61,397 bases of DNA, taken from positions 1 to 61,397 of the IMG/VR virus record IMGVR_UViG_3300017971_000306. One strand, given 5' to 3'. A model generated the notes under the pieces. That model was given only the letters and a program-made list of their open reading frames with translations. It did no database searches and was not told where the DNA came from. Each line of letters starts with the position of its first letter. Position 1 is the stretch's first letter. This stretch comes from a virus. Positions 1-61,397 of this stretch are shown here, one piece after another. The translations under genes were made by a program, and so were the position numbers.

Positions 1-1596
1 ATACCAGTCCACTGAATACTCGGAGGAGGACCCCGTGTCCACATTCTCATACAGCCTACACTCCCCGAGGTGGATGCGGATGCCCTCGGCCCCGTTGCCT
101 GTGCCTGTAGGTCCGGCCCCGGTCCCGGGTGATCCCACGCCATAGCCGATGCTCTCACCGTACAGGGAGCGGGTCCAGTTGTCCCCCTGTATCCAATACC
201 GCCAGTCATGGTCCCTGTTCTGTCCGGCTTGGCCGGGAGTATCCTCACTGAAATCGAGATCCGTGTGTTTGTACCATAAGTGCGGTGGGGTGGCGTTATG
301 CCAGTTGATATCGGCCCACCAGTCCTCGTCAAATATGTCCACCAGAGTATCGTTGACCCGGAGAGCCCCGGCCCCCACAAAAGCCTTGTAGCCCCGGATG
401 GTCAGGTGCCCCTCGACATCTCCACCCCCGCTCGGGACCCCTGTTGCGGCCCCGCTCACCTCCCCAATGAAATAGGCCCCTGACACACTGCCCCCACCGC
501 TCCATGGTGAGGAGGTGCCATATGGATCAAGCGGTCTGGGGTCCTCCCCGGTGTCAAACCAGTACTCCCCGAGGGCCACCGGGGCCTGCCAGAACACCTC
601 GTGAGGATCTGTTCCCGCTCCGGTGCCAATGTTGACTCCGTGATAGGCTCCCACCACGTTGCTCTGGTTGTGGAAGTCATACACCTCAAGCCGCTGATTC
701 CCGGGCCAGCTTCCCCACACATCGATGGACTTGTACACGGGCTCCCCTGCGCTGGTTGCGCCTTCCGGGTATTTGGCATCAATGTTGGCCCAGAAAAGCT
801 CACCGTGCAGATAGCTGTTTGTGTCGCTCAACTCCTCGGCTTTGAAGTATGGGACTGCCCACCGCCAATCCCCCACCTGCTCGACATTCCTGAGCTGGAG
901 GACCCCCTTGTGATGGCTGTCATCCGGGTTGTAGTCAATCGTGCTCCGGGACCCGTCAGCATCAATCCACAAATCCCGGCTGTCCGTGTCCGTGATAATG
1001 GATAGGTCATCCAGACACCCCTCATGCAGGACCTCCACTGAACTGAGCTCATCATCCTCGATTGTGAATTTGGAAAGGACCCTGAACACATTCCAGCGGT
1101 CATCCCCTACCGGATCAAATGGCGGGTAGCTGGACGTGGCAAACGGTGTCGCATTGGGGTCCGGATACCAGTTGGTGAAATCCTGCGTGAAGGTGTAATC
1201 CAGTTCAACCCCGGGCCACAACTCCCAGTGCTTCCGGCCCGTGTCCTCCTTGAGATACACGCAGGCATACCATTCCCCGGAGGAGCCTGTGGGCAGTATG
1301 TCTATCACGTTGAAACTTTTGAATTTGTTGGGGTCATCCGTATGGCCTGTGGTGTCATCCTGCGGAGCCTTGGCGATCACGGTTGTGGGGCCGTATCTGC
1401 GCCACTTGCCGCACCTGATAGCCAGTGTCTCCTCATCCTTCTTGAAGGACTGGAAACACCGGATGGGACCCTTGCCACCCCTGTAATCCCGGTTGCGCCT
1501 GCGCTGAGGGGTGACCATGGGCATCCCTTCAACCCTCCGGACCACTTCCCCGATCCTGCGGGCTGAATCTCTGTCGAACATTACGCCATCAGTCAT
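1..1596 (-). CDS. Virion/tail protein, C-terminus cut by window edge
   Basis: The frame opens at an ATG at 1596 and stays open for 532 codons to base 1, so the C-terminus lies outside. The N-terminus has the pattern FDRDSARRIGEVVRRVE, an opening I associate with phage tail-tip and other virion proteins. The rest is rich in Gly, Asp, Trp and Tyr with no membrane segment, as in beta-rich fibre or baseplate proteins. It follows the 318-aa tail gene by one base and has no clear Shine-Dalgarno, so translational coupling is likely. As the second gene after the tape measure it is probably a tail-tip or fibre component; the precise role is unknown. Confidence 0.6.
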   Translation of the reverse strand, partial: MTDGVMFDRDSARRIGEVVRRVEGMPMVTPQRRRNRDYRGGKGPIRCFQSFKKDEETLAIRCGKWRRYGPTTVIAKAPQDDTTGHTDDPNKFKSFNVIDILPTGSSGEWYACVYLKEDTGRKHWELWPGVELDYTFTQDFTNWYPDPNATPFATSSYPPFDPVGDDRWNVFRVLSKFTIEDDELSSVEVLHEGCLDDLSIITDTDSRDLWIDADGSRSTIDYNPDDSHHKGVLQLRNVEQVGDWRWAVPYFKAEELSDTNSYLHGELFWANIDAKYPEGATSAGEPVYKSIDVWGSWPGNQRLEVYDFHNQSNVVGAYHGVNIGTGAGTDPHEVFWQAPVALGEYWFDTGEDPRPLDPYGTSSPWSGGGSVSGAYFIGEVSGAATGVPSGGGDVEGHLTIRGYKAFVGAGALRVNDTLVDIFDEDWWADINWHNATPPHLWYKHTDLDFSEDTPGQAGQNRDHDWRYWIQGDNWTRSLYGESIGYGVGSPGTGAGPTGTGNGAEGIRIHLGECRLYENVDTGSSSEYSVDWY

Positions 1597-1597
1597 A

Positions 1598-2554
1598 TCA
1601 GTATGCGGATGGGAGCCCTATTGGGGCCCAATCCTCCTCCCATAGTCCATGATAAGGCAAATACACCGTTGGATCTCCCTGTCCAATTCTCTGTCCCTGC
1701 AAATTGAGCGGCACGGGGTCCCGGACAGCATCCCCATCCTCATCCCGGATCTTTTTGTATTTGACGAGGTTGCCCGGGCTAGATGGGGTGCCAGAGGTGT
1801 TCTGTCCAGCCTCAAACACGCCCATGTTCGCAATCTTTTTGATCCATGTCTCTGGGTCATACACGATCTCCCACCTGACAGACCAGTAGGGCTCATTTTC
1901 ATTGGTCCAGAGTTTGTCGGCCTTGATATCCCTCATCCATCCTGTCCATTGTTCAAAAGATATGCCGGCAATTGTCGGAGTGTCGTTGCATATGGTGTTC
2001 TGATAGGTCCGGATGTCCTCCGGATCAAAGTCAGCCTGTTTGATATTGCGCTGGATCAGGATCATGAGCAATGCATCCTCGATCATAGCCGGGGGATCAA
2101 AGGGCTGGTTGAGGCTTTTGTTGACCACCCGCACATCGGGAGCGTCCCGAGTGGCCCCAGCCGCTGAGATGGACTGGTTGTATGCATAGGCCTTCTCAAA
2201 TACCCTCTGGCGGGACATGAAAGTGAAGTTGATCACGGGGTCCAGATCCCACGGCTTGTCTCCACCGCCCGGGGGGATCGGAGGCACAAGGACATACGTC
2301 ACAACCACCCGCCACATCTGGCCATCATCCGCTTCCGGCCTCGGCACCACAGTGTCCACCCACAGGTCCGGGCTAGCCGGATGGAGGTCAAACACCTCCG
2401 GGAGCCCGAGGGCCGGAGCGTCATTTATTACCACGAGTGCGTCATCAGTCTGTGTATCTGTCAGGACCCGGAACATGCGGCGCACCTCGGTGGCTTCCTG
2501 ATCCTTCTTGCCACCCCTCTGATCAAACAACTCATCCACTTGTGTCACCGCCAT
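1598..2554 (-). CDS. Hypothetical tail protein (318 aa) downstream of tape measure
   Basis: Start chosen at ATG 2554 (MAVTQVDELF) because TTGGAGGATACT precedes it; a longer in-frame start would swallow that site. The product is soluble, without signal or membrane segments, with many Asp, Pro and Trp residues. I do not recognise the family. The position directly after the tape measure is where distal-tail or baseplate hub proteins sit in siphoviruses, so a tail-tip role is inferred from context only. Confidence 0.6.
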   Translation of the reverse strand: MAVTQVDELFDQRGGKKDQEATEVRRMFRVLTDTQTDDALVVINDAPALGLPEVFDLHPASPDLWVDTVVPRPEADDGQMWRVVVTYVLVPPIPPGGGDKPWDLDPVINFTFMSRQRVFEKAYAYNQSISAAGATRDAPDVRVVNKSLNQPFDPPAMIEDALLMILIQRNIKQADFDPEDIRTYQNTICNDTPTIAGISFEQWTGWMRDIKADKLWTNENEPYWSVRWEIVYDPETWIKKIANMGVFEAGQNTSGTPSSPGNLVKYKKIRDEDGDAVRDPVPLNLQGQRIGQGDPTVYLPYHGLWEEDWAPIGLPSAY

Positions 2555-2566
2555 AGTATCCTCCAA

Positions 2567-4759
2567 TCAGGCTATCACAACCACATCCGGAGTGGCACCT
2601 GTTGCGGCACCAAATCCTTCCCGGAGTATGTCTGTGTTCTCAGCCATCTCTTTGTTCAATTCCTTCAGTTGCTTTTTCATGTCCTCTTGGATCTTGAGGG
2701 CCTTGTCTCTCCGGCCTGCCCGGATGCGCAACCTGTAATCCTCAATGGACCCCTTTTCAGCCGCCTGAGCAAACACCTTTGTCTGGTCAATATCCCTCTT
2801 GGCCCGGGCCTTGATCTCCTCACCCCTTTCCTTGCCCAGTGCCCGGAGATCGGCTTCAACCTTGAGGGCCTCCTTTTGGGCGTCAAAGAATTCACCCGAG
2901 CCCTTTTGGGCCTTGTCAATCTGAGCCTGTAGCATAGACCGCTTCTGATACAGCTGGTTGATCTTTTGCTGTACCCCCAGCTGGTCAAACATGGCCTTCT
3001 CCAAGGCCTTCTGAAACTCCTCTTGCTTTTTCTTGTCCTCCTCACTCGGAGCAAAAGGAGTGGCTGTGGGCGTGGCTGTGGGCTTCAAGGCCTCGGCCTC
3101 CTTTTTCAGGATGTCCAGCTTGGCCTGTATCTCCTTGATGATGGTGTCGCTCAGGCCCCGCTTGGAAATGGATTGGAGGGCCTCAATCTTGGATTGCAGA
3201 TCAAACTCTGATTTCAGGACCTTCTGGAAATCCTCCCGGGCCTGAGCATCCCGGGCCCACCGAGCCCTGTTTTGCGCCCGGAGATTTTCAAGGGAGCCAT
3301 ATTCAGCCTTGACCCGGGCCAGCTGATCAGCCCAAGCCTCTGCGCTTTCCCGCTCCTGCTCCATAGCCTTCCCTGCGTCCAATCCCAGCTTCACTACCCA
3401 TCCCACAACAGCCGCCAATGCCGCCGCAAGAGCCACGAGGGGATTGGCCGCCAGAAATGCCGCCGCTGTCGCCACCCCTTTGAGCACAGTGATCAAGGTC
3501 CCGAAAGTGCCAATCAGCTTCCCGAGGATCATGAGCCCCGGGCCGATAGCCGCCACCCAAAGGAGAGTGTTGGCAATCACCCGCTTTGTCTCAGGAGACA
3601 GGGCCTGAAACTTTGCTGTCCACTCCTCGATCTTGGCCGCTATCTTGGTGATGGTTGGAATGAGGGCCTCCCCAAGAGCGGCAAACGCATTCACCACTTT
3701 GTTCTTGAGGATGGTCATCTGGTTGGAGAAGGTTTGAAGCTGTTTCTGGGACACCTCATCCATGGTGCCTCCCGCATCCTTCAGATCCTCCCTGTATTGC
3801 CGGATCTTTTCACTGGACCCGATCAACGGGAGAATGGCTTGCTGGGTCCGGGCTTGGAAGCCCAAAGTGGTCAGTGCCGCCGCACGCTGTTCCGTGGACA
3901 GGGAGCCCAGAGCCCTTTCCAGATCCCCGGCTATGTCCGCAAAGGATCTGAACTCACCCTGAGCGTCAAAGATCTGAATGTTCATCTTCCTGAACTCGGA
4001 GGTGTTCCCCATGTAGGCCTTGGTCAGGAGCCGGATGGCCCTGCCAAACATTGATCCGGCCTTCTGCCCCTTGATGCCCTGATCTGCGAAAGCCGCAAGG
4101 ACCGCCACGCCATCCTCTGTATCAATCTTCCACTGGCGCATAGCGGGTCCGGCCTCGTTGGTCAGGGCCTCTGAGAACTGCTGGACCGTGGCATTGGCCA
4201 GAGTGTTGGCCTTGACGAGGATGTCACCGAGCCCCGTCATGTCCTTCATGAAATCCCCTGTTTTCTGGATCTGGGGACCGAGGGCCGAGAAAGCATCAGT
4301 CAGGAGGTCTGTGGCCACAGCCATATCGAAAGCCCCGGACTGGGCAAACTTGGTAACAATCGGAAGGGCCTGCATTGACTCCTGCGCATCCAAACCAGCC
4401 GAGGCCAAGAAGAAATAGGCCTCAGCCAATTCCTTGGCCGCAAAGGTGCTCTCCCCGGACATCTGCTTGGCCAGAGCGGCCATCTGTTTCTGCGTGCCCT
4501 CGGAGACATCCCCCATGATGGCGAGAGATTCAGTCATGGCCTTGTCAAAGTTGGCAAAGGCTTTCACCCCGCCACCCAGAGCAATCGTGATGGGCAGGGT
4601 GAAGCTTGTCGCCATCTTTCTCCCAAAGCCTGAGACCTTCTGGCCGAGGGCCTGAGCCTGTGTCGCCACCCGGGTCATGGTTGCCTGAGCGGTGGTCCAC
4701 TTCCGGGTGAAGTCAGTTGTGTCCCCGGTCATCTTGAATTTCAATGTTCTCTCAGGCAT
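2567..4759 (-). CDS. Tail tape measure protein
   Basis: 730 aa from ATG 4759, preceded by GGAGGAAACAGA; the start overlaps the end of the chaperone extension by 8 bases. The N-terminal third resembles the TP901-type tape-measure core (FGRKMATSFTLPITIALGG, then alternating helices with FANFDKAMTESLAIMGD). A hydrophobic block around residues 400-460 (IGPGLMILGKLIGTFGTL and an Ala/Val-rich stretch) would be the membrane-inserting part. The C-terminal third is charged coiled coil with a short TPTATPTATP linker. Tape measures set tail length; at about 1.5 angstrom per residue this predicts a tail near 110 nm (inference). Confidence 0.93.
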   Translation of the reverse strand: MPERTLKFKMTGDTTDFTRKWTTAQATMTRVATQAQALGQKVSGFGRKMATSFTLPITIALGGGVKAFANFDKAMTESLAIMGDVSEGTQKQMAALAKQMSGESTFAAKELAEAYFFLASAGLDAQESMQALPIVTKFAQSGAFDMAVATDLLTDAFSALGPQIQKTGDFMKDMTGLGDILVKANTLANATVQQFSEALTNEAGPAMRQWKIDTEDGVAVLAAFADQGIKGQKAGSMFGRAIRLLTKAYMGNTSEFRKMNIQIFDAQGEFRSFADIAGDLERALGSLSTEQRAAALTTLGFQARTQQAILPLIGSSEKIRQYREDLKDAGGTMDEVSQKQLQTFSNQMTILKNKVVNAFAALGEALIPTITKIAAKIEEWTAKFQALSPETKRVIANTLLWVAAIGPGLMILGKLIGTFGTLITVLKGVATAAAFLAANPLVALAAALAAVVGWVVKLGLDAGKAMEQERESAEAWADQLARVKAEYGSLENLRAQNRARWARDAQAREDFQKVLKSEFDLQSKIEALQSISKRGLSDTIIKEIQAKLDILKKEAEALKPTATPTATPFAPSEEDKKKQEEFQKALEKAMFDQLGVQQKINQLYQKRSMLQAQIDKAQKGSGEFFDAQKEALKVEADLRALGKERGEEIKARAKRDIDQTKVFAQAAEKGSIEDYRLRIRAGRRDKALKIQEDMKKQLKELNKEMAENTDILREGFGAATGATPDVVVIA

Positions 4760-5105
4760 TCTGTTTCCTCCACGCTTGATGCATAGCACGCCATTGTTCA
4801 AATTTCAGTCTGATCTCTCTCTGTGTTCTGGCCTGTACCTTCTTTGGCTTGAACCTCAGCAAGAAATCACCAATTTCAAATGTGCGGCCTTTCCTCCCTT
4901 TCAACATGTTCGCAATTACCATACAGATGAGGGCTGACTGCAGGTCCGATCTCTCCGGCTCCCCGGGGCTGATACGGTTGAAGGCTTCCCACTCCGTGAA
5001 CTCCCGGCTGGACATGCGCTCCTGCAACTCTGCTACTGTGCACCCCCCGATCTGTCTTGCGAGCCTGAACCAGTGCTCTCGTTCAGGCCGCTTTCTGAGT
5101 TTTTT
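4752..5105 (-). CDS. Tail assembly chaperone extension (T part), reached by -1 frameshift
   Basis: The -1 frame is open from the slippery heptamer at 5099-5105 to a stop at 4752, adding about 117 residues to the G-like protein at 5033-5461. The sequence (REHWFRLARQIGGCTVAEL, then SSREFTEWEAF, then DLQSALICMVIANM) looks like the lambda gpT/phage tail chaperone T family. There is no ATG at a sensible place and no Shine-Dalgarno, so expression as a G-T fusion is far more likely than independent initiation. These fusions bind the tape measure and recruit tail-tube subunits during assembly. Confidence 0.85.
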   Translation of the reverse strand, partial: KKLRKRPEREHWFRLARQIGGCTVAELQERMSSREFTEWEAFNRISPGEPERSDLQSALICMVIANMLKGRKGRTFEIGDFLLRFKPKKVQARTQREIRLKFEQWRAMHQAWRKQNA

Positions 5106-5461
5106 TCCGCTTGCTCCACGGCCTCCTCGCCAATGCCATTCATCTTGGAAGCAACCTCAAACAAGCGGGTGATGACTTCCGAGGACTTGTTGTTCAGTGC
5201 GTCCAGATCCTTCTGGGTGAACAGGGGCTCCCCGGCCTCGTCAACAATCACAAGGGAGAGGAGGAGGGCCTTGAGGCCTCGCACGTCCACCTTGTTGCCC
5301 TGCGTCTTGCTGGTGACGTTGGATTCAAACTCATCCCGGCCTTTCCCGCTCAGGGTCCTCATCAGGACCTTGCCGCCCCACTCGGGCACTTCCACTTCCT
5401 GTACTTGATAATCTGTGACGCCCAATATGGCATCCTTGGTTAGGATCTTTTCAGTTGTCAT
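5033..5461 (-). CDS. Tail assembly chaperone (G-like)
   Basis: 142 aa from ATG 5461, preceded by GGAGGTCTAACC. It lies between the tail tube and tape measure, the standard place for lambda gpG-like chaperones. The N-terminal region contains VPEWGGKVLMRTLSGKGRDEF, typical of XkdN/gpG-like proteins; the C-terminus becomes polar (NESTGSGSQDRSGGAQ) after the slippery site, as expected of the unshifted product. It is not part of the mature virion in relatives. Confidence 0.85.
   Translation of the reverse strand: MTTEKILTKDAILGVTDYQVQEVEVPEWGGKVLMRTLSGKGRDEFESNVTSKTQGNKVDVRGLKALLLSLVIVDEAGEPLFTQKDLDALNNKSSEVITRLFEVASKMNGIGEEAVEQAEKNSESGLNESTGSGSQDRSGGAQ
5099..5105 (-). promoter_or_regulatory. Slippery heptamer A AAA AAC for -1 frameshifting
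   Basis: On the minus strand codons GAA AAA AAC of the G-like gene make the heptamer A_AAA_AAC in the zero frame, the most slippery class of -1 site. After slippage the reading continues CTC AGA AAG CGG and stays open into the T-like frame. Confidence 0.85.
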
Positions 5462-5484
5462 GGTTAGACCTCCTGTGTTGGTTG

Positions 5485-5862
5485 TTATGTTATTGTGATG
5501 TCGCCATCTACCTTGAACGTGATCGTGGCCGTCATCCGGTCCTCAAGAGGATCGGAAGGCTCATACCCTGTCACGATTGCGTCAAACGTCCAAGTGGTCC
5601 CACCGCTATCCGGGAATGTGATGACCATAGACTGAGCGGCATCTCCACTGCCGATCACCCATGTTGCTCCCGGGTTGAATGCGACCTCCATTGAGACCTC
5701 TCCCCCGTCATACAGCTTTGTCCCGAGGAATGTGTGCGCATCCACGGTCCCCATAGTGGATGACTGCACTGTCTCCCTGCTGACTCCCGGTGGCGTCAAA
5801 TCCAATATCTCACCAATTGGACTTCCGCCAAATGATACTGTTGTACCTGTGCCGATATACAT
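5485..5862 (-). CDS. Major tail tube protein
   Basis: 125 aa, beta-rich, Gly/Thr-rich with no long helices, starting at ATG 5862 one base into the stop of the upstream gene. The pattern of an N-terminal GTGTTVSFGGSPIGEILDLT followed by VSRETVQSSTMGT matches small lambda-like tail tube subunits. Position between the head-tail connector genes and the chaperone supports this. Confidence 0.85.
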   Translation of the reverse strand: MYIGTGTTVSFGGSPIGEILDLTPPGVSRETVQSSTMGTVDAHTFLGTKLYDGGEVSMEVAFNPGATWVIGSGDAAQSMVITFPDSGGTTWTFDAIVTGYEPSDPLEDRMTATITFKVDGDITIT

Positions 5863-6224
5863 CAGTCACTCTCCTTTCCTTCTGCTGGCTCATCCTTTTT
5901 GGGGCCAGCTTTCTTTTCCTTGGCAGGGAAGATGAACTCACCCCCCTCACCAATTTCCACTTTCGTGTAATCCCCCTTCTCAAGGATCTCCCATTTGGAG
6001 TGCTTGTCCGGGGCCTTCTGTTTTTCCTCCTCTGTGAGAGGCTTTTTCACCTCCAGTTTCAACACCTTGTTATCCCGGAAGTTGAGCCGGACCTGTTCCC
6101 CTGTTTCAGGGTGGCGATGGTACAGACAGTTCAGTCCCACTGCATTCCACCCTTTGACCAGTCCGGCCTGCCACAGTTTGAGCTTGACCTCCTCAACTGT
6201 TTCCTTTGTTTTGCTCCTCGGCAT
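5862..6224 (-). CDS. Hypothetical protein (120 aa) with MPRSK N-terminus
   Basis: Start chosen at ATG 6224, which has GAGGAGGAAAC upstream; the longer frame from 6257 would include that site. The protein is hydrophilic, with a C-terminus rich in Lys and Glu (PAKEKKAGPKKDEPAEGKE). It starts MPRSKTKE, one of several proteins in this phage with an MPR(T/S)K opening. No family is recognised; context is the connector/tail junction. Confidence 0.7.
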   Translation of the reverse strand: MPRSKTKETVEEVKLKLWQAGLVKGWNAVGLNCLYHRHPETGEQVRLNFRDNKVLKLEVKKPLTEEEKQKAPDKHSKWEILEKGDYTKVEIGEGGEFIFPAKEKKAGPKKDEPAEGKESD

Positions 6225-6264
6225 GTTTCCTCCTCTCTGTTTGTCTATGCGTTTCAAAATCTTG

Positions 6265-6289
6265 TCGCATACAAAGACACATGAACACC
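6265..6289. repeat. 25-nt element shared with 30054-30078
   Basis: The sequence here matches 22 of 25 bases at 30054-30078 in the same strand orientation, with the core CATACAAAGACACA identical. Here it lies in the only sizable gap of the late operon (6225-6326), upstream of the 120-aa gene and the tail tube. It may be a regulatory site or a relic of duplication. Confidence 0.5.
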
Positions 6290-6326
6290 CCCAGTCGTGT
6301 CACCTCGTGGCATCCTCGTGTCTCCT

Positions 6327-6746
6327 TCATGGCCTCTCCTGTCTGTACCCGATGCCGTTTATTGTAAAAGTGTGACGGCCCTGTGAATCCTTGCCGATTG
6401 GCAGGGGCTCCGGGTCCATGTTGATATTGTCATAGTGCGTCTTGTCAATTTTGAACTTGCCCCTGCGGTCCAGAGCCTTGCGGCACTCCTCGATATGAGC
6501 ATGGGCTGTCAGATAGCGTTTGGCCCGGACCCGGAGTTGGAAGCCCGAGTGCATGAAGTGGTCTGCCCCTCCATCCATGACCTTGTCTGCGGCTTCCCCG
6601 GGGGTGTCATAGATCGTGATTGTCATATTGGGTTTGTCGGGCTCCTCACTGATGAAGATTGCCCACTGGGCCGAGGCCGTGCCGGCAAACTCCCCGAGCC
6701 CGTCAGCCACCAGCAGATCTTTTATGTCAACTGATACAGGGTTCAT
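6327..6746 (-). CDS. Tail terminator/minor capsid-like connector protein
   Basis: 139 aa from ATG 6746, overlapping the gp10-like gene by four bases. It begins VDIKDLLVADGLGEF and contains FISEEPDKPNMTITIYDTPG, a pattern of the minor-capsid/tail-terminator family between neck proteins and the tail tube in siphoviruses. Such proteins cap the tail and join it to the head. Confidence 0.7.
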   Translation of the reverse strand: MNPVSVDIKDLLVADGLGEFAGTASAQWAIFISEEPDKPNMTITIYDTPGEAADKVMDGGADHFMHSGFQLRVRAKRYLTAHAHIEECRKALDRRGKFKIDKTHYDNINMDPEPLPIGKDSQGRHTFTINGIGYRQERP

Positions 6747-7222
6747 AGCTTGGTCTCCATCTTCACAGCGGCAATAATCTCGGCCTGAGCCTCCTTGGCC
6801 GCATCCTCCAGATATTTGGCCTGCCCCACCTTGTGCTTGGCCTCAAGATCCTCGTGGACATATATGGCATAGGCCGCAGTGTACACCACCTCCACCTCCG
6901 GCTTGAGAACACTCTTGCTCAATCCAGCCTTCTCTTGGCTCACGATCTTTTTGTGATTGGCTTCCATCTTGGCCGCATCATCCCCTTTGAAGTTGGGAGT
7001 GCTGGTGCCTCCTTTTGTGCCCCACAGCGTTGTAGCCGAGGCCTTGAGATTGGCGGTGTCCACCGGGACCAGCTGTTGACTCTTGCGCTGGAGAATCAGA
7101 CCCCCGGCAATCATGCCTTTCAGGGTCCGGAAAGGGACCTTGGCAATGTCCTTGTTCAGACTGTGGAGAGCATCATCCAGCCCTATCACTCTGATTGCGC
7201 CTTTTCCCGGTATTACAGCCAT
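6743..7222 (-). CDS. HK97 gp10-like neck protein
   Basis: 159 aa. The features of this family are visible: an N-terminal domain with a long amphipathic helix (ALHSLNKDIAKVPFRTLKGM), PVDTANLKAS, and a C-terminal YAIYVHEDLEAKHKVGQAKYLE stretch (split by function, not a continuous motif) characteristic of neck/Ne1 proteins. It lies between head-closure and tail-terminator genes and overlaps both, as in type-1 neck modules. Confidence 0.8.
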   Translation of the reverse strand: MAVIPGKGAIRVIGLDDALHSLNKDIAKVPFRTLKGMIAGGLILQRKSQQLVPVDTANLKASATTLWGTKGGTSTPNFKGDDAAKMEANHKKIVSQEKAGLSKSVLKPEVEVVYTAAYAIYVHEDLEAKHKVGQAKYLEDAAKEAQAEIIAAVKMETKL

Positions 7223-7593
7223 GCCGTCCTCAAGTATTCATCTGCGTTGGGGTCCAATCCATCTGTTCTCACCCGGAGCACCGGGAGCCTGTCAAACTTC
7301 CTGATCTCATGAGCATTGTCGAGGTCCTGCGGGTCCACGCCCGGGCTCGGGAGATCCGTGAGCACACCGAGCATCAGGAAGCCTCCCTCATCCACGTCCC
7401 GATCCGTGTACACGATTGACTTGGTCATGATCTCCTCCCCGTTGGCAGTCCTGATCTGCTCGTTGCTGTCCTCCCAACGGCAGTCAATCTCCACGGGCAG
7501 GTCCACATCCTTGTCGCCAAATCCGTCAGCTGTCGGGTTGGGCCAATACACGGCTTTCTGTCGCCGCATCTTCCTGATGATTGACATTCCCAT
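7213..7593 (-). CDS. Head closure/stopper-like protein
   Basis: 126 aa with ATG 7593 preceded by GAGGTGAATT; an alternative ATG is two codons later. Small beta-rich protein with IRKMRRQKAVYWPNPTADG and IDCRWED, consistent with head-closure (stopper) proteins. The assignment rests mainly on order: adaptor, stopper, gp10-like, terminator. Confidence 0.65.
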   Translation of the reverse strand: MGMSIIRKMRRQKAVYWPNPTADGFGDKDVDLPVEIDCRWEDSNEQIRTANGEEIMTKSIVYTDRDVDEGGFLMLGVLTDLPSPGVDPQDLDNAHEIRKFDRLPVLRVRTDGLDPNADEYLRTAWL

Positions 7594-7601
7594 AATTCAC
7601 C

Positions 7602-8042
7602 TCACCAATACAAATACCCGTTGTACAGACCATTCTGTATGTCCTCTGAGCTCACAGGCCCGAGGGCCGACACCGAGGCAGTCACGGCCTGCCCATCCTC
7701 TGCCTGCTTCTGCAGAGCCGCCAAGAAGCCCGTCACATCTAGGACAAGGGCTGTCTGGCCATACATAGTCACATTGAAATTCAGGTCCACCTTGTACTGG
7801 AAGCCTTGACTCACGCTCCCGGCCTTCTCATTACTGACCCGGGTGTCCCGGATAGCCGTGAAGTGCGCCGCCAGCCACCGCTCGATCTCCTTGAGCTCAG
7901 TGGCATCCAATAGGCTCTCAGTGTCCTCGGCCTCAACTCGATCCGTGAGCTTGTTAGCCGGGATGATGAACACGTCCACTATCGTATCATCCAACTGTGT
8001 CTCAAGGATCTCCTTGACCTCACTTGCTGTTACTCTGGCCAT
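7602..8042 (-). CDS. Head-tail adaptor-like protein
   Basis: 146 aa. Start at ATG 8042 because GGAGGGG lies seven bases upstream; an in-frame start at 8093 would precede it. The N-terminal helix (VTASEVKEILETQLDDTIV) followed by KELERWLAAHF-like helices (LKEIERWLAAHFTAI) is the pattern of DNA-packaging adaptor proteins that bind the portal. It overlaps the sulfotransferase gene end by 23 bases. Confidence 0.65.
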   Translation of the reverse strand: MARVTASEVKEILETQLDDTIVDVFIIPANKLTDRVEAEDTESLLDATELKEIERWLAAHFTAIRDTRVSNEKAGSVSQGFQYKVDLNFNVTMYGQTALVLDVTGFLAALQKQAEDGQAVTASVSALGPVSSEDIQNGLYNGYLYW

Positions 8043-8706
8043 GTTTGCCCCTCCACAATTCTGGGCTGACAAAATCCTTGACAGCCTCGTCATTCCATTT
8101 CAGCCCGAGCCCCTCAATCACTCCCCGGATCTCCGAGAAGTCACCCTCAACAAACTTGGTGGGCCAAACCTCAACCATATTCACGCTCGGGTCCTCTCTC
8201 ATCTCGTCAAAACGCTTCTTGTGGTGGTCAATCCACCCCTGCCATCCCTCGGGCTTGCGATATGCCCGCATGAATCCGGTCCTCATACAACTGTAGATGA
8301 CGTCATCATCCTTGCGCCTGACCACGATCCACTTTGCTTCCGGGAAAGCCTTGTGCCATGTAGGCCACACCAGACAGAGTTTGGCCCCTTTGTAGTACCA
8401 CGGGCCGCTCCGATAGCCCTGAAACTTCATGATCTGTTCAACCTTGCTCCGGAGATTGCCGAGTGGGAGCAGGTGGTTCAACTCCGGGAGGGGCTTTTGC
8501 CCAAGGGGATCTGCACCACAAAGCATCATGTAGGGCTTCACCAGATTGTCCCGGATCTCCCTGTTTTCAAAAAAGCCCTTCTTGTTGGCTCGGCCTCCAC
8601 CCATGACCAGCCTTCCCCCGAAAGCCCCGCAATGGTCTATGATCCCAGCTGTCATACTGGTCCCGGATCTCGCACAGCCTGTTATCAAAATTGGGGCCTC
8701 CATCAT
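8020..8706 (-). CDS. Sulfotransferase-family protein
   Basis: 228 aa from ATG 8706 (GGAGGAGGTGCT upstream, overlapping the previous stop). The N-terminus PILITGCARSGTS is the PAPS 5'-phosphosulfate-binding loop of sulfotransferases, and WIVVRRKDDDVIYSC fits the 3'-phosphate-binding region. Members transfer sulfate from PAPS to a sugar or protein hydroxyl. It sits among head-connector genes beside a glycosyltransferase-like gene, suggesting modification of a virion or host glycan; the substrate is unknown. Confidence 0.8.
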   Translation of the reverse strand: MMEAPILITGCARSGTSMTAGIIDHCGAFGGRLVMGGGRANKKGFFENREIRDNLVKPYMMLCGADPLGQKPLPELNHLLPLGNLRSKVEQIMKFQGYRSGPWYYKGAKLCLVWPTWHKAFPEAKWIVVRRKDDDVIYSCMRTGFMRAYRKPEGWQGWIDHHKKRFDEMREDPSVNMVEVWPTKFVEGDFSEIRGVIEGLGLKWNDEAVKDFVSPELWRGKHGQSNSK

Positions 8707-9350
8707 AGCACCTCCTCCAATTTCACCTTTGGCCACAGGTCCATAGCCGAGTCAGGGTTGCAGTTCAGGACCTCGACATCAGGCCGCTTTTCCTCCAGCT
8801 CATTCCTGAGATAGCGGCCCTGACTCATGAACCGGGGATATGCCCCCGGGTTGGGTGAGCTGATCTCGTTCACATGCCAATTAGCTTCCCCTGACTCCTC
8901 ATCGATCTTCATGTCAAAGCCGAGGAGACACACCCGGGTTGCCCCCAGCTGTACCGCCAAACAGATCCCCGACATGCCTGTGTTGTTAAACCATCCCAAC
9001 TCCCCGGGCTTCTCTCCCAGCCTCCGGATCTTGCGGCGCATCCACTTGACCCTTTGATTCTGTCCCGGTTGATTGGTAATCCCGACATGAGTGGCAGTTG
9101 AATAGCGCATATCCCTGCGGTGTCTGGAGTGCCAGCACATATCCCCAAAAATGTTATAGTCAACCCAAGGGCCGAGCCTGTAGGCATCGTTGACCCCCAC
9201 AACCTTCTTGTTGGAGATGAGGTCCCAGTCAAACTCACGCAAGCTGGGACCTCCTCCAATCACAAACACAGTTTGTCCGGGCCATACTCTGGGAGGTGTC
9301 CAGAATACTGATGGATCAACATCTCGGCCCTGCCAAACACGTGACATCAT
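8703..9350 (-). CDS. Rossmann-like glycosyltransferase-type protein (DUF115-like)
   Basis: 215 aa. VFVIGGGPSLREFDWDLI, then KKVVGVNDAYRLGP and a Trp-rich D-x-W segment match the GGGPSL family of phage proteins, related to the MAF/DUF115 motility-associated glycosyltransferases and sometimes annotated as norphogenetic protein. It is translationally coupled to the sulfotransferase (ATGATG overlap), which hints at a joint sugar-modifying function. Catalysis is not proven by motif alone. Confidence 0.65.
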   Translation of the reverse strand: MMSRVWQGRDVDPSVFWTPPRVWPGQTVFVIGGGPSLREFDWDLISNKKVVGVNDAYRLGPWVDYNIFGDMCWHSRHRRDMRYSTATHVGITNQPGQNQRVKWMRRKIRRLGEKPGELGWFNNTGMSGICLAVQLGATRVCLLGFDMKIDEESGEANWHVNEISSPNPGAYPRFMSQGRYLRNELEEKRPDVEVLNCNPDSAMDLWPKVKLEEVL

Positions 9351-9817
9351 TCATTCCCCTCATCGGGCTGGTATCCGGCCTCAGCCATTGCCTGTGCTCC
9401 GGCCTTCTTCAGGAAGCCATCATTGACAACCTCCTCTGTCTCCACCCCGTCAATCACTTTTACCACGTCCCATCGGCCTTGACCTCTGTGAACGGGCTTG
9501 AGCGTGATTTCAGGCTCTCCTGTGCCTTCTGAGCCTTCCCCATCCTCTCCCCCAGACCCCTCGGTGCCCGTGGCATCCGTGGCACCCTCGGCACTCTCGT
9601 TGCCATCTCCGTCATTGCCCTCATCCGGTCCCGGGCCGGGGTCCTCATCCTCGGGAGGAGGTGTGGCCTTTGTGCGGCCAACCTTCTCAAACTTCTGAGG
9701 ACCAAACTTGTCCACGAGATCCGTGTCTGAAGACACGATGTCGCCAGCCTTAAAGCGGGTGACCTTCTTTCCATCCCTGACGGAATGACTGCCGGCAAGT
9801 AATTTGAACTTTGCCAT
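9347..9817 (-). CDS. Hypothetical head protein (156 aa) with acidic linker
   Basis: ATG 9817 is preceded by AAGGAGAGAGTC. A small N-terminal domain (KFKLLAGSHSVRDGKKVTRF, then AGDIVSSD) is followed by a Gly/Glu/Asp/Pro linker at about residues 55-105 and a short C-terminal domain. The N-terminal part resembles small beta-barrel proteins found after major capsid genes. Role unknown. Confidence 0.65.
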   Translation of the reverse strand: MAKFKLLAGSHSVRDGKKVTRFKAGDIVSSDTDLVDKFGPQKFEKVGRTKATPPPEDEDPGPGPDEGNDGDGNESAEGATDATGTEGSGGEDGEGSEGTGEPEITLKPVHRGQGRWDVVKVIDGVETEEVVNDGFLKKAGAQAMAEAGYQPDEGNE

Positions 9818-9886
9818 GACTCTCTCCTTGGTTAGGTTGTGAGATCGGCCCTGCGTGGTTAGCAGGAGGCCTCACTCAACAGTTGG

Positions 9887-10876
9887 TTACGAGGTCGTGT
9901 AATGCGTGATCCCGCAGTTGCCATCCTGATCCGTGCGCAGGTTGGGCACACTGATCGTCATGACCTTGTACAGGAACACCATTCCACCCTGCTCCTCCCA
10001 TTCCACGTTGGTCAGGGGCAGGCCTTCCACCATCCGGACCACATCCATGCTCATCTGAACGAGCAGAACATTGTCAGCGGCCAGCTTGTCGGCCACCTTG
10101 ACGTCCTGAATGTTCGTGATCTGCATGATGCGCTCCTTGATCGTGTTGGAGCCCTTGGCATCCGAGTAATCCTCATCCAGCTTGGTTTCATACGCCGCTG
10201 GTATGTAGAGGATGTACGGGCCGTACATCTTGGCGTCCAGACTGTCCTGCTTCATAGCAAGGACATCATCCACGATGTCAGCGCCAGTCGTGCCGGAGTC
10301 AGTCCACGCCGCACCGAGGGTCCCGGTGTTGCGGCTCGGGAAGTTGGTATATCCATACAGGTTATACCCGCCAAACGCAAAGGTGCCATACCCGTTGAAC
10401 AGTATGTCCTCCTGCGTGTCGGCTACCTTCCGAGAGGCCAGCCTTGCCTGGGTGGTGTCCAGAGCCTCCCCGGTGTTCCGGGAAGCCGCCAGCTTGCGGA
10501 TGCTGATCTGATAGTCCTTGTGGATGATCGGCAGAGGCAGGCCAACTATCTCGTAGTTGACTGCATCATTCTGGCCACGGGTGACCCCATCCATGTTGAC
10601 TTCAGCATCCCGCATGTCGCTGATGTTCTCTGATTCCAGCACGGTTTTGCCAAGACCGTTGGTCAGACCGTAGCGCAGGCCCCTTCCGAGGAGGTCTGCG
10701 ACACCCACGAGCCTGTCCTGTGCGGCCTCAATGATTGCCGTGTCATACTCCAACCACTCCTCTCTCCGGAGAGTTGCGTTGGTCCGGAGGGCCGCCACGT
10801 CCATGTTAGCCGCCAAAAGCCGCTGAGACATGGAGCCCCCATTCTTGATCAGCATCTCAAGGAATTGCTTGTCCAT
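9887..10876 (-). CDS. Major capsid protein (HK97-fold, encapsulin-like)
   Basis: 329 aa, ATG 10876 with AAGGAGAAAAAC upstream. The order maturation protein, decoration protein, then this gene is diagnostic. The sequence MRDAEVNMDGVTRGQNDAV, LPIIHKDYQISIRKL and ARLASRKVADTQEDILFNG matches encapsulin-type (linocin M18-like) major capsid proteins. No separate propeptide is evident. It should form the capsomers of the head. Confidence 0.88.
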   Translation of the reverse strand: MDKQFLEMLIKNGGSMSQRLLAANMDVAALRTNATLRREEWLEYDTAIIEAAQDRLVGVADLLGRGLRYGLTNGLGKTVLESENISDMRDAEVNMDGVTRGQNDAVNYEIVGLPLPIIHKDYQISIRKLAASRNTGEALDTTQARLASRKVADTQEDILFNGYGTFAFGGYNLYGYTNFPSRNTGTLGAAWTDSGTTGADIVDDVLAMKQDSLDAKMYGPYILYIPAAYETKLDEDYSDAKGSNTIKERIMQITNIQDVKVADKLAADNVLLVQMSMDVVRMVEGLPLTNVEWEEQGGMVFLYKVMTISVPNLRTDQDGNCGITHYTTS

Positions 10877-10903
10877 TGTTTTTCTCCTTTCCTGTGTTGC
10901 TGA

Positions 10904-11341
10904 TTAGAGCCAGCGCACAACAATGCGCCTGTCTGCTACAGGGACACTGCCGGCACTTGCGTCAACCGCTTCCCGGGCCACGCAGACATCGACTGCCGTT
11001 GTGGTGGGCGTTGCCTGAACCTCTCCACCATCCGCAAATGCGAGGAGGTCCCCAACTCCTACATTCTCGCCATCGGCAAGAATCAGGTATGATTCGTCAC
11101 CAGACTTGAACACACGGTACAGCACCCTGTCCCCTGCGCCATAGTCATCGGCAACGCCGTTGCCCTGAAGATAGTCCTCAATTGCCACGGCCTTTTCACC
11201 AACCGTGCCACCTGTGGCTTTCTTCTGGACATTCCCGGTTGAGAGAAGCTCAACCACCTGACCGGGAGTGATAGCCGCTTCCGCAACCGCTTCACTCTGC
11301 ATCCCGGTCCCAATCACAATGATCGTGTTTCTTACAGGCAT
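10904..11341 (-). CDS. Capsid decoration/cement protein
   Basis: 145 aa, ATG 11341 with GAAGGAGGAAATGAA upstream. Gly/Val/Ala-rich and beta-rich, with ITPGQVVELLSTGNV and DRVLYRVFKSGDESYLILA, the style of DUF2190-like head decoration proteins. It sits immediately upstream of the major capsid gene, where such proteins occur, and would bind the capsid surface after expansion. Confidence 0.75.
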   Translation of the reverse strand: MPVRNTIIVIGTGMQSEAVAEAAITPGQVVELLSTGNVQKKATGGTVGEKAVAIEDYLQGNGVADDYGAGDRVLYRVFKSGDESYLILADGENVGVGDLLAFADGGEVQATPTTTAVDVCVAREAVDASAGSVPVADRRIVVRWL

Positions 11342-11376
11342 TTCATTTCCTCCTTCTTGTTACGATCATTCTTGTT

Positions 11377-13122
11377 TCAGCTGGCCTTCTGAGCCGGGCA
11401 CAGGACAGGCATCTGCGGCACGCCATCGCTGGCATTGGCCGTGACTTCTGCCGGCACACGGGCCGAGAAATCCAACACTTTCTTTTCCGATCCGGACAGC
11501 GTCAGGAGTTTTTCCAGATCCTCGATGGACTTGCCCTTCAACTCCTCGTCAGAGAAGGGGCAGGCCTCGTTGGCCTTCAACTCCTTGATCATGTTCGCCT
11601 TGACCTGCTCATCCCGGGCTACAGCACGCTTGAGCGTTGCCGCCGCTTCAGGATTCTGCTTTTCAAGGTTGGCAATCACGTCCTGCACGCTTTCCTTGTT
11701 CTGTGCGGGCTCAGCATCCCCGGCTCCGGCTTCCCCTTCACCCTCGCCATCTCCGGCTCCTGCATCACCTTCACCATCTCCGTCACCCTCGGAGCCTTCC
11801 CCTGCGGCCTCACCCTCACCACCTTCTGCGGCTCCGGCTTCCCCTTCTCCCTCACCGTCACCCTCATTGGTCGTGGGTTTGTTGACCCTGTCGAACTGGT
11901 CATCACTCATATTCATGAGCAACTCCCGGTCCTCCTCACCCCAATCGCTGTTCGCAATCAGAGCATCCACCATTTGTGATCTGTCCATTGCAGACCCTCC
12001 TTTGGTTGCGGTGCCGCCCTGATTGGCGTCACCAGTTGCTTGGTTGGTTACTGGCACATAGGAAATCATTGGCTTGACCTCGGCCCGATCTCCCACCAGC
12101 TGGAGCTCATCGTTGGCGTCCAACGAATAGCCCTGCTTGAACAGCTGTGCCTTGCCGTCCTTGTCTTCAACCCCGTATATGACGTGTTTGTCGAACACAT
12201 CCCGCACGAACAGGAACATGTCCTGCCCGAGATTCAGAGAAGTGGCCAAGGTGTCCCGGAGGGCCAGCCTGACATCGTCATGGCTGATCTCGTTGACCTT
12301 GAGTCCCAGCTTCTCTCCGAGGGCCGAAAACAGTTTGTTTATCCCGCTCATTTCCTGCTCTCCTTCCTGTCCATCCTCCTTCCTGTTGACTCTGGGCGTG
12401 CCTGCCCCATCTTCCCAACTGCAGGCACCCTTGTCATTAGGCAACAGGGCCAGATGATCCGGCCTGTAGTTGAATACTGTTCCGCTGAACTTCTCGCCAT
12501 TCCACTCCCCCGGCTCCATGTCGCACTCGGTGAACAGGCCTGTGCTCACCTCAATATGCTGATTCTGCTCCAGCATGCTCAAGATCTCCGGGGCCACCTC
12601 CTTGCACTTCTCAATATTGATCCAGACCTCTCCGTGAAGCTTGCCTGTCTCCTCGTTGAAGTAGCAATTGAAAAGCTGACCCACCGTCTGCCGCTCCACA
12701 ACATCCGGGCTATTGGCTGTGATCGGCTTGCCCATCAGATCCGGGTGGTTGACCACCACGGGCTCCCCGGCCCAGCTGTCCGGGAATTTGGACAACTCCT
12801 CAGCAGGGTAGAACACGCCATTGTGGACCCCTTCACAGATCAGGACCGTGGGGCATACCAGATAGTCCACCCCGTCAAGATCCTCCCTGCGGATCAGGTT
12901 GCTCATCAGGTGCCGGATCTGCTGGCTGTTCACCTGCATCCCCTCATCCTGATTGAACCGCAACCCATAATCCGAGTTGTTGGCCGGACCCGCAAATTGC
13001 GTATGGCAAACAGCGGCCCGTTGATCCCCATCCGGGAATTCACTTGTCATGACGCTATCCCCCATACAGCGGCTCATGAACTTCTTTTCTGACTCACCTT
13101 TTTTAGGCTTTGGCAAGGGCAT
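11377..13122 (-). CDS. DUF2213-type capsid maturation protein with acidic scaffold-like tail
   Basis: 581 aa from ATG 13122 (AGGAGGG upstream). The first 40 residues contain KPKKGESEKKFMSRCMGD and FPDGDQRAAVC, a small module common near phage head proteases. A DUF2213-like domain follows (VFYPAEELSKFPDSWAG, VVNHPD). Residues near 410-465 are almost only Glu, Gly, Asp and Ala, then a helical C-terminus. By position it combines the prohead protease and scaffold functions, but I cannot identify a protease triad by eye. Confidence 0.75.
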   Translation of the reverse strand: MPLPKPKKGESEKKFMSRCMGDSVMTSEFPDGDQRAAVCHTQFAGPANNSDYGLRFNQDEGMQVNSQQIRHLMSNLIRREDLDGVDYLVCPTVLICEGVHNGVFYPAEELSKFPDSWAGEPVVVNHPDLMGKPITANSPDVVERQTVGQLFNCYFNEETGKLHGEVWINIEKCKEVAPEILSMLEQNQHIEVSTGLFTECDMEPGEWNGEKFSGTVFNYRPDHLALLPNDKGACSWEDGAGTPRVNRKEDGQEGEQEMSGINKLFSALGEKLGLKVNEISHDDVRLALRDTLATSLNLGQDMFLFVRDVFDKHVIYGVEDKDGKAQLFKQGYSLDANDELQLVGDRAEVKPMISYVPVTNQATGDANQGGTATKGGSAMDRSQMVDALIANSDWGEEDRELLMNMSDDQFDRVNKPTTNEGDGEGEGEAGAAEGGEGEAAGEGSEGDGDGEGDAGAGDGEGEGEAGAGDAEPAQNKESVQDVIANLEKQNPEAAATLKRAVARDEQVKANMIKELKANEACPFSDEELKGKSIEDLEKLLTLSGSEKKVLDFSARVPAEVTANASDGVPQMPVLCPAQKAS

Positions 13123-13276
13123 TGTTTTCCCTCCTCTTGCTGAAGTCAATGCGGGCATATCCGTTGCTGTAGGCCCGGGAGCCACCGCCAACACGGCTCT
13201 CGGCCCTTGCCCGTGCAAGCTGGTTTTCACCGCCCGGGTTGCCCTTCATCATTGGCTTGTTCGTGTTCTTGCTCAT
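13103..13276 (-). CDS. Small basic head-region protein (57 aa)
   Basis: Start at ATG 13276 (MSKNTNKPMMKG), overlapping the upstream stop as ATGA with GAGGGAGA just upstream. It is rich in Arg, Asn, Gly and Lys, with no hydrophobic core. The end overlaps the next gene by 20 bases. Function unknown. Confidence 0.6.
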   Translation of the reverse strand: MSKNTNKPMMKGNPGGENQLARARAESRVGGGSRAYSNGYARIDFSKRRENNALAKA

Positions 13277-13644
13277 TCTCCCTCCATGTAATCCGGGGTG
13301 CTCCAATTCCCCGGAGGGCTTTTCAATTCTGCTATGGCCTCCTCCAGTGTCGGGATCGGCTGAGGACCCCACGCAAAATCCGGGGTGTCCCGGGCCAACA
13401 GCCATCTCCGGGCTAGAACAACAACCACGCTGTTCTGTGTCCCGGTGTCAAACCACTCGGTGTATCCATCCCCCTTGTTTCCCATAGCCCCGAGGCCCTC
13501 AGGCATCCCCTGCTCCTCCTCCACCGGGGTCAGGACCGCTATGCCCTCATCAGCCAGTGTTTCCTTCTCGGAGATCCCCACCTCAATACCGTCAATCACG
13601 AGGGTGGCCCTGTCCTGAGCAAATATGGCTTGGAACACCGTCAT
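13273..13644 (-). CDS. Hypothetical protein (123 aa)
   Basis: Overlaps the stop of the 1230-aa gene by four bases (ATGA). Sequence is acidic with a hydrophobic centre (NSVVVVLARRWLLAR) too polar overall for a clear membrane protein. It sits between the MuF polyprotein and the maturation protein. No family recognised. Confidence 0.65.
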   Translation of the reverse strand: MTVFQAIFAQDRATLVIDGIEVGISEKETLADEGIAVLTPVEEEQGMPEGLGAMGNKGDGYTEWFDTGTQNSVVVVLARRWLLARDTPDFAWGPQPIPTLEEAIAELKSPPGNWSTPDYMEGE

Positions 13645-16600
13645 TTCTTTGCTCCTCTCACATGCTTCAAATCAACGCCCCACTTGGTGGCATTCTGTCC
13701 GTTGCCCTGTCCTACCGTGGGAACATTCCGGACCTGCTTGAACGGCAACCTGCCGGCAATGAAGCTGACCTCATTTTCCCCGTCACTGTAGAACAAGCCG
13801 CCTCCCCGGCCCGGGGTGCGCTCCATAAAGTACAGCCCTGTCACCCTGTCATGAGGCACGGCCTGAATGGTAACATCCCGGTGGTTGACACTCACCTTCC
13901 GATAGATGCTTGCGCTCTCATTGGCCCCACGCACTACCTTCCCGGCCTTCATTTGGCTTATGGCAGTGGATGATTCAGTCCGGATGAGCCGGAGGACCCT
14001 GCGGCCCTTGTCATTAAACCTGAACGAGGTTTTGCCCAAAAACTCCTGCACGAAAGCGTGATATTGCGTCAGTGACTTCTCCACTGTCTCGGCCCCATAC
14101 CGGGAGATGAGAGCATCATAGGATCGGGCCGCATCCTCAGCCCCTCTCCTCCAGAAGTATCCTGTCTTGAGATTGACTGTCCTGTTCTTGGCGATAAAGT
14201 ATTTGTAGGCCTGAGCCTGAGAGCCCCACGTGGACCCTGCGTGTGAGTCTGTCCACGCCGCTACAACATCCATATTGCCGCCATTCTTGCTCATGTACTC
14301 CTTCATAGCCTCGACTACAGACTTGCCGTCATCAACCACGGGCTTCTTGGGCACCTTTGTCTTGGGAACATAGGGGTCAAGGTTGGCCACCTTCTTCAGT
14401 GTCTTTTCTCCCGGGGCTTGGCTGTTGAAAAACTTCCTGAGCTTCTGCCACTGCTTCAAATCGTGTTTCTGCTGAGGGGTCAGCTTGGCCTTGGGGATGG
14501 CCTCCAGCTTCAGGCCTGCCTTCCGGGCCGCTTTGATCTTGGCGGCATTGAAAGCCTGATCCCCGTTTGCCATATGATAATTGATGTTTTTGGCGGCTGT
14601 GACCATGGTGTCAAATTCACTCGACTGCGGGTGAACTGTCTTGGCTGGTCGTGTGCTCCTCCGGCCTCCCCGGAGTTTGTCCCAGATCTGCCCGTGCTCA
14701 TCCACAAGGTCCACAGCCCCGGATTGCGTCTGTCTCATAGCCGTTGGGAAGCGTGCGGACACTCCGGCCTTCCGCAGTTTCATCATCTCCCGGGTCAGGT
14801 CCTCGGTGTAGGCAATGCGCCACTTGCTCTGCTTCATATCGAGGGCTTTCTCAGCGATGTCCTGCATGTTCTGCCACCGAGCCTCAACCGTCTTGCGAAT
14901 GTCCTTGGGGAGATCCTTGAGCATCTTGGTCATCTTGGCTTTGGGGGTCTTGTTGATAGCCCGGGCAATCTCGTAAATGTCTGTGCCGCCGAACACGTCT
15001 GCGGCTGACTGGTTCACGGCCTTGTCCCGCATGGTCCACAACTCCATCGGGAAGTCATCAAAGTCACCAGCCTTCTTCATGGCCCCTTGCGCCCGGAAGC
15101 GCAGGCCCGATCCGTTGTCAATCCTCCAGACATTCCCGGCCTTGTCAACTATGATGTTGTCCTTCCCGAGGCCAGCCACGTCCCGGTTGCCGAGCAGGCT
15201 GTCAATGTGGAAATCCTTTTCCAGCTGTCGCAGGACCTTGTCCCGGTTTGCGGCTGAGGCCCGGGACAGATATGAGCCCAGCTCATCGCCGTCAATGAAC
15301 TCGGCCAGCTTGACAGGGCCTCGGGGTGTCTGATATACCCGGAAGGCCGGGACACGCACGCCCATGGTCCTGTAGGCCGCATCCGTGACAGCCTCCTCGG
15401 TGAGGTGAGCGGCTGAGGCTCCCCGCTTCATCACAAACAAGCGGCCCTTGCTATCCTTGACCAATTCTGCGCCTGTAGAGCCACCCAGCTTGCGCACTCT
15501 GGTGACGTCTGTAACAGCCTTTGGGAAGCCTGCAGGGGCCGGGAGTTTGATTGTTTCTGCGACAGCAGGAGCCCGGGGCACCGGGGTCTCACCGAGCACA
15601 AACCGCTTGACCTCCTGCCGTGTGTAAAACTTCTTGCCGCCCGGGGAGGTGTACACCTTCATTTTGCCAGTCTTCACAACCTTTGTTTCCACTGTGAAGC
15701 CTTGTGCGAGAATGTCAGCGTCAGTATCAAACTTGATCTGCGGAGGGGCCTTCATAATCGGCTCCGGAGCCGGGGCCTTGGGTTTGGCCGGGGCCTTGGG
15801 CTTCTCAAACAGCTCAGGATACTTGGCCTGCACAGCGGCTTTCTCCTCCGGGGTCAGCGGTGTGGGGGTGACCTTCTTGGGCTTGGGCTTGGGCTTCACC
15901 GCTTTGGGCTTGGGCACCGGAGGCTTGGGGAACACCGGGGTGACCTTGAGGGGCTTGGCCTCTGTGGGGACTGCCGGCACTGGGGGCTTCACCTTCCCCT
16001 TCACAGGCTGAATCGTCACAGGCTTCCCGGTGGCCACGGCCTTGGCTTTTGCCGCCGCATCAGCGGCTTTCTTCTCTGCATAGCTTTTGGGCGTGATGGG
16101 CGTGAACTTGCTCTTCAGGGGCTTCCCGATCTTGGGGGCTCCGGGGAGTTGCTTGCCTGTCCTGTCTTCATATAGACCCCTCCGCACAAACGTGCCATCT
16201 TTACGGACATATTGCGGCCCTACTGCCTTGGCAATGTCATCCTGCGAGGGAATATGTGCTTTTTGCGGCCCAACGGCAGGAAGTGCGACACAGCGACACT
16301 GAGGGTGTAGAGGGATTAAACCTTCAATATTATCAAGTGAATAAATGCGGCCTTCCATGGATGCGCAGTCAGGACACACCCTGTCATCCCCGGCTGTGCT
16401 CCACTCGGCTTTGACCTTCACGCCTTCCACCCCAGCTTCCCTGTAGGTGTTGATTGTCGCCACGTGATGAGCCCTGATGACCTCAGTGCGTGCTATGATC
16501 CGGGCTCGGGTCAGGGAGGGGATCTTGCGCCCGAGGCTGTCCACTGTCGCCAGTGACTTCCCGGAGGCCTCAATTGTCTTGTTCAATATCTGCGCAATCT

Positions 16601-17333
16601 GGCGTGGGTTGCGGCCCTCGGCTATCCCTTGGGCTAGCCTGTGAGACATCAGGGCTTCCATATCATCGGTGATCCCCTTGAGATCCGTGTACATCCGGGT
16701 GTAGATCAGACCCACCTTGTCTGCGTGGAGAGGGGTGTTGAATCGTGCATCGATCCCGAGGACAGGGCCACCCTCCGGAAGCTTGGGTGGGGTGATCCCG
16801 GCTTTGATCAATTCCTGATCGGCCCTTTTGAGGCCCTGCTTGTATGCGCTGTCTATGTAGGTGTTGGCCCAAGCGACATTGCCCACGGCCTTCCGGGGAG
16901 CACCCTGCGCAATTCCAAGGATCTCCTGATTGTTCTGCCCGTGCAACCACTCCATGAAGCCTTCCACCTTCCCCGGGTCCGTGTCAAAGGCAAAGGCCTT
17001 GGGTGGCAGGGCCGCATTGGCGACTAGGGCAGAGAAGGGGGGCAGAGTTGTGCTGTTGGGAAGCTCACCTGCGGGCTCATCCCGGAGGCCCAGTGCGTCA
17101 TTGGTGACGATGCTCTCCCAGATCTCAGATTTGATCAACCTGAATCTGCGGTTCATCTCTGCAACAAAGGCCCTCCGGATGCCGGCAGTGCGTGTAGGAT
17201 CGGCCTGCATAGCGGCATTTAGCCGGAAATGCTTTGAACAGCCACAGGAATCAGCCGCAGAGCCACGCAGGTTGTGCTTCCTGCTGGCGTATGCCTTGCG
17301 TCTGTGGTAGGCTGTCAGGCTTGCTACACTCAT
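13641..17333 (-). CDS. MuF-type head protein fused to kinase-like and ADP-ribosyltransferase-like domains
   Basis: 1230 aa, start overlapping the portal stop. Residues about 200-350 form a Mu gpF-like head morphogenesis domain: [16 protein letters not shown] and the zinc-type set C320-x2-C323, H343, C346-x-C348. Residues 400-530 are a Pro/Lys linker. Residues 605-790 look like a HipA/PI-kinase-type fold: [24 protein letters not shown] (Lys 636), [12 protein letters not shown] (715-726) and RIDNG (737-741). Residues 1100-1205 have an ADP-ribosyltransferase-like layout: R in [11 protein letters not shown] near 1141, and GENEV (1185-1189) before a terminal strand. MuF polyproteins can carry effectors delivered with the DNA; both enzymatic calls need profile searches. 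Confidence 0.8.
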
Positions 17334-18856
17334 GCCACCTCGGCCTCCTCTGCTTCTGCTGTTTCCTCCTCCTCGGCTAGCTGTGCGGCCTCCTCCTCCT
17401 GTGCCGCCGCTTCAGCCGCCGCAAGTGCCTCTGCATCCTGCCTCTCCTGCTCAAGCATCTCCATGACCTCCTCCATCATGGCCTCGGCCTCCTCCTCGGT
17501 GAAGCCCAAGAAGCGGGTCAGGAAGTGCATGGGCGGCACTACCACCTCGGCTCCGGATGCAACATATGCCTTCAGGGCCTCGGATCTGAGCTTGCCGATC
17601 TCGGCCTGATCCTTGTCGCTGAGTGCATCGATGTCGGGCCATACAACCGTGTAGCCCTCCTCTCCCGGGGCCTTGAGCACGCCTGCGGCCACGCACCTGT
17701 CGATGAACTGTGCCATGATCACGGGCTCTGCAAAGTCATTGCGCCGCTCGGCTACCCTGTCTGTCCAATTCTCCTTGTCCTGTGTGCTGGCCAATTCCCC
17801 TCTCTCCGATCCGGTCAGGATGCGGACAGGGATGCCTGTGGCCCCGCTGATGAGCTTCAGCTGGACATCCACGTGTTTCTCCGGGTCCTCGGCTCCCGGT
17901 GCGAGGTTTTTGGCTTTGATGCCCTTCAGCTTCAGCACCCTCCGGAGGTTGTGCACATATTCATCAATCTCATCGTTGAGTGCGTCCTCATCGTCAATCT
18001 GCGTCCCGGGCTCCATCTCCAGTGCGAGATCCTTGCTTGCTCCCCGCCAGAACATCTCTGCAGAACCACCTGCGATGAGCTCCAGATTTTCAAGCCTGTT
18101 ATAGACACATTCAAGCCGGGGCACGCCCATGACGTTGCTCTCCAGCAATCCCTCGGCCACGTGTACTATCCGGGACCAGTGAACCGTCAGATCAAAACTG
18201 GCTGTCTGCCGGATGTCATCTGTCTTGGTCCCTGCCACGTTGAAATTGACGGATCTGAGCTTGTAGGTCATGGGCAGGCCATACCGCTCGGAGGTGTGGT
18301 CAGCATCCCACGTGTTCACCTCGGCATTCTTCTCGGAATAGGGTTGCATATACAGCAGTCTGCGGGAGGTCCCGGCCTGCACCTCGTTGGCCAACTCCTC
18401 CGGGGCCGAAACATCATCAAATCCGAGGAACAAAACTGCATACTTGCCAATGCCTGCCAGCTTGTCAACCCTTGTGAAATATGACCAGACGTTTATGGTG
18501 TCAGTCAGCTCATCCCAAGACTTCTCGAAAGCTGTTGTCTGGTTGGGGTCCTCTGTCTCGATCACGGAGGGCTGACCCCGCCATGTTGCGTCCGGATAGG
18601 CCGTGATTATGCGCTTGGCAATATCCTGCCGGACAAACTTGCGGTTGTAGTCATCAAATTCAAGATCCTTCTTGTAGCCGAGGGTGGCATACACGTCACG
18701 CTGACCACCATACATTTTCCCGAGGCCCCGGGCCAAGCTTGATCGAGTCAGGTTCACAGACGCCAGTGTCATAAACTTGCTCAGGGCTTCCTGCTCTTTC
18801 TTGTTGAGCGTGATGCCCCCGTTCACCTTTGTCCCGGCTGGATATTGTGTCCTCAT
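17330..18856 (-). CDS. Portal protein
   Basis: 508 aa from ATG 18856 (GCGGAGGAATGAT upstream). The core has the portal pattern RQDIAKRIITAYPDATWRG, a VDKLAGIGKYAVLFLGFDD strand-turn, and SGATGIPVRILTGSERGEL, typical of the DUF1073/Phage_portal_3 group. The last 60 residues are Glu/Ala-rich coiled coil. It lies downstream of terL and directly upstream of the MuF gene, the expected order. The portal forms the dodecameric DNA channel at one capsid vertex. Confidence 0.9.
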   Translation of the reverse strand: MRTQYPAGTKVNGGITLNKKEQEALSKFMTLASVNLTRSSLARGLGKMYGGQRDVYATLGYKKDLEFDDYNRKFVRQDIAKRIITAYPDATWRGQPSVIETEDPNQTTAFEKSWDELTDTINVWSYFTRVDKLAGIGKYAVLFLGFDDVSAPEELANEVQAGTSRRLLYMQPYSEKNAEVNTWDADHTSERYGLPMTYKLRSVNFNVAGTKTDDIRQTASFDLTVHWSRIVHVAEGLLESNVMGVPRLECVYNRLENLELIAGGSAEMFWRGASKDLALEMEPGTQIDDEDALNDEIDEYVHNLRRVLKLKGIKAKNLAPGAEDPEKHVDVQLKLISGATGIPVRILTGSERGELASTQDKENWTDRVAERRNDFAEPVIMAQFIDRCVAAGVLKAPGEEGYTVVWPDIDALSDKDQAEIGKLRSEALKAYVASGAEVVVPPMHFLTRFLGFTEEEAEAMMEEVMEMLEQERQDAEALAAAEAAAQEEEAAQLAEEEETAEAEEAEVA

Positions 18857-18857
18857 A

Positions 18858-19238
18858 TCATTCCTCCGCAACAAAGCAATTAGCCTTGACCTGCCCGCTG
18901 ATTGCCTTGAGTTTGATTGTTACCCCGGAGGAGACACGGCCCGCAATCGGCTCCCCGGCCTCGGCCACCTCATCCATGGGGAGGATCGAGCCCCCATTAT
19001 CAGGGCCCACCTGCAGGCTAGCCCCGGTGGCCACCTCCGTCAGCTGTATGACATAGCGGCCCGGGGTTGTGAGGTTGTCCACAGGGAGGTCCACGGTGAC
19101 TCCTGCGCCAATCGTGATCTCCCCGGCCTGAAAGCCCGTGCCTGTTTGAGACAGCCGGATATTCTGGGCCGCCAGCCCTTGGTCCTTGATCTCACCCTTG
19201 TTAATGTTGATGGTGTCGTTCAATGTGATGTCGCTCAC
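18858..19238 (-). CDS. Hypothetical beta-rich protein (126 aa)
   Basis: Start chosen at GTG 19238 (VSDITLNDT), with GAGGAGGGA eight bases upstream and a GTGA overlap with the previous stop region; longer versions would include the upstream gene end. The product is Gly/Thr/Val-rich with repeated short strands (ITIGAGVTVDLPVDN, GVTIKLKAISG), like small virion or sugar-binding beta proteins. No family recognised; between terL and portal. Confidence 0.6.
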   Translation of the reverse strand: MSDITLNDTININKGEIKDQGLAAQNIRLSQTGTGFQAGEITIGAGVTVDLPVDNLTTPGRYVIQLTEVATGASLQVGPDNGGSILPMDEVAEAGEPIAGRVSSGVTIKLKAISGQVKANCFVAEE

Positions 19239-19239
19239 G

Positions 19240-19593
19240 TCAATCCCTCCTCTGCAACAAGCTTTCCAGCTTGAAGTATGCCGCATCATCTAGCGCAAAG
19301 CCCACCTCGGCCTCCTGCATTTCACCGAGCCCCTGCAGGCCTGTATAGTCTGCCAACCAGTTGTTCAATGTCTTCCACTCCTCCTGCCCTGCCTCCATAA
19401 AGCTGAAATTGAGCACGTCCGGCCTGCATGTCGGGGGCAAGCAGATCTCCACCTTGAGCTTTGAGGAGATCCCCCATTTGACAGTCAGGTCCTGCATGAT
19501 GGCAACGGCCTGACCCGGGATCTCCACCCACTGATTGATTAGCCGGAGGAGGGTGTGGGCCTCGTGCGGTATGCCTACATATGGTGTCATCAT
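19240..19593 (-). CDS. Hypothetical protein (117 aa)
   Basis: ATG 19593 with GGGGGAGGAA upstream, overlapping the terL stop. N-terminus HTLLRLINQWVEIPGQAVAI is helical; the rest is mixed. Cys residues occur in CLPPTCRPDV. Unknown function; packaging-portal interval. Confidence 0.6.
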   Translation of the reverse strand: MMTPYVGIPHEAHTLLRLINQWVEIPGQAVAIMQDLTVKWGISSKLKVEICLPPTCRPDVLNFSFMEAGQEEWKTLNNWLADYTGLQGLGEMQEAEVGFALDDAAYFKLESLLQRRD

Positions 19594-21092
19594 TTCCTCC
19601 CCCATGTTCCGGCTGTTTTCTCAGCTTCCCCAAGATTGTTGAGCTTGTTGAATGCCCCGGAGCACGCATCCACCTGATCCTTGAATGCCGCTCCCGGCCC
19701 AAATGCTTCCATCTCATCCACAAAATCCTGAACCCAAGGCCCTGCGAGCAGTGCCACATTCCCGATCTCCACCTGTGCGGACAGGGGCTGGGCCCGGACA
19801 AACTTGTCACCCGTGGCTGTCTCCCGGAAGGCCGGGAAGCCCTTGAGCATGCGCACAGTGCGCTCGGCTGATTCCTTGCCGCCGCTCCCGGGCTCCTGCT
19901 CTGTCCAGATCTGCACTGTGTATGGTGCGCCGGACCTGTTCTCACGGTCCATCTCCGCAACCTGCAAGATGCGCTTTTCCCGGGACCCGTATGACCACTG
20001 GCCCTTCACAACGTCCTCAATGATGAAGTCAAAGGGGCCATCCTTCATCTTGTGCATGAGCAGGCCTGCGGTCCGGGCTCCCCGGCCCTCACTCCCGGCC
20101 TTGTCCCAATAGCGCACTGACTTCTCAATACTGCGCCGGGAGATAGCCTGTATGATCTTGAGCTCACTGACCTTCATCATCCCGCCACCTCTCGGGCTGG
20201 GCCTCTGCTGTAGCTGTCCGGCTGTGCCGTATGACCCAAGTGACCGCTCCAGCTTCTTGAGCTCAGCATCACCAAATCGGGCCGGACACAGCGGCTGGTC
20301 AGTGCGTCTGCGAGGGTCCTTGAAGCCGAGGGTGGACCGGACCCTGTTGGTGCCCTCATATCGGGCAGGCAGACAAAGGTGGTCCCATTCCTCGGCTTCC
20401 CGCTCAAGCACGTGGCCTGATAGATCCTTCTCATGTACCCTCTGCATAATGATCACATATGCACCTGTCTTCATATCGTTGAGCCGGGAGGACATTGCTT
20501 CATCCCACCAATCGAGGCAGGCCTGTCGAGTGGCCTCAGATTCACCCTGCCTGACATTGTGCGGATCATCCACCACTATTATGTCCCCACCCTCCCCGGT
20601 CAACGCTCCGTCAACGCTAGTGGCCAGCCTGTAGCCATTCTGATTGTTCTCATATCGGGTCTTGGTATTCTGATCACCTACAAGCACGAGATCCGGCTGT
20701 GCCTCATAGAGCAGGTCCTGAAACAGGGGGGAGTTGAAGAGCCTCCGGGCCTTGACGCTATCCCGGGTGCTGAGGGTCTGCGCATAGGATGCAAACAGCC
20801 ACTGCCGCTCCGGGTGCTGTAGCCAATCCCAGATCGGCCAGAACACCGAGACAATCAATGACTTGCTATGGCGTGGTGGGATATTGATGAGAAGCCGCTT
20901 GACGGTCCCGGCTGAGACAGCCTCCAGATGATTGCACATAGCCTCGATATGCCAGCCCGGGACATAATCACGTTTTTCAACCACCTTCCAGAACAGCCGG
21001 ACAAAGTGGCTCAGGCTCACGAGGGCCAAAGCCTTGTCTATAGGGTCAAGGGCACGCAGGGGCTTTCTCCGGGAGGGGGTGATTGTTCTCAT
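19590..21092 (-). CDS. terL: Terminase large subunit
   Basis: 500 aa. ATG 21092 is chosen because GGGAGG sits ten bases upstream and the start overlaps the preceding small gene as ATGA. The ATPase has a Walker A variant PPRHSKS (about residues 72-78) and a Walker B GGDIIVVDDPHN (catalytic acid near 176). The nuclease half has YWDKAGS and a late DQVDA aspartate set. TerL cuts concatemers and drives DNA through the portal. Confidence 0.95.
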   Translation of the reverse strand: MRTITPSRRKPLRALDPIDKALALVSLSHFVRLFWKVVEKRDYVPGWHIEAMCNHLEAVSAGTVKRLLINIPPRHSKSLIVSVFWPIWDWLQHPERQWLFASYAQTLSTRDSVKARRLFNSPLFQDLLYEAQPDLVLVGDQNTKTRYENNQNGYRLATSVDGALTGEGGDIIVVDDPHNVRQGESEATRQACLDWWDEAMSSRLNDMKTGAYVIIMQRVHEKDLSGHVLEREAEEWDHLCLPARYEGTNRVRSTLGFKDPRRRTDQPLCPARFGDAELKKLERSLGSYGTAGQLQQRPSPRGGGMMKVSELKIIQAISRRSIEKSVRYWDKAGSEGRGARTAGLLMHKMKDGPFDFIIEDVVKGQWSYGSREKRILQVAEMDRENRSGAPYTVQIWTEQEPGSGGKESAERTVRMLKGFPAFRETATGDKFVRAQPLSAQVEIGNVALLAGPWVQDFVDEMEAFGPGAAFKDQVDACSGAFNKLNNLGEAEKTAGTWGRK

Positions 21093-21331
21093 CCTGCAAG
21101 GCCCTCCCAACGGTACACATCAGTCACATCGTGCACATGCGATGTGTGCGATGCTAGAATGTGTATTTGCGCAAAAGGGGCTAGCCGGGAGCGGTCCACA
21201 TCGTTCACATCATACACATGCGATGTTATCAATGTGCTCAATGTGTACTCGGGCCAGAAGCTGGATTTTGGGGGAGGGGTCATTGATAGCATCAGTAGCA
21301 TTAATGGTATTGATGTGTACTTTGCGATCAT
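21089..21331 (-). CDS. Small protein between terS and terL (80 aa)
   Basis: ATG 21331 overlaps the terS stop (ATGA) with GGGAGGAAAGCC upstream, and its stop overlaps the terL start (ATGA). Both couplings argue that this is a real gene. The protein holds two copies of a SHV(Y/H)DV(N/T)DV motif produced by the DNA repeat at 21113-21225. No family recognised. It may exist mainly because the DNA repeat has a packaging role. Confidence 0.65.
   Translation of the reverse strand: MIAKYTSIPLMLLMLSMTPPPKSSFWPEYTLSTLITSHVYDVNDVDRSRLAPFAQIHILASHTSHVHDVTDVYRWEGLAG
21113..21144. repeat. 32-bp direct repeat, copy A, between terS and terL
   Basis: Matches copy B (21194-21225) at 27 of 32 positions, ending in the identical CACATGCGATG. 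The copies are 81 bp apart, an in-frame distance. Position beside the terminase genes makes it a candidate packaging recognition site. Confidence 0.7.
21194..21225. repeat. 32-bp direct repeat, copy B
   Basis: Second copy of the repeat. Shorter partial units (CACATC, GATGT, CAATGTG) continue through 21241, giving the whole interval a periodic look. Confidence 0.7.
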
Positions 21332-21945
21332 GAGGCTTTCCTCCCGGCTACCAGCTCAAGCTTTTTGCCATTCATCTCGATCACACCCCCGGAGGCCTCG
21401 GAGATCTCCTTCAGCTGTTCCAGCTTTTCCCGGCCCAGCTTGGTCAGATCGAGGACCAGCGAATGGTCATGTTTGTGGTCCACCCTTCCCTCATGAATTT
21501 GCTTCTGAATGTTCTGCCACCGATCCGGGTGCCTGTTGCATAGCCAAAAGCAGATAGCCGCCACGTCAGGTGCGAGCATTTTCTTGGTGGTCCGGACCTT
21601 GGTTGCCGGCAGGGACACCTTGGCATCTCCCTTGCCCTGAGTCAGCATGATTTCCTCAACTGTGATCTCATCATATTCATAGCCGAGTGCTCGTTGCAGG
21701 AGGGACCGCTCAACATGTTCGGAATCAAACTTGTCACGGCCTCTTTTTATGGCATCCGCAAACTGTGTGTGGCGCACCATCCACTCACCAATAGTTGAAG
21801 TTGCTACACCCAGCACCTTTGCCAGCTTCCCGTTTGTGGCTCCTGTCTCTCCCACTACCCTCTCTGCTAGGTCGCATATGGCAGGGTCATAGGTTGAGGG
21901 TCTGCCTCCCTTGTTCTGCTTCTCGGGCATCTTTGTCCGTGGCAT
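21328..21945 (-). CDS. terS: Terminase small subunit
   Basis: 205 aa. Start placed at ATG 21945 (MPRTKMPEK), seven codons after another ATG, because GAGAG precedes it and MPRTK recurs as an N-terminus in this phage. The N-terminal half has a helix-turn-helix of the TerS type (GATNGKLAKVLGVATSTIGEW split over two helices) preceded by GGRPSTYDP. The middle is the oligomerisation part and the C-terminus (LGREKLEQLKEISEAS) would contact TerL. It recognises the packaging site. Confidence 0.88.
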   Translation of the reverse strand: MPRTKMPEKQNKGGRPSTYDPAICDLAERVVGETGATNGKLAKVLGVATSTIGEWMVRHTQFADAIKRGRDKFDSEHVERSLLQRALGYEYDEITVEEIMLTQGKGDAKVSLPATKVRTTKKMLAPDVAAICFWLCNRHPDRWQNIQKQIHEGRVDHKHDHSLVLDLTKLGREKLEQLKEISEASGGVIEMNGKKLELVAGRKAS

Positions 21946-22030
21946 AGTCACTCTCACATTGTACATTCACTCGGGTCTCAAAACTGGCAGGAGGATAGCC
22001 CGAAAGGGCTAGTCACGGAAGATGAATTTT

Positions 22031-22039
22031 ACCATACCA
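22031..22039 (-). promoter_or_regulatory. Possible late promoter (extended -10)
   Basis: On the minus strand TGGTATGGT reads as TG-n-TATGGT, an extended -10 shape, about 80 bases before terS. No good -35 hexamer is present at 17 bp. Confidence 0.25.
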
Positions 22040-22131
22040 CATTCTCGTAAAAGAGAAGGGTGCAACTATCTTATTGATCTTCAACGGTTTAACATGCAGT
22101 CACGAAAGCAAAAATTCAACTACGTTTTTTC

Positions 22132-22160
22132 TCGACTATGAGGCAAACATCCGATATACT
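22132..22160 (+). promoter_or_regulatory. Possible early promoter
   Basis: TCGACT at 22132-22137 and TATACT at 22155-22160 are 17 bp apart, a sigma70-like pair (4/6 and 5/6 matches), pointing toward the early genes. Confidence 0.35.
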
Positions 22161-22394
22161 GTTTGTCTATGGGGTGAATTGGTCTTTTCTCGGAAAGGAG
22201 AACAACGTTGCAAGTTTGTTCTCGTTTTTTAGAAAAAGTTGGTGAAATGCCGTATAAGGAAAAATGCACGAAAAAAAAGTTCAAAAAAGTTTAGTCCAAC
22301 GGGCTTGGGAGAAATAGTTGAATGAAAAAAAGAATGAACTTTTTTAGTGCAATAAACTCAACAAACGGTATGATTCTAGCTCTATTCTACACCC

Positions 22395-22556
22395 ATGACC
22401 ACAAGACACACAAACAAGGAGAGAAACACAACAACAGCGGGGAAGCGTTCCGGCCTCAACGTGACGAGGCAAGAGCGGCTGGACAACCCTTCTACCGGAT
22501 GCCGAAAGGACACGGCTCTGGTGGATGTTATCGGCCCAGCCAACACGGCTCAATAG
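22395..22556 (+). CDS. Possible small protein (53 aa)
   Basis: ATG 22395 opens a 53-codon frame (MTTRHTNKERNTTTAGKR...), rich in Thr, Arg and Asn. No convincing Shine-Dalgarno precedes it. It is the first plus-strand frame after the control region. The following 22557-22794 shows no gene, though GAGTACAGAC at 22756 resembles the leader used by early genes. Confidence 0.3.
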   Translation: MTTRHTNKERNTTTAGKRSGLNVTRQERLDNPSTGCRKDTALVDVIGPANTAQ

Positions 22557-22781
22557 CTAGAACAGGAACACTCGCCATATCAGCCGCCGATCAGAGGGGA
22601 TCGGGTCGAAACAGAAAGGCTGTGAAAGTCAAGACGCTATCGGAAAGCGGAACACCCTACAGGAGAGGCTAAGCAGAAACAGCCCCGAGCCGGAGGACCG
22701 GGACCCAACCAACCCTATAGGACCGCATTCAAGCCGAGAGGGGAGCGGAAACAGAGTACAGACAAACGAAACAAGCCCAAA

Positions 22782-22793
22782 AGGAGTACAGAC
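22782..22793 (+). promoter_or_regulatory. Conserved early leader AGGAGTACAGAC (first copy)
   Basis: An extended ribosome-binding element placed 0-2 bases before the start codon. Copies or close variants precede starts at 22795, 23132, 23352, 23802, 24027, 24551, 27118, 27964, 30181 and 33709. The AGGAG core pairs with 16S rRNA; the conserved TACAGAC is not explained by that. Confidence 0.75.
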
Positions 22794-22794
22794 C

Positions 22795-22902
22795 ATGAAG
22801 GCTTTTTTGAGACGCTGGCGCTTGATGCGCTGGAGGATGATCCCGGTGAGGAACATCGGTGATTGGATGAAGAAACAAGATCAACTCGCAAACATTATAT
22901 GA
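22795..22902 (+). CDS. Small basic early protein (35 aa)
   Basis: ATG 22795 directly follows AAAAGGAGTACAGACC, the early-gene leader, which is the main reason for calling it. The peptide is Arg/Trp-rich (MKAFLRRWRLMRWRM...) and may be amphipathic. No homology can be judged. Confidence 0.55.
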   Translation: MKAFLRRWRLMRWRMIPVRNIGDWMKKQDQLANII

Positions 22903-22912
22903 ACGCACCACG

Positions 22913-22940
22913 GAGCCCCGGGGGATCACCTCCGGGGCTC
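22913..22940 (+). other. Hairpin with anti-Shine-Dalgarno loop, copy 1
   Basis: Perfect 9-bp stem GAGCCCCGG/CCGGGGCTC with loop GGGATCACCT. The loop and adjacent stem read GGATCACCTCC, the conserved 3' end of bacterial 16S rRNA. It lies between two small genes, 11 bases before the next start. No T-run follows, so it is not a typical terminator. Confidence 0.7.
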
Positions 22941-22951
22941 GGAGATTGAGC

Positions 22952-23116
22952 ATGAAGGTTTATGCAAAACCCGCCACGGAGAACAGAGAGCAGAGGACAC
23001 GTGAAACACGTTGGATGGAACCAGTCAACGCTACATGGACGATGCTTCAAAACGACACGCTGGACCCGAGGAACACCCGGGGCCGGATCGGAAGGTGGGA
23101 GCCGAGGAACAACTAA
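22952..23116 (+). CDS. Small early protein (54 aa)
   Basis: ATG 22952 with CTCGGAG nine bases upstream, at the foot of the hairpin. The peptide is hydrophilic, rich in Arg, Asn, Thr and Glu. It ends just before the next AGGAGTACAG leader. Function unknown. Confidence 0.45.
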   Translation: MKVYAKPATENREQRTRETRWMEPVNATWTMLQNDTLDPRNTRGRIGRWEPRNN

Positions 23117-23131
23117 CACAGGAGTACAGCC

Positions 23132-23329
23132 GTGAAATACTACATCAATCGCATGAACGTCACCCGGGCCGAGGTTGTTGAGGCCCTCACCGAGGAGTAC
23201 ATGACCCCGGAGATGAGGCTGAGGGAGTTGGAGAGGAAAGCCCGGGCCGAGGGAAGGGCTCAGACAGACCTTTACGTGGATGCCCCGGCTGGTGGTTCAG
23301 TCAGGATGATTATCACAGTTACAGCGTAA
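23132..23329 (+). CDS. Small early protein (65 aa)
   Basis: GTG 23132 follows AGGAGTACAGCC. An N-terminal helix (VTRAEVVEALTEEYM) and a C-terminal beta segment are visible. Unknown; part of the early small-gene run. Confidence 0.65.
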   Translation: MKYYINRMNVTRAEVVEALTEEYMTPEMRLRELERKARAEGRAQTDLYVDAPAGGSVRMIITVTA

Positions 23330-23351
23330 CACAAAACGAGGAGTACAGACG

Positions 23352-23747
23352 ATGACGAAAACAGAAATACAACGCAGGGCACGGATGATCAGGAAGCTCA
23401 CAGGCTACAGGGCCGGATACATATGGGAAGCGCAGGGAGCCCGGGAGGAGCACGGGGAATGGGACGTCAACGGGATCTTGAATCAGGATGCCCCTTCTGA
23501 GATCATAGACAGCTGGGCCGGGGATCTCCTCACGTGGGATGATCTCCTGAAGGACCTTGTCCCCGGGATTCAGGTTGACTGCTACGTCACTGAGATCGTG
23601 GACATTCAGTATCAACACACCGAGCTGATCACAAACGTGTACTTTTGCATCGGCACCAAGGAGGATGAGGACATGGGGTGGTTCCAAGAGGTTTGCGGAG
23701 CCAAGCACATGGTCAATTTCAAGACTGGGGAAGTCACGAGAGTTTAA
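23352..23747 (+). CDS. Hypothetical early protein (131 aa)
   Basis: ATG 23352 follows GAGGAGTACAGACG. Acidic with many Trp and Tyr; no membrane or zinc motif. No family recognised. A strong intergenic hairpin (23758-23782) follows. Confidence 0.7.
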   Translation: MTKTEIQRRARMIRKLTGYRAGYIWEAQGAREEHGEWDVNGILNQDAPSEIIDSWAGDLLTWDDLLKDLVPGIQVDCYVTEIVDIQYQHTELITNVYFCIGTKEDEDMGWFQEVCGAKHMVNFKTGEVTRV

Positions 23748-23757
23748 CAGAACAGCC

Positions 23758-23782
23758 GGAGCCCCGGAACACCCGGGGCTCC
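23758..23782 (+). other. Intergenic GC hairpin
   Basis: Perfect 10-bp stem GGAGCCCCGG/CCGGGGCTCC with loop AACAC. No T-run follows. It lacks the anti-SD loop of the related hairpins at 22913, 25626 and 26064. It could stabilise the upstream mRNA end. Confidence 0.6.
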
Positions 23783-23801
23783 TCAATCGAGGAGTACAGA
23801 C

Positions 23802-24011
23802 ATGAAAGGCAAAGTCACTATTTGGAAGGAATCAGACACGCTCGTGGACAGGGCCGAGATGACCTTTGAAGAGGGCAAGGCCTTGGCTATCAAGAAGGCC
23901 AAGGAGATGAGTCACCCCGGAAGGATCGCAAGCGTGGATCTGGTGTTTGCCGGGGCCGGGACCTTCCGCACGATGAAGGTTTGGGCCGATGGAGAAACAT
24001 GTGAATTCTAA
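23802..24011 (+). CDS. Small early protein (69 aa)
   Basis: ATG 23802 follows GAGGAGTACAGAC. The peptide has an alternating strand-helix-strand pattern (KVTIWKES, EEGKALAIKKAKEM, RTMKVWADG). Unknown. Confidence 0.65.
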   Translation: MKGKVTIWKESDTLVDRAEMTFEEGKALAIKKAKEMSHPGRIASVDLVFAGAGTFRTMKVWADGETCEF

Positions 24012-24026
24012 TCAAGGAGTACAGAC

Positions 24027-24266
24027 ATGAGCAAAGCAATTCAACCGATACTATCACACCCGGGAATCAAGCCGAGGCCGAGGCCCGTGGACTTCACCGA
24101 TTATGGCTGGTTTGTAGCGCAGGTTTGTCAGCTTTCAGCTGACGAGATCCGCAAGCAGATATCAGCCCGTTGCCTGTTCGCCAAGAGGACAAAGCGGATG
24201 GGGGCCGTGGGACTGGTTCAGCACGATTACAAGTTTGACGAGATGGGGCAGTTGGTAACAGACTAA
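24027..24266 (+). CDS. Small early protein (79 aa)
   Basis: ATG 24027 follows AAGGAGTACAGAC. Basic protein with two Cys (VCQLSADEIRKQISARC). Unknown. Confidence 0.65.
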   Translation: MSKAIQPILSHPGIKPRPRPVDFTDYGWFVAQVCQLSADEIRKQISARCLFAKRTKRMGAVGLVQHDYKFDEMGQLVTD

Positions 24267-24280
24267 ACAGGAGACAGACG

Positions 24281-24526
24281 ATGACAGTTGGTGAACTGAA
24301 AGAAGCAATTGAGGATCTGGAGCGGATGGAAGGTGAGAAGGTGTTGGACATGGAGGTCTATGCGGTGTATGACTATGGCGACCACTGCCACACGAGGGCT
24401 TTGGTTGACTTCCGGGAGGCCGAGGTGAGGGTGCCCTATGAGACAGCCTACAGCGACACCGGGAAGGCCGTGAAAATGTATCCGGAGGATGATGAAGAAG
24501 GAACAGAAGCAGTTGTATTGAGCTAA
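24281..24526 (+). CDS. Small early protein (81 aa)
   Basis: ATG 24281 follows ACAGGAGACAGACG, a shortened form of the leader. MTVGELKEAIEDLERMEGEK followed by beta strands and an acidic tail is a shape common to small phage proteins of unknown role. Confidence 0.65.
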   Translation: MTVGELKEAIEDLERMEGEKVLDMEVYAVYDYGDHCHTRALVDFREAEVRVPYETAYSDTGKAVKMYPEDDEEGTEAVVLS

Positions 24527-24550
24527 CACACGAAAACAGGAGTACAGACA

Positions 24551-25615
24551 ATGACTAATGGCGACATAACCAAGAAGATCATGAAGGTGGTAAACAACAA
24601 CGATATCAGCAACGAGGATATGGCCAAGAAGGTCAGGCCGCTTCTGGGACAATTCCCGCTGTCCTCGCACAAGCTGGTCTATGATCAGGACATACAGGAT
24701 CTCCCGGAGGATCGCAAAGCGGCTCTGCTGGAGGTCTGCGCTGACTCGGACAAGGAGAAAGTGGAGCGTGGGATTGAGGCAACCATGGCTGATTTCGGGG
24801 CTAGCCGGGAACAGGCCGAGGGGATGTTCAGCCTGCCTTGGGGCCGCTACACCGGAGAGGCCAAGAAGGCCCCGGCCAAGAAGGCCGCACCCAAGAAGTC
24901 AAAGCGCACAAAACACCCCGAGCCGGAAACACCCAAAAAGGAGGTCAAGAAGATGAACGGTGATTGGACAGTCAACGCTGGAGAGGGTGATGAGGTTGTA
25001 CGGGTCACGGCCAATGAGCGGATTGCTCTGGACATAGCCCGCAACTATGACAGCCGGGAGGCCCAGCTGAGCGACAACTACAGCAACCTCACCGGGGCTG
25101 ATCTCATCGCCAACACGGGCTGGAGCCCGCAGAAGGCCGGAGGGGTGATTCACTCGATCATCAAGAAGGGGCTTGCCTGGCAGGATAGAACAGCCGATGT
25201 CGGCAAAGACATAGTATGGCTCACGGACAAGGGTGTTCATGTCATATTCAACATCCTCGACACCGAGAAGGCCAAGCAGGGAGAAAAGGCCGAGCCGAAA
25301 AAGGAGACAACAGAGGAGTTCAACGCCCGGAGGAAAGCCGAGCACGCCAAGAGGGCCGCTGAACAGCAGGAGCAGAACCAACTCCACTGGGAGGTCCGGA
25401 AAGAGCTCAACACGCTCAGGACTGCGGTTGATGCGGGACCTATCGAGCAGGAATGGTGCGACAAGCTGAGCCTCACGATCTGCAAAGCCAAGATGATCAA
25501 GGGCTCCAAGCTTCACGAACAGCTGAGCACGGTTTGGACCTCCTCCCGGTGTGCCAACCGGGAGTTGATCAAACTCACGCTGGGACTGATCACAGGTGAA
25601 GAGTTCAGAATGTAA
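24551..25615 (+). CDS. Probable DNA-binding protein (354 aa) with basic linker
   Basis: ATG 24551 after CAGGAGTACAGACA. Residues 1-105 are helical; residues about 108-135 are Lys/Ala/Pro-rich with PKKSKRTK, a module repeated in the SSB gene. The central part (SNLTGADLIANTGWSPQKAGG, then HSIIKKGLAW) looks like a winged helix-turn-helix. The C-terminal third is coiled coil followed by a helical domain. A host- or phage-DNA binding regulator is inferred; the family is not recognised. Confidence 0.65.
   Translation: MTNGDITKKIMKVVNNNDISNEDMAKKVRPLLGQFPLSSHKLVYDQDIQDLPEDRKAALLEVCADSDKEKVERGIEATMADFGASREQAEGMFSLPWGRYTGEAKKAPAKKAAPKKSKRTKHPEPETPKKEVKKMNGDWTVNAGEGDEVVRVTANERIALDIARNYDSREAQLSDNYSNLTGADLIANTGWSPQKAGGVIHSIIKKGLAWQDRTADVGKDIVWLTDKGVHVIFNILDTEKAKQGEKAEPKKETTEEFNARRKAEHAKRAAEQQEQNQLHWEVRKELNTLRTAVDAGPIEQEWCDKLSLTICKAKMIKGSKLHEQLSTVWTSSRCANRELIKLTLGLITGEEFRM
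24890..24915 (+). repeat. 26-nt segment identical to 50979-51004
   Basis: Encodes PKKSKRTK in the basic linker of this gene; the same 26 bases occur in frame in the SSB gene. Nucleotide identity, not only peptide identity, suggests recent sharing. Confidence 0.85.
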
Positions 25616-25625
25616 CATACAACCC

Positions 25626-25649
25626 GGGCCGGGGGATCTCCTCCGGCCC
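25626..25649 (+). other. Hairpin with anti-Shine-Dalgarno-like loop, copy 2
   Basis: Stem GGGCCGG/CCGGCCC with loop GGGATCTCCT, one base different from the loop of copy 1. It lies just upstream of ACAGGAGATGACTC and the start at 25667. Confidence 0.7.
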
Positions 25650-25666
25650 ACAACAGGAGATGACTC

Positions 25667-26056
25667 ATGAGCAGTTATTTCGACCAACTCAACAATCGGG
25701 TAGTGGGGGAGGATGTGGATGGCGTCATCCATGTAGAGCAGGAAATGATCCGGGAGGTTTTACTGGTCACAGGTGATCGTGAATTCCCGGAGGATCTGCG
25801 ACAGAAGGCCGTGGCCCTGATCGGAACATGGGCCGTGGAATCCAAGCTGGAGGAGTTTGTGCCGGGGATCGGGCCGAGCCCGGGTGTCAAGCATTTCAAG
25901 GTCATGGGGTACAGCCGCCTGATTCACGAGATGCACAGCCTGTTCCACGAGGTGGCCAGCAGGGAAATCAAGACCCGCTTTGGCAGGTTTGGGGACAGGC
26001 CCAACCTGACCCTGAAACAGCGGGACAACTGGATCAAGGAAACATTTGAGGACTAA
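25667..26056 (+). CDS. Hypothetical early protein (129 aa)
   Basis: ATG 25667 with ACAGGAG upstream. Mostly helical, with an acidic N-terminus and a basic C-terminal region (REIKTRFGRFGDRPNLT). No family recognised. Flanked on both sides by anti-SD-loop hairpins. Confidence 0.65.
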   Translation: MSSYFDQLNNRVVGEDVDGVIHVEQEMIREVLLVTGDREFPEDLRQKAVALIGTWAVESKLEEFVPGIGPSPGVKHFKVMGYSRLIHEMHSLFHEVASREIKTRFGRFGDRPNLTLKQRDNWIKETFED

Positions 26057-26063
26057 CAGAACA

Positions 26064-26090
26064 GGGGCCGGGGGATCACCTCCCGGCCCC
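26064..26090 (+). other. Hairpin with anti-Shine-Dalgarno loop, copy 3
   Basis: Stem GGGGCCGGG/CCCGGCCCC, loop GGATCACCT, again spelling GGATCACCTCC. It precedes ACAGGAGGGCTAATC and the start at 26110. Confidence 0.7.
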
Positions 26091-26109
26091 GCCAACAGGA
26101 GGGCTAATC

Positions 26110-26715
26110 ATGCCGAGAGTACACAGAGTTGAAAGAGCACGCAAACCCAACGCAGTAGTGACAGCACAAGACATCGAGGATGCCAAGAGCGGCAAGCGGC
26201 CTGATGCGGCCAGCTATTACCACTGGTCATTCAGGTACGGTGGCAAGCACGTCAGCAAAACCTATCCCAAGCAGAGCCAGCTCACCCAGAGTGAGTTTTT
26301 GGGGGCCATATACGGGTTGGCCGAGGATCTTGAGGCCCTGTCAGAGCAGAACAGCTTTGAGGAGATCCGGGAGGCCGTGGAGGATGCCAAGAGCACCCTT
26401 GAGGAGCAGAGGGATGAGTGCGAGAGCAAACGGGACAGCATGCCGTATCAGCTTCAAGACTCCGAGACAGGGGAGTTGCTGGAACAGCGGGGCCAGTACT
26501 GCGAGGAGATGATACAAGAGTTGGACGGCATCGAGATCCCCGGGGATGATGAGGCCCGGGAGGAGGTCCTGCCGGAGGCCGAGGCCGAGTTGCCTGACGA
26601 GGAGGACATTGAGGACCGTGAGGCATATCTGGACAATCTGGTTGAGGAAAAGCTCAACGAGAGGAAACAGCAGGTGATTGACGAGATTCAGGCTGTTGAA
26701 TACCAAGGTGAATGA
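26110..26715 (+). CDS. Hypothetical acidic coiled-coil protein (201 aa), MPR N-terminus
   Basis: ATG 26110 with ACAGGAGGGC upstream. Residues 1-60 are basic with YYHWSFRYGGKHVSKTYPK, followed by long Glu-rich helices to the C-terminus. It begins MPRVHRVERARK, a variant of the MPR opening. I do not recognise a family; similar basic-then-coiled-coil proteins are common in phage early regions. Confidence 0.65.
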   Translation: MPRVHRVERARKPNAVVTAQDIEDAKSGKRPDAASYYHWSFRYGGKHVSKTYPKQSQLTQSEFLGAIYGLAEDLEALSEQNSFEEIREAVEDAKSTLEEQRDECESKRDSMPYQLQDSETGELLEQRGQYCEEMIQELDGIEIPGDDEAREEVLPEAEAELPDEEDIEDREAYLDNLVEEKLNERKQQVIDEIQAVEYQGE

Positions 26716-26728
26716 GGAGGTGATACAC

Positions 26729-26887
26729 TTGAGCGTTGTAATCGGATATGTGTTGGAAGCCGCTTGTTGGTTCCAGCTGTGTATGCTGTGCCTGATCTGG
26801 GCCGCATACGCCAAGGAAAACATTGAGCGGGAAAGGGCCGAGGAGGAGGAGCCCCGGGGCATATCAGTCAGGTTGGAAAAACCATAA
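26729..26887 (+). CDS. Small membrane protein (52 aa)
   Basis: TTG 26729 is chosen because GAGGAGGTGATACAC, a near-perfect Shine-Dalgarno, precedes it; longer in-frame starts lie inside the previous gene. Residues 2-27 (VVIGYVLEAACWFQLCMLCLI) are a transmembrane segment, followed by an acidic tail. Possible membrane effector; function unknown. Confidence 0.55.
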   Translation: MSVVIGYVLEAACWFQLCMLCLIWAAYAKENIERERAEEEEPRGISVRLEKP

Positions 26888-26901
26888 CAGGAGGGCCTGA
26901 A

Positions 26902-27093
26902 ATGGCTGGAGCAAAAACAAAGGTGGATCAGCACGTTTATTGGGGCGTGCCTGACTTCCCCAAAGTGGTCAAAGATGAGTTCATTTGGCTCTGCAAGATC
27001 GAGGGGAAGGACTACAAGAGGGTGTTGGCCAGTATGGTCAAGGCCTTTAACCACGAACACGGCAAGGAGATCAGGCGTGCTCGCAAAACGTAA
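26902..27093 (+). CDS. Small early protein (63 aa)
   Basis: ATG 26902 with CAGGAGGGCCTGA upstream. Contains WLCKIEGKDYKRVLASMVKAF and a basic C-terminus; ribbon-helix-helix-like in size and charge, which is only a guess. Confidence 0.6.
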   Translation: MAGAKTKVDQHVYWGVPDFPKVVKDEFIWLCKIEGKDYKRVLASMVKAFNHEHGKEIRRARKT

Positions 27094-27117
27094 CCACACA
27101 AAATGAGGAGTACAGAC

Positions 27118-27639
27118 ATGACACAAACGCAGATGCAAACAGAGATCCTTTTCAAGGATCACGTGAACATGATCCGGGACAGGGCATGGAGTTTTCACAA
27201 CACCACCGGATTGGACTATGATGAGCTGTTTTCCGAGGGTCTTGTGATCTTCATGAAGGCAGTTCAGGCTTGGGATGGCAAGCGCAAATTCAGCACGGTG
27301 TTCTACCGGATACTGAACAATGAATTCAGCACGTTCATCCGGAAGATGGATGCCTGTCCCGAGATGGAAGCCGACACCCTGCCGGCAAGGGTCCCCAACC
27401 CTCGTCAGGCCCTCCAGTGGAAGGAAAAGCTGGAGCACTTCCTGACAGGGCTATCGGGGGAAGCCCGACATGTGGCAAAGCTGGTCCTGAACGGGCCTGC
27501 GGAGGCCATTGGGATCATCGGCACGGAGCCTCCCCGGGTTGTCCGGGGGGCAATCCACCGCTATCTGGTCCGGGACCGGGGAGTGTCCCACCAGAAGGCA
27601 TGGGCTGTTCTGAAGGAGTTGAGGGAGGCAATGTCATGA
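27118..27639 (+). CDS. Sigma-factor-like protein
   Basis: 173 aa from ATG 27118 after GAGGAGTACAGAC. Residues about 12-75 resemble sigma70 region 2: MIRDRAWSFHNTTGLDYDEL, then SEGLVIFMKAVQAW and STVFYRILNNEFSTFIRK. The C-terminal part (VRGAIHRYLVRDRGVSHQKAW) could be a second helix-turn-helix in place of region 4. It may redirect host RNA polymerase to phage promoters such as the element at 30131; this link is inference. Confidence 0.65.
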   Translation: MTQTQMQTEILFKDHVNMIRDRAWSFHNTTGLDYDELFSEGLVIFMKAVQAWDGKRKFSTVFYRILNNEFSTFIRKMDACPEMEADTLPARVPNPRQALQWKEKLEHFLTGLSGEARHVAKLVLNGPAEAIGIIGTEPPRVVRGAIHRYLVRDRGVSHQKAWAVLKELREAMS

Positions 27640-27926
27640 GCGTCAAGCTGAAGAACAGCCACACAATACAGGAGGTCCGGTACAACACGGACAGGCACAC
27701 CCGAGAAAAGGACCCCGGGCTGGCTGACGTGTTTCCGGATCTGCCGGCAACGCTCCTTGGGATAGCCGAGAGGATGGTGCAGGAGGCTGTTGAGGCCTTC
27801 TGCGGCCTCCGGCCCGGGAGCGCAGAGACAGTTGACACAGTCATAACAGAGAAGGGAATCACATTCATTGGAAGGACACCCGGGGTCATCAGACGCTGGG
27901 AAGCAGATTACATTATCAACCGATAA
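27636..27926 (+). CDS. Hypothetical protein (96 aa)
   Basis: ATG 27636 overlaps the sigma-like stop (ATGA) with GGAGGCAATGTC upstream. Mixed alpha/beta (MVQEAVEAFCGLRPGSAETV). Coupling suggests co-regulation with the sigma-like protein, possibly a partner. Confidence 0.6.
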   Translation: MSVKLKNSHTIQEVRYNTDRHTREKDPGLADVFPDLPATLLGIAERMVQEAVEAFCGLRPGSAETVDTVITEKGITFIGRTPGVIRRWEADYIINR

Positions 27927-27963
27927 AACCCCACTGGGGTGACCGGAACAGGAGAGTACAGAC

Positions 27964-30030
27964 ATGAGAACAAAGTATCCAACGAAAGAACAGACCAAGA
28001 AGGCCCTCAAAGAGAGGATCGCAAACGACAATCAGGTGGCGGTGGCCGGGATGCTTCTGATCCACAAGTATCAGACAGCTGACGAGCAGGCCGCTCACAC
28101 GACCAAGTATGAGAATGATGTTGGCTTCAGCGGGGCTGACTCTGAATTCCTGTCGGCCATGGCTGACAAGTATTATGAGACCGGAGCCCTGACTGAGAAT
28201 CAGCTCAAATATGTCAGGAAGATGATGGTCAAATATGCGGGCCAGATCCTCCTACACGGTGGGGTACAGTCAGTGCCTCTGCGTGTCATTACGAATGCCG
28301 AGCGTGCCAAGGAGAAAGAGGCATGGGCCAAGGAGCAGGCCCGGAAGCGGGGGGAGAGCACAAAGCGCAAAGTTGAGCTTGAGGGCACCACCCTCAAGAT
28401 CAGCTTCCCCTATGATCCGGCCCGGGTGGCGGCTGTCAAGGCTCTGTCAGGCCGGAAGTGGGTCAACAACGGGCCGCTGGACAAGTACTGGACAGCCCCG
28501 ATCTCGGTGGAGAATGTGCAGGCCCTTCAGAAGCTGGAGTGGGATGAGTTTGACCAGAAGGCCCTTGATTGGCTAGCCCAGAAAACAGCCCCAGTCAAGG
28601 AGGTCAAAGAGATCCCCGGGCTCAAGGGCACTCTGTATCCCTTCCAGCACGGAGGGGTCAGCTTCATCGAGAGCCGAGGGGGCAGGGCTCTGATAGGGGA
28701 TGAGATGGGGCTCGGCAAGACGGTTCAGGCTCTGGCATGGCTCCAGCTTCACCCGGAGGCAAGGCCAGCCGTGATAGTGGTCCCGGCCTCCCTCAAGCTC
28801 AATTGGGAGCGGGAGGTGTTCAGCTGGATGACAGACACGCTTCCCATAGTCCTCAGCGGCAGGCCCAAGAGCAAAGGGGAGTACAAGCCCGGGAACAACA
28901 AGGATGTGTTCATCATCAACTATGACATCCTCCCCAACAAGCGGGAGAAACAGGGCAAGAAGCAGGTGGAGATTGCCAACACTGGTTGGGCTGATATCCT
29001 CCTCAAGCTGAAGCCCAAGGCTGTCATACTGGATGAGTGCCACTACATCAAGAACAGCAAGGCATACCGGACCAAGGATGCGAAGCGGCTCTGCAAGGCC
29101 GCAGATCACGTCATCTGCCTCTCCGGGACCCCGATCATCAACAGGCCCATCGAGATGTTCAACGCCATACAGGCTATTGAGCCGGGCATCTTCCCCAGCT
29201 TCTGGGACTATGCTCAAAGGTATTGCGGAGCAACTCACAATGGATTTGGTTGGGACTTTGGCGGGGCCCAGAATGAGGATGAACTCCACGAGAAGCTGGT
29301 CAGCACAATCATGCTCCGGAGGCTCAAGAAGGATGTGCTCAAGGATCTCCCACCAAAGGTCCGCACAGTCATCCCTCTGGAGTTGTCCAACAGGGCCGAG
29401 TATGACAAAGCCTCAGCTGACTTCATCGAGTGGCTGGGAGAGAAGGACCCGGACAAGGTTGCGGCGGCAGAGAGGGCCGAGACACTGGTGAGGATCGAGA
29501 AGCTGAAACAGCTGTGCATCAAGGGGAAGGGGAAGCAGGCTGTTGAGTGGATACGTGACTACATAGAACAGGATGGGAAGCTGGTGGTGTTCGCCACTCA
29601 CAAGGCCACGATCAAGGCCCTGCAAAAACACTTCCCGGAGATCTCAGTTGTTCTGGATGGGAGCACAGCAATGAAGGACCGTCAGGCCGCTGTGGACCGC
29701 TTCCAGAAGGACCCCAAGATCAAACTGTTCCTCGGGAACATCAAAGCCGCTGGGGTGGGGCTCACCCTGACTGCGGCCTCGGCTACCTGCTTTGTGGAAC
29801 TGGGATGGACTCCCGGGGAACACGATCAGGCCGAGGACCGTGTTCACAGGATCGGACAGGAAGCCGATTCAGTCAATGCCTACTATCTGGTTGCAGATGG
29901 GAGCGTGGAGACTGAGATTGCGGCCCTGCTCGATGAGAAGCGGAAGGTGCTGGCGGCTGTCCTTGACGGTGAGGAGGTTGAGGAGGCCGGGATGCTCACG
30001 GCTCTGTTGGAGCGGATGACTTCAAGCTGA
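27964..30030 (+). CDS. SNF2-family helicase (SMARCAL1/ZRANB3-like)
   Basis: 688 aa, ATG 27964 after GGAGAGTACAGAC. Residues 135-180 look like a HARP-type element. The first RecA domain has GDEMGLGKT (245-252) and DECH (357-360); the second has SGTPI, AGVGLTLTAAS and QAEDRVHRIGQ. This class anneals or remodels branched DNA. It begins the replication/repair part of the early region and is followed by a strong stem-loop and a promoter. Confidence 0.9.
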   Translation: MRTKYPTKEQTKKALKERIANDNQVAVAGMLLIHKYQTADEQAAHTTKYENDVGFSGADSEFLSAMADKYYETGALTENQLKYVRKMMVKYAGQILLHGGVQSVPLRVITNAERAKEKEAWAKEQARKRGESTKRKVELEGTTLKISFPYDPARVAAVKALSGRKWVNNGPLDKYWTAPISVENVQALQKLEWDEFDQKALDWLAQKTAPVKEVKEIPGLKGTLYPFQHGGVSFIESRGGRALIGDEMGLGKTVQALAWLQLHPEARPAVIVVPASLKLNWEREVFSWMTDTLPIVLSGRPKSKGEYKPGNNKDVFIINYDILPNKREKQGKKQVEIANTGWADILLKLKPKAVILDECHYIKNSKAYRTKDAKRLCKAADHVICLSGTPIINRPIEMFNAIQAIEPGIFPSFWDYAQRYCGATHNGFGWDFGGAQNEDELHEKLVSTIMLRRLKKDVLKDLPPKVRTVIPLELSNRAEYDKASADFIEWLGEKDPDKVAAAERAETLVRIEKLKQLCIKGKGKQAVEWIRDYIEQDGKLVVFATHKATIKALQKHFPEISVVLDGSTAMKDRQAAVDRFQKDPKIKLFLGNIKAAGVGLTLTAASATCFVELGWTPGEHDQAEDRVHRIGQEADSVNAYYLVADGSVETEIAALLDEKRKVLAAVLDGEEVEEAGMLTALLERMTSS

Positions 30031-30043
30031 GCCGAGGTGCCAT

Positions 30044-30084
30044 GGGGAGGTTGGTCACATACAAAGACACACGACCACCTCCCC
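30044..30084. other. Stem-loop after helicase gene
   Basis: GGGGAGGTTGGTC pairs with GACCACCTCCCC (one bulged T) around a 16-base loop ACATACAAAGACACAC. No T-run follows. The loop holds the element shared with 6265-6289. Likely a transcript-end or regulatory structure before the promoter at 30131. Confidence 0.65.
30054..30078. repeat. 25-nt element shared with 6265-6289
   Basis: 22 of 25 bases match the element in the late-operon gap; here it occupies the loop and part of the right arm of the hairpin. Confidence 0.5.
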
Positions 30085-30130
30085 TCGCCATGCGTAGTGG
30101 CAGGGAAGTGGCATCTGCGTGATCTCTGCG

Positions 30131-30162
30131 CATAGCAGGATCTAGCCCAAAGTTGTATAATA
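30131..30162 (+). promoter_or_regulatory. Phage promoter element, copy 1
   Basis: CATAGCAGGAT, 12 bases, then TGTATAATA. TATAAT at 30156-30161 is a perfect -10; the upstream block replaces a sigma70 -35. The same blocks at the same spacing recur at 35264 and 47912 and, degraded, at 49262. It precedes the 82-aa gene and the TopoVI-A/primase genes. Confidence 0.75.
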
Positions 30163-30180
30163 CCCAAAAAGGAGTACAGA

Positions 30181-30429
30181 ATGCCGAGAACCAAGATGCC
30201 TGTGGACACGGATCTCCCGGACCCGATCCCAGCTGGAACAAAGATAGTGACCAAGTCAGGCATGCGAGGGATCGTGGACCCCACCAACAAAGAGGACAGG
30301 TGGGGGTATGATGTGTACAAGGTGTTCCTGCCCCGGCAGGAGATAAATGGATGGTGGTACCCGGACTGGGTGCTGTATTACACGAAACAGGAAATGGATG
30401 AAGCAGGAGTGGAGGTTGATATATCATGA
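30181..30429 (+). CDS. Hypothetical protein (82 aa), MPRTK N-terminus
   Basis: ATG 30181 after AAGGAGTACAGA. Starts MPRTKMPVDTD. Contains GTKIVTKSGMRGIVDP and many Trp/Tyr, a small beta-barrel-like pattern. Stop overlaps the next start (ATGA). Unknown. Confidence 0.65.
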   Translation: MPRTKMPVDTDLPDPIPAGTKIVTKSGMRGIVDPTNKEDRWGYDVYKVFLPRQEINGWWYPDWVLYYTKQEMDEAGVEVDIS

Positions 30430-31307
30430 AACAGATGTTTGTACCAAAGCAGTTCAGAGCGGCCACGCTGGCAATGATCGAGCAGGCCAATGACATAATC
30501 GAGGACTACATGCGGATGGGCTATGAGCTCACCCTGCGACAGCTGTACTATCAGTTTGTTGCCCGGGATCTCCTCCCCAACAGTGACAAAAGCTATAACA
30601 AGCTGGGGGAGACAATCTCAAATGCCAGGCTAGCCGGGATGGTGGACTGGGATGCGATCCGGGACAGGACCCGCTTCACCCGGGCTCTGACCCACTGGGA
30701 TGGCCCGGGACAGATCGTGGAAGCGGCGGCAAACTCATACAGACGTGATCACTGGGAGGGCCAGCCCTATTACGCAGAGGCATGGGTGGAGAAGGATGCC
30801 CTGATTGACGTGATCCAGAGGGCTTCCGAGGGAGCAGACATCACCTGCTTCTCATGCCGGGGCTATGTCAGCCAGACGGCCATGTATGAGGCCGCACGCA
30901 GATTCAAGTATCAGATCCGGGAGGACCGCAAGTGCGTCCTGTTCCACCTCGGTGACCACGATCCCTCTGGGATTGATATGACCCGGGACATACAGGACAG
31001 GCTGTCCACCTTTGGGGCTGATGTCGAGGTCCGGAGGCTAGCCCTGAACATGGATCAGGTCCAGCAGTACGGGCCACCGCCCAACCCTGCCAAGCTGACC
31101 GATTCACGCTGTGGCGACTACATTGCTGAGTACGGGTATGAAAGCTGGGAATTGGATGCGCTGGAGCCGCCAGTGCTTGTCCAGCTGATACGGGATGAGG
31201 TGGCCACGATCAAGGACCAGCCCGCATGGGATGCGGTGTTGGAGAGGGAAGCCGAGGAAAAGGAGGCCCTCAGGGAAGCCGCTGATGACATGCACGAGAG
31301 GTTTTGA
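30426..31307 (+). CDS. Topoisomerase VI subunit A/Spo11-like protein
   Basis: 293 aa. LTLRQLYYQF (36-44) matches the catalytic-tyrosine helix of TopoVI-A/Spo11. WVEKDAL (Glu 122) and GDHDPSG (Asp 177, 179) form the TOPRIM metal site. Family members cleave DNA by tyrosyl transesterification. No GHKL-type B subunit is visible in the window, so it may act as a nuclease or nickase in replication start or recombination. It is coupled to the primase. Confidence 0.75.
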   Translation: MKQMFVPKQFRAATLAMIEQANDIIEDYMRMGYELTLRQLYYQFVARDLLPNSDKSYNKLGETISNARLAGMVDWDAIRDRTRFTRALTHWDGPGQIVEAAANSYRRDHWEGQPYYAEAWVEKDALIDVIQRASEGADITCFSCRGYVSQTAMYEAARRFKYQIREDRKCVLFHLGDHDPSGIDMTRDIQDRLSTFGADVEVRRLALNMDQVQQYGPPPNPAKLTDSRCGDYIAEYGYESWELDALEPPVLVQLIRDEVATIKDQPAWDAVLEREAEEKEALREAADDMHERF

Positions 31308-32203
31308 TGGACTTCCAGAAGCTGTGTGATCATTACAGAATAAGCACTGCCCCTCCCGGTGACAAACACCATCGGGAGGGGTGGATCAATGTCCCATGCC
31401 CCTTCTGTTCTGGCAACCCGGGGCACCACCTCGGCTACAGTGAGGACCGGGGCTCATTCTCCTGCTACAGGTGTGGGCGCAAGAAGCGGCTCAAGGCCAT
31501 CATGGGGCTCCTGAACATCAGTGAGCCGGAAGCCAAACGCATCATCCGGCAGTTCAAGGGAAGGCCAACAGCCCGGGACAAAACCAAATCCAAGCCCAAG
31601 ATCCGGAGAATCAGGAAGTTGATATGGCCGACAGGCACCGGACCCATGGCAGAGATCCATCACCGCTATCTCCGGGGCCGGGGCTATGACTCCAAGGCTC
31701 TGGAAAGGCTCTGGGGCCTCAAGGGAACACTCCGCACGGGCCTGTACAAATTCAGAGTGATGGCCCCTATCACCTTTGAGGATCGGCTGGTGTCCTATCA
31801 GGGCCGGGACATTACGGGCCGGAGCCCTCTCAAGTACAAGGCCTGCGCTCAGGAGAATGAGGTGCGGGATCACAAGCATTGCCTGTATGGTCTGGACAAG
31901 GTCCCGGGAGACACCGTTGTGATTGTCGAGGGGATTGCTGATGTATGGCGTCTGGGACCCGGGGCTGTGGCTACCTTTGGCATCCAGTACACCCGCCAGC
32001 AGGTGATGCTCCTGCGTGGCTTCTCGACCCAATTTGTGATGTATGACAGCGGTGATCCGCAGGCCGTGATTCAGGCCCGGAGCCTTGCCGCAGAGTTGAG
32101 TGCTTTCTCGGGCTCGGTGGAGATCCTTGCGCTGGACACTGGGGACCCGGGAGAGATGGAGCAGGAGGAGGCTGACAAGCTAATGCATGAGCTGTTACCG
32201 TAA
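31307..32203 (+). CDS. DNA primase (zinc finger plus TOPRIM)
   Basis: 298 aa, ATG 31307 overlapping the previous stop (TGATG). Cys 31, 34, 53 and 56 form a DnaG/gp4-like zinc ribbon (PCPFC, CYRC). TOPRIM motif VIVEGIADVWRLG is followed by MYDSGDPQA. It lacks a fused helicase, consistent with the separate DnaB-like gene at 33709. It should make RNA primers at the fork. Confidence 0.85.
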   Translation: MDFQKLCDHYRISTAPPGDKHHREGWINVPCPFCSGNPGHHLGYSEDRGSFSCYRCGRKKRLKAIMGLLNISEPEAKRIIRQFKGRPTARDKTKSKPKIRRIRKLIWPTGTGPMAEIHHRYLRGRGYDSKALERLWGLKGTLRTGLYKFRVMAPITFEDRLVSYQGRDITGRSPLKYKACAQENEVRDHKHCLYGLDKVPGDTVVIVEGIADVWRLGPGAVATFGIQYTRQQVMLLRGFSTQFVMYDSGDPQAVIQARSLAAELSAFSGSVEILALDTGDPGEMEQEEADKLMHELLP

Positions 32204-32490
32204 CAGAAATGCCGGCAAGCTTGTACCATAGTCGATGAGAACATATTTGACATAATTGCGAGCGGTCCCGAGGGGGCCAAATGTCACCCGGGCCTTGTGC
32301 CCAAAACCGTCTGTACTCCGGTGGCATCCCCTCGGGGCTTTAATCCTTGGCAACAGGAGGATCAAAGCGTGAATACACGCCCAATTTCACTTTCACTTTC
32401 TATGCCCCAGCCGGGGGAAGCCCTTACACGCTTTGAGGGGTTGCCCTTTTCCCGGCTCGGGGCTGTTTTTTGTTGGTATGGGGGAAGCGT
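32204..32490 (+). other. Structured gap after primase
   Basis: About 290 bases with at most one small frame (32369-32500). CCCGAGGGG near 32268 can pair with CCCCTCGGG near 32328. TTGACA occurs at 32248 with CATAAT close by, too close to act together. CACTTTCACTTTC is a short tandem repeat. A T6 run follows CCCGGCTCGGGGCTG at 32466. A terminator or structured leader is plausible. Confidence 0.4.
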
Positions 32491-32500
32491 ATGCGATTGA
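32369..32500 (+). CDS. Possible small protein (43 aa)
   Basis: GTG 32369 has ACAGGAGGATCAAAGC upstream, a good ribosome site, and the frame ends inside the start of the next gene. The peptide (NTRPISLSLSMPQPGEAL...) has no recognisable feature. It may be a leader peptide for the initiator-like gene. Confidence 0.3.
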   Translation: MNTRPISLSLSMPQPGEALTRFEGLPFSRLGAVFCWYGGSVCD

Positions 32501-33282
32501 TTGTGCTCAACAACGGCCCAACAGCTACCGGGAGAGAGGACCCATTGCTCAGCTGGAGGGCCAAGGGCTTGTTGTGGTGGCTTCTGAACACCGCTCACAA
32601 ATCTGTCAGCTCACACTCTATTGTTGAGGCCTCGATGGAGGGCCGTGATGCCAAGGATTATGCCCTCAAGGAGTTGGAGCGGCAGGGCTATCTGCGCAGG
32701 GTCCGGCTACACCGGGAAGGCCGCATTGCGGGCTGGGGATGGGTCGTGTTTACCGCTCCAACCCGGATGACTCACGAGGAGGTTGCCGAGGTTGCGAGTG
32801 GGAAGGTGTTTGGGACCCCACAAGAGACAAAGAAAAGTACACAAAAGAAAGAGAGAAAAAAAGATATATTCTCTGACCCTCTGGATAACCAGATTCTGGA
32901 AAGTCAGGAAGTGGATGTAAAATCAAGCGTTTCAGTGTCTCCACCTTCTCTCAAGGACCGCACGGCCCGTTTTGTCCCATACGCAAAAAAGCTGGCCTAT
33001 GTTATCAAACAGGCCAAAAACATCAAGACCTCTCCCCAGAGGCTTCAAGCTTGGGCAAACGAGATCCGGAAGCTACACGAGGTGGATGGGGTCTCAACCC
33101 GGAGGATCAAGCAGGCCATTATCTGGTACCGCAAGAATATTGGCGGCCAGTATGTGCCAGTGGTTGAATCCGGGGAGAGCCTGAGAAACAAGTTTGTGAG
33201 ACTGGAAGATGCCATGGCCCGGGCCGGGGATGATCAGCCAGATGAAGAGGATGGATTCAGGATTGGAGGGATCAAGATATGA
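32491..33282 (+). CDS. Replication initiator/helicase-loader candidate
   Basis: 263 aa from ATG 32491. Residues 15-85 form a winged helix-turn-helix (SWRAKGLLWWLLNTAHKS, AKDYALKELERQGYLRRV, GWGWVVF). A Lys-rich linker leads to a helical C-terminal domain (RLQAWANEIRKLHEVDG, IKQAIIWYRKN) as in phage replisome organisers or DnaD-like loaders. It lies between the primase and the DnaB-like helicase. Origin binding is inferred. Confidence 0.65.
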   Translation: MRLIVLNNGPTATGREDPLLSWRAKGLLWWLLNTAHKSVSSHSIVEASMEGRDAKDYALKELERQGYLRRVRLHREGRIAGWGWVVFTAPTRMTHEEVAEVASGKVFGTPQETKKSTQKKERKKDIFSDPLDNQILESQEVDVKSSVSVSPPSLKDRTARFVPYAKKLAYVIKQAKNIKTSPQRLQAWANEIRKLHEVDGVSTRRIKQAIIWYRKNIGGQYVPVVESGESLRNKFVRLEDAMARAGDDQPDEEDGFRIGGIKI

Positions 33283-33737
33283 GCGTGGTGAGAGGATGGA
33301 CGTGTCAGGACTGTTTGAGGAAATACCGGGATGGGGACAAGACAACCTTCCCCATCACCATATACCCCAACCCCGCAGACATACACTGCAAGGGGAAGCC
33401 AGCCTGTGTACAGCTGGAGATCACCGAGGAGGATCAGGTGGAGTTGGGACAGGATCGGCTCCGGGACAACCTGATGAAGGACTACAGACTGATGAGCCGG
33501 GATTACACCCTAGAGTTGTTGGACAAGGTGGAGGAGATCCTGAAGGCCCATCTCATGATGGCGTGGCAGTGGGTTAACAGGGCCGTGATGGACATCGATG
33601 GCACCCACACGGTGATCCTCGACTATCCAATCAAATCCCCTTCTCTGGACGTGTACGACAATCTGACAGAGTTGATCAAATATCTCAAGAAAAAGCTGGA
33701 GAGTACAGATGGCGAGGGTGAAGCGCAAGAAGGTTGA
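33279..33737 (+). CDS. Hypothetical zinc-binding-like protein (152 aa)
   Basis: ATG 33279 overlaps the previous stop (ATGA). N-terminus WTCQDCLRKY and a later C..C pair suggest a metal knuckle; the rest is helical. It lies between the loader candidate and the helicase and overlaps the helicase start by 29 bases. Role unknown. Confidence 0.6.
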   Translation: MSVVRGWTCQDCLRKYRDGDKTTFPITIYPNPADIHCKGKPACVQLEITEEDQVELGQDRLRDNLMKDYRLMSRDYTLELLDKVEEILKAHLMMAWQWVNRAVMDIDGTHTVILDYPIKSPSLDVYDNLTELIKYLKKKLESTDGEGEAQEG

Positions 33738-35268
33738 GAACAGTGTCGAGAGGAGAATGGCCACTGGCATGATTGTCAGCACCCGGGCTCTGCGGGAGAT
33801 CCAGACCCTGTACAACGAGGATCTGGTGGAGATCCCCTATGTGCGCCGGATAGCCAACTGGTGTCTGGAGTATTTCAGCCGCTATCAGAGAGCCCCGGGA
33901 AAGCACATACAGGACATATTCAACAGTCAGGTCCGCAAGGGGATGGATGAGGATGAGGCAGACCTGATCAGTGATTTCCTTGACGAGATCTCCGAGGAGT
34001 ATGCCCGGGCCGATCACTTCAACGTCCCATACCTGCTGGATGAGGTGGAGGAGCGGCTCAAGGCCATCAGCCTCCAACATCTGGCCGAGGACATACAAGC
34101 CCATCTGTCCAATGGAAGCACTCTGGAGGCCGAGGGCCTGCTGGGGCAATATGACAGGATCTCCCGGCCCTCCTCCAATGGGGTCAACCCACTGGATGAT
34201 CCAGAGGTGGTTCAAGCCGCTTTTGAATCCCGGGCCGAGCCCCTGTTCACTCTCCCGGGAGCCGCAGGGGATCTCCTGAATGACCAGCTGGTCCGGGGAG
34301 GCTTTCTGGGCTTCATGGGAAAGGCCAAGATTGGCAAGACAGCGATGTTGCTTGAGATGGTCCACCGGAGCCTCCTGCACCGCAACAACACAGCATTCTT
34401 CTCAGCCGGGGATGAGACACAGGAGGATATGACAGTCAGGCACCATGTACGCTTGGCAGGAAAGAGCAATCAGGGGAGGTACTGTGGGAAGCTGTGGGTG
34501 CCAGTCCTTGATTGCGAATACAACCAAGATAACACCTGCAACCGGAAGCACCGGGAGGGTGACACCGGACTGGAGGGTGCGACCTCGATGGAGGATGCCC
34601 CGGATGACTACAAGCCCTGTTCATATTGTGCCAAGCATGATCGGCCCCGCTTCCGGGGAGCCATGTGGTACAGGCGCAGAGATCCCGTGACCCCTCTGAC
34701 ATGGAGAGAGGGGCTCAAGATCGGCCAGAGGTTTATGAAGCGGCTGAAGGGCCGTCAGTTCAAGCTTGTGACCACTCCCAACAGCACTCTGACAGTACAG
34801 GATATTGAGGCCCATCTGGATGCTTGGGAGCACTTTGATGGATGGGTCCCGGATGTCATTGTGATTGACTATGCGGACATCATGGCCCCGGAGCCCGAGG
34901 ACCGCAGGAAGGATACCCGGGACCAACAGAATGGGACGTGGAAAGCCCTGCGCAGACTATCCCAGAAGCGGCATGTGCTGGTCATCACGGCTACCCAAGC
35001 GGATGCTGAAAGCTATGACACAGCCAGACTCAAGCTCAAAAACTTCTCTGAGTGCCGGCAGAAGTATGATCACGTGACCGGGATGCTGGGGCTCAACCAG
35101 ACTGATGAAGAGAAGCGGCGTGGCATCATGAGAGTGGGTTGGATGCTCCTGCGCCACGGTGAGTTTGACCCGAGCCGGATGACTGTCTTGCTCCAATGTC
35201 TCCAACAGGGCAGGCCGCTGATCGGATCTTTTCCCCTGCGGTTCAAGAAGAAAGACAAAAAGGCATAG
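33709..35268 (+). CDS. DnaB-like replicative helicase with zinc insertion
   Basis: 519 aa, ATG 33709 after GGAGAGTACAG. Helical N-terminal domain, then a RecA core with Walker A GKAKIGKTA (204-212) and Walker B DVIVIDYAD near 384-392. Between them, residues 259-307 hold five Cys (259, 269, 277, 304, 307) with His and Lys, an insertion not found in standard DnaB. It should unwind DNA with the separate primase. Confidence 0.85.
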   Translation: MARVKRKKVENSVERRMATGMIVSTRALREIQTLYNEDLVEIPYVRRIANWCLEYFSRYQRAPGKHIQDIFNSQVRKGMDEDEADLISDFLDEISEEYARADHFNVPYLLDEVEERLKAISLQHLAEDIQAHLSNGSTLEAEGLLGQYDRISRPSSNGVNPLDDPEVVQAAFESRAEPLFTLPGAAGDLLNDQLVRGGFLGFMGKAKIGKTAMLLEMVHRSLLHRNNTAFFSAGDETQEDMTVRHHVRLAGKSNQGRYCGKLWVPVLDCEYNQDNTCNRKHREGDTGLEGATSMEDAPDDYKPCSYCAKHDRPRFRGAMWYRRRDPVTPLTWREGLKIGQRFMKRLKGRQFKLVTTPNSTLTVQDIEAHLDAWEHFDGWVPDVIVIDYADIMAPEPEDRRKDTRDQQNGTWKALRRLSQKRHVLVITATQADAESYDTARLKLKNFSECRQKYDHVTGMLGLNQTDEEKRRGIMRVGWMLLRHGEFDPSRMTVLLQCLQQGRPLIGSFPLRFKKKDKKA

Positions 35269-35295
35269 CAGGATTGGATGGATCATTGTATAGTA
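35264..35295 (+). promoter_or_regulatory. Phage promoter element, copy 2
   Basis: CATAGCAGGAT, 12 bases, TGTATAGTA: upstream block identical to copy 1, -10 block differing at one base. It overlaps the helicase stop and serves the 219-aa gene and the DUF362/radical-SAM cassette. Confidence 0.75.
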
Positions 35296-35369
35296 GGTTG
35301 GATATGTTAAGTTGTTTGACAATTGAGTAGGTGAGCCAAGGTTGCTAACCAAGTGAAAGGAGGAAAACC

Positions 35370-36029
35370 ATGGCCAGAAAGACAACGACAGAGGGTGACG
35401 AGGGGATCCAGACCGAGAGACTGATTGCGGCGGCACGGGACATGAACACCGTGATGGGCCTCGATCCGGCTATTGGCACGGATGACGAGGGCAATGATAT
35501 CATTGAAGATTTGCCCGATGAGGACCTGACAGCCGCTATCAAGAATGAGGCTGACGAGGTACTGGCGAAAGACAAACTTGAGGATGACACGTGGGCAGTC
35601 CTTGAGGAATTGGGCGTGGCTGAGAAGGCCATAGCCGAGCGCAACAAGAAAGCCCCGGCAAAGGAGGAGAAAGTGGCAGACAAAAAGAAAGCCGCAAAAG
35701 ACAAGAAGGCTCCCGCCAAGGGCAAGGACAAGAAAGCCCCGGCCAAGGAGGAGAAAAAGGCAAAGGCTCCCAAGAAGGAAAGCAAGCCCAAGGAGCCCAA
35801 GGGACCCCGCTACAGCAGAGCCCGGGCCGTGGCCGATGCGCTGGGCAAGGTCAAAAAGACCTTCACCGTGCAGGAGTTGGCTGAGAAGGCTGATGAGCTG
35901 TACAAGGACGTCACTGGCGGGTCCAACGTCAAGGAGGCCCTTGCGGTTGCCAAGATCGCAGTGGGTGTCCTCGATCAGCTGGGCACGATTCAGGCCGCTG
36001 AGGAAAAGAACACCTACACCAAGGCATAA
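35370..36029 (+). CDS. Lys/Ala-rich nucleoid-type protein with C-terminal winged-helix-like domain
   Basis: 219 aa, ATG 35370 after AAAGGAGGAAAACC. Residues 90-145 are histone-H1-like repeats of KKAPAKEEK and KDKKAPAKG. The C-terminal 70 residues (ARAVADALGKVKKTFTVQEL, then ADELYKDVTGGSN) look like a small winged-helix domain. It has its own promoter and may coat DNA or regulate transcription. Confidence 0.65.
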   Translation: MARKTTTEGDEGIQTERLIAAARDMNTVMGLDPAIGTDDEGNDIIEDLPDEDLTAAIKNEADEVLAKDKLEDDTWAVLEELGVAEKAIAERNKKAPAKEEKVADKKKAAKDKKAPAKGKDKKAPAKEEKKAKAPKKESKPKEPKGPRYSRARAVADALGKVKKTFTVQELAEKADELYKDVTGGSNVKEALAVAKIAVGVLDQLGTIQAAEEKNTYTKA

Positions 36030-36031
36030 TC

Positions 36032-36886
36032 ATGTCTTGGGTCCGGTGCGCTGACTACAAGCGGGACACGCTTCAGAGCATCCCCGATCACATCTGGTCG
36101 GGGATGCCTGACGTGTCGGGCAAGCGGGTGTTCATAAAGCCCAATTTGGTCTGTCCCCCTACCCGTTGGGACAAGGCCTCCACCACATCGGTGAACGTGG
36201 TCCGGCTCGTGATCGAGCGGCTACAGGATGCCGGGGCCTCCTCCATCGTTGTAGGTGACTGCGGCTTCCAGGATCAGTGGGATGCCACGCTGGAGATCTC
36301 CGGCTATGGCAAGCTGTCCAAGCAGTACGGGGTGGAGTTGATCGGCCTCCAGTGCGGCCCCAATTTTCACCGCTTCACCCTCCACCGTCTGAACAAGGGT
36401 GAATACATGTCTTTGTATGGGGCCAAAATATCCGATTTTGTATTGGGGTGCGACACTGTTTTCAACCTGCCCAAGCTCAAGGTCCACTCCATGGCTCTGG
36501 TCACCGGGGCTATCAAGAACATGATGGGCACGATGGCCCAGAAGGGCTCCATGCATCCCAAGGCCAATATCAAGATCCTTCACAAGCGGCTCCGGGACCT
36601 GTACTACATCATGAGCCCTCTGGTTGGATTTGTCCTGATGGATGGGGTCTATGGATCGGAGTACACCGAGCAATACGGGGTCCCGGTTCACTCGGGTCTG
36701 CTCATATCCGGGACAGACATGTGGGAGGTGGATTGTCTGGCGGCTTCTGCCATGGATATCTGCCACGAGGATGTGCCCTATTTGACGTACATAGGCAGGG
36801 ACAAGGCTATAGACAGCCCTGACCTGATCGATGAATCTGCTGTCATCTCGTATGAAAGGCCGTTGGCATGGCGAAAGACAAAGTGA
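36032..36886 (+). CDS. DUF362-family protein
   Basis: 284 aa. VFIKPNLVCPPTRWDKASTT, SIVVGDCGF, and NLPKLKVHSMALVTGAIKNM followed by GTMAQKGSMHP are the conserved blocks of DUF362. Bacterial members often carry ferredoxin clusters; here no CxxCxxC set is present. The biochemical role of the family is not established to my knowledge. It is coupled to a radical-SAM gene (19-base overlap), implying a shared redox or modification pathway. Unusual in a phage. Confidence 0.8.
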   Translation: MSWVRCADYKRDTLQSIPDHIWSGMPDVSGKRVFIKPNLVCPPTRWDKASTTSVNVVRLVIERLQDAGASSIVVGDCGFQDQWDATLEISGYGKLSKQYGVELIGLQCGPNFHRFTLHRLNKGEYMSLYGAKISDFVLGCDTVFNLPKLKVHSMALVTGAIKNMMGTMAQKGSMHPKANIKILHKRLRDLYYIMSPLVGFVLMDGVYGSEYTEQYGVPVHSGLLISGTDMWEVDCLAASAMDICHEDVPYLTYIGRDKAIDSPDLIDESAVISYERPLAWRKTK

Positions 36887-38001
36887 ATATCAGCAAGGCC
36901 AAGTTTGGTTCCATTGTAGGATGGCGGGGGGATAGCCTCTGCTGTCCACAGGCTTTCGGGGGAGATTGCTATGGGGGATGCAGTTGCGGGTGTTGGTGGT
37001 GCTTCTGTCGGGAGATGGAGGAGGAGATGTTCACCAAATACTACACTGGCTGGCACCGGGATCTCGTCAGGCCAGCTAGCCCGGAGGACTTCAAAAAGCT
37101 GTTCGACAAAATGCACTCTGACAAGCCCACCAAGAATTGGGAAGTCAAGTGCCTCCGGGAGGGCCTGCCCTTCAACATGGGCTCCAAGGCCGAGACATTC
37201 TGTTTGGAGGACCTGAATGACAGTGTAGTGATCCCAATTCTGGAGTTGTTCCGGGAGGCCGGGGTGCCTCTGATCCTTGAGACCAAAACCCATTATGTGG
37301 GGCTGGAGCGGTACATGGACGTGCTCAAGGATCTCGACTGCGCCGTGATCGTGGCAATCATGGGAGGATCGGACACGCTCAACTACAAGCTGGAGCCCGG
37401 GGTGCCTATGGCCTCGGCTCGGTGGTATCTCGTGGAACAGCTGAACAAGCGGGGGATCTGGACCGGGGTGCGGTGGGAGCCTGTCATGGCCACCATCAAC
37501 GACAAGCAGGCCATGTTTGAGCAATACGCTGAGATGTGTGTCAGGACCGGGGCCAAGCATGCCTCCATATTCAACTACAGGACCAGCCTGCCTCGGAGGG
37601 GCCAAGAGGAGTTTGAGAAGCGTGGCATCAACTACATCAGGATGCTGGAGGGCAATCTGGATGAGAAGTGGCGGCCCAAGGGACAGGCCCTGATCCAAGC
37701 CCTCAAGGACCGGGGTGTCAAAGTGTCCTCCCCTGACTTTGTGAACTTCCCCTTTGGGAATGCGTGCGAAAGCTGTTGTGGGGTAGATGGGCTGTTCAAG
37801 CCCTATCAGTTCACCTTTCAGCACGCCTGCAAACGGATCGAGGAGGAGGGCTCAGTGTGCTGGGATGATATGGAGGAGATCACCTTCAGAGAGCCCAAGG
37901 CCTATGAGCGGATGAAGGAGCACTGGAATGGCGGGGGGCAGTACTATTACTGGACGACAGCCCCGAGATCAAGGTGCTGGACCGGGACAAGCAGGGCATG
38001 A
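36868..38001 (+). CDS. Radical-SAM enzyme (SPL-like), with apparent C-terminal frame break
   Basis: 377 aa. The cluster motif C38-x3-C42-x2-C45 lies in CYGGCSCGCWWCF; a GGS/TxE-type middle (LILETKTHYVGL, AIMGGSDTL) fits the SPL-like barrel. A second Cys group (NACESCCGVDG, near 308-315) could bind an auxiliary cluster. The annotated end (YYYWTTAPRSRCW...) looks unnatural, whereas the -1 frame from the G6 run at 37933-37938 reads LDDSPEIKVLDRDKQGMKIY and ends at 38050 beside the next start. Substrate unknown. Confidence 0.75.
   Translation: MAKDKVNISKAKFGSIVGWRGDSLCCPQAFGGDCYGGCSCGCWWCFCREMEEEMFTKYYTGWHRDLVRPASPEDFKKLFDKMHSDKPTKNWEVKCLREGLPFNMGSKAETFCLEDLNDSVVIPILELFREAGVPLILETKTHYVGLERYMDVLKDLDCAVIVAIMGGSDTLNYKLEPGVPMASARWYLVEQLNKRGIWTGVRWEPVMATINDKQAMFEQYAEMCVRTGAKHASIFNYRTSLPRRGQEEFEKRGINYIRMLEGNLDEKWRPKGQALIQALKDRGVKVSSPDFVNFPFGNACESCCGVDGLFKPYQFTFQHACKRIEEEGSVCWDDMEEITFREPKAYERMKEHWNGGGQYYYWTTAPRSRCWTGTSRA
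37933..37938 (+). other. G6 run at apparent -1 frame shift in radical-SAM gene
   Basis: Downstream of this run the -1 frame carries a natural-looking C-terminus to a TAG at 38048-38050, overlapping the next ATG at 38045. It is either programmed slippage, a mutation or a sequencing error. Confidence 0.5.
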
Positions 38002-38044
38002 AGATATATGGCAGGAAAAACCCAGAGGAAAAGGAGGGGCTGAT

Positions 38045-38515
38045 ATGGTAGCAGATGAGCATTGGATGTTGGGGCCACACAGATTGTCCTTCATCCCGGA
38101 GGACACACTGGAGATGAAGGCCGTGCCTGCGGCTCATGTAATCGAGTTGGTGGGGAAGGCTTGGCCGGGGGAGGCCGTGTTCATATCCCGGAAGCCCATC
38201 AATCATGAGGCTCAATTGATACACAAGGAGACATGCGAGGTCATAGCCTCGTGGGGCTCCAACCGGGAGGCCTTCATACAGCTGTGGGAGGATGCCCGGG
38301 AGGGGAGGCCCCTGCTTCACTCTGAGAGCCTCCGGGTGGCGCAGTTTGGCGATTACAGGAAGGCCCAGCTGGCCTTGTTGGAGGACAAGATCAATCACAT
38401 ACTGGCCGAGGGCCGGGAGTGGTTATTGGAGGGTGAAATGTTCCAGCTGACGCAGTCAGGGGTGGAGCTCAAAATGGTGATCAAAGAAGATGAAGCACCC
38501 GTGCCCTCTTCATGA
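38045..38515 (+). CDS. Hypothetical protein (156 aa) between radical-SAM genes
   Basis: ATG 38045 with AAAGGAGGGGCTGAT upstream. Mixed N-terminal domain, helical C-terminal half (AQLALLEDKINHILAEGREW). It has one Cys and no cluster motif. Located between the two radical-SAM genes, so a partner or substrate-binding role is conceivable. Confidence 0.6.
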   Translation: MVADEHWMLGPHRLSFIPEDTLEMKAVPAAHVIELVGKAWPGEAVFISRKPINHEAQLIHKETCEVIASWGSNREAFIQLWEDAREGRPLLHSESLRVAQFGDYRKAQLALLEDKINHILAEGREWLLEGEMFQLTQSGVELKMVIKEDEAPVPSS

Positions 38516-38593
38516 CACGCTAACATGCCGCTTGACCATCCTCGGATATCATCTGAGGGTGCTCAAGTTGGCTATCCGGGAGGAGTTGCCGAG

Positions 38594-40003
38594 ATGGCTG
38601 AGATGGATTATTGGACGCTGAGAAAGAATGTCAGCAAGATCGTGCCCCGCATGACACAGCTATTCCGGGAGCGCAAGAAGGTCCGGGCTGTCAGAGAGAA
38701 GGGCCGCAAGAGCGGCTACAAGCAGTACAATCTCCGGACCCGGGAGTGGGTCAAACAGGAGCGGCTACTGAACACCGAGGAGGTCAACAGCTTTGCGGAG
38801 ATCTCTGTCAGGGCTCAGGCCTGTCCGATGCCCCTCAACCTCGATGTCTGGGATGGACTGATCTGTCCATTTGCTTGTAAGTATTGCTATGCCAATGCCT
38901 TCCGGGCTAGCCTGTACACGGCCTTTTTCGACAACAGCAAGACAATGGGCTTCCGGCACTGCAACCCAAGCTATTACAAGGGTGAGCTGGACAAGCTGAT
39001 GAAGCACCGGGGGAAGGACCCGCAGAGCGTGCCACAGGACGTGCCCCGGGCTATCGCAATGGAGATCCCCATGAGGCTCGGGATCAGGTTTGAAGACTTC
39101 CTGCGCAATGAGGAAAAGGAGGGGATCAGCTTGGAGTTGTTGCGCTATCTAGCCCAAGAGGACTATCCAGTGATGATCAATACCAAATCGGATCTCGTGG
39201 GCCATGAGGACTATCTGGAGGCACTGGGCTCCAACGAGGGGAGGACAGCTGTCCACGTCACGGTGATCTCCTCCAATGACCAGATCCTCAAGACACTGGA
39301 GCCGGGAGCCCCGCCATTTGACAAGCGGGTGGAAGCCTGCGAAAGGCTGGCCGGGGCCGGGGTGCGACCTGTGGCCCGGATCGAGCCATATTTGGTGTTC
39401 CTGTGCGACAGCCCGGATGAGGTGGAGGAGTACATGGAGAGGATGTGGGAGGCCGGGGTGCGGCATATCACGTTTGATACATACAGCTACACCGCTCACA
39501 ACCCGGGGATCAGACAGGACTTCATCAACTGCGGGGTGGACTTTGAGCGGCTGTTTCTGCTGGGGTGCGACAGTCAGGGCCTCGGGAGCCTCCTGCTGGG
39601 CAAGTTTATGGAGTTGTTCCGGGAGAGGGGCTTCAGCTGTAGCACTTTCGATATTGGCAATGCGGCCTCCAATTCCCAGACCATCTGCTGTGAGGTTGGG
39701 GACTGGTTTCAGGGGGGATGGAATTATGGGTGCACGGTCATAGCGGCCCGATTCATCAAGAGCCGGGGAACACAGCCCACCCGCTGGAAGGATTTTGTTG
39801 AGCATGTCGAGGAGCATGGGGGCTTCCTGAGTGAGGCCCTGAGGATGGACGTTCACAGGCTCTGGAATGTCGAGGGCAACGAGGCCTATGCCTCCAACTG
39901 GTGTCAGGGGATCGAGCCTGTGGGGGCCGATGAGGATGGGATTGTCTGGCACTATCTGGAGGGGGATGACTTCCGGGAGCGGCTATTGGAGGAGTGTTTA
40001 TGA
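38594..40003 (+). CDS. Radical-SAM enzyme, spore-photoproduct-lyase-like
   Basis: 469 aa. Start at ATG 38594 with GGGAGGAG upstream; an ATG at 38525 lacks a ribosome site. Cluster motif C91-x3-C95-x2-C98 in CPFACKYCYA, followed by a helix-strand barrel with MINTKSDLVG and VTVISSNDQIL as in SPL-like proteins. C-terminal Cys residues (SQTICCEVGDW) may ligate another cluster. SPL repairs thymine dimers, but the family includes many enzymes of unknown substrate. Confidence 0.8.
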   Translation: MAEMDYWTLRKNVSKIVPRMTQLFRERKKVRAVREKGRKSGYKQYNLRTREWVKQERLLNTEEVNSFAEISVRAQACPMPLNLDVWDGLICPFACKYCYANAFRASLYTAFFDNSKTMGFRHCNPSYYKGELDKLMKHRGKDPQSVPQDVPRAIAMEIPMRLGIRFEDFLRNEEKEGISLELLRYLAQEDYPVMINTKSDLVGHEDYLEALGSNEGRTAVHVTVISSNDQILKTLEPGAPPFDKRVEACERLAGAGVRPVARIEPYLVFLCDSPDEVEEYMERMWEAGVRHITFDTYSYTAHNPGIRQDFINCGVDFERLFLLGCDSQGLGSLLLGKFMELFRERGFSCSTFDIGNAASNSQTICCEVGDWFQGGWNYGCTVIAARFIKSRGTQPTRWKDFVEHVEEHGGFLSEALRMDVHRLWNVEGNEAYASNWCQGIEPVGADEDGIVWHYLEGDDFRERLLEECL

Positions 40004-40302
40004 GTGAGGACCTGAAAGACATCAGTGACGGAATGAAGGTGGATTTCACCGAGTGCGCTGAGTGCGCCGCAAAGCCCGGGACCCCTTCCCTGTGTCCCAG
40101 CTGTATCGCCAACCGGGACATGATCTACACCCTCAAGGAGGCCGTGGTCAAGGGCTCCAAGGCCCTGCGCTTCATAGCCGGGGTGCTGGAGGAGGGAACA
40201 GCCCGGGGAAGGCCAATGGACCTGATCCTGAAAGGTGACTGGGACAAGTGGTGGGAAAAGGTCAAGGCCTTCCGGGATATCATGGAGGGCCTACACCGAT
40301 GA
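40000..40302 (+). CDS. Small zinc-type protein (100 aa)
   Basis: ATG 40000 overlaps the radical-SAM stop (ATGA). Contains CAEC...CPSC, a zinc-ribbon-like set in residues 15-35, then helices. Function unknown. Confidence 0.65.
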   Translation: MSEDLKDISDGMKVDFTECAECAAKPGTPSLCPSCIANRDMIYTLKEAVVKGSKALRFIAGVLEEGTARGRPMDLILKGDWDKWWEKVKAFRDIMEGLHR

Positions 40303-40490
40303 TAACAGACACTTCCAAGATGCCGTTTGGCAAGTACAGAGGCACCCCCATGTCCGAGGTCCCGGACAGCTACCTTGTTTGGTTCTATGGGCAGGATGAT
40401 GCCAAGGCTAGCCAGCCCGAGGTCTATCAGTACATTGTGGACAACGCCCATCTGTTCCCGGATCTGATCTTGAGGAGGGAGGACCGATGA
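40299..40490 (+). CDS. DUF3820-like small protein (63 aa)
   Basis: ATG 40299 overlaps the previous stop (ATGA). MPFGKYRGTPMSEVPDSYLV is the signature of the DUF3820 family, sometimes found near exonuclease or nucleic-acid proteins. Complete at the usual short length. Confidence 0.75.
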   Translation: MITDTSKMPFGKYRGTPMSEVPDSYLVWFYGQDDAKASQPEVYQYIVDNAHLFPDLILRREDR

Positions 40491-40702
40491 GCCAAGGAAC
40501 AGCCTGCCAGTGTCCTGAGAGAGAAAAGCCCGTCAAGGAGAGGGCTTGGGTGGTCTGGATGCGGAGATGCAACTACAGTGCTTTCAACGGCTACCATTAC
40601 ACCCCCAGCGACTATTCCGCTGTCAAGTGTAGGGCTTGCGGAGCCAACTGGAGGACCAATGCTCAGTTTGTGGATGATTTGAAAGATGGAGAATTGAGAT
40701 GA
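40487..40702 (+). CDS. Small Cys-containing protein (71 aa)
   Basis: Overlaps both neighbours by four bases. CQCPE near the start and VKCRACGANW near the end could make a zinc ribbon. Unknown. Confidence 0.6.
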   Translation: MSQGTACQCPEREKPVKERAWVVWMRRCNYSAFNGYHYTPSDYSAVKCRACGANWRTNAQFVDDLKDGELR

Positions 40703-41004
40703 GCGGTGGATCTTTTGACTATTTGTGTCACAAGGAATTGGACTATTTCATGTGTACAGAGCGGGGTCTGGATGAGATGATTTGCGCTCTGGCAGAGTTG
40801 GGATATGCTGAGGATGCGGCTGTTGCCACCCAGCAATTCCTTCTGGACCTCCGGAAGGCCAAAGTCAGGCTGGAAGCATCCCTGTCTGATCTCCAGCCCG
40901 TATGGAAAGCAATTGAGTGGTGGAAGTCATGCGACACTTCCGAGGATGCGTTCAAGAAAGCACTAGCAAAGTGGAGAGGAGAAACAGATGAGTCAAGTGA
41001 GTAA
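40699..41004 (+). CDS. Hypothetical phage protein, MSGGSFDYL family (101 aa)
   Basis: The MSGGSFDYLCHKE opening is one I know from many phage small proteins of unknown role. The remainder is helical (DEMICALAELGYAEDA). Its end overlaps the next start. Confidence 0.65.
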   Translation: MSGGSFDYLCHKELDYFMCTERGLDEMICALAELGYAEDAAVATQQFLLDLRKAKVRLEASLSDLQPVWKAIEWWKSCDTSEDAFKKALAKWRGETDESSE

Positions 41005-41824
41005 CAGGGTGGAGGAGATCTTTGCCCACGCAGTGGCGATGGATCAGGCCGGGAGGCTCCGCAGTACCATTTACGTGATTGACCGGGAGGTGTACATCAT
41101 CAATCAGGACAACACGGTGTTCCTGCGGTTCAAGCTCAGGGAGAGTGAGAAGCCCTTTGAGGAGCCTGTCAGCTTCCGGGCCAATGACTATGACTCCCGG
41201 GCCTTCCGGGAGGAGGGTGGCAAGATTGTGTTTGAGACTGAGGCCAATGGCTTCATCCGGACCAAGACCTGCGGCACCCCAGACGCTGACCCGGAGGAGA
41301 TCCGGGACATGTTCAAGAAGTTCAAGCCCGTCAAGGTCAACAAGGTCAAGCTGAGCCGGGACATCCTCCCACTTCTGGAGGAGGGCCTGAGCCACATCGA
41401 GATCCGGGCCGAGGAGGGGGAGATCAAGTTTGTTCAGCGCAACATCTACTCGGGTGCGGTGATCGAGATCTCCCGGGCCGTTGACACTGGGGCTCTGGGG
41501 GTGGACAACCCCGATGAACTGGAGGAGGACTTTGGGCCGCTCGGCCTGCGCACAGGTGACTTCTCGGCCCTGTTTGCGTTCAATGATAATCTGGTGTTCA
41601 CCTTCCCACCCGAGGGGCAAGGTGACTACTGTTGTGTGAGAAGCAGGGACCCCAAAATGGCCATGGATGGGGTAGTGGCTTGTTGTGTGTATGATGAGCT
41701 GGGCCAGATCTCGGAGGTGAGCGATGGGAGGAAAGAGCAGAAAAAGCGGGGGAGTCAGCAAGGCTCTGATAAACAAACTGTCAAAGGGAAAGAACAAGTG
41801 CGGAAGCGGGTGCGCACCAAGTAA
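40988..41824 (+). CDS. Hypothetical protein (278 aa), possible clamp-like fold
   Basis: Alternating strands and short helices (STIYVIDREVYIINQDN, LSRDILPLLEEGLSHIEI, DNLVFTFPPEG) recall a diverged DNA clamp, but no motif proves it and a true clamp lies at 42992. The last 45 residues are Lys/Gln-rich and overlap a second frame at 41724-41888. Unknown. Confidence 0.55.
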   Translation: MSQVSNRVEEIFAHAVAMDQAGRLRSTIYVIDREVYIINQDNTVFLRFKLRESEKPFEEPVSFRANDYDSRAFREEGGKIVFETEANGFIRTKTCGTPDADPEEIRDMFKKFKPVKVNKVKLSRDILPLLEEGLSHIEIRAEEGEIKFVQRNIYSGAVIEISRAVDTGALGVDNPDELEEDFGPLGLRTGDFSALFAFNDNLVFTFPPEGQGDYCCVRSRDPKMAMDGVVACCVYDELGQISEVSDGRKEQKKRGSQQGSDKQTVKGKEQVRKRVRTK

Positions 41825-41888
41825 CAAACAGAAGCGGGGGAAGGGATTTGATCTGCTATCTGAACAATCTGAAGGCGCAGGGGATTGA
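41724..41888 (+). CDS. Possible small basic protein (54 aa) overlapping two genes
   Basis: ATG 41724 has CTCGGAGGTGAGCG upstream, a good ribosome site. The peptide (MGGKSRKSGGVSKALINKL..., CGSGC) is Lys/Gly-rich. It overlaps the 278-aa gene by 101 bases and bridges to the next gene, whose own start is otherwise weak. Confidence 0.45.
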   Translation: MGGKSRKSGGVSKALINKLSKGKNKCGSGCAPSNKQKRGKGFDLLSEQSEGAGD

Positions 41889-42663
41889 CCCCAATTTCTG
41901 GTGCTCGGAGGAGTATGCCGGCAAGGCAGGCCTGATTGAGCGCAAGATCCGGGATGGCGGGACCGTCAGAGTGCTTGATCCTGCCACGGGATGGGATGTC
42001 CTGCCACCGATCCACCCCACTGATGGGTATAGTCATGGGTGGAAGGGTCCGGAGCGCATCTGGAGTGATTTTGAGGGCTACAACCCGGAGGGCTACAACA
42101 AGCACTTTCTTGATTATGAGTACATCTATGACCCCCGGGCTTTCACTGACATGAGCGGGGGCAAATGGATGGTGTTTCGCAAGAACAGCCGCAAGTGGCC
42201 CCGGAGGCACGGACACGCTGGCAGTTACATGTCAGTGGAGTTTGCCGCCCCAGAGCGGTGGGAGATCGAGGAGTTGCTTGTGAGCTGGCTCGGGACCCTG
42301 CCAGAGGATGGAGAGGTGCATGATGACGAGGTCATGCTGAAATATGCCTTTGAGGGGGAACACCGAGTGTGTCTGTGGGACAAGGACACCAAGCTGATCG
42401 GGATGAACGTCTGGGACAGCAACTGGAGGTTCAACAATTTCCGGTACAGCATATGCCAGCCCCAACCCTTTCTGGCCGAGTACATGAGGCTGTTGTTCTA
42501 CACTCAACCCGAGATCCTTGCCGGGGCCCAGAATGGGAAGCTGGTGAATGATGGAGGGATCTTGGACAGGCCGAGCCTCAAGACATTCAAGGACAAGATG
42601 AACCCGCTCAGGGTCCGGAAGGTCCACAGCTGGCAGGCCGCTGTCGAGGGGGATGAGGCATGA
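41848..42663 (+). CDS. DUF2156/GNAT-like acyltransferase candidate
   Basis: 271 aa; TTG 41848 is the only usable start in frame, with a weak GGGGGAAGGGA upstream, so the exact N-terminus is uncertain. DYEYIYDPRAFTDMSGGKWM, FRKNSRKW and a late LVNDGGILDRPSLKTFKDKM match the shape of DUF2156-type GNAT proteins (aminoacyl or acyl transferases). It could modify a small molecule, lipid or nucleic acid; a link to the upstream radical-SAM cassette is speculative. Confidence 0.55.
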   Translation: MICYLNNLKAQGIDPNFWCSEEYAGKAGLIERKIRDGGTVRVLDPATGWDVLPPIHPTDGYSHGWKGPERIWSDFEGYNPEGYNKHFLDYEYIYDPRAFTDMSGGKWMVFRKNSRKWPRRHGHAGSYMSVEFAAPERWEIEELLVSWLGTLPEDGEVHDDEVMLKYAFEGEHRVCLWDKDTKLIGMNVWDSNWRFNNFRYSICQPQPFLAEYMRLLFYTQPEILAGAQNGKLVNDGGILDRPSLKTFKDKMNPLRVRKVHSWQAAVEGDEA

Positions 42664-42995
42664 GTGAACAGTGCCCGCTGATGGGAGAGTGCGGCTATGC
42701 TACAGGCTACCCGCTGTGCTCATATCGGGAGTATTGGGAAGGGGCCGCATGCTATTTGGGAGTCAAGCTGAAAAGGGCCGAGGCCCGCATCATAGAATTG
42801 GAGGCCAAGCTGTATGAGCAAGCGGAAGAAAAAGCGCAAGAAGAAACACAAACCGCTTCCGGAGGTCCCGGGAGCCAAACTGCCAGACTTCCAGACAGAG
42901 TATCTGACCCAAGTATGGACAGAGAAGCCGCTGGAGGGCCGGGAGTTGATTCAACTGAATCTGGAACAGCAACGCAAAAAGGAGGAGAGCAATGA
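42660..42995 (+). CDS. Cys-containing protein (111 aa) overlapping two frames
   Basis: ATG 42660 overlaps the previous stop (ATGA). The first half (CPLMGECGYATGYPLCSYREY, then a helix) looks genuine; after about residue 55 composition shifts to Gly/Ser/Pro, where the frame overlaps the gene at 42814. The real product may be shorter through frameshift, or the overlap is genuine. Confidence 0.55.
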   Translation: MSEQCPLMGECGYATGYPLCSYREYWEGAACYLGVKLKRAEARIIELEAKLYEQAEEKAQEETQTASGGPGSQTARLPDRVSDPSMDREAAGGPGVDSTESGTATQKGGEQ

Positions 42996-43122
42996 AGGTA
43001 CAACGGGAAAAGCTATTGGAAACACTGGGGAAGGTCCAGCCGGGGCTAGCCGGGAAAACAGAGGTGATCGAGCAGAGCCAGTCATTTGTGTTCCTGAAGG
43101 ATCGGGTGGTGACGTACAATGA
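42814..43122 (+). CDS. Basic protein (102 aa) overlapping neighbours
   Basis: ATG 42814 with GGAGG nine bases upstream. Starts MSKRKKKRKKKHK, then LPDFQTEYLTQVWTEKPL, which looks like real coding. The final 43 residues overlap the clamp gene in another frame and are less convincing. Confidence 0.5.
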   Translation: MSKRKKKRKKKHKPLPEVPGAKLPDFQTEYLTQVWTEKPLEGRELIQLNLEQQRKKEESNEGTTGKAIGNTGEGPAGASRENRGDRAEPVICVPEGSGGDVQ

Positions 43123-44008
43123 CGAGATCGCAGTCAGTGCGCCGCTCAAGTCAGGGATCGAGGGTGCTGTCAAGGGGGATGAGCTCATCAAACTCCTCAG
43201 CAAGCTGAAGGATGAGGGCCTTGAGCTGGAGCCGGGGGAGGGTGAACTGCTCCTCAAAGGCAAAAAGGTCCGGTCAGGCATCCGCATGGAAGCCGAGATC
43301 AGCCTGCCACTGGAGGAGATCCAGCCCCCAGAGGACTTCACCGAGGTCCCGGAGGCCTTCTGCGAGGGCCTGAAGTTTTGTATGTTCTCGGCCTCGACAG
43401 ACAAGGCCAAACCCATCTTGGGATGCCTCAAGATCGAGGGCCAGCACGTCCTGTCCTGTGACAACTACCGTCTGACCCGCTATGACATGGGGAAGAAAGC
43501 CGCTGATGCCTTCCCAGAGCCCCTTCTGCTCCCGGCTATCTCAGCCCGGGAGTTGCTGTCATACAAGCCCACTGAGTACGGCACGAGCCGGGGCTGGGTC
43601 CACTTCAACACGGAGGGTGGGGTGGTGTTCTCCTGCCGCACGTTTGAGGAGGCATACCCCAAAGTGGAGCACCTGCTGGACGTGGAGGGTGACACGGTTG
43701 AATTCCCTGCCAATATGAAGGCCATGCTCACCCGGGCCGAGATCTTCACTCAGGGGGAAGGCTCCAGTGACTCCCGGATCGAGGTTGCGCTGGAGGATGA
43801 CAAGATGATCCTGACGGGCCGGGGTGACTATGGTTGGCTCAAGGAGAGGGCCAAAGTGAAGCACGGGAAAGGCAAGGCCAAGTTCACAATCCACCCCCAA
43901 TTCCTGACAGACGTTTTGGACGTGCTCCGGGAGGTCCAGATTGGCTCCAACCGGATGAAGATGGAGGGGGACAATTTCATACATGTAGCTTGCCTTGTAG
44001 CGGGGTGA
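42992..44008 (+). CDS. DNA polymerase sliding clamp (beta-clamp-like)
   Basis: 338 aa, ATG 42992 with AAAGGAGGAGAGCA upstream. Three repeated clamp modules are suggested: an N-terminal MKVQREKLLETLGKVQPGL, a central FSASTDKAKPILGCLKIEG with SCDNYRLTRYDM, and a C-terminal HPQFLTDVLDVLREV. These match DnaN. The canonical MPM(R/K)L ending is replaced by NFIHVACLVAG. It would tether the polymerase to DNA, loaded by the protein at 48350. Confidence 0.85.
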   Translation: MKVQREKLLETLGKVQPGLAGKTEVIEQSQSFVFLKDRVVTYNDEIAVSAPLKSGIEGAVKGDELIKLLSKLKDEGLELEPGEGELLLKGKKVRSGIRMEAEISLPLEEIQPPEDFTEVPEAFCEGLKFCMFSASTDKAKPILGCLKIEGQHVLSCDNYRLTRYDMGKKAADAFPEPLLLPAISARELLSYKPTEYGTSRGWVHFNTEGGVVFSCRTFEEAYPKVEHLLDVEGDTVEFPANMKAMLTRAEIFTQGEGSSDSRIEVALEDDKMILTGRGDYGWLKERAKVKHGKGKAKFTIHPQFLTDVLDVLREVQIGSNRMKMEGDNFIHVACLVAG

Positions 44009-44010
44009 TC

Positions 44011-44469
44011 ATGGCACAGCAAATGCCCAAGCCTGACAAACGTCTGGAAGTGTACCGGGATCAGATGACCCGGGAGTTGGTCCTGCCAGATGGGACCCGG
44101 ATCAGCGACACGGAGTTGATACGCATGACAGCAGAACAAGCAATGCGCAGGTTGGGGGAGGCTTTCCAAAAGGCCGGGATGACAGTACAGGAGGCCGGGG
44201 AAGCTATGGCCATGATGGCTCAGGCCTCCCCCTCTCTGGATTGGAGCAACCGCCACCTGTACAGTTGTTGTGCTCCGGCTCCGGAAGCAACCTGTCATGT
44301 CTTCACCGAGCCCACTGTGTTTGGAAAGGAGAATGCCGAGAGGATCATCAACACTGTGGAAAGGGCCGAGGACCCGGAGCCCGAGCCCGAGGGTGATCCA
44401 CGCTTCCCGGGCTACAACGCTTTCAAGAAAAAGTTGAAACAACAACAGGAGGAGGAAACAGATGAGTGA
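44011..44469 (+). CDS. Hypothetical protein (152 aa)
   Basis: ATG 44011 with GGGGTGATC upstream. N-terminus EVYRDQMTRELVLPDGTRIS, two Cys at SCCAP, acidic Pro/Glu linker and a basic end. Unknown; couples clamp to the coiled-coil gene. Confidence 0.6.
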   Translation: MAQQMPKPDKRLEVYRDQMTRELVLPDGTRISDTELIRMTAEQAMRRLGEAFQKAGMTVQEAGEAMAMMAQASPSLDWSNRHLYSCCAPAPEATCHVFTEPTVFGKENAERIINTVERAEDPEPEPEGDPRFPGYNAFKKKLKQQQEEETDE

Positions 44470-44929
44470 TGGACTGGAACAGGATGTATTGAAGGCAGTG
44501 GAGGAGCATCTGCCGGCACAGATCGGGAATGTGCTCAGGAAGCGGCTGGAGGAGGCCGAGGGCCTGAAGGCCAGACTGGAGGATTCAGAGGCCAAGAGAA
44601 TTGACATCAAGAAGAACATGGACCAATTCATTGCGGAGAATGATGAGCTCAAAGAGCTCAAGAACACCCGAGCCGCACTGGACCAGAAGGACAGGGAGTT
44701 GACAGACCGGGAGAAGGCCTGCGAGCACCGGGAGAAATGTTGCGAGATCCGGGAAGCCCACGCCACTGAGAAGGTGACGCTGGTCCGGGGAGTTGTACAG
44801 GACGTGTTCCGCAACAACGTCATCAAGACCTCCGTGTATGGAGGCCGGGATGTTCCAGATGGCAGGCCGGGGTATGAGGGAATGTCCAGCCGAGTCAACC
44901 ACGATGAAACGACAGAAGTGGAAGGCTGA
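44462..44929 (+). CDS. Coiled-coil protein (155 aa)
   Basis: Overlaps the previous gene by eight bases, with GGAGGAAACAG upstream. Residues 20-105 are continuous charged helix (LEEAEGLKARLEDSEAKR...). Unknown. Confidence 0.6.
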   Translation: MSDGLEQDVLKAVEEHLPAQIGNVLRKRLEEAEGLKARLEDSEAKRIDIKKNMDQFIAENDELKELKNTRAALDQKDRELTDREKACEHREKCCEIREAHATEKVTLVRGVVQDVFRNNVIKTSVYGGRDVPDGRPGYEGMSSRVNHDETTEVEG

Positions 44930-46143
44930 TGGAAGGCTTTTTCACCAAGGATGAATATGAGGTCTCAGCACCCCGGCGCAAGGTCCCGGGGTGCGGGGCC
45001 TGCAAGCTGAACCGCAAGTGCCTCAGCCCCAAGATGCCGGCAACCGGAGCAGGCCGCAAGCGCATCCTGATGTTTGCTGAGGCCCCGGGTGAGCTGGAGG
45101 ACCGCAGGAACACCCAGCTGATCGGGGATGCGGGTCAGGAGTTGAGGGAGGAGTTGGAACACCACCACATAGAATTGGACGTGGATTGCGTGAAGACCAA
45201 TGCCCTCATCTGTCGGCCTCCCAAGAACAGGACCCCCTCAGGCCGGGAGATCGAGTGTTGCCGCCCCAACCTGCTCAAGACCATCGAGCAGGTCCAGCCC
45301 AAGCTGATCATTCCCCTCGGGAAAGCCGCTGTCAATGCGCTGTATGGTCACCGCTTGAAGGAGGGCAACGAGGGGATTGGAAAGTGGAGGGGCTTCACAA
45401 TCCCGGATCGGGACCTCAATGCGTGGGTCTGCCCCACCCTTCACCCCAGCTACATTTTGAGACAGGATAGTGATGATGTGAGCCGTGTAATTTGGCGGCA
45501 GGATCTGGCCCGGGCCTTCCGGCTACTGGGCACGCCATTCCCTCCATGGCAGGAGCCACGAGAATGTGTCAGGGTGACACGGGACCCCTCCAAGGTGTCC
45601 AAATACCTTCACGGCCTGCTCTCACGTGATTCTGCCACCATAGCGTATGACTATGAAACCAGTGGAATCAAGCCCCACGCCCGGGGCCACCTCATCAGGA
45701 CAATAGGTGTCGCTGACAGTCCGGATCGGGCCTTTGCCTTCCCGGCTAGCCCGGAGATCATCCCTGTGTGGAAAAAGGTGCTGGCGGCTCCACACCTCCG
45801 GCTCATGGCCCAAGACATCAAGTATGAGGGGAAATGGTCCCGGGAGATCTTGGAGGTGATCCCGGCAGGGTGGCTGTGGGACACCATGCTCTGCTCCCAC
45901 GTGATAGACAACAGGCCGTATATCAACAGCCTCAAGTTTCAGGCCTTTGTCCGGTTTGGTCAGGGTGACTATTCCAGCCACCTGAATGAGTTCATGAGGA
46001 GCCAGACCGCCAACGACATGAACAGGATCGAGGAGGCCCCGCTGAAGGAGTTGCTCATTTACAATGCCATGGATGCTTTGCTGACCTTCCGGCTGGCACT
46101 CTGGCAGATGGAGGTATTGGGATTTGATAACAACAGCGACTAG
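44929..46143 (+). CDS. Uracil-DNA glycosylase fused to DnaQ-like 3'-5' exonuclease
   Basis: 404 aa. Residues 20-200 are a family 4/5-type UDG: Cys 22, 25, 95 and 111 with the spacing of the iron-sulfur ligands, FAEAPGELE (49-57) and LHPSY (171-175). Residues 235-400 are a DEDD exonuclease: DYETSG (241-246), AQDIKYEGKW (Asp 296) and YNAMDALL (Tyr 378, Asp 382). This exonuclease would proofread for the separate polymerase gene, which overlaps it by 20 bases. The fusion adds base excision to proofreading. Confidence 0.85.
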   Translation: MEGFFTKDEYEVSAPRRKVPGCGACKLNRKCLSPKMPATGAGRKRILMFAEAPGELEDRRNTQLIGDAGQELREELEHHHIELDVDCVKTNALICRPPKNRTPSGREIECCRPNLLKTIEQVQPKLIIPLGKAAVNALYGHRLKEGNEGIGKWRGFTIPDRDLNAWVCPTLHPSYILRQDSDDVSRVIWRQDLARAFRLLGTPFPPWQEPRECVRVTRDPSKVSKYLHGLLSRDSATIAYDYETSGIKPHARGHLIRTIGVADSPDRAFAFPASPEIIPVWKKVLAAPHLRLMAQDIKYEGKWSREILEVIPAGWLWDTMLCSHVIDNRPYINSLKFQAFVRFGQGDYSSHLNEFMRSQTANDMNRIEEAPLKELLIYNAMDALLTFRLALWQMEVLGFDNNSD

Positions 46144-47488
46144 GTTGGACGCATACCACCTTATGCATCACGGGATTATTGCACTGGAGAAGGTGGAGCA
46201 CAATGGAATAGCCATAGATGTTGGCTATGCGGAGGCCCAATTCAAGACTCTGGGAAGCCGGATCAAGGAGACACAGACCAAGCTTGAGAGCACCACCGTT
46301 GTCAAGAAGTGGAAAGCCGAGTATGGCAGTGACTTCCTGTGGGACTCAAACGAACAGCTGGCTGACGTTTTGTTCAACAAGATGGACTACAAACCTGCCC
46401 GGCTAACCAAGACCGGACAGCCAAGCACTGATGAGGCCTCATTGTCTGCCCTCCGGCTCCCGATGATGAAAGGCCTCATCAGGCTCCGGAAGATGGAAAA
46501 GACCCGCAACACCTACCTTGCCAGCATCCTCCGGGAGGTGGTGGAGGGCTTTGTTCACCCCATCTTCAAGCTACACTCCGTGCGGACATACAGGAGCAGT
46601 TGTTCCAACCCCAATTTCCAGAACATGCCCATCAGAGATCCGATCATGGGCAAGATCATCCGCAGGTGTATCATCCCCCGGCCCGGGAGACAGATTGTGG
46701 AGATTGACTTCAGCGGCTTGGAGGTCCGGATTGCGGCCTGCTACCACAAGGACCCCAACATGCTGGCCTATATCGAGGACCCCACGAAAGACATGCACCG
46801 TGACATGGCCGGGGAATGCTTCATGCTTCCCCCTGTCGAGGTGACAAAGGATGCCCGCTATTGTGGCAAGAACATGTTTGTTTTCCCAGAGTTTTATGGC
46901 GATTATCACGTGCGGTGTGCCGCCAACCTATGGGATGCGATCCCCAAAATGAAGCTGGCAACTGTCTCCGGGACCCCGATGAAGGACCACCTGCGCTCAG
47001 AGGACATCCGGGGCCTGCCCTCCTTCACCCGTCATATCAAGGCTGTTGAGAAGGATTTTTGGGGCCGGAGGTTCAGGGTGTATGACCAGTGGAAGCGGGA
47101 CCATTACAACCGCTATCTGCGCAACGGATCTTTTGACATGCTGACAGGCTTCCGGGTGTCCGGGGTCCTCAGCAGGAATGATGTGATCAACTATCCCGTT
47201 CAGGGTGCGGCTTTCCACTGCCTCCTCTGGTGCCTGACTGAGCTTCAGAAGTGGCTGGAGGAGGAGGGGATGGAGAGCCTGATCATTGGACAGATCCACG
47301 ACTCAATTGTGATGGATGTGGTCCCAGAGGAGATGGAGGCCGTGTTGGCCAAGGCTCAGGACCTCATGACCCGGGCTATCCGGGAGCACTGGGACTGGAT
47401 CGTGGCACCGCTGGAGATCGAGGCCGAGGTGGCCCCGGTGGACGCCAGCTGGTGGGACAAGAAAGAAGTGAAACTGGAGGCCGCATGA
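46124..47488 (+). CDS. Family A DNA polymerase, polymerase domain only
   Basis: 454 aa, ATG 46124. Motif A VEIDFSGLEVRIA (Asp 195), a changed motif B (R245-x3-K249...FYG at 257-259) and motif C GQIHDSIVMDV are present. The exonuclease domain is in the upstream gene, so PolA is split in two. Motif C has HDS in place of the usual HDE. It should be the replicative polymerase with the clamp. Confidence 0.9.
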   Translation: MITTATRLDAYHLMHHGIIALEKVEHNGIAIDVGYAEAQFKTLGSRIKETQTKLESTTVVKKWKAEYGSDFLWDSNEQLADVLFNKMDYKPARLTKTGQPSTDEASLSALRLPMMKGLIRLRKMEKTRNTYLASILREVVEGFVHPIFKLHSVRTYRSSCSNPNFQNMPIRDPIMGKIIRRCIIPRPGRQIVEIDFSGLEVRIAACYHKDPNMLAYIEDPTKDMHRDMAGECFMLPPVEVTKDARYCGKNMFVFPEFYGDYHVRCAANLWDAIPKMKLATVSGTPMKDHLRSEDIRGLPSFTRHIKAVEKDFWGRRFRVYDQWKRDHYNRYLRNGSFDMLTGFRVSGVLSRNDVINYPVQGAAFHCLLWCLTELQKWLEEEGMESLIIGQIHDSIVMDVVPEEMEAVLAKAQDLMTRAIREHWDWIVAPLEIEAEVAPVDASWWDKKEVKLEAA

Positions 47489-47910
47489 GCACAAGGATTA
47501 TTGTACAGGTGATAAAGCAGGAGAGCACGTTGGTGAGCAAGGAGCCCACCGAGCACACGAGCAGGGTTGGGGATTGCGTCAACGTGGAGTACAAGGAGGA
47601 ATGGGAGCAGAAGGAACAGGTGTTGTTCTCCCGGGAGATGGTGGTCAAGGAGGACTGGGACAACTCCGTGGGGATAATGAGCACGGAACAGAAGCGGGAG
47701 AAAACAAGTGACTTCATTTCCAGATTGTCCAATTTCCTCTCCGGCTCGATCCCCGAGGAGAATGTGCTGGAATATATCCGGGGAGTCAAAGGGCAATGTA
47801 TTGCGGAGGTCCGGGAGGCCCGGGAGGAGATCCTCAGCAGGCTGTCCAAGTACAAGGCCCTGATATCCCGGAAGTTGACCCCAAAAAAGGCCGGGAGGAA
47901 AACCAAGTGA
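47485..47910 (+). CDS. Hypothetical protein (141 aa)
   Basis: ATG 47485 overlaps the polymerase stop (ATGA). Helical C-terminal half ending in LTPKKAGRKTK. No family recognised. It ends two bases before the promoter element at 47912. Confidence 0.6.
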   Translation: MSTRIIVQVIKQESTLVSKEPTEHTSRVGDCVNVEYKEEWEQKEQVLFSREMVVKEDWDNSVGIMSTEQKREKTSDFISRLSNFLSGSIPEENVLEYIRGVKGQCIAEVREAREEILSRLSKYKALISRKLTPKKAGRKTK

Positions 47911-47911
47911 C

Positions 47912-47943
47912 CATAGCAGGATCTAGCCCATGCATGTATAATA
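47912..47943 (+). promoter_or_regulatory. Phage promoter element, copy 3
   Basis: CATAGCAGGAT, 12 bases, TGTATAATA, identical to copy 1 in both blocks and sharing CTAGCCCA in the spacer. It precedes the 147-aa gene and clamp loader. Confidence 0.75.
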
Positions 47944-47961
47944 CTCCAAAAGGAGGTTATC

Positions 47962-48405
47962 ATGTGGTTGTACACTCGGCAGGGCTTTTATTCAGTGGTG
48001 GAGCATTTCAAGAAGCCGGACACGCTGGTGGTCCGGGCTCGGCTCCGGGAGGACATCAAACGGTTCAATCTGTTTTGCAAGCGGGTGGCCCGATTGAAGA
48101 AGGTCAAACGGTACAAGAGGACCCCCAAAGCAGACTACAGGTACAGGGTGGAGATCTCCCGGGAGGATTTCATGACGGTGATGACCATGCTGATCTGGGA
48201 TCTGACCTATCACAATTTCAAAGGGGAGGTGCACGGAAACAGGGACCGGGACAACGCATATATGGAGTGCTGGAGTGCCATGTACGGGCTTCAGCTGAGA
48301 GTGGAAGGGGCCGTGGATTGGCCTGATTACATACAACTGGAGGAACAAGATGCCGCTACAACACACTTACAGACCGGGAACATTCAAGACAGTGGTGGGA
48401 AATGA
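47962..48405 (+). CDS. Hypothetical phage protein, MWLYT family (147 aa)
   Basis: ATG 47962 with AAAAGGAGGTTATC upstream. MWLYTRQGFYSVVEHF and VRARLREDIKRF are reminiscent of a conserved phage protein of unknown function. Overlaps the clamp loader by 56 bases. Confidence 0.6.
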   Translation: MWLYTRQGFYSVVEHFKKPDTLVVRARLREDIKRFNLFCKRVARLKKVKRYKRTPKADYRYRVEISREDFMTVMTMLIWDLTYHNFKGEVHGNRDRDNAYMECWSAMYGLQLRVEGAVDWPDYIQLEEQDAATTHLQTGNIQDSGGK

Positions 48406-49261
48406 GGCCACTGTAGCAAGCCTGAAATCTGTACTGGAGCGTGAGGATGATATGCCTCACGCTTTTCTTTTCACAGGGCCTTCCGGGACCGGGAAAACCA
48501 CGCTGGCCCGGATCGTGGCCAAGAGCCTTGGATGTGCCAAGGCTGACTACACTGAACTGGATGCCGCTGACTTCCGGGGGATCGAGACAGTGCGGGAGAT
48601 CCGGCGCAAGATCCACTTTGCCCCGCAGGCTGGGCCCTGCCGTGTCTGGCTCCTCGATGAGTGTCACCAGCTGACAAAGGATGCTCAGGAGGCCCTGCTC
48701 AAGGCTCTGGAGGAGCCGCCAGCCCACGTGTACTTCATTCTGGCAACCACCGAGCCCGAGAAGTTGAAGCCCACTCTCAAGAGGAGGTGTGAACACTTCA
48801 CTCTGGCCCATGTAGCCAGCGACAAGCTGTTGGGGCATCTCCGCAAGATCTGCAACCGGGAGAAAGCAGACGTGCCCACAGAGGTGCTAGACCAGATTTG
48901 TGAGGACAGCGGGGGATCTCCGGGCATAGCCCTGTCCATCCTCGACAAGGTCATTGGACTGGACCCGGAGGCCATGATGGAAGCCGCCAAACAGCAAGCG
49001 GTCCTCCAGAATGAGGCTATTGAATTGTGTCGAGCCCTGATGTCTGGCAAGAGTTGGAAAACAGTGGCCGGGATCATCAAGGGGCTGGATGCGGAGCCGG
49101 AGGGCTTCCGGAGGATGATGTTGGCCTATGCCTCCAACACCCTGCTCAACGGGAACACGAAAGCCGCTGTTATTCTGGACTGCTTCCGGGATCACTTCTA
49201 TGACAACGGCAGAGCGGGTCTGGTTCTGGCCTGCTTTGAGGCCCTTCATACAGATGACTAA
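48350..49261 (+). CDS. Clamp loader ATPase (DnaX/HolB-like)
   Basis: 303 aa. Typical opening YRPGTFKTVVGNEATVASL, Walker A GPSGTGKTT (43-51), Walker B VWLLDECHQL, sensor-1 ILATTEPEKL and SRC-like RRCEHF arginine region. Helical C-terminal domain. It should load the clamp at 42992; no separate delta subunits are seen, so it may form a homo-oligomer or use host subunits. Confidence 0.9.
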   Translation: MPLQHTYRPGTFKTVVGNEATVASLKSVLEREDDMPHAFLFTGPSGTGKTTLARIVAKSLGCAKADYTELDAADFRGIETVREIRRKIHFAPQAGPCRVWLLDECHQLTKDAQEALLKALEEPPAHVYFILATTEPEKLKPTLKRRCEHFTLAHVASDKLLGHLRKICNREKADVPTEVLDQICEDSGGSPGIALSILDKVIGLDPEAMMEAAKQQAVLQNEAIELCRALMSGKSWKTVAGIIKGLDAEPEGFRRMMLAYASNTLLNGNTKAAVILDCFRDHFYDNGRAGLVLACFEALHTDD

Positions 49262-49293
49262 CATAACAGGAAACAGCCAAAGGTTGTAGGATA
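49262..49293 (+). promoter_or_regulatory. Degenerate phage promoter element, copy 4
   Basis: CATAACAGGAA, 12 bases, TGTAGGATA: 9/11 and 7/9 matches to the consensus at exact spacing, in the short gap before 49311. Weak -10, so activity is doubtful. Confidence 0.4.
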
Positions 49294-49310
49294 TCACAGG
49301 AGGATACATC

Positions 49311-49826
49311 ATGGAAATCAATTGGGATGAGTACAACATAAAGGAGGATGCGGCTATTGATCCGGCCCAACTCGATGTTTGTTGGCTGGAACAGCCCAAT
49401 CTTGTAGCCAAGTATGGCAAGGCTCTGGCCCGGGCCGAGATGGAGGCAAAGCAGACAGCTGAGGACGTGAAGAGCATACGCTCAGACATCATCATCGCCA
49501 TCAGCGCAGACCCTTCCCCGCTCGGAGATGGAGTCAAGCCCACAGCCCCGGTTGTGGAAGCCTATTACAGGCAGGATGCTGACTACAGGAGGGCCAAAGC
49601 CCGCATGATCAAGGCCGAGGCTACAGCAGAGCGGCTGAGGCAGTGCATTAATGCTCTGTACAACAGGAGGACCGCACTTGAAAACTTGGTCCGGCTACAC
49701 GGACAGGAGTGGTTTGCGGGGCCTCGGGCTCCCCGGGATCTGGTGGCTGAGTGGGAGCAGAATACCAAGCACAGGAGGGCAAGCACAAACGTCAAGGAAC
49801 ACACCAAGAGGAGGAGGACAAAATGA
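49311..49826 (+). CDS. Possible recombination mediator-like protein (171 aa)
   Basis: ATG 49311 with CACAGGAGGATACATC upstream. Helical protein with DVCWLEQPNLVAKYGKAL and LVRLHGQEWFAGPRAPRDL; the pattern is common beside phage SSB/RecA genes and fits UvsY-like or related mediators. Placement just before SSB and RecA supports a recombination role. Confidence 0.55.
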   Translation: MEINWDEYNIKEDAAIDPAQLDVCWLEQPNLVAKYGKALARAEMEAKQTAEDVKSIRSDIIIAISADPSPLGDGVKPTAPVVEAYYRQDADYRRAKARMIKAEATAERLRQCINALYNRRTALENLVRLHGQEWFAGPRAPRDLVAEWEQNTKHRRASTNVKEHTKRRRTK

Positions 49827-49990
49827 GTCAGGCTCTGGCATATGTAGGGCTAGCCATTCTGGCCCTCATCTTTGTGTACATGCTGGGCAGAATGTTCAGC
49901 GCAGGGTGCCTCCGATCTTGGAGGGAATTCATCAACAACAGGAACAGAAAGGAGGCAGATGATGCCGAGAAAAAACCGCAGGAAGATTAA
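49823..49990 (+). CDS. Small membrane protein (55 aa)
   Basis: ATG 49823 overlaps the previous stop (ATGA) with AGGAGGAGGACAAA upstream. Residues 5-25 (ALAYVGLAILALIFVYMLG) are a transmembrane segment; the tail is charged. Unknown. Confidence 0.6.
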   Translation: MSQALAYVGLAILALIFVYMLGRMFSAGCLRSWREFINNRNRKEADDAEKKPQED

Positions 49991-51089
49991 CAGGGACAAG
50001 GTGCGTGGGGCCGCTCAGGAGCGGAAGCAGTCCGGAGGAGGACTGACCACGCTATCCCTCCCGGAGGGGATGGAGTTTTTCCAGTTTGTCAAGGGCAAGA
50101 ATGCGCTGGACATCCTCCCCTATGAGGTCACTGTCAACGGCCACCCGGAGGTGGACAAGGGTGATCTCTGGTATGAACGCACTTTCTGGCTTCACAGGGA
50201 TGTCGGGCCGGAGGAGAAAGTGTTTGTGTGTCCGCAAAAGACCATCGGTGAGCCGTGCCCCGTTTGCGAGGAGTACAACAAGCTCAAGAAGGACCCCAAT
50301 GCGGATGAGGAGGTGGTGGACAGCCTGCGGCCCAAGAAGCGGCAGTTGTTCAACGTGGTGGACCGCTCCGAGAAGGGCAGTGGCGAGATCCAGCTGTTGG
50401 AGGTCTCATACCACCTGTTTGGCAAGAAGCTGGACACCGAGTTGTCCGAGGATGAGGGTGGCGAGATTGCAGGCTTTGCGGATCTCGATGGTGGCCTCAC
50501 GCTGAAGGTCCGGATGACCAAGGAGTCAATGGGCTCATACAGCTTTCTTGAGGCTGACCGCATTGACTTTGCGGAGCGCAAGAAAGGCTATCCAGAGGAC
50601 ATTCTGGATGATGTCGTGGACCTCGACAAGTGCCTCAAGATCGAGGGCTATGAGAAGCTGGACGCTGAGTTCAACGGGGTTGCGGCCCCGGAGGATGATG
50701 TGCCGGCAGATGTCCGGGAGGAGGCCGAGGGGCCGGGGCCGGATGATGAGGAGCCCGAGAGTGGTGACGAGAGTGGCGAGGATGCCGCAGGTGACACGAT
50801 CCCTGACGGGGCTGAGGAATGTACAGCCTGTGAGGGGAGCGGCAAGAATAGCAAAGGGGAAACATGCCGCATCTGTGGTGGGGAAGGCTACAACATGCCT
50901 GACGATGAGGGGGAAGGTGAGGAGCAGGAGCCCGAGCCCGAGCCTGAGGAGGATGAGCAGGAGCCCGAGCCGGAAAAGCCCAAGAAGTCAAAGCGCACAA
51001 AACAGCCAGAGCCGGAGCCTGAGGAGGAGGCCGGGGAAGCTGAGGGTGGCGATGATGACGACTGGGGTGACGATGACTGGGGTGATTGA
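49962..51089 (+). CDS. Single-stranded DNA-binding protein with DnaJ-type zinc element
   Basis: 375 aa, ATG 49962 (MPRKNRRK) after AAAGGAGGCAGATG. The core (FFQFVKGKNALDILPYEV, WLHRDVG, C90, C99, C102) is like T4 gp32-type zinc SSBs. Around residues 285-310 there is CTACEGSG...CRICGGEG, a single DnaJ-like CxxCxGxG unit. A PKKSKRTK patch and a strongly acidic tail ending DDDDWGDDDWGD follow. The acid tail would bind replication partners. Confidence 0.8.
   Translation: MPRKNRRKINRDKVRGAAQERKQSGGGLTTLSLPEGMEFFQFVKGKNALDILPYEVTVNGHPEVDKGDLWYERTFWLHRDVGPEEKVFVCPQKTIGEPCPVCEEYNKLKKDPNADEEVVDSLRPKKRQLFNVVDRSEKGSGEIQLLEVSYHLFGKKLDTELSEDEGGEIAGFADLDGGLTLKVRMTKESMGSYSFLEADRIDFAERKKGYPEDILDDVVDLDKCLKIEGYEKLDAEFNGVAAPEDDVPADVREEAEGPGPDDEEPESGDESGEDAAGDTIPDGAEECTACEGSGKNSKGETCRICGGEGYNMPDDEGEGEEQEPEPEPEEDEQEPEPEKPKKSKRTKQPEPEPEEEAGEAEGGDDDDWGDDDWGD
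50979..51004 (+). repeat. 26-nt segment identical to 24890-24915
   Basis: Codes PKKSKRTK before the acidic tail of the SSB gene; identical to the linker of the 354-aa early protein. Confidence 0.85.
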
Positions 51090-51097
51090 TCAGCAGA

Positions 51098-51132
51098 GGG
51101 GGTGTGGGCTCCGGCCTGCACCCCCGCTTTTT
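51098..51132 (+). terminator. Intrinsic terminator after SSB gene
   Basis: GGGGGTG (51098-51104) pairs with CACCCCC (51119-51125) and is followed by GCTTTTT. Sits between the SSB and RecA-like genes, allowing SSB to be made in excess. Confidence 0.75.
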
Positions 51133-51145
51133 GAGGAGAGGACAC

Positions 51146-52189
51146 ATGCCGAGAACAAAGACAGCCGAGCCGGAAGAACAGCACATTGACCCCGCAATCC
51201 TGATCCCAACAGGGTCCACGCTCCTGAACCTTGCCTGTTCAGACCATCCCCGGGGAGGCTATCTGCCCGGGACCCTCGTGAACCAAATCGGAGACAAGAG
51301 TGCCGGCAAGAGTATGCTGGCGCATTCCGGGCTAGCCGAGATGGCAGTGGACAAACGCTTTGACGACTACAAACTGGAGTACAGGGACCCAGAGGCCGGG
51401 ATCAATTTTGACATCAACAAACTGTTCGGCCCGAGGCTGGCAGACAGGCTCCATTATGATGAGGACGTGCGCACCATCGAGGACTTCACCGCTGATGTCT
51501 GGAAGCTGATTGATGCAGGAGATCCTTTTGCCTATGTACTGGACTCCTTTGATGCGCTGACCTCGGAGGAGGAGCAGGAGAAAACAGCTCAGAAAGCCAA
51601 AGGCAAGAAGGTGGCCGGAAGCTATCAGGGAGTTGGCAAGACCCGGGGCCTGTCGGCCATGCTCCGGCAGATGGTCAACGGGCTCAAGGATACCGGGAGC
51701 CTGCTGGTCATTGTCTCGCAGGTCCGGCAGAACATGGATGCTGGGCCCTTTGAGCCCTCGTTGTACAGGACCGGGGGGCAAGCCCTCGGCCACAACGCCA
51801 CTCATGAATTCTGGCTCTGGAAGTCACAGGCCCTCAAGCGGGAGGTCAAGGGCCGCCAGCGCACTATCGGCAACAGTGTCCGGCCCAAGGTCACCAAGAA
51901 CAGGATCACCGGGAAGGTGCGTGAGGTCCTGTTCCCCATCTTCTATGACTATGGCATCGATGATATTGGCTCCTGCGTGGACTTTATGATCAAAGAGAAG
52001 TTTTGGACCAAGAAGCCGAAAGGCCAGCTGGTGGACACAAAAGGCTTTGGGCTGGAAGCCACCAAGCAGGGCCTCGTCAAACAGATCGAGGAACAGGGCC
52101 TTGAGATCCGGCTCAAGAAGGCCGTTGGGAAGGCTTGGCTGGAGATCGAGGAAAGCATGAAGCTGGACCGCAAGCGCAGATTTGAATAA
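51146..52189 (+). CDS. RecA/UvsX-like recombinase
   Basis: 347 aa, ATG 51146 (MPRTKTAEPEEQ) with GAGGAGAGGACAC upstream. Walker A GDKSAGKS (49-56), Walker B FAYVLDSFDAL, and VIVSQVRQNMDAG match the RecA core of phage recombinases. It should act with the SSB, the mediator candidate and the SbcCD-like nuclease in recombination-dependent replication. Confidence 0.85.
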   Translation: MPRTKTAEPEEQHIDPAILIPTGSTLLNLACSDHPRGGYLPGTLVNQIGDKSAGKSMLAHSGLAEMAVDKRFDDYKLEYRDPEAGINFDINKLFGPRLADRLHYDEDVRTIEDFTADVWKLIDAGDPFAYVLDSFDALTSEEEQEKTAQKAKGKKVAGSYQGVGKTRGLSAMLRQMVNGLKDTGSLLVIVSQVRQNMDAGPFEPSLYRTGGQALGHNATHEFWLWKSQALKREVKGRQRTIGNSVRPKVTKNRITGKVREVLFPIFYDYGIDDIGSCVDFMIKEKFWTKKPKGQLVDTKGFGLEATKQGLVKQIEEQGLEIRLKKAVGKAWLEIEESMKLDRKRRFE

Positions 52190-52214
52190 CAAGGGCAACC
52201 CCTCAAGGAGGACC

Positions 52215-53186
52215 GTGACAGACAAGCCCACACTCCTGATTGACAGCCACTATATCGGCCATCAAGCACACTACACCCTCGGGGATCTCTCTCACGAGGA
52301 TGTGGCCACGGGAGTGGTGTTTGGCTTTCTGTCTCGGGTCCTCAGCCTCGGGCTCCAATTCAAGACCAATGATATTGTGTTCTGTTGGGACAGCAAGCAC
52401 TCATACCGCAAGCGCAAATATCCATGGTACAAGGAACACCGCCGCACCTACAAGGATGGGGAGGAGGAAAGCCTGAGAATATTGCACCAGCAACTCCGGC
52501 TACTGCGCAAGGAGATCCTGCCCGGGATCGGCTTTGCCAACCAGCTGTTTCAGAAGGGGTGCGAGTCAGATGACCTGATGGCAAAGGTGGTTATGGGGAA
52601 GCTGGGAGAATGGGTGATTGTGACGGCTGACGAGGATCTGTGGCAATGTCTGGCATCCAACACCCGGGTGTACAACCCGAGCCAGAAGAAAATGATGACC
52701 CACCGGAGGCTCCGGGATGAGCACGGGATCTCTCCCCGGGAGTGGGCCATGGCCAAGGCTATTGCTGGATGTCCCTCTGACAGTGTTCCCGGGGTCCCGG
52801 GAGTGGGCATGAAGACAGCCATCAAATATCTGCGGGGTGAGCTTCCTGAGACATACAAAACATACAAGGCTATCGTGTCAGAAAAGGACATCTACACCCG
52901 CAACCGCCAGCTTGTGTTCCTTCCCATCTCCAAGACCCGGGAGCCGGATATTGTTGCCAATCACTTCAGCGTGGAGGGCTTCCGGGAGATGTGCGAGAAG
53001 TATGGGCTGGAGAGTTTTTTGCAGGAGGCCATGCTGGCCAATTGGGAGGCCCTGTTCAGTGGGGTCATTACAGAATCATCCACATCAATGTACCATCGCA
53101 AGGGTAAAGTGCGAGCCCCGAGGAGGAGGAAACAACGTGCCAAGGACAAAACAGCCGATGACCAAGGACTTATTCATGGGATGTGA
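52215..53186 (+). CDS. 5'-3' exonuclease (flap-endonuclease family)
   Basis: 323 aa; GTG 52215 is chosen for AAGGAGGACC just upstream. LLIDSHYIGHQAHY, VFCWDSKHSYRKRKYPWYK, GCESDDLMAKV, VIVTADEDLWQ and VPGVPGVGMKTAIKYL (helix-hairpin-helix) are the conserved blocks of T4 RNaseH/PolA 5' nucleases. It would remove primers. This domain is absent from the phage polymerase, so it is supplied separately. Confidence 0.9.
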   Translation: MTDKPTLLIDSHYIGHQAHYTLGDLSHEDVATGVVFGFLSRVLSLGLQFKTNDIVFCWDSKHSYRKRKYPWYKEHRRTYKDGEEESLRILHQQLRLLRKEILPGIGFANQLFQKGCESDDLMAKVVMGKLGEWVIVTADEDLWQCLASNTRVYNPSQKKMMTHRRLRDEHGISPREWAMAKAIAGCPSDSVPGVPGVGMKTAIKYLRGELPETYKTYKAIVSEKDIYTRNRQLVFLPISKTREPDIVANHFSVEGFREMCEKYGLESFLQEAMLANWEALFSGVITESSTSMYHRKGKVRAPRRRKQRAKDKTADDQGLIHGM

Positions 53187-53607
53187 TCCCGGCAAATCCG
53201 GGGCCTTCATCATACTGGATCGGGAGGGGAGCCCCGTGGATGAGGTCCGGAACACCGAGACAATCACTACCATTGGCCGCTTCATCCGGCATTACCGCAT
53301 GTTGATCTCCTTTGCGCTGATCGAGCAGGTTGGGGCTATGCCCAAGGATGCCCGCTCCTCAGCCTTCAAGTTTGGGGATGCTTTTGGGTGGATGCGGGGG
53401 ATGGTCACCGTGTGCAATATCCGGCACGAGTACATCAGGCCGCAGGCTTGGCAGAAGCACATGGAGTGTAGGACCGGGGGAGACAAGAATGTGAGCAAGG
53501 CAAAAGCCCAACAGCTGTTTCCCACCTACAAGGTTGTACACGCCAATGCGGATGCGCTCCTGTTGGCTGAATTAGCCCGGAGGACCGGGATGGAAAGGGG
53601 CTGGTGA
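53137..53607 (+). CDS. RuvC-like Holliday junction resolvase
   Basis: 156 aa from GTG 53137 (VPRTKQPMTKD), with GGAGGAGGAAACAAC upstream. GCDPGKSGAFIILD, IEQVGAMP and ADALLLAELA carry the RNase H-fold acidic residues of RuvC. It resolves branched DNA before packaging. Starts with the MPRTK-type tag. Confidence 0.85.
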   Translation: MPRTKQPMTKDLFMGCDPGKSGAFIILDREGSPVDEVRNTETITTIGRFIRHYRMLISFALIEQVGAMPKDARSSAFKFGDAFGWMRGMVTVCNIRHEYIRPQAWQKHMECRTGGDKNVSKAKAQQLFPTYKVVHANADALLLAELARRTGMERGW

Positions 53608-53798
53608 TGTTGGTTGATTTTGAAAAGGAGGGTGTGGTACAGGGGGAGCGGCTGGAGTGCCTCACGTGCAAGATGAAAAGCATGGTTCCAATACAGGCCT
53701 TCTTTGAAGATGGGACAGCTTTGCTCAAGTGGGTCCGGTACAGGTGCGAATGCGGGGCCGAGTTCAAAGTGTCAGGAGTGGGTGATGGACATACCTGA
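53607..53798 (+). CDS. Small zinc-type protein (63 aa)
   Basis: ATG 53607 overlaps the RuvC stop (TGATG). CLTCK and CECG make a four-Cys ribbon. Unknown. Confidence 0.6.
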   Translation: MLVDFEKEGVVQGERLECLTCKMKSMVPIQAFFEDGTALLKWVRYRCECGAEFKVSGVGDGHT

Positions 53799-54210
53799 AT
53801 ACCAGAGATTCAAGATGCCTGCGACACGCCAGAGCGTGACCCACAAGGCCGAGATGGGCGGTGTTGAATTCTACATCACTGTGGGGCTGGTTGGCGGCAG
53901 GCCGATGGAGGTGTTCATCAAGGCCGGGACCTTGCCCCCGGAGATCGAGGATGATTTTGGCTTTCAGGGCTGGTGTGATATCACTGCTGAGTTGTCCTCG
54001 GTGATACTACAAGCCGGGGTCCCGCTGAAGGTCCTGTGCCGGCACCTCCGGGCCCACCGCTTCAAGCCCAGTGGATTTGCCAAGCAAGAGGGGATCGGAC
54101 ACGCCAACAGCGTCCCAGACTATCTGGCCAAATGGATGAACATGAATTGGGGAGAGAAAGATGATCAAGAAGTTGCTGGTCCAAAACTTCCAGAGCCACG
54201 AGGAGAGTGA
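53785..54210 (+). CDS. Stand-alone TSCPD-domain protein
   Basis: 141 aa, ATG 53785. TRQSVTHKAEMGGVEFYITV, VFIKAGTL, SVILQAGVPLKVLCRHL and SVPDYLAKWMN align in order with the TSCPD domain found at the C-terminus of class II ribonucleotide reductases. No reductase is seen in the window. It may regulate host nucleotide reduction or bind nucleotides. Confidence 0.7.
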   Translation: MDIPEYQRFKMPATRQSVTHKAEMGGVEFYITVGLVGGRPMEVFIKAGTLPPEIEDDFGFQGWCDITAELSSVILQAGVPLKVLCRHLRAHRFKPSGFAKQEGIGHANSVPDYLAKWMNMNWGEKDDQEVAGPKLPEPRGE

Positions 54211-55228
54211 GCTGGAATTACACCCGGGGGTCAACATCCTCTCGGGCCAGTCAGACTCTGGCAAGACAGCCCTGCTCCGGGCTCTGGATTGGGCCTTGAA
54301 CAACAAGCCTCAGGGGGATGACTTCCGCAGGGAGGGATCTGACACCACCGAGGTACACGTGGACATGGACACCCACCTCGTCAAGCGGTGGAAGCGCAAG
54401 ACGGTGGACAACTGTTACGGCCTGCTGGACAAGGCTGAGGCCGATGATGAGGATGGCGGCTATGAGGAGTTCAAGGCTTTCGGGGCCTCTGTCCCGGGAG
54501 ACATAGCCGAGGCCGTGAACATGATGGCCATCAATTGGCAGAGACAGCTGGATGCCCCATTCCTGCTTTCCAACACTTCCGGGGAGGTGGCCCGGATGCT
54601 CAACCAGATTGTCCGGCTAGATGTCATTGACACGGCCCTGTCTCGGATCTCTGCCATGGTCCGGGATAATGCCGCTGACGCCCGGACAGCCGAGGGCACC
54701 CTGAAAAGGCTGGAGCAGGATGAGGAGGGCTTTGCCTATCTCGATGGGCTGGAACCACAGGTGGAGGAGGTTGAACAAAAGTTTTTTCGGAAAAGTGAGC
54801 TGACTGCGGCTTCTAATCGTTTGAAGGGAGCAATGGATGAAATCCAGTCAGCCAGAGACCAGGAGCAGAGGGCCACCAAGACGCTTGAGGCCGAGGACCT
54901 GTTGCTGGAGATCGAGGCATTGGCCGAGGTCCGGCACGGGGCCGAGATCCGGGAGCGCAAGCTGACGGAGATCGGGAGGGCCGTCAAGCGTCATCGAGAA
55001 GCCATCAGGATGACACGAGGTGCCACGGAGTGTGAGGGGGATGTACGAGGGCTTGAAAGCCTGATCAAGCGACAGGAGGAGCAACAGAGAGCCGAGGAGA
55101 GGTTGAGTGAGCTCATCACAGATATTTACAAGACAGAATCATGGCTGAAAGAGCTCAAGAAGCAAATCAAGCCGCTGGAGAAGCAACTGGAGGGCACTTG
55201 CCCTCGATGCGGGAGGCCGTTGAAGTGA
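54161..55228 (+). CDS. SbcC/Rad50-like protein, N-terminal half with zinc hook
   Basis: 355 aa, ATG 54161 with GGGGAGAAAG upstream. Opens like SbcC (IKKLLVQNFQSHEESEL), Walker A GQSDSGKTAL, then coiled coil from about 190 to 340, and ends with the hook CPRCGRPLK. It stops exactly where the second coil would begin; the rest is in the gene at 57223. The two halves should assemble into one ATPase head with SbcD. Confidence 0.85.
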   Translation: MIKKLLVQNFQSHEESELELHPGVNILSGQSDSGKTALLRALDWALNNKPQGDDFRREGSDTTEVHVDMDTHLVKRWKRKTVDNCYGLLDKAEADDEDGGYEEFKAFGASVPGDIAEAVNMMAINWQRQLDAPFLLSNTSGEVARMLNQIVRLDVIDTALSRISAMVRDNAADARTAEGTLKRLEQDEEGFAYLDGLEPQVEEVEQKFFRKSELTAASNRLKGAMDEIQSARDQEQRATKTLEAEDLLLEIEALAEVRHGAEIRERKLTEIGRAVKRHREAIRMTRGATECEGDVRGLESLIKRQEEQQRAEERLSELITDIYKTESWLKELKKQIKPLEKQLEGTCPRCGRPLK

Positions 55229-55404
55229 AGGACAAGGGAACAACGACAGTCAGAGAATTGAGGAACATCTTGCGAGGCCGGGACCCCAACTCAATGGTGG
55301 AGATAGGGGTGAATGGGAGAGTGTTCAACAACTTCAGGGTCCTGCCTACATATGATGACGGGACCCGCACCATGATCGAGGTGGACACCAATGAGACAAG
55401 CTGA
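55225..55404 (+). CDS. Small protein (59 aa)
   Basis: GTG 55225 overlaps the SbcC stop (GTGA) with GGGAGGCCGTTGAA upstream; longer starts lie in that gene. TTTVRELRNILRGRDPNSMV resembles small phage proteins of unknown role. Ends inside the SbcD start. Confidence 0.6.
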   Translation: MKDKGTTTVRELRNILRGRDPNSMVEIGVNGRVFNNFRVLPTYDDGTRTMIEVDTNETS

Positions 55405-56317
55405 TGCAATATTGAGTGCTGACTGGCACCTCCGGGAGGATCAGCCGGAGGCTTGGCAGGAGGACTATCAAGCCGCTCAGGAGGACACACTGGAGTATGT
55501 TGCCAACCTTCAGCAAAAACATGAGTGTCCGGTGCTGGTAGCCGGGGATGTTTTTGACAGGCACGGGGCTAGCCTGCGGAAGTGGGTCAGCCCGGGCTTC
55601 CTGCGGTGGGTGATGGAGAGGATGCCTGAGAAGGTCATCTGTGTCCCGGGCCAACACGATCTCCCACAGCACAATATCCACCTGTATGACAAGAGTTGTC
55701 TGGCCGCTCTGGAGGAGGCCGGGAGGGTCACGGTGCTCAGTGACGACCACTCCATGAGGATCGGAGCGGTGGATGGGGTCCTGTTTGGCTTCCCCTTTGG
55801 ATCCAAGCTGTGCGGGAATGACAAGGATGAGGGAGGCTTCCCCCGGCTGATAGCCTTGGTACATGCCATGACCTATCGCAGGCGCAGACCCTTCCCGGGG
55901 TGTACAGCCCCCAATGGCAATAAACTGATGGGCATGATGCCCGGATTTGATTTGATACTCTCTGGGGACAACCACCAATCCTTCACAGTGGAGAAGGATG
56001 GGAGGCTGTTGGTCAATCCCGGGAGCCTGATGAGAATGACAGCGGCTCAGATCGAGCACGAGCCCCGGGTGTATCTCTGGTATGCAGAGGACAACACCGT
56101 GGACCCTGTGTTCATCCCTCAGCGGCCCGGGGCAATCTCCCGGGAGCACATTGAGGAGATCGAGGCCCGGGATGAAAGGATTGAGGCCTTTGTGGAAGCC
56201 CTTGAGGATGACATCGAGATCGGCTTGAGCTTTGAACAAAACCTCAAGGAATTCATGAACAGTAACAAAACAAGCAAGGCTGTGCAAGACATAGTCTGGA
56301 AAGCAGTGGAGGTGTAA
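55391..56317 (+). CDS. SbcD/Mre11-like nuclease
   Basis: 308 aa, ATG 55391. Calcineurin-type metallophosphoesterase motifs: SADWHL, AGDVFD, PGQHDLP and SGDNHQSF. The phosphoesterase ends near 245 and a helical SbcC-binding tail follows. It is flanked by the two halves of SbcC and would form the end-processing complex. Confidence 0.88.
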   Translation: MRQADAILSADWHLREDQPEAWQEDYQAAQEDTLEYVANLQQKHECPVLVAGDVFDRHGASLRKWVSPGFLRWVMERMPEKVICVPGQHDLPQHNIHLYDKSCLAALEEAGRVTVLSDDHSMRIGAVDGVLFGFPFGSKLCGNDKDEGGFPRLIALVHAMTYRRRRPFPGCTAPNGNKLMGMMPGFDLILSGDNHQSFTVEKDGRLLVNPGSLMRMTAAQIEHEPRVYLWYAEDNTVDPVFIPQRPGAISREHIEEIEARDERIEAFVEALEDDIEIGLSFEQNLKEFMNSNKTSKAVQDIVWKAVEV

Positions 56318-56318
56318 C

Positions 56319-56783
56319 ATGGTACAGGTGAACAACGAGACAGAAGAACAGGGCCGGAAGTGCGATGAGTGTGACAAGCAGGAGGGATGCCCGATCAAGG
56401 GACTGAAGGAGGACCCTGAGAAGATGGAGTTGGAGGGGGTGCTTGGGATCACTGATCTCATCATCCAGCCTCTGGTCATGAAGATGGACAACCTGCGCCT
56501 GCGCCGGGATCTGGAAGCCGGGATACAGACGCTGGCGGCCCTGTTGGTGGCCGCAGGTGGGAACATCCGGGCCAGCAAGGAGGATCTGGCCAAAGCGGTG
56601 GAGTTGTACGATTCACATGCCATCGACAAGACAGAACACGGTGACGGGTCTGTGTCGTGGGTGGTCAACGAGGAGAAGCTGAATGAATATCGAGCAAGCC
56701 AGACAGAAGCTGGAGGAGGCCAAGAAGCTGAAAGCGGAAGCCGAGGGAGCCCTGAAGCAACTGACGAAACAGCTGAAGGATGA
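56319..56783 (+). CDS. Cys-containing protein (154 aa)
   Basis: ATG 56319 two bases after SbcD. CDECDKQEGCP near the N-terminus, helical middle. After about residue 122 the composition changes (ASQTEAGGGQEAESGS) where it overlaps the next gene by 101 bases, like the pair at 42660/42814. Confidence 0.55.
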   Translation: MVQVNNETEEQGRKCDECDKQEGCPIKGLKEDPEKMELEGVLGITDLIIQPLVMKMDNLRLRRDLEAGIQTLAALLVAAGGNIRASKEDLAKAVELYDSHAIDKTEHGDGSVSWVVNEEKLNEYRASQTEAGGGQEAESGSRGSPEATDETAEG

Positions 56784-56907
56784 GTTTGGGGTCAAGGATC
56801 TCAAGGGTGGCAAGGCCAAGCTGGAGGAGATCCGGGCCGAGATCGAGAGCCTGAACAAGGAGATCGATGAAAAGATGGAGAAGTTGGAGGAGGTGCTGAG
56901 TGACTGA
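56683..56907 (+). CDS. Coiled-coil protein (74 aa)
   Basis: ATG 56683 with GGAGAAGCTGA upstream. Entirely charged helix (ARQKLEEAKKLKAEAEGAL...). Between SbcD and SbcC C-half; may accompany their coiled coils. Confidence 0.6.
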   Translation: MNIEQARQKLEEAKKLKAEAEGALKQLTKQLKDEFGVKDLKGGKAKLEEIRAEIESLNKEIDEKMEKLEEVLSD

Positions 56908-57226
56908 GGTCAAGACAGGAACATTGAGCGTGTACAAGTATCCCATGGAGTACACCGAGCGGCAGGTGGTTGAGCTTCCGGAAGGGGCCGAGATCCTGCA
57001 CGTGGGAGATCAGCTGGGGACCGTCTGTGTGTGGGCCAAGATCAATCCGGATCTGCCTGCCAACAAGAAGTACATGGTCACCATCGTGGGGACCGGACAG
57101 CCGTGCCCTGAGGATCTGGATGAGTGTACATTCCTCGGGACCGTGGTACAGCAACAGCTGGCAATGACGGAACAGGGGCCGAGGCCGATGAGCTTTGTCT
57201 GGCACTTCTGGGGGAAGTGGGTATGA
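56900..57226 (+). CDS. DUF7352-like protein (108 aa)
   Basis: GTG 56900 overlaps the previous stop. VYKYPMEYTERQVVELPEGA, LHVGDQLG, VWAKINPD, TIVGTGQP and SFVWHFW match a common small phage protein of unknown function. Complete. Confidence 0.75.
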   Translation: MTEVKTGTLSVYKYPMEYTERQVVELPEGAEILHVGDQLGTVCVWAKINPDLPANKKYMVTIVGTGQPCPEDLDECTFLGTVVQQQLAMTEQGPRPMSFVWHFWGKWV

Positions 57227-57834
57227 CCATTGAACAGGTCAGGAGGGAGTTGGAGCGGCGCAAGGGCCAGCGTGATCAGATCCGGGAGCAGATCCGGGAA
57301 GCCGAGGCCGCAGTGTCCCGGCTAGCCCGGGAAGCCAAACAGATCCGGGAAGCGCAGGCCATCATACAGACCGTGGCGCAGGCTACCCAGCAACAACTGG
57401 AGTACCACGTGTCAGAACTGGTCAGCCTTGCTCTCTCTGCCGTGTTCCCAGACCCCTACACACTACACCTTGACTTTGAACTCAAGCGTGGCAAATCGGA
57501 GGCCATCCTGTCCTTCAGCAAGAAGGATGGTGAAAGGATCTCCCCGCTGTCGGCCTCGGGAGGAGGTCCGGTGGATGTTGCGGCCTTTGCCCTCCGGGTG
57601 AGCTTGTGGAGCCTGCGCAAGCCCCGGACCCGGGCCGTGATGATCCTTGATGAGCCTTTCAGGTTTGTCTCCCGGGACCTCCAGCCCCGGGCCTCGGCTA
57701 TGCTCAAGGAGATCTCCGAGCGGCTGGGGATTCAATTCATCATCGTAACACATGAGCCCAACCTGCTGGAAAGCGCAGACCGGGGCTTCATCGTATCACA
57801 AAAAGATCGTGTCAGTCAAGTCACAGCAGAATGA
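57223..57834 (+). CDS. SbcC/Rad50-like protein, C-terminal half
   Basis: 203 aa, ATG 57223 overlapping the previous stop (ATGA). Begins with coiled coil (VRRELERRKGQRDQIREQ), then the ABC signature SASGGGPVDVAAFALR, Walker B VMILDEPF and a D-loop/H-switch FIIVTHEP. These are the missing parts of the gene at 54161. Together they complete an SMC-type ATPase. Confidence 0.85.
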   Translation: MTIEQVRRELERRKGQRDQIREQIREAEAAVSRLAREAKQIREAQAIIQTVAQATQQQLEYHVSELVSLALSAVFPDPYTLHLDFELKRGKSEAILSFSKKDGERISPLSASGGGPVDVAAFALRVSLWSLRKPRTRAVMILDEPFRFVSRDLQPRASAMLKEISERLGIQFIIVTHEPNLLESADRGFIVSQKDRVSQVTAE

Positions 57835-57876
57835 CACGAGAAATCACGACTGGGGCTGAAACAGGAGGATATACAC

Positions 57877-58071
57877 ATGTGGGTAGGTTCACTCATTCTA
57901 GTGGCCATCTGGACAGCCCTCGGGCCATTCCTGTTCATGTACGGGGCCGGGAAACAGAAGGTGCATCAAAGCAACTGGTGGTTTGTCCACGATCTCCTGC
58001 TTGTCATCTTCTGCGGTCCGGTGGTCTGGATCATGGTCGTGGCGCTTTTGATACAATCACTCCGGGAGTGA
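57877..58071 (+). CDS. Small two-helix membrane protein (64 aa)
   Basis: ATG 57877 after ACAGGAGGATATACAC. Two hydrophobic segments (residues 4-24 and 38-60) flank a short polar loop, a holin-like or membrane-effector layout. It is the last rightward gene and overlaps the leftward hydrolase gene end by 41 bases. Holin function is possible but it lies in the early transcript. Confidence 0.55.
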   Translation: MWVGSLILVAIWTALGPFLFMYGAGKQKVHQSNWWFVHDLLLVIFCGPVVWIMVVALLIQSLRE

Positions 58072-58672
58072 CATCACGGATCACCCCAGCCGCAAGCCTG
58101 TTCTCAAACGTGCGTGGGGTTGGGTTTTTCTTCCGCTTGCCGTCTGGAGGCCGATCAAACACCCCGGGCACAATACCCTCCCAAGGCTCCCAGACAATCC
58201 GGGTGCACCAAGGGCCTTTGATCTTCCAAGGGAGTTGATTCACAAATCGCATCACCCAGAGCCGAGCAACGCCGATGGGATACTTGAGCCCGAGATAGCT
58301 GGTGAGGAACAGATCATTGACGGCCTGCCGCTCCTGTGGGGTGGTGTCCTCCTCCGGGACCCGCCAAACCCGGACCTGACAGGGGTCCTCGGCCTTGTTC
58401 ATCTCGGCCTCATATTTGGGGATGGAGGTCAGGGTGGACCTCGGCTGAATAGCCTCCCCAATACAGAGATCCCCGGGGGCAATGGGCCAGTCCTTGTCCA
58501 GCAGATCCTGCTCAGCCAGAAAGGCCAGAGCCTCACCTGTAGCCCGGACAATCTTGCCGTCATGGTTTGTGTAGGACCCGATTATGCCCCGGATCACCCT
58601 GCTGTACGTGTGATATGCTCGCACAGCCACTATATCCCCGAGCATGAGGGATTGGAGATCAAAGAGCAACAT
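58031..58672 (-). CDS. YiiX/permuted NlpC-P60-like hydrolase (lysis candidate)
   Basis: 213 aa; ATG 58672 overlaps the previous stop with GGAGAAAGAG upstream. LMLGDIVAVRAYHTYSRVI, NHDGKIV and GDLCIGEAI followed late by WCTRIVWEPW fit the permuted NlpC/P60 (YiiX) layout with His early and Cys late. This may be the cell-wall hydrolase: it is in the late transcript beside membrane proteins. The catalytic pair should be checked by profile. Confidence 0.55.
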   Translation of the reverse strand: MLLFDLQSLMLGDIVAVRAYHTYSRVIRGIIGSYTNHDGKIVRATGEALAFLAEQDLLDKDWPIAPGDLCIGEAIQPRSTLTSIPKYEAEMNKAEDPCQVRVWRVPEEDTTPQERQAVNDLFLTSYLGLKYPIGVARLWVMRFVNQLPWKIKGPWCTRIVWEPWEGIVPGVFDRPPDGKRKKNPTPRTFENRLAAGVIRDVTPGVIVSKAPRP

Positions 58673-58944
58673 CACTCTTTCTCCACTTTGCGGAGGCCTT
58701 CCGGGATGAACTGTTCCAGATACTTGTCCATTTCCTGTCTAGCCAGCCCGACAGCCTGCTTTTCTGTCTCCCTGTTCTTCTCGGCCTGATCGGAGTTGTC
58801 TTCAGCCTTCTGTATGGCCTCCTCGATCTTGGCCACCTCGGGATCATCCTTGTGCTCCCAAGCGGCTACCCTCAGAGCGGCCCTGCGCACCTCCACAAAC
58901 TCCCGCTCCTGAGTGACACGCTTCTTTTTGTCCGGTGTCCTCAT
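58672..58944 (-). CDS. Small charged helical protein (90 aa)
   Basis: ATG 58944 overlaps the previous stop (ATGA) with AAGGAGAAATTGAA upstream. Entirely polar helix, no membrane segment. Lies in the lysis-candidate cluster. Unknown. Confidence 0.6.
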   Translation of the reverse strand: MRTPDKKKRVTQEREFVEVRRAALRVAAWEHKDDPEVAKIEEAIQKAEDNSDQAEKNRETEKQAVGLARQEMDKYLEQFIPEGLRKVEKE

Positions 58945-59225
58945 TTCAATTTCTCCTTGATGTATTTGATGTCATCGTGCATCATCTCCTGCTTGATGCT
59001 CACACGCCCGATATCAGCCTTCACCTCTCCCATCTCCTCAGCGTGTTGCTTCTGGATTTGAGAGATGGTTGTGGTGTTCTCCTGAATCCGCTGATCATGA
59101 TTCACGAGGGTGCCGGCACTCATCTTCACCGTTGCCAATACACCGCCAGCGGCCAACGCAACCGCCAGTAACCAAAGCACCAATTTGAGTGCTACACCAT
59201 TCCCATTTCTTTCCTTGCCTGCCAT
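58941..59225 (-). CDS. Membrane-anchored coiled-coil protein (94 aa), possible inner-membrane spanin or holin-like
   Basis: ATG 59225 with CGGGAGGGGGAA upstream. One N-terminal transmembrane segment (about 12-33) then a coiled coil to the C-terminus, the topology of i-spanins and of XhlA-like proteins. Its neighbour upstream is a lipoprotein, so an i-spanin/o-spanin pair is plausible. Confidence 0.5.
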   Translation of the reverse strand: MAGKERNGNGVALKLVLWLLAVALAAGGVLATVKMSAGTLVNHDQRIQENTTTISQIQKQHAEEMGEVKADIGRVSIKQEMMHDDIKYIKEKLK

Positions 59226-59240
59226 TTCCCCCTCCCGTGT

Positions 59241-59624
59241 TTATGGCCTTACAACCTCTGGCCGCACAATCAGCGGCTCCTGTGTCACAACTGTAGGATC
59301 TTTTGCGGCCCCTTCCGCCAGAGCGTGGCCGACATAAGTGGCTCCAAAGATCGTGCCCAATCGGGCCGCACCATCAACCAGCGTGGCCAGTGTCGAGGGG
59401 TCCCGGGGATAGATGGAAAGCGGGGTCAGCTGGTTGGACACGGTGAAGTTCAGGTTTGTACCCTTGAATGTGATCTCCGTGGCCCCAGTCACGGACATGG
59501 TATCATACACCCGCTCCTGCTCATAGTAGGCAAGCGCCATCTTTGTCGGGTCCACCTTCCCTCCAATGCTTGCGCATCCGGAGGCAATCAGCCCGAGGAC
59601 CAACGCCAATACTACCTTTTTCAT
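59241..59624 (-). CDS. Lipoprotein (127 aa), possible outer-membrane spanin
   Basis: ATG 59624 is chosen for GGAGAGGACATC upstream. Signal peptide MKKVVLALVLGLIASGC with a lipobox (ASGC) and Ala at +2, consistent with outer-membrane sorting in Gram-negatives. The mature part is longer than classic o-spanins, so another envelope role is possible. Confidence 0.65.
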   Translation of the reverse strand: MKKVVLALVLGLIASGCASIGGKVDPTKMALAYYEQERVYDTMSVTGATEITFKGTNLNFTVSNQLTPLSIYPRDPSTLATLVDGAARLGTIFGATYVGHALAEGAAKDPTVVTQEPLIVRPEVVRP

Positions 59625-59638
59625 GATGTCCTCTCCTT

Positions 59639-60541
59639 TCATTTCAGTGCGCTCAGGATCTCCTTCACGCTATGATTCCGACAGGCTTCATCGTGGGGGC
59701 AACTCCATGGCTGTTGCGTCCCATCCCTGTCAAACAGAAAGCTATTGGGCCTGTGGCACTCCGGGTCCGGACACTCCTTCATCCGGAGGTTGGTGTGTTG
59801 CTTGTAGCCCAGCCGCTCCGGGCTTGTCCCGGCCCAGCACACCACGGCCTTCTTTCCCATTGCCGCCGCCACGTGCTGAAACATACTGTCGATGAGCAAA
59901 AACTTGGCCCCGTGCTCCAACAGAGACATGGACAGCCTCATCGGATAGGACACCTGCTCAGTCCCATCCAGAGGCCTTTGTGTAGCGGCCCGGAGGTGAA
60001 GCACATGATACTTCTTTTTCATCTTGTCCACAACCTCCTGAGTGATGTCGTGCGGGAGGTCCCGGATGAACATCTTGGGTTGGGGCTTGTTGGGCTGTGG
60101 GGGCATGCCTCCCTGATTCTGGATCAGGAACACAGGCTTTTTCTTCTGCTTGATGAATTGCTCGGCATCCTTGCGCTCCCGGGAGGTCAGGTGGATGTCA
60201 GGGACCGGATTGTCAAACGGGACCCCGAGTTGCTCACACCAGACATCCGTGAGGTGCCTGTTATCATTGATGTAATCGTTGTGATGGTAGGGCTCTGTCT
60301 TGAGCACGATAGCCTTGCCCCGGCCAATGTAATCATCGTACATGTACGAGGTGTTGTTGAAGCTGTAGGCCCTATACACGTTGGGGTTGTTCTGAAACAC
60401 GTCCGGATAGCCGCACACGATTATGAGCCGCTTGTCCGGATACTTGGCTTTGATTCCCCGGATGGGCACGGTGGACATGATGTTCTTTCCGATCCCGCCA
60501 TCCACCACAAACAACACATTCTCAGCTTTCTTCTCGTTCAT
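59639..60541 (-). CDS. GT9-like glycosyltransferase (heptosyltransferase fold)
   Basis: 300 aa; ATG 60541 has AGAGGAGAGAAG upstream. VLFVVDGGIGKNIMSTVPI matches the N-terminal GxGG-type loop of GT9 enzymes, and SMFQHVAAAMGKKAVVCWAG the nucleotide-sugar-binding C-terminal region. A His/Cys-rich end (CPDPECHRP, CPHDEACRN) may bind metal. It may modify host LPS or virion glycans. Confidence 0.7.
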   Translation of the reverse strand: MNEKKAENVLFVVDGGIGKNIMSTVPIRGIKAKYPDKRLIIVCGYPDVFQNNPNVYRAYSFNNTSYMYDDYIGRGKAIVLKTEPYHHNDYINDNRHLTDVWCEQLGVPFDNPVPDIHLTSRERKDAEQFIKQKKKPVFLIQNQGGMPPQPNKPQPKMFIRDLPHDITQEVVDKMKKKYHVLHLRAATQRPLDGTEQVSYPMRLSMSLLEHGAKFLLIDSMFQHVAAAMGKKAVVCWAGTSPERLGYKQHTNLRMKECPDPECHRPNSFLFDRDGTQQPWSCPHDEACRNHSVKEILSALK

Positions 60542-60567
60542 CTTCTCTCTCCTCTGGTTAGGTGTTA

Positions 60568-60590
60568 GCCGGGGCCTGATTAGCCCCGGC
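60568..60590. other. GC hairpin between glycosyltransferase and Cys-rich gene
   Basis: GCCGGGGC/GCCCCGGC 8-bp stem with loop CTGATTA. No T-run on the minus strand, so attenuation or mRNA stabilisation rather than clear termination. Confidence 0.6.
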
Positions 60591-60601
60591 CCTTTCATTG
60601 T

Positions 60602-61397
60602 TTATGAAGCACTCACGAACAGGCCGTTGCAGAAGCAGAAGTTGCACCCTGAATCGGTGAAACTACATGACCCACTGATGCCCGTTCCGTTGATGTTGAA
60701 GCCCTGCCAGCTGTTCCCGAAACAGAAGCAACCATAGTCTATGCAGATATTGTCGCCGCTACCGTCAAAGCAGAACTTTGAACTTCCATCGGAAAAACTG
60801 CCACCACCGCAAAGGAACATATCCCCTTGATTACACACAGAACAGCCCGCTGGCGATTCTATGTACCCGCTCTGTAAGCACCACGCACTTGCCCCCACGG
60901 GGTTGCCCCCAACATAAAGGTTGCCCACGCACAGGGCCTGCGCTGAGTAATCATAGCAGAAGCAACTATCGCTCGAAAGTATGCACCCGCAGAAGCAACT
61001 GTGCTGGAAACACATGACGCAATTCATATCGGTCACGCAGATGTATCCACTGCCCGTATCGTACCATGGGCTTGCGCCGCCCGCACTCCCCGGGATCCAT
61101 CCCCCGCTTGAGCTACAATACACGAGAGCACATCCATCAGTTTCGCTTTCGTGGCATAGGCTCGTGGTGTGCAAACTCCCGCAATAGATCGGAGCGCACA
61201 TGTATGAGCTGGCGCATACCGCTGGGGCACACACCTCCGATGAGGCCAGTAGGCAGGAAGTGGAACAGATACATCCCTGAGCGCACATGCCATTCCCGGC
61301 CCACACTATGCAACCGCCGTCAACAGGCTCGATACACCCACCCCCGCTACTGTTACACCACACGGTAGCAGGAGGGCTTCCGGCTACCCAATTGCCC
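60602..61397 (-). CDS. Cysteine-rich virion protein, N-terminus outside window
   Basis: The frame is open from the right edge (GNWVAGSPPATVW...) to a stop at 60602, at least 264 residues, 35 of them Cys. Cys recurs as CFC, CGC, CxC and single residues in Gly/Ser/Asp-rich beta-like repeats (SCFCGC, SCFCYDYS, GCFCFGN, GCNFCFCNG). No heme CxxCH set. Codon use looks normal and both other minus frames are closed. Possibly a disulfide-rich or metal-binding tail fibre/beta-solenoid. Confidence 0.65.
   Translation of the reverse strand, partial: GNWVAGSPPATVWCNSSGGGCIEPVDGGCIVWAGNGMCAQGCICSTSCLLASSEVCAPAVCASSYMCAPIYCGSLHTTSLCHESETDGCALVYCSSSGGWIPGSAGGASPWYDTGSGYICVTDMNCVMCFQHSCFCGCILSSDSCFCYDYSAQALCVGNLYVGGNPVGASAWCLQSGYIESPAGCSVCNQGDMFLCGGGSFSDGSSKFCFDGSGDNICIDYGCFCFGNSWQGFNINGTGISGSCSFTDSGCNFCFCNGLFVSAS

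Follow-up and report, generated by a model that had tools for sequence, protein, structure and literature searches.

What is the role of a DUF362 protein and two radical SAM enzymes encoded among the replication genes of an uncultivated phage? The window analysed, which is the whole stretch of 61,397 nucleotides (positions 1 to 61,397 of IMG/VR record IMGVR_UViG_3300017971_000306), contains the following features in this region.

33709..35268, + strand: DnaB-like replicative helicase (phrog_19, 2.7e-26); order kept in relatives; upstream border of the module
35370..36029, + strand: Lys/Ala-rich small protein (phrog_5235, 1e-6)
36032..36886, + strand: DUF362 protein, domain at residues 33-238 (PF04015, 7e-36)
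36868..38001, + strand: rSAM1a, spore photoproduct lyase (SPL)-like radical SAM enzyme, variable and cassette-borne (phrog_13321, 4e-16; NF038135/NF033668, 1e-10)
36979..37002, + strand: CxxxCxxC [4Fe-4S] motif of rSAM1, invariant in 25 sequences
37928..38515, + strand: small ORF between the two rSAM genes, without conservation in the clade (a single weak match, in L011)
38525..40003, + strand: rSAM2, radical SAM enzyme of SPL-like type, part of the constant core (Pfam Radical_SAM, 3e-9)
38864..38887, + strand: CxxxCxYC motif of rSAM2 (C114, C118, Y120, C121); intein site in relatives
40988..41824, + strand: p40988, conserved core protein, 3' of rSAM2 in the great majority of contigs
41848..42663, + strand: p41848, core GNAT protein resembling aminoacyl-tRNA-dependent transferases (predicted fold; 23/23 records)
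42992..44008, + strand: sliding clamp (phrog_947, 1e-34); downstream border of the module
44929..46143, + strand: UDG domain and 3'-5' exonuclease part of the replicase (PF03167, 2e-20)
46124..47488, + strand: family A DNA polymerase (PF00476, 6e-51)

Enzyme families encoded at the locus

The DUF362 protein scored 124.6 bits against PF04015 (gathering cut-off 24), confirming the family named in an earlier note made from the sequence alone. It belongs to the LarA/DUF2088 clan, and a search of PDB sequences returned nothing. The two SPL-like radical SAM genes proposed in that note were also recovered by profile searches. rSAM1 matched weakly in Pfam (0.057), and SPL-like NCBIfam and PHROG profiles matched it with values of 1e-10 to 4e-16. 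Its C38-x3-C42-x2-C45 motif is exactly as first described, with all Cys residues invariant in 25 rSAM1 sequences. The corresponding motif of rSAM2 is invariant in 22 sequences, and lies at C114/118/121 from the annotated start, or at C91/95/98, as first described, if counted from M24. Comparison with homologues suggests that the real start is probably near M24/M27 (38594/38603). The presence of the motif in both proteins, the Pfam match of rSAM2 and the predicted fold place the pair in the radical SAM superfamily, and the two are full-length homologues of each other (hhalign 99.8%, 5.6e-30).

The best Foldseek matches of the rSAM2 model, built on only 22 sequences and with a pLDDT of 74 that is low near the cluster loop, were spore photoproduct lyases. 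SPL, which acts on thymine in DNA, is the nearest solved fold and shares the CxxxCxYC motif. However, the phage sequences are far under the SPL family cut-offs (TIGR04070, 13 versus 400 bits; PF20903, 12.8 versus 27), and occur as two paralogues with a C-terminal CC motif; rSAM2 also differs from SPL in some 110 conserved residues at its N terminus. The radical SAM mobile pair (TIGR04470) likewise comprises SPL-like enzymes paired on mobile DNA, but rSAM2 is not a member of mobile pair B (26.9 bits, cut-off 410).

For p41848, assignment as a GNAT/DUF2156-like protein proved right. Its model (pLDDT 92.5, pTM 0.90) has the predicted dual-GNAT fold of aminoacyl-tRNA-dependent transferases, with L-PGS (1e-9), FemX and Sbb17 among the best PDB matches by Foldseek. 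The similarity to these enzymes (L-PGS/MprF, FemX, Sbb17) lies in the predicted fold (TM about 0.65), whereas identity is 10-14% and p41848 is encoded in a replication operon. No match for p40988 was found in Pfam or PDB, and comparison with the sliding clamp as a possible paralogue gave only a weak match (hhalign 17%).

Other parts of the first description fared less well. A shared promoter had been placed at 35264, where no plus-strand sigma70-like site was found, and the region contains 3 sites against 4.9 expected. The small intervening gene and the zinc protein are real ORFs, the latter zinc-ribbon-like, but neither is conserved in the clade. A C-terminal region of ~60 aa of the Lys/Ala-rich protein is kept 5' of rSAM1 in many relatives. 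PADLOC anti-phage defence profiles did not match any of six proteins, and the score against the Npun_F2552 family (NF052623) was 46 bits, under its cut-off of 500.

Gene order and cassette exchange

The order DnaB - rSAM1 - rSAM2 - p40988 - p41848 - sliding clamp is kept in about 75 related IMG/VR contigs. rSAM1 accompanied rSAM2 in all 25 records tested, and in every relative the genes stand within the replisome operon, apart from the structural genes. The slot occupied by DUF362 in the window holds, in other phages of the clade, a PLP enzyme, an aldo/keto reductase (AKR) with a methyltransferase (MT), or a flavoenzyme, the flavin gene being carried by few members only. Of 2.9 million contigs searched, the 11 that carry DUF362 are precisely the 11 that carry rSAM1a, a match that identifies DUF362, on gene content, as the putative tailoring partner of rSAM1a.

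The distribution of the tailoring genes was then compared with the gene trees. PALP and AKR genes avoid each other (p=6e-4). On the rSAM1 tree, AKR requires 3 changes (9.3 when shuffled) and PALP 10 (17.3 when shuffled), and DUF362 forms one clade. The same genes fit the rSAM2, clamp, p40988, p41848 and dnaB trees much less or not at all. Because the tailoring genes track the rSAM1 tree and not these other trees, rSAM1 and its tailoring gene form a cassette that is exchanged while the core stays constant. The genes do co-occur in other genomes, and the refutation named in the earlier note (no co-occurrence) fails. The functional unit read from these patterns is, however, not DUF362 with two radical SAM enzymes: the constant rSAM2-p40988-p41848 core is joined by an interchangeable cassette of rSAM1 and a tailoring gene, and DUF362 represents one form of that cassette.

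A search of 84,980 genomes for the core pair returned no more than 3 contigs, all small and from MAG bins, indicating that the pair is phage-borne. These contigs were rejected as a guide to the host, since they fall in bins of three different phyla and are untrustworthy. Among 50,697 phage records, rSAM1, rSAM1b and p41848 had no match, and DUF362 and rSAM2 each matched a single weak gut-phage fragment; the core is not carried by any cultured phage.

Comparison with thymidine hypermodification clusters

The cluster of Pseudomonas phage M6/YuA is among the closest known systems. The DNA of M6 contains 5-aminoethyl-dU (PMC6449724), and its published thymidine cassette includes a PLP gene and an SPL-like rSAM (PMC9476957). 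The view that radical SAM enzymes with DUF362 form no known phage module thus needs narrowing, because the SPL-like component is already known from this cluster. In M6 the PLP gene directly adjoins the rSAM gene, near the DNA polymerase as in the clade. The PLP gene of the clade belongs to the same family (phrog_7093; identity 37-46%), and the rSAM1 profile matched the M6 rSAM (97.8%, 9e-13). The flavin gene resembles those of PaMx11 and Ab18 (identity 27-28%, E about 1e-24), which adjoin ADDT and HMUDK_hel, and in both groups an acetyltransferase stands beside it. The AKR gene showed only general AKR similarity in cultured phages, with no hypermodification context seen. The clade as a whole therefore has the tailoring set of SPL-like rSAM, PLP enzyme and flavoenzyme; the window itself has the rSAM part only, with neither a PLP nor a flavin gene and with DUF362 in place of the PLP enzyme of M6.

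The front half of the known pathway is different. ADDT (amino acid:DNA transferase, PF18724) and HMUDK_hel (helical-domain protein, PF18723) were found in 0/57 clade records, whereas the controls M6, ViI, PaMx11 and Ab18 all matched. The 5-hmdU DNA kinase domain (PF18748) was found in 0/23 clade records, with M6 and ViI matching as controls. PF00303, marking the thymidylate-synthase homologue that serves as dUMP hydroxymethylase, occurred in 3 of 25 relatives (a set without the window), one copy having internal stops, and tblastn of the M6 homologue gave no match in the window. Conversely, the clade has a second rSAM, p40988 and the aminoacyl-tRNA-transferase-like GNAT protein, which M6 lacks. 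With ADDT, HMUDK_hel and the kinase not found and PF00303 rare, the clade lacks the known entry route, for which some other step must substitute. This weighs against the hypermodification reading given below, as does the lack of both a PLP and a flavin gene in the window.

Candidate pathway and alternatives

We hypothesize, and consider it probable, that these genes are a phage DNA-base hypermodification system of the thymidine-hypermodification kind with its front half replaced. We infer DNA as the substrate, the target base, the order of the steps and aminoacyl-tRNA as the donor. By analogy with SPL, rSAM2 would most likely activate an unreactive base carbon, perhaps the thymine methyl or C5/C6. 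p41848 would then most likely place an aminoacyl group, possibly taken from aminoacyl-tRNA, on the activated base. Subsequently, rSAM1 and its matched tailoring enzyme may remodel the appended group. In the window this cassette would be rSAM1a with DUF362. In relatives rSAM1b would be partnered either by a PLP enzyme or by an aldo/keto reductase plus methyltransferase, and in some cases a flavoenzyme or glycosyltransferase is added. Exchange of cassettes between lineages is what arms-race selection on the final group would be expected to produce. The stricter version, in which the pathway bypasses 5-hydroxymethyluracil altogether, rSAM2 acting directly on the base in DNA, p41848 adding the amino acid of aminoacyl-tRNA, and the DUF362, PLP, AKR and flavin cassettes giving different end products, is tentative and considerably less probable. 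An amino acid is also joined to a phage DNA base by the CmoA/CmoX/CmoY carboxymethylcytosine system (PMC12783734); by description, its enzymes (Cx-SAM synthase, C5-MTase homologue and asparagine-synthetase-like ligase) are of different kinds from those of the clade.

If DNA hypermodification is correct, phages own a second, unrelated way to start building large groups on DNA bases, in a module that swaps its finishing chemistry among lineages. The phage DUF362 protein would gain a first functional context, and aminoacyl-tRNA-type transferases would be linked to DNA, which, on the aminoacyl-tRNA reading, would be aminoacylated at the cost of the translation pool. The reading would also name a set of genes whose product could be sought by nucleoside mass spectrometry, and it suggests that hypermodified genomes can escape screens for hmdU kinase and ADDT only.

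Natural-product pathways, too, contain genes of the PLP, AKR, MT and glycosyltransferase (GT) types. The phage genes may instead decorate a sugar, lipid or peptide with an amino acid, yielding a small molecule or surface group directed at the host or virion. The PLP, AKR, FAD, MT, amidoligase, GT-like and epimerase-like genes around the rSAM pair are typical of such pathways, and p41848 is similar to lipid and peptide aminoacyltransferases. The location between helicase and clamp, not among structural genes, and the DNA-hypermodification genes that are the nearest characterised phage relatives of the PLP and flavin genes, make this unlikely.

Modification of tRNA or other RNA, with a nucleoside remodelled and aminoacyl-tRNA as donor, would suit the predicted fold of p41848, and there is precedent for phages taking over RNA-modification chemistry (PMC12783734). 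It is a still weaker candidate: the genes lie in the replisome block, Rfam and tRNA scans found no match and no tRNA gene within the window, and functions in translation do not usually show tailoring that varies and is swapped among lineages.

Slightly less probable again is repair of UV or other DNA lesions, which would account for the SPL-like predicted fold and the motif of rSAM2. The scores far below the SPL cut-offs argue against it, and two paralogues per phage with swapped PLP, AKR, MT or DUF362 partners are ill-suited to a lesion-reversal enzyme. Among the outputs listed in the earlier note, a modified nucleotide is the best supported, and DNA repair or a signalling product less likely. 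Chance adjacency of unrelated auxiliary metabolic genes, which the freely varying small genes nearby might suggest, is largely refuted by the co-occurrence and very improbable given the single gene order, the strict DUF362-rSAM1a coupling and the identity of rSAM2 across the clade (57-68%, versus about 30-45% for clamp and DnaB).

Palindrome avoidance was considered as a test for modified DNA and rejected. The clade genomes avoid 6-mer restriction palindromes, but the same avoidance is seen in the modified genomes of M6, ViI and phiW-14; the test therefore does not discriminate. Finally, rSAM1 of the window differs by a single base, at 37949, from that of a 99.95%-identical contig, and this alters the last residues of the protein.

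Gene layout of the window

The window is a 61.4-kb record of an uncultivated virus, in which the head and packaging genes, including terminase and portal, lie on the minus strand. A long replication block on the plus strand encodes an SNF2 helicase, a topoisomerase-like protein, a primase, DnaB helicase and a sliding clamp, as well as a UDG-exonuclease, a family A polymerase, a clamp loader, a gp32-like protein, a RecA-like protein and a flap nuclease. The DUF362 gene and two radical SAM genes are located within this block. Features of note are:

36032-36886, plus strand: DUF362 gene
36868-38001, plus strand: rSAM1, radical SAM gene (subtype rSAM1a)
38525-40003, plus strand: rSAM2, radical SAM gene
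40988-41824: p40988, candidate core protein
41848-42663: p41848, GNAT-type candidate core protein
44929-46143: uracil-DNA-glycosylase domain fused to the 3'-5' exonuclease part of a phage replicase; PolA is a separate ORF
53704-54210, within the replication block: TSCPD-domain protein (PF12637, 1.5e-8)
60602-61363, minus strand: extremely Cys-rich 253-aa ORF, possibly a genuine Cys-rich virion protein or else an alternative reading frame

An earlier note had grouped DUF362 with two radical SAM enzymes under a promoter at 35264. Profile searches identified DUF362 unambiguously and assigned both radical SAM genes as spore photoproduct lyase (SPL)-like (NCBIfam and PHROG profiles), with three invariant cluster cysteines in each; no promoter common to these genes was found. 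rSAM1 and rSAM2 are homologous along their full length. At 37949, the window lacks one base that is present in L003, a contig of 99.95% identity, which places the last residues of rSAM1 in another frame (377 aa versus 394 aa in L003), through either an assembly error or a real variant. Some palindromes are very strongly avoided throughout the window (observed/expected: CGCG 0/81, CGGCCG 0/40, CTCGAG 0/20), but GATC is not.

Occurrence of the module in phages

rSAM2 occurs in ~75 IMG/VR contigs (47-100% identity). Where flanks are present, the typical order is DnaB, rSAM1, rSAM2, p40988, p41848, clamp, UDG/exo, PolA and clamp loader. Both radical SAM genes were present in 25/25 records tested, and p41848 in 23/23, the window included. 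Across the aligned set, rSAM2 shows 57-68% identity, compared with ~30-45% for the clamp and DnaB. Among cultured phages, rSAM1 had no match, and DUF362 and rSAM2 each matched one weak gut-phage fragment. Across 84,980 genomes of bacteria and archaea, rSAM2 was detected only in three small contigs of MAG bins, and is therefore a phage gene. The rSAM module is conserved among these phages. In a few relatives (L073, L102, L101), a third SPL-like radical SAM gene lies near the module.

In at least 10 contigs of related phages, rSAM2 is split by inteins exactly at cluster cysteine C114 or C121 (intein-bearing genes: L038, L039, L042, L043, L046, L004, L094, L109, L112, L113, L116). Some genes carry inteins at both positions, with two inside one CxxxCxxC motif in L042 and L113. 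The inteins are contiguous or split, and several have a homing-endonuclease-like ORF, in some split cases between the halves or ahead of the C-half. Inteins prefer conserved sites in important genes, and their position is thus consistent with an important rSAM2.

Core and exchangeable genes

The genes near rSAM1 vary, and include a PALP-type PLP enzyme (34 loci), an aldo/keto reductase (AKR; 17 loci, most with a methyltransferase-like gene alongside) and an FAD oxidoreductase (4 loci); other phages have an amidoligase, glycosyltransferase-like proteins, other methyltransferases or DUF362. PALP and AKR tend to exclude one another (together in 1/46, p=6e-4), and DUF362 occurs without either in every case. 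The contigs in which window-type DUF362 and subtype rSAM1a were detected form an identical set of 11. In L019/L020, an amidoligase (PF12224) lies between the PLP enzyme and rSAM2, in the rSAM1b-rSAM2 interval, resembling in idea amide ligation on phage DNA bases.

On the rSAM2 tree, the tailoring labels were distributed almost at random (PALP, 17 changes versus 17.2 shuffled; P/A/D types, 14 changes). The clamp, p40988, p41848 and dnaB trees likewise showed little clustering of these labels, apart from some for AKR and methyltransferase. The rSAM1 tree showed strong clustering (AKR, 3 changes versus 9.3 shuffled; PALP, 10 versus 17.3; DUF362, one clade), so rSAM1 moves together with its tailoring enzyme. 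The rapid tree search left many inner branches poorly supported, and it is the difference among trees that is robust. This contrast indicates that rSAM2, p40988 and p41848 are a fixed core, and that rSAM1 and the tailoring enzyme are the exchanged unit.

Relation to thymidine hypermodification

The earlier note had suggested a modified nucleotide as a possible product. The clade PLP enzyme belongs to the same family as a Pseudomonas phage M6 gene (37-46% identity, phrog_7093). In M6, the order is amino acid:DNA transferase (ADDT), PLP gene and SPL-like rSAM, then hmdU kinase (HMUDK), its helical-domain protein (HMUDK_hel) and a thymidylate-synthase homologue. These genes make up the thymidine-modification cassette described for M6-like phages (PMC9476957); the DNA of these phages contains 5-aminoethyl-dU (PMC6449724). 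The M6 rSAM matched the rSAM1 profile (97.8%, 9e-13) and, more weakly, rSAM2 (62.6%); all three match phrog_13321. The clade flavin gene matches PaMx11/Ab18 genes placed directly after ADDT, near HMUDK_hel. The PLP and flavin genes therefore provide two independent leads to known thymidine-hypermodification clusters.

ADDT and HMUDK_hel were each absent from 57 clade records (0/57) and the HMUDK kinase domain from 23 (0/23), the records being partly fragments, with several spanning 60-170 kb. Thymidylate synthase was present in 3/25. The positive controls M6 and ViI were matched for the ADDT and HMUDK families, as were PaMx11/Ab18 where tested. These absences place the clade system outside the hmdU-derived type (M6/ViI/PaMx11); its tailoring half would work in a similar way. 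Most simply, rSAM2, p40988 and p41848 would take the place of the entry steps.

The structure nearest to the predicted rSAM2 model (pLDDT 74, pTM 0.77) in the PDB is spore photoproduct lyase (E 2e-5), the substrate of which is thymine in DNA. The high-confidence p41848 model (pLDDT 92.5, pTM 0.90) is nearest to L-PGS, A-PGS/MprF, FemX and Sbb17, which transfer an amino acid from aminoacyl-tRNA onto an acceptor. Searches with p40988 gave no match in Pfam or the PDB. DNA is probably the substrate of the system. Aminoacyl-tRNA would be the donor only on a doubtful reading, and the proposed base and order of steps are putative.

In the window, rSAM1a is paired with DUF362, a LarA/DUF2088 clan protein (PMC11770544). 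The window DUF362 contains no ferredoxin-type Cys motif. The weakest step of the scheme is the role proposed for DUF362, which may stand in for the PLP enzyme and finish or rearrange the group that rSAM1a makes. In several relatives, a glycosyltransferase-like gene, judged by eye and lacking a Pfam match, lies between DUF362 and rSAM1a.
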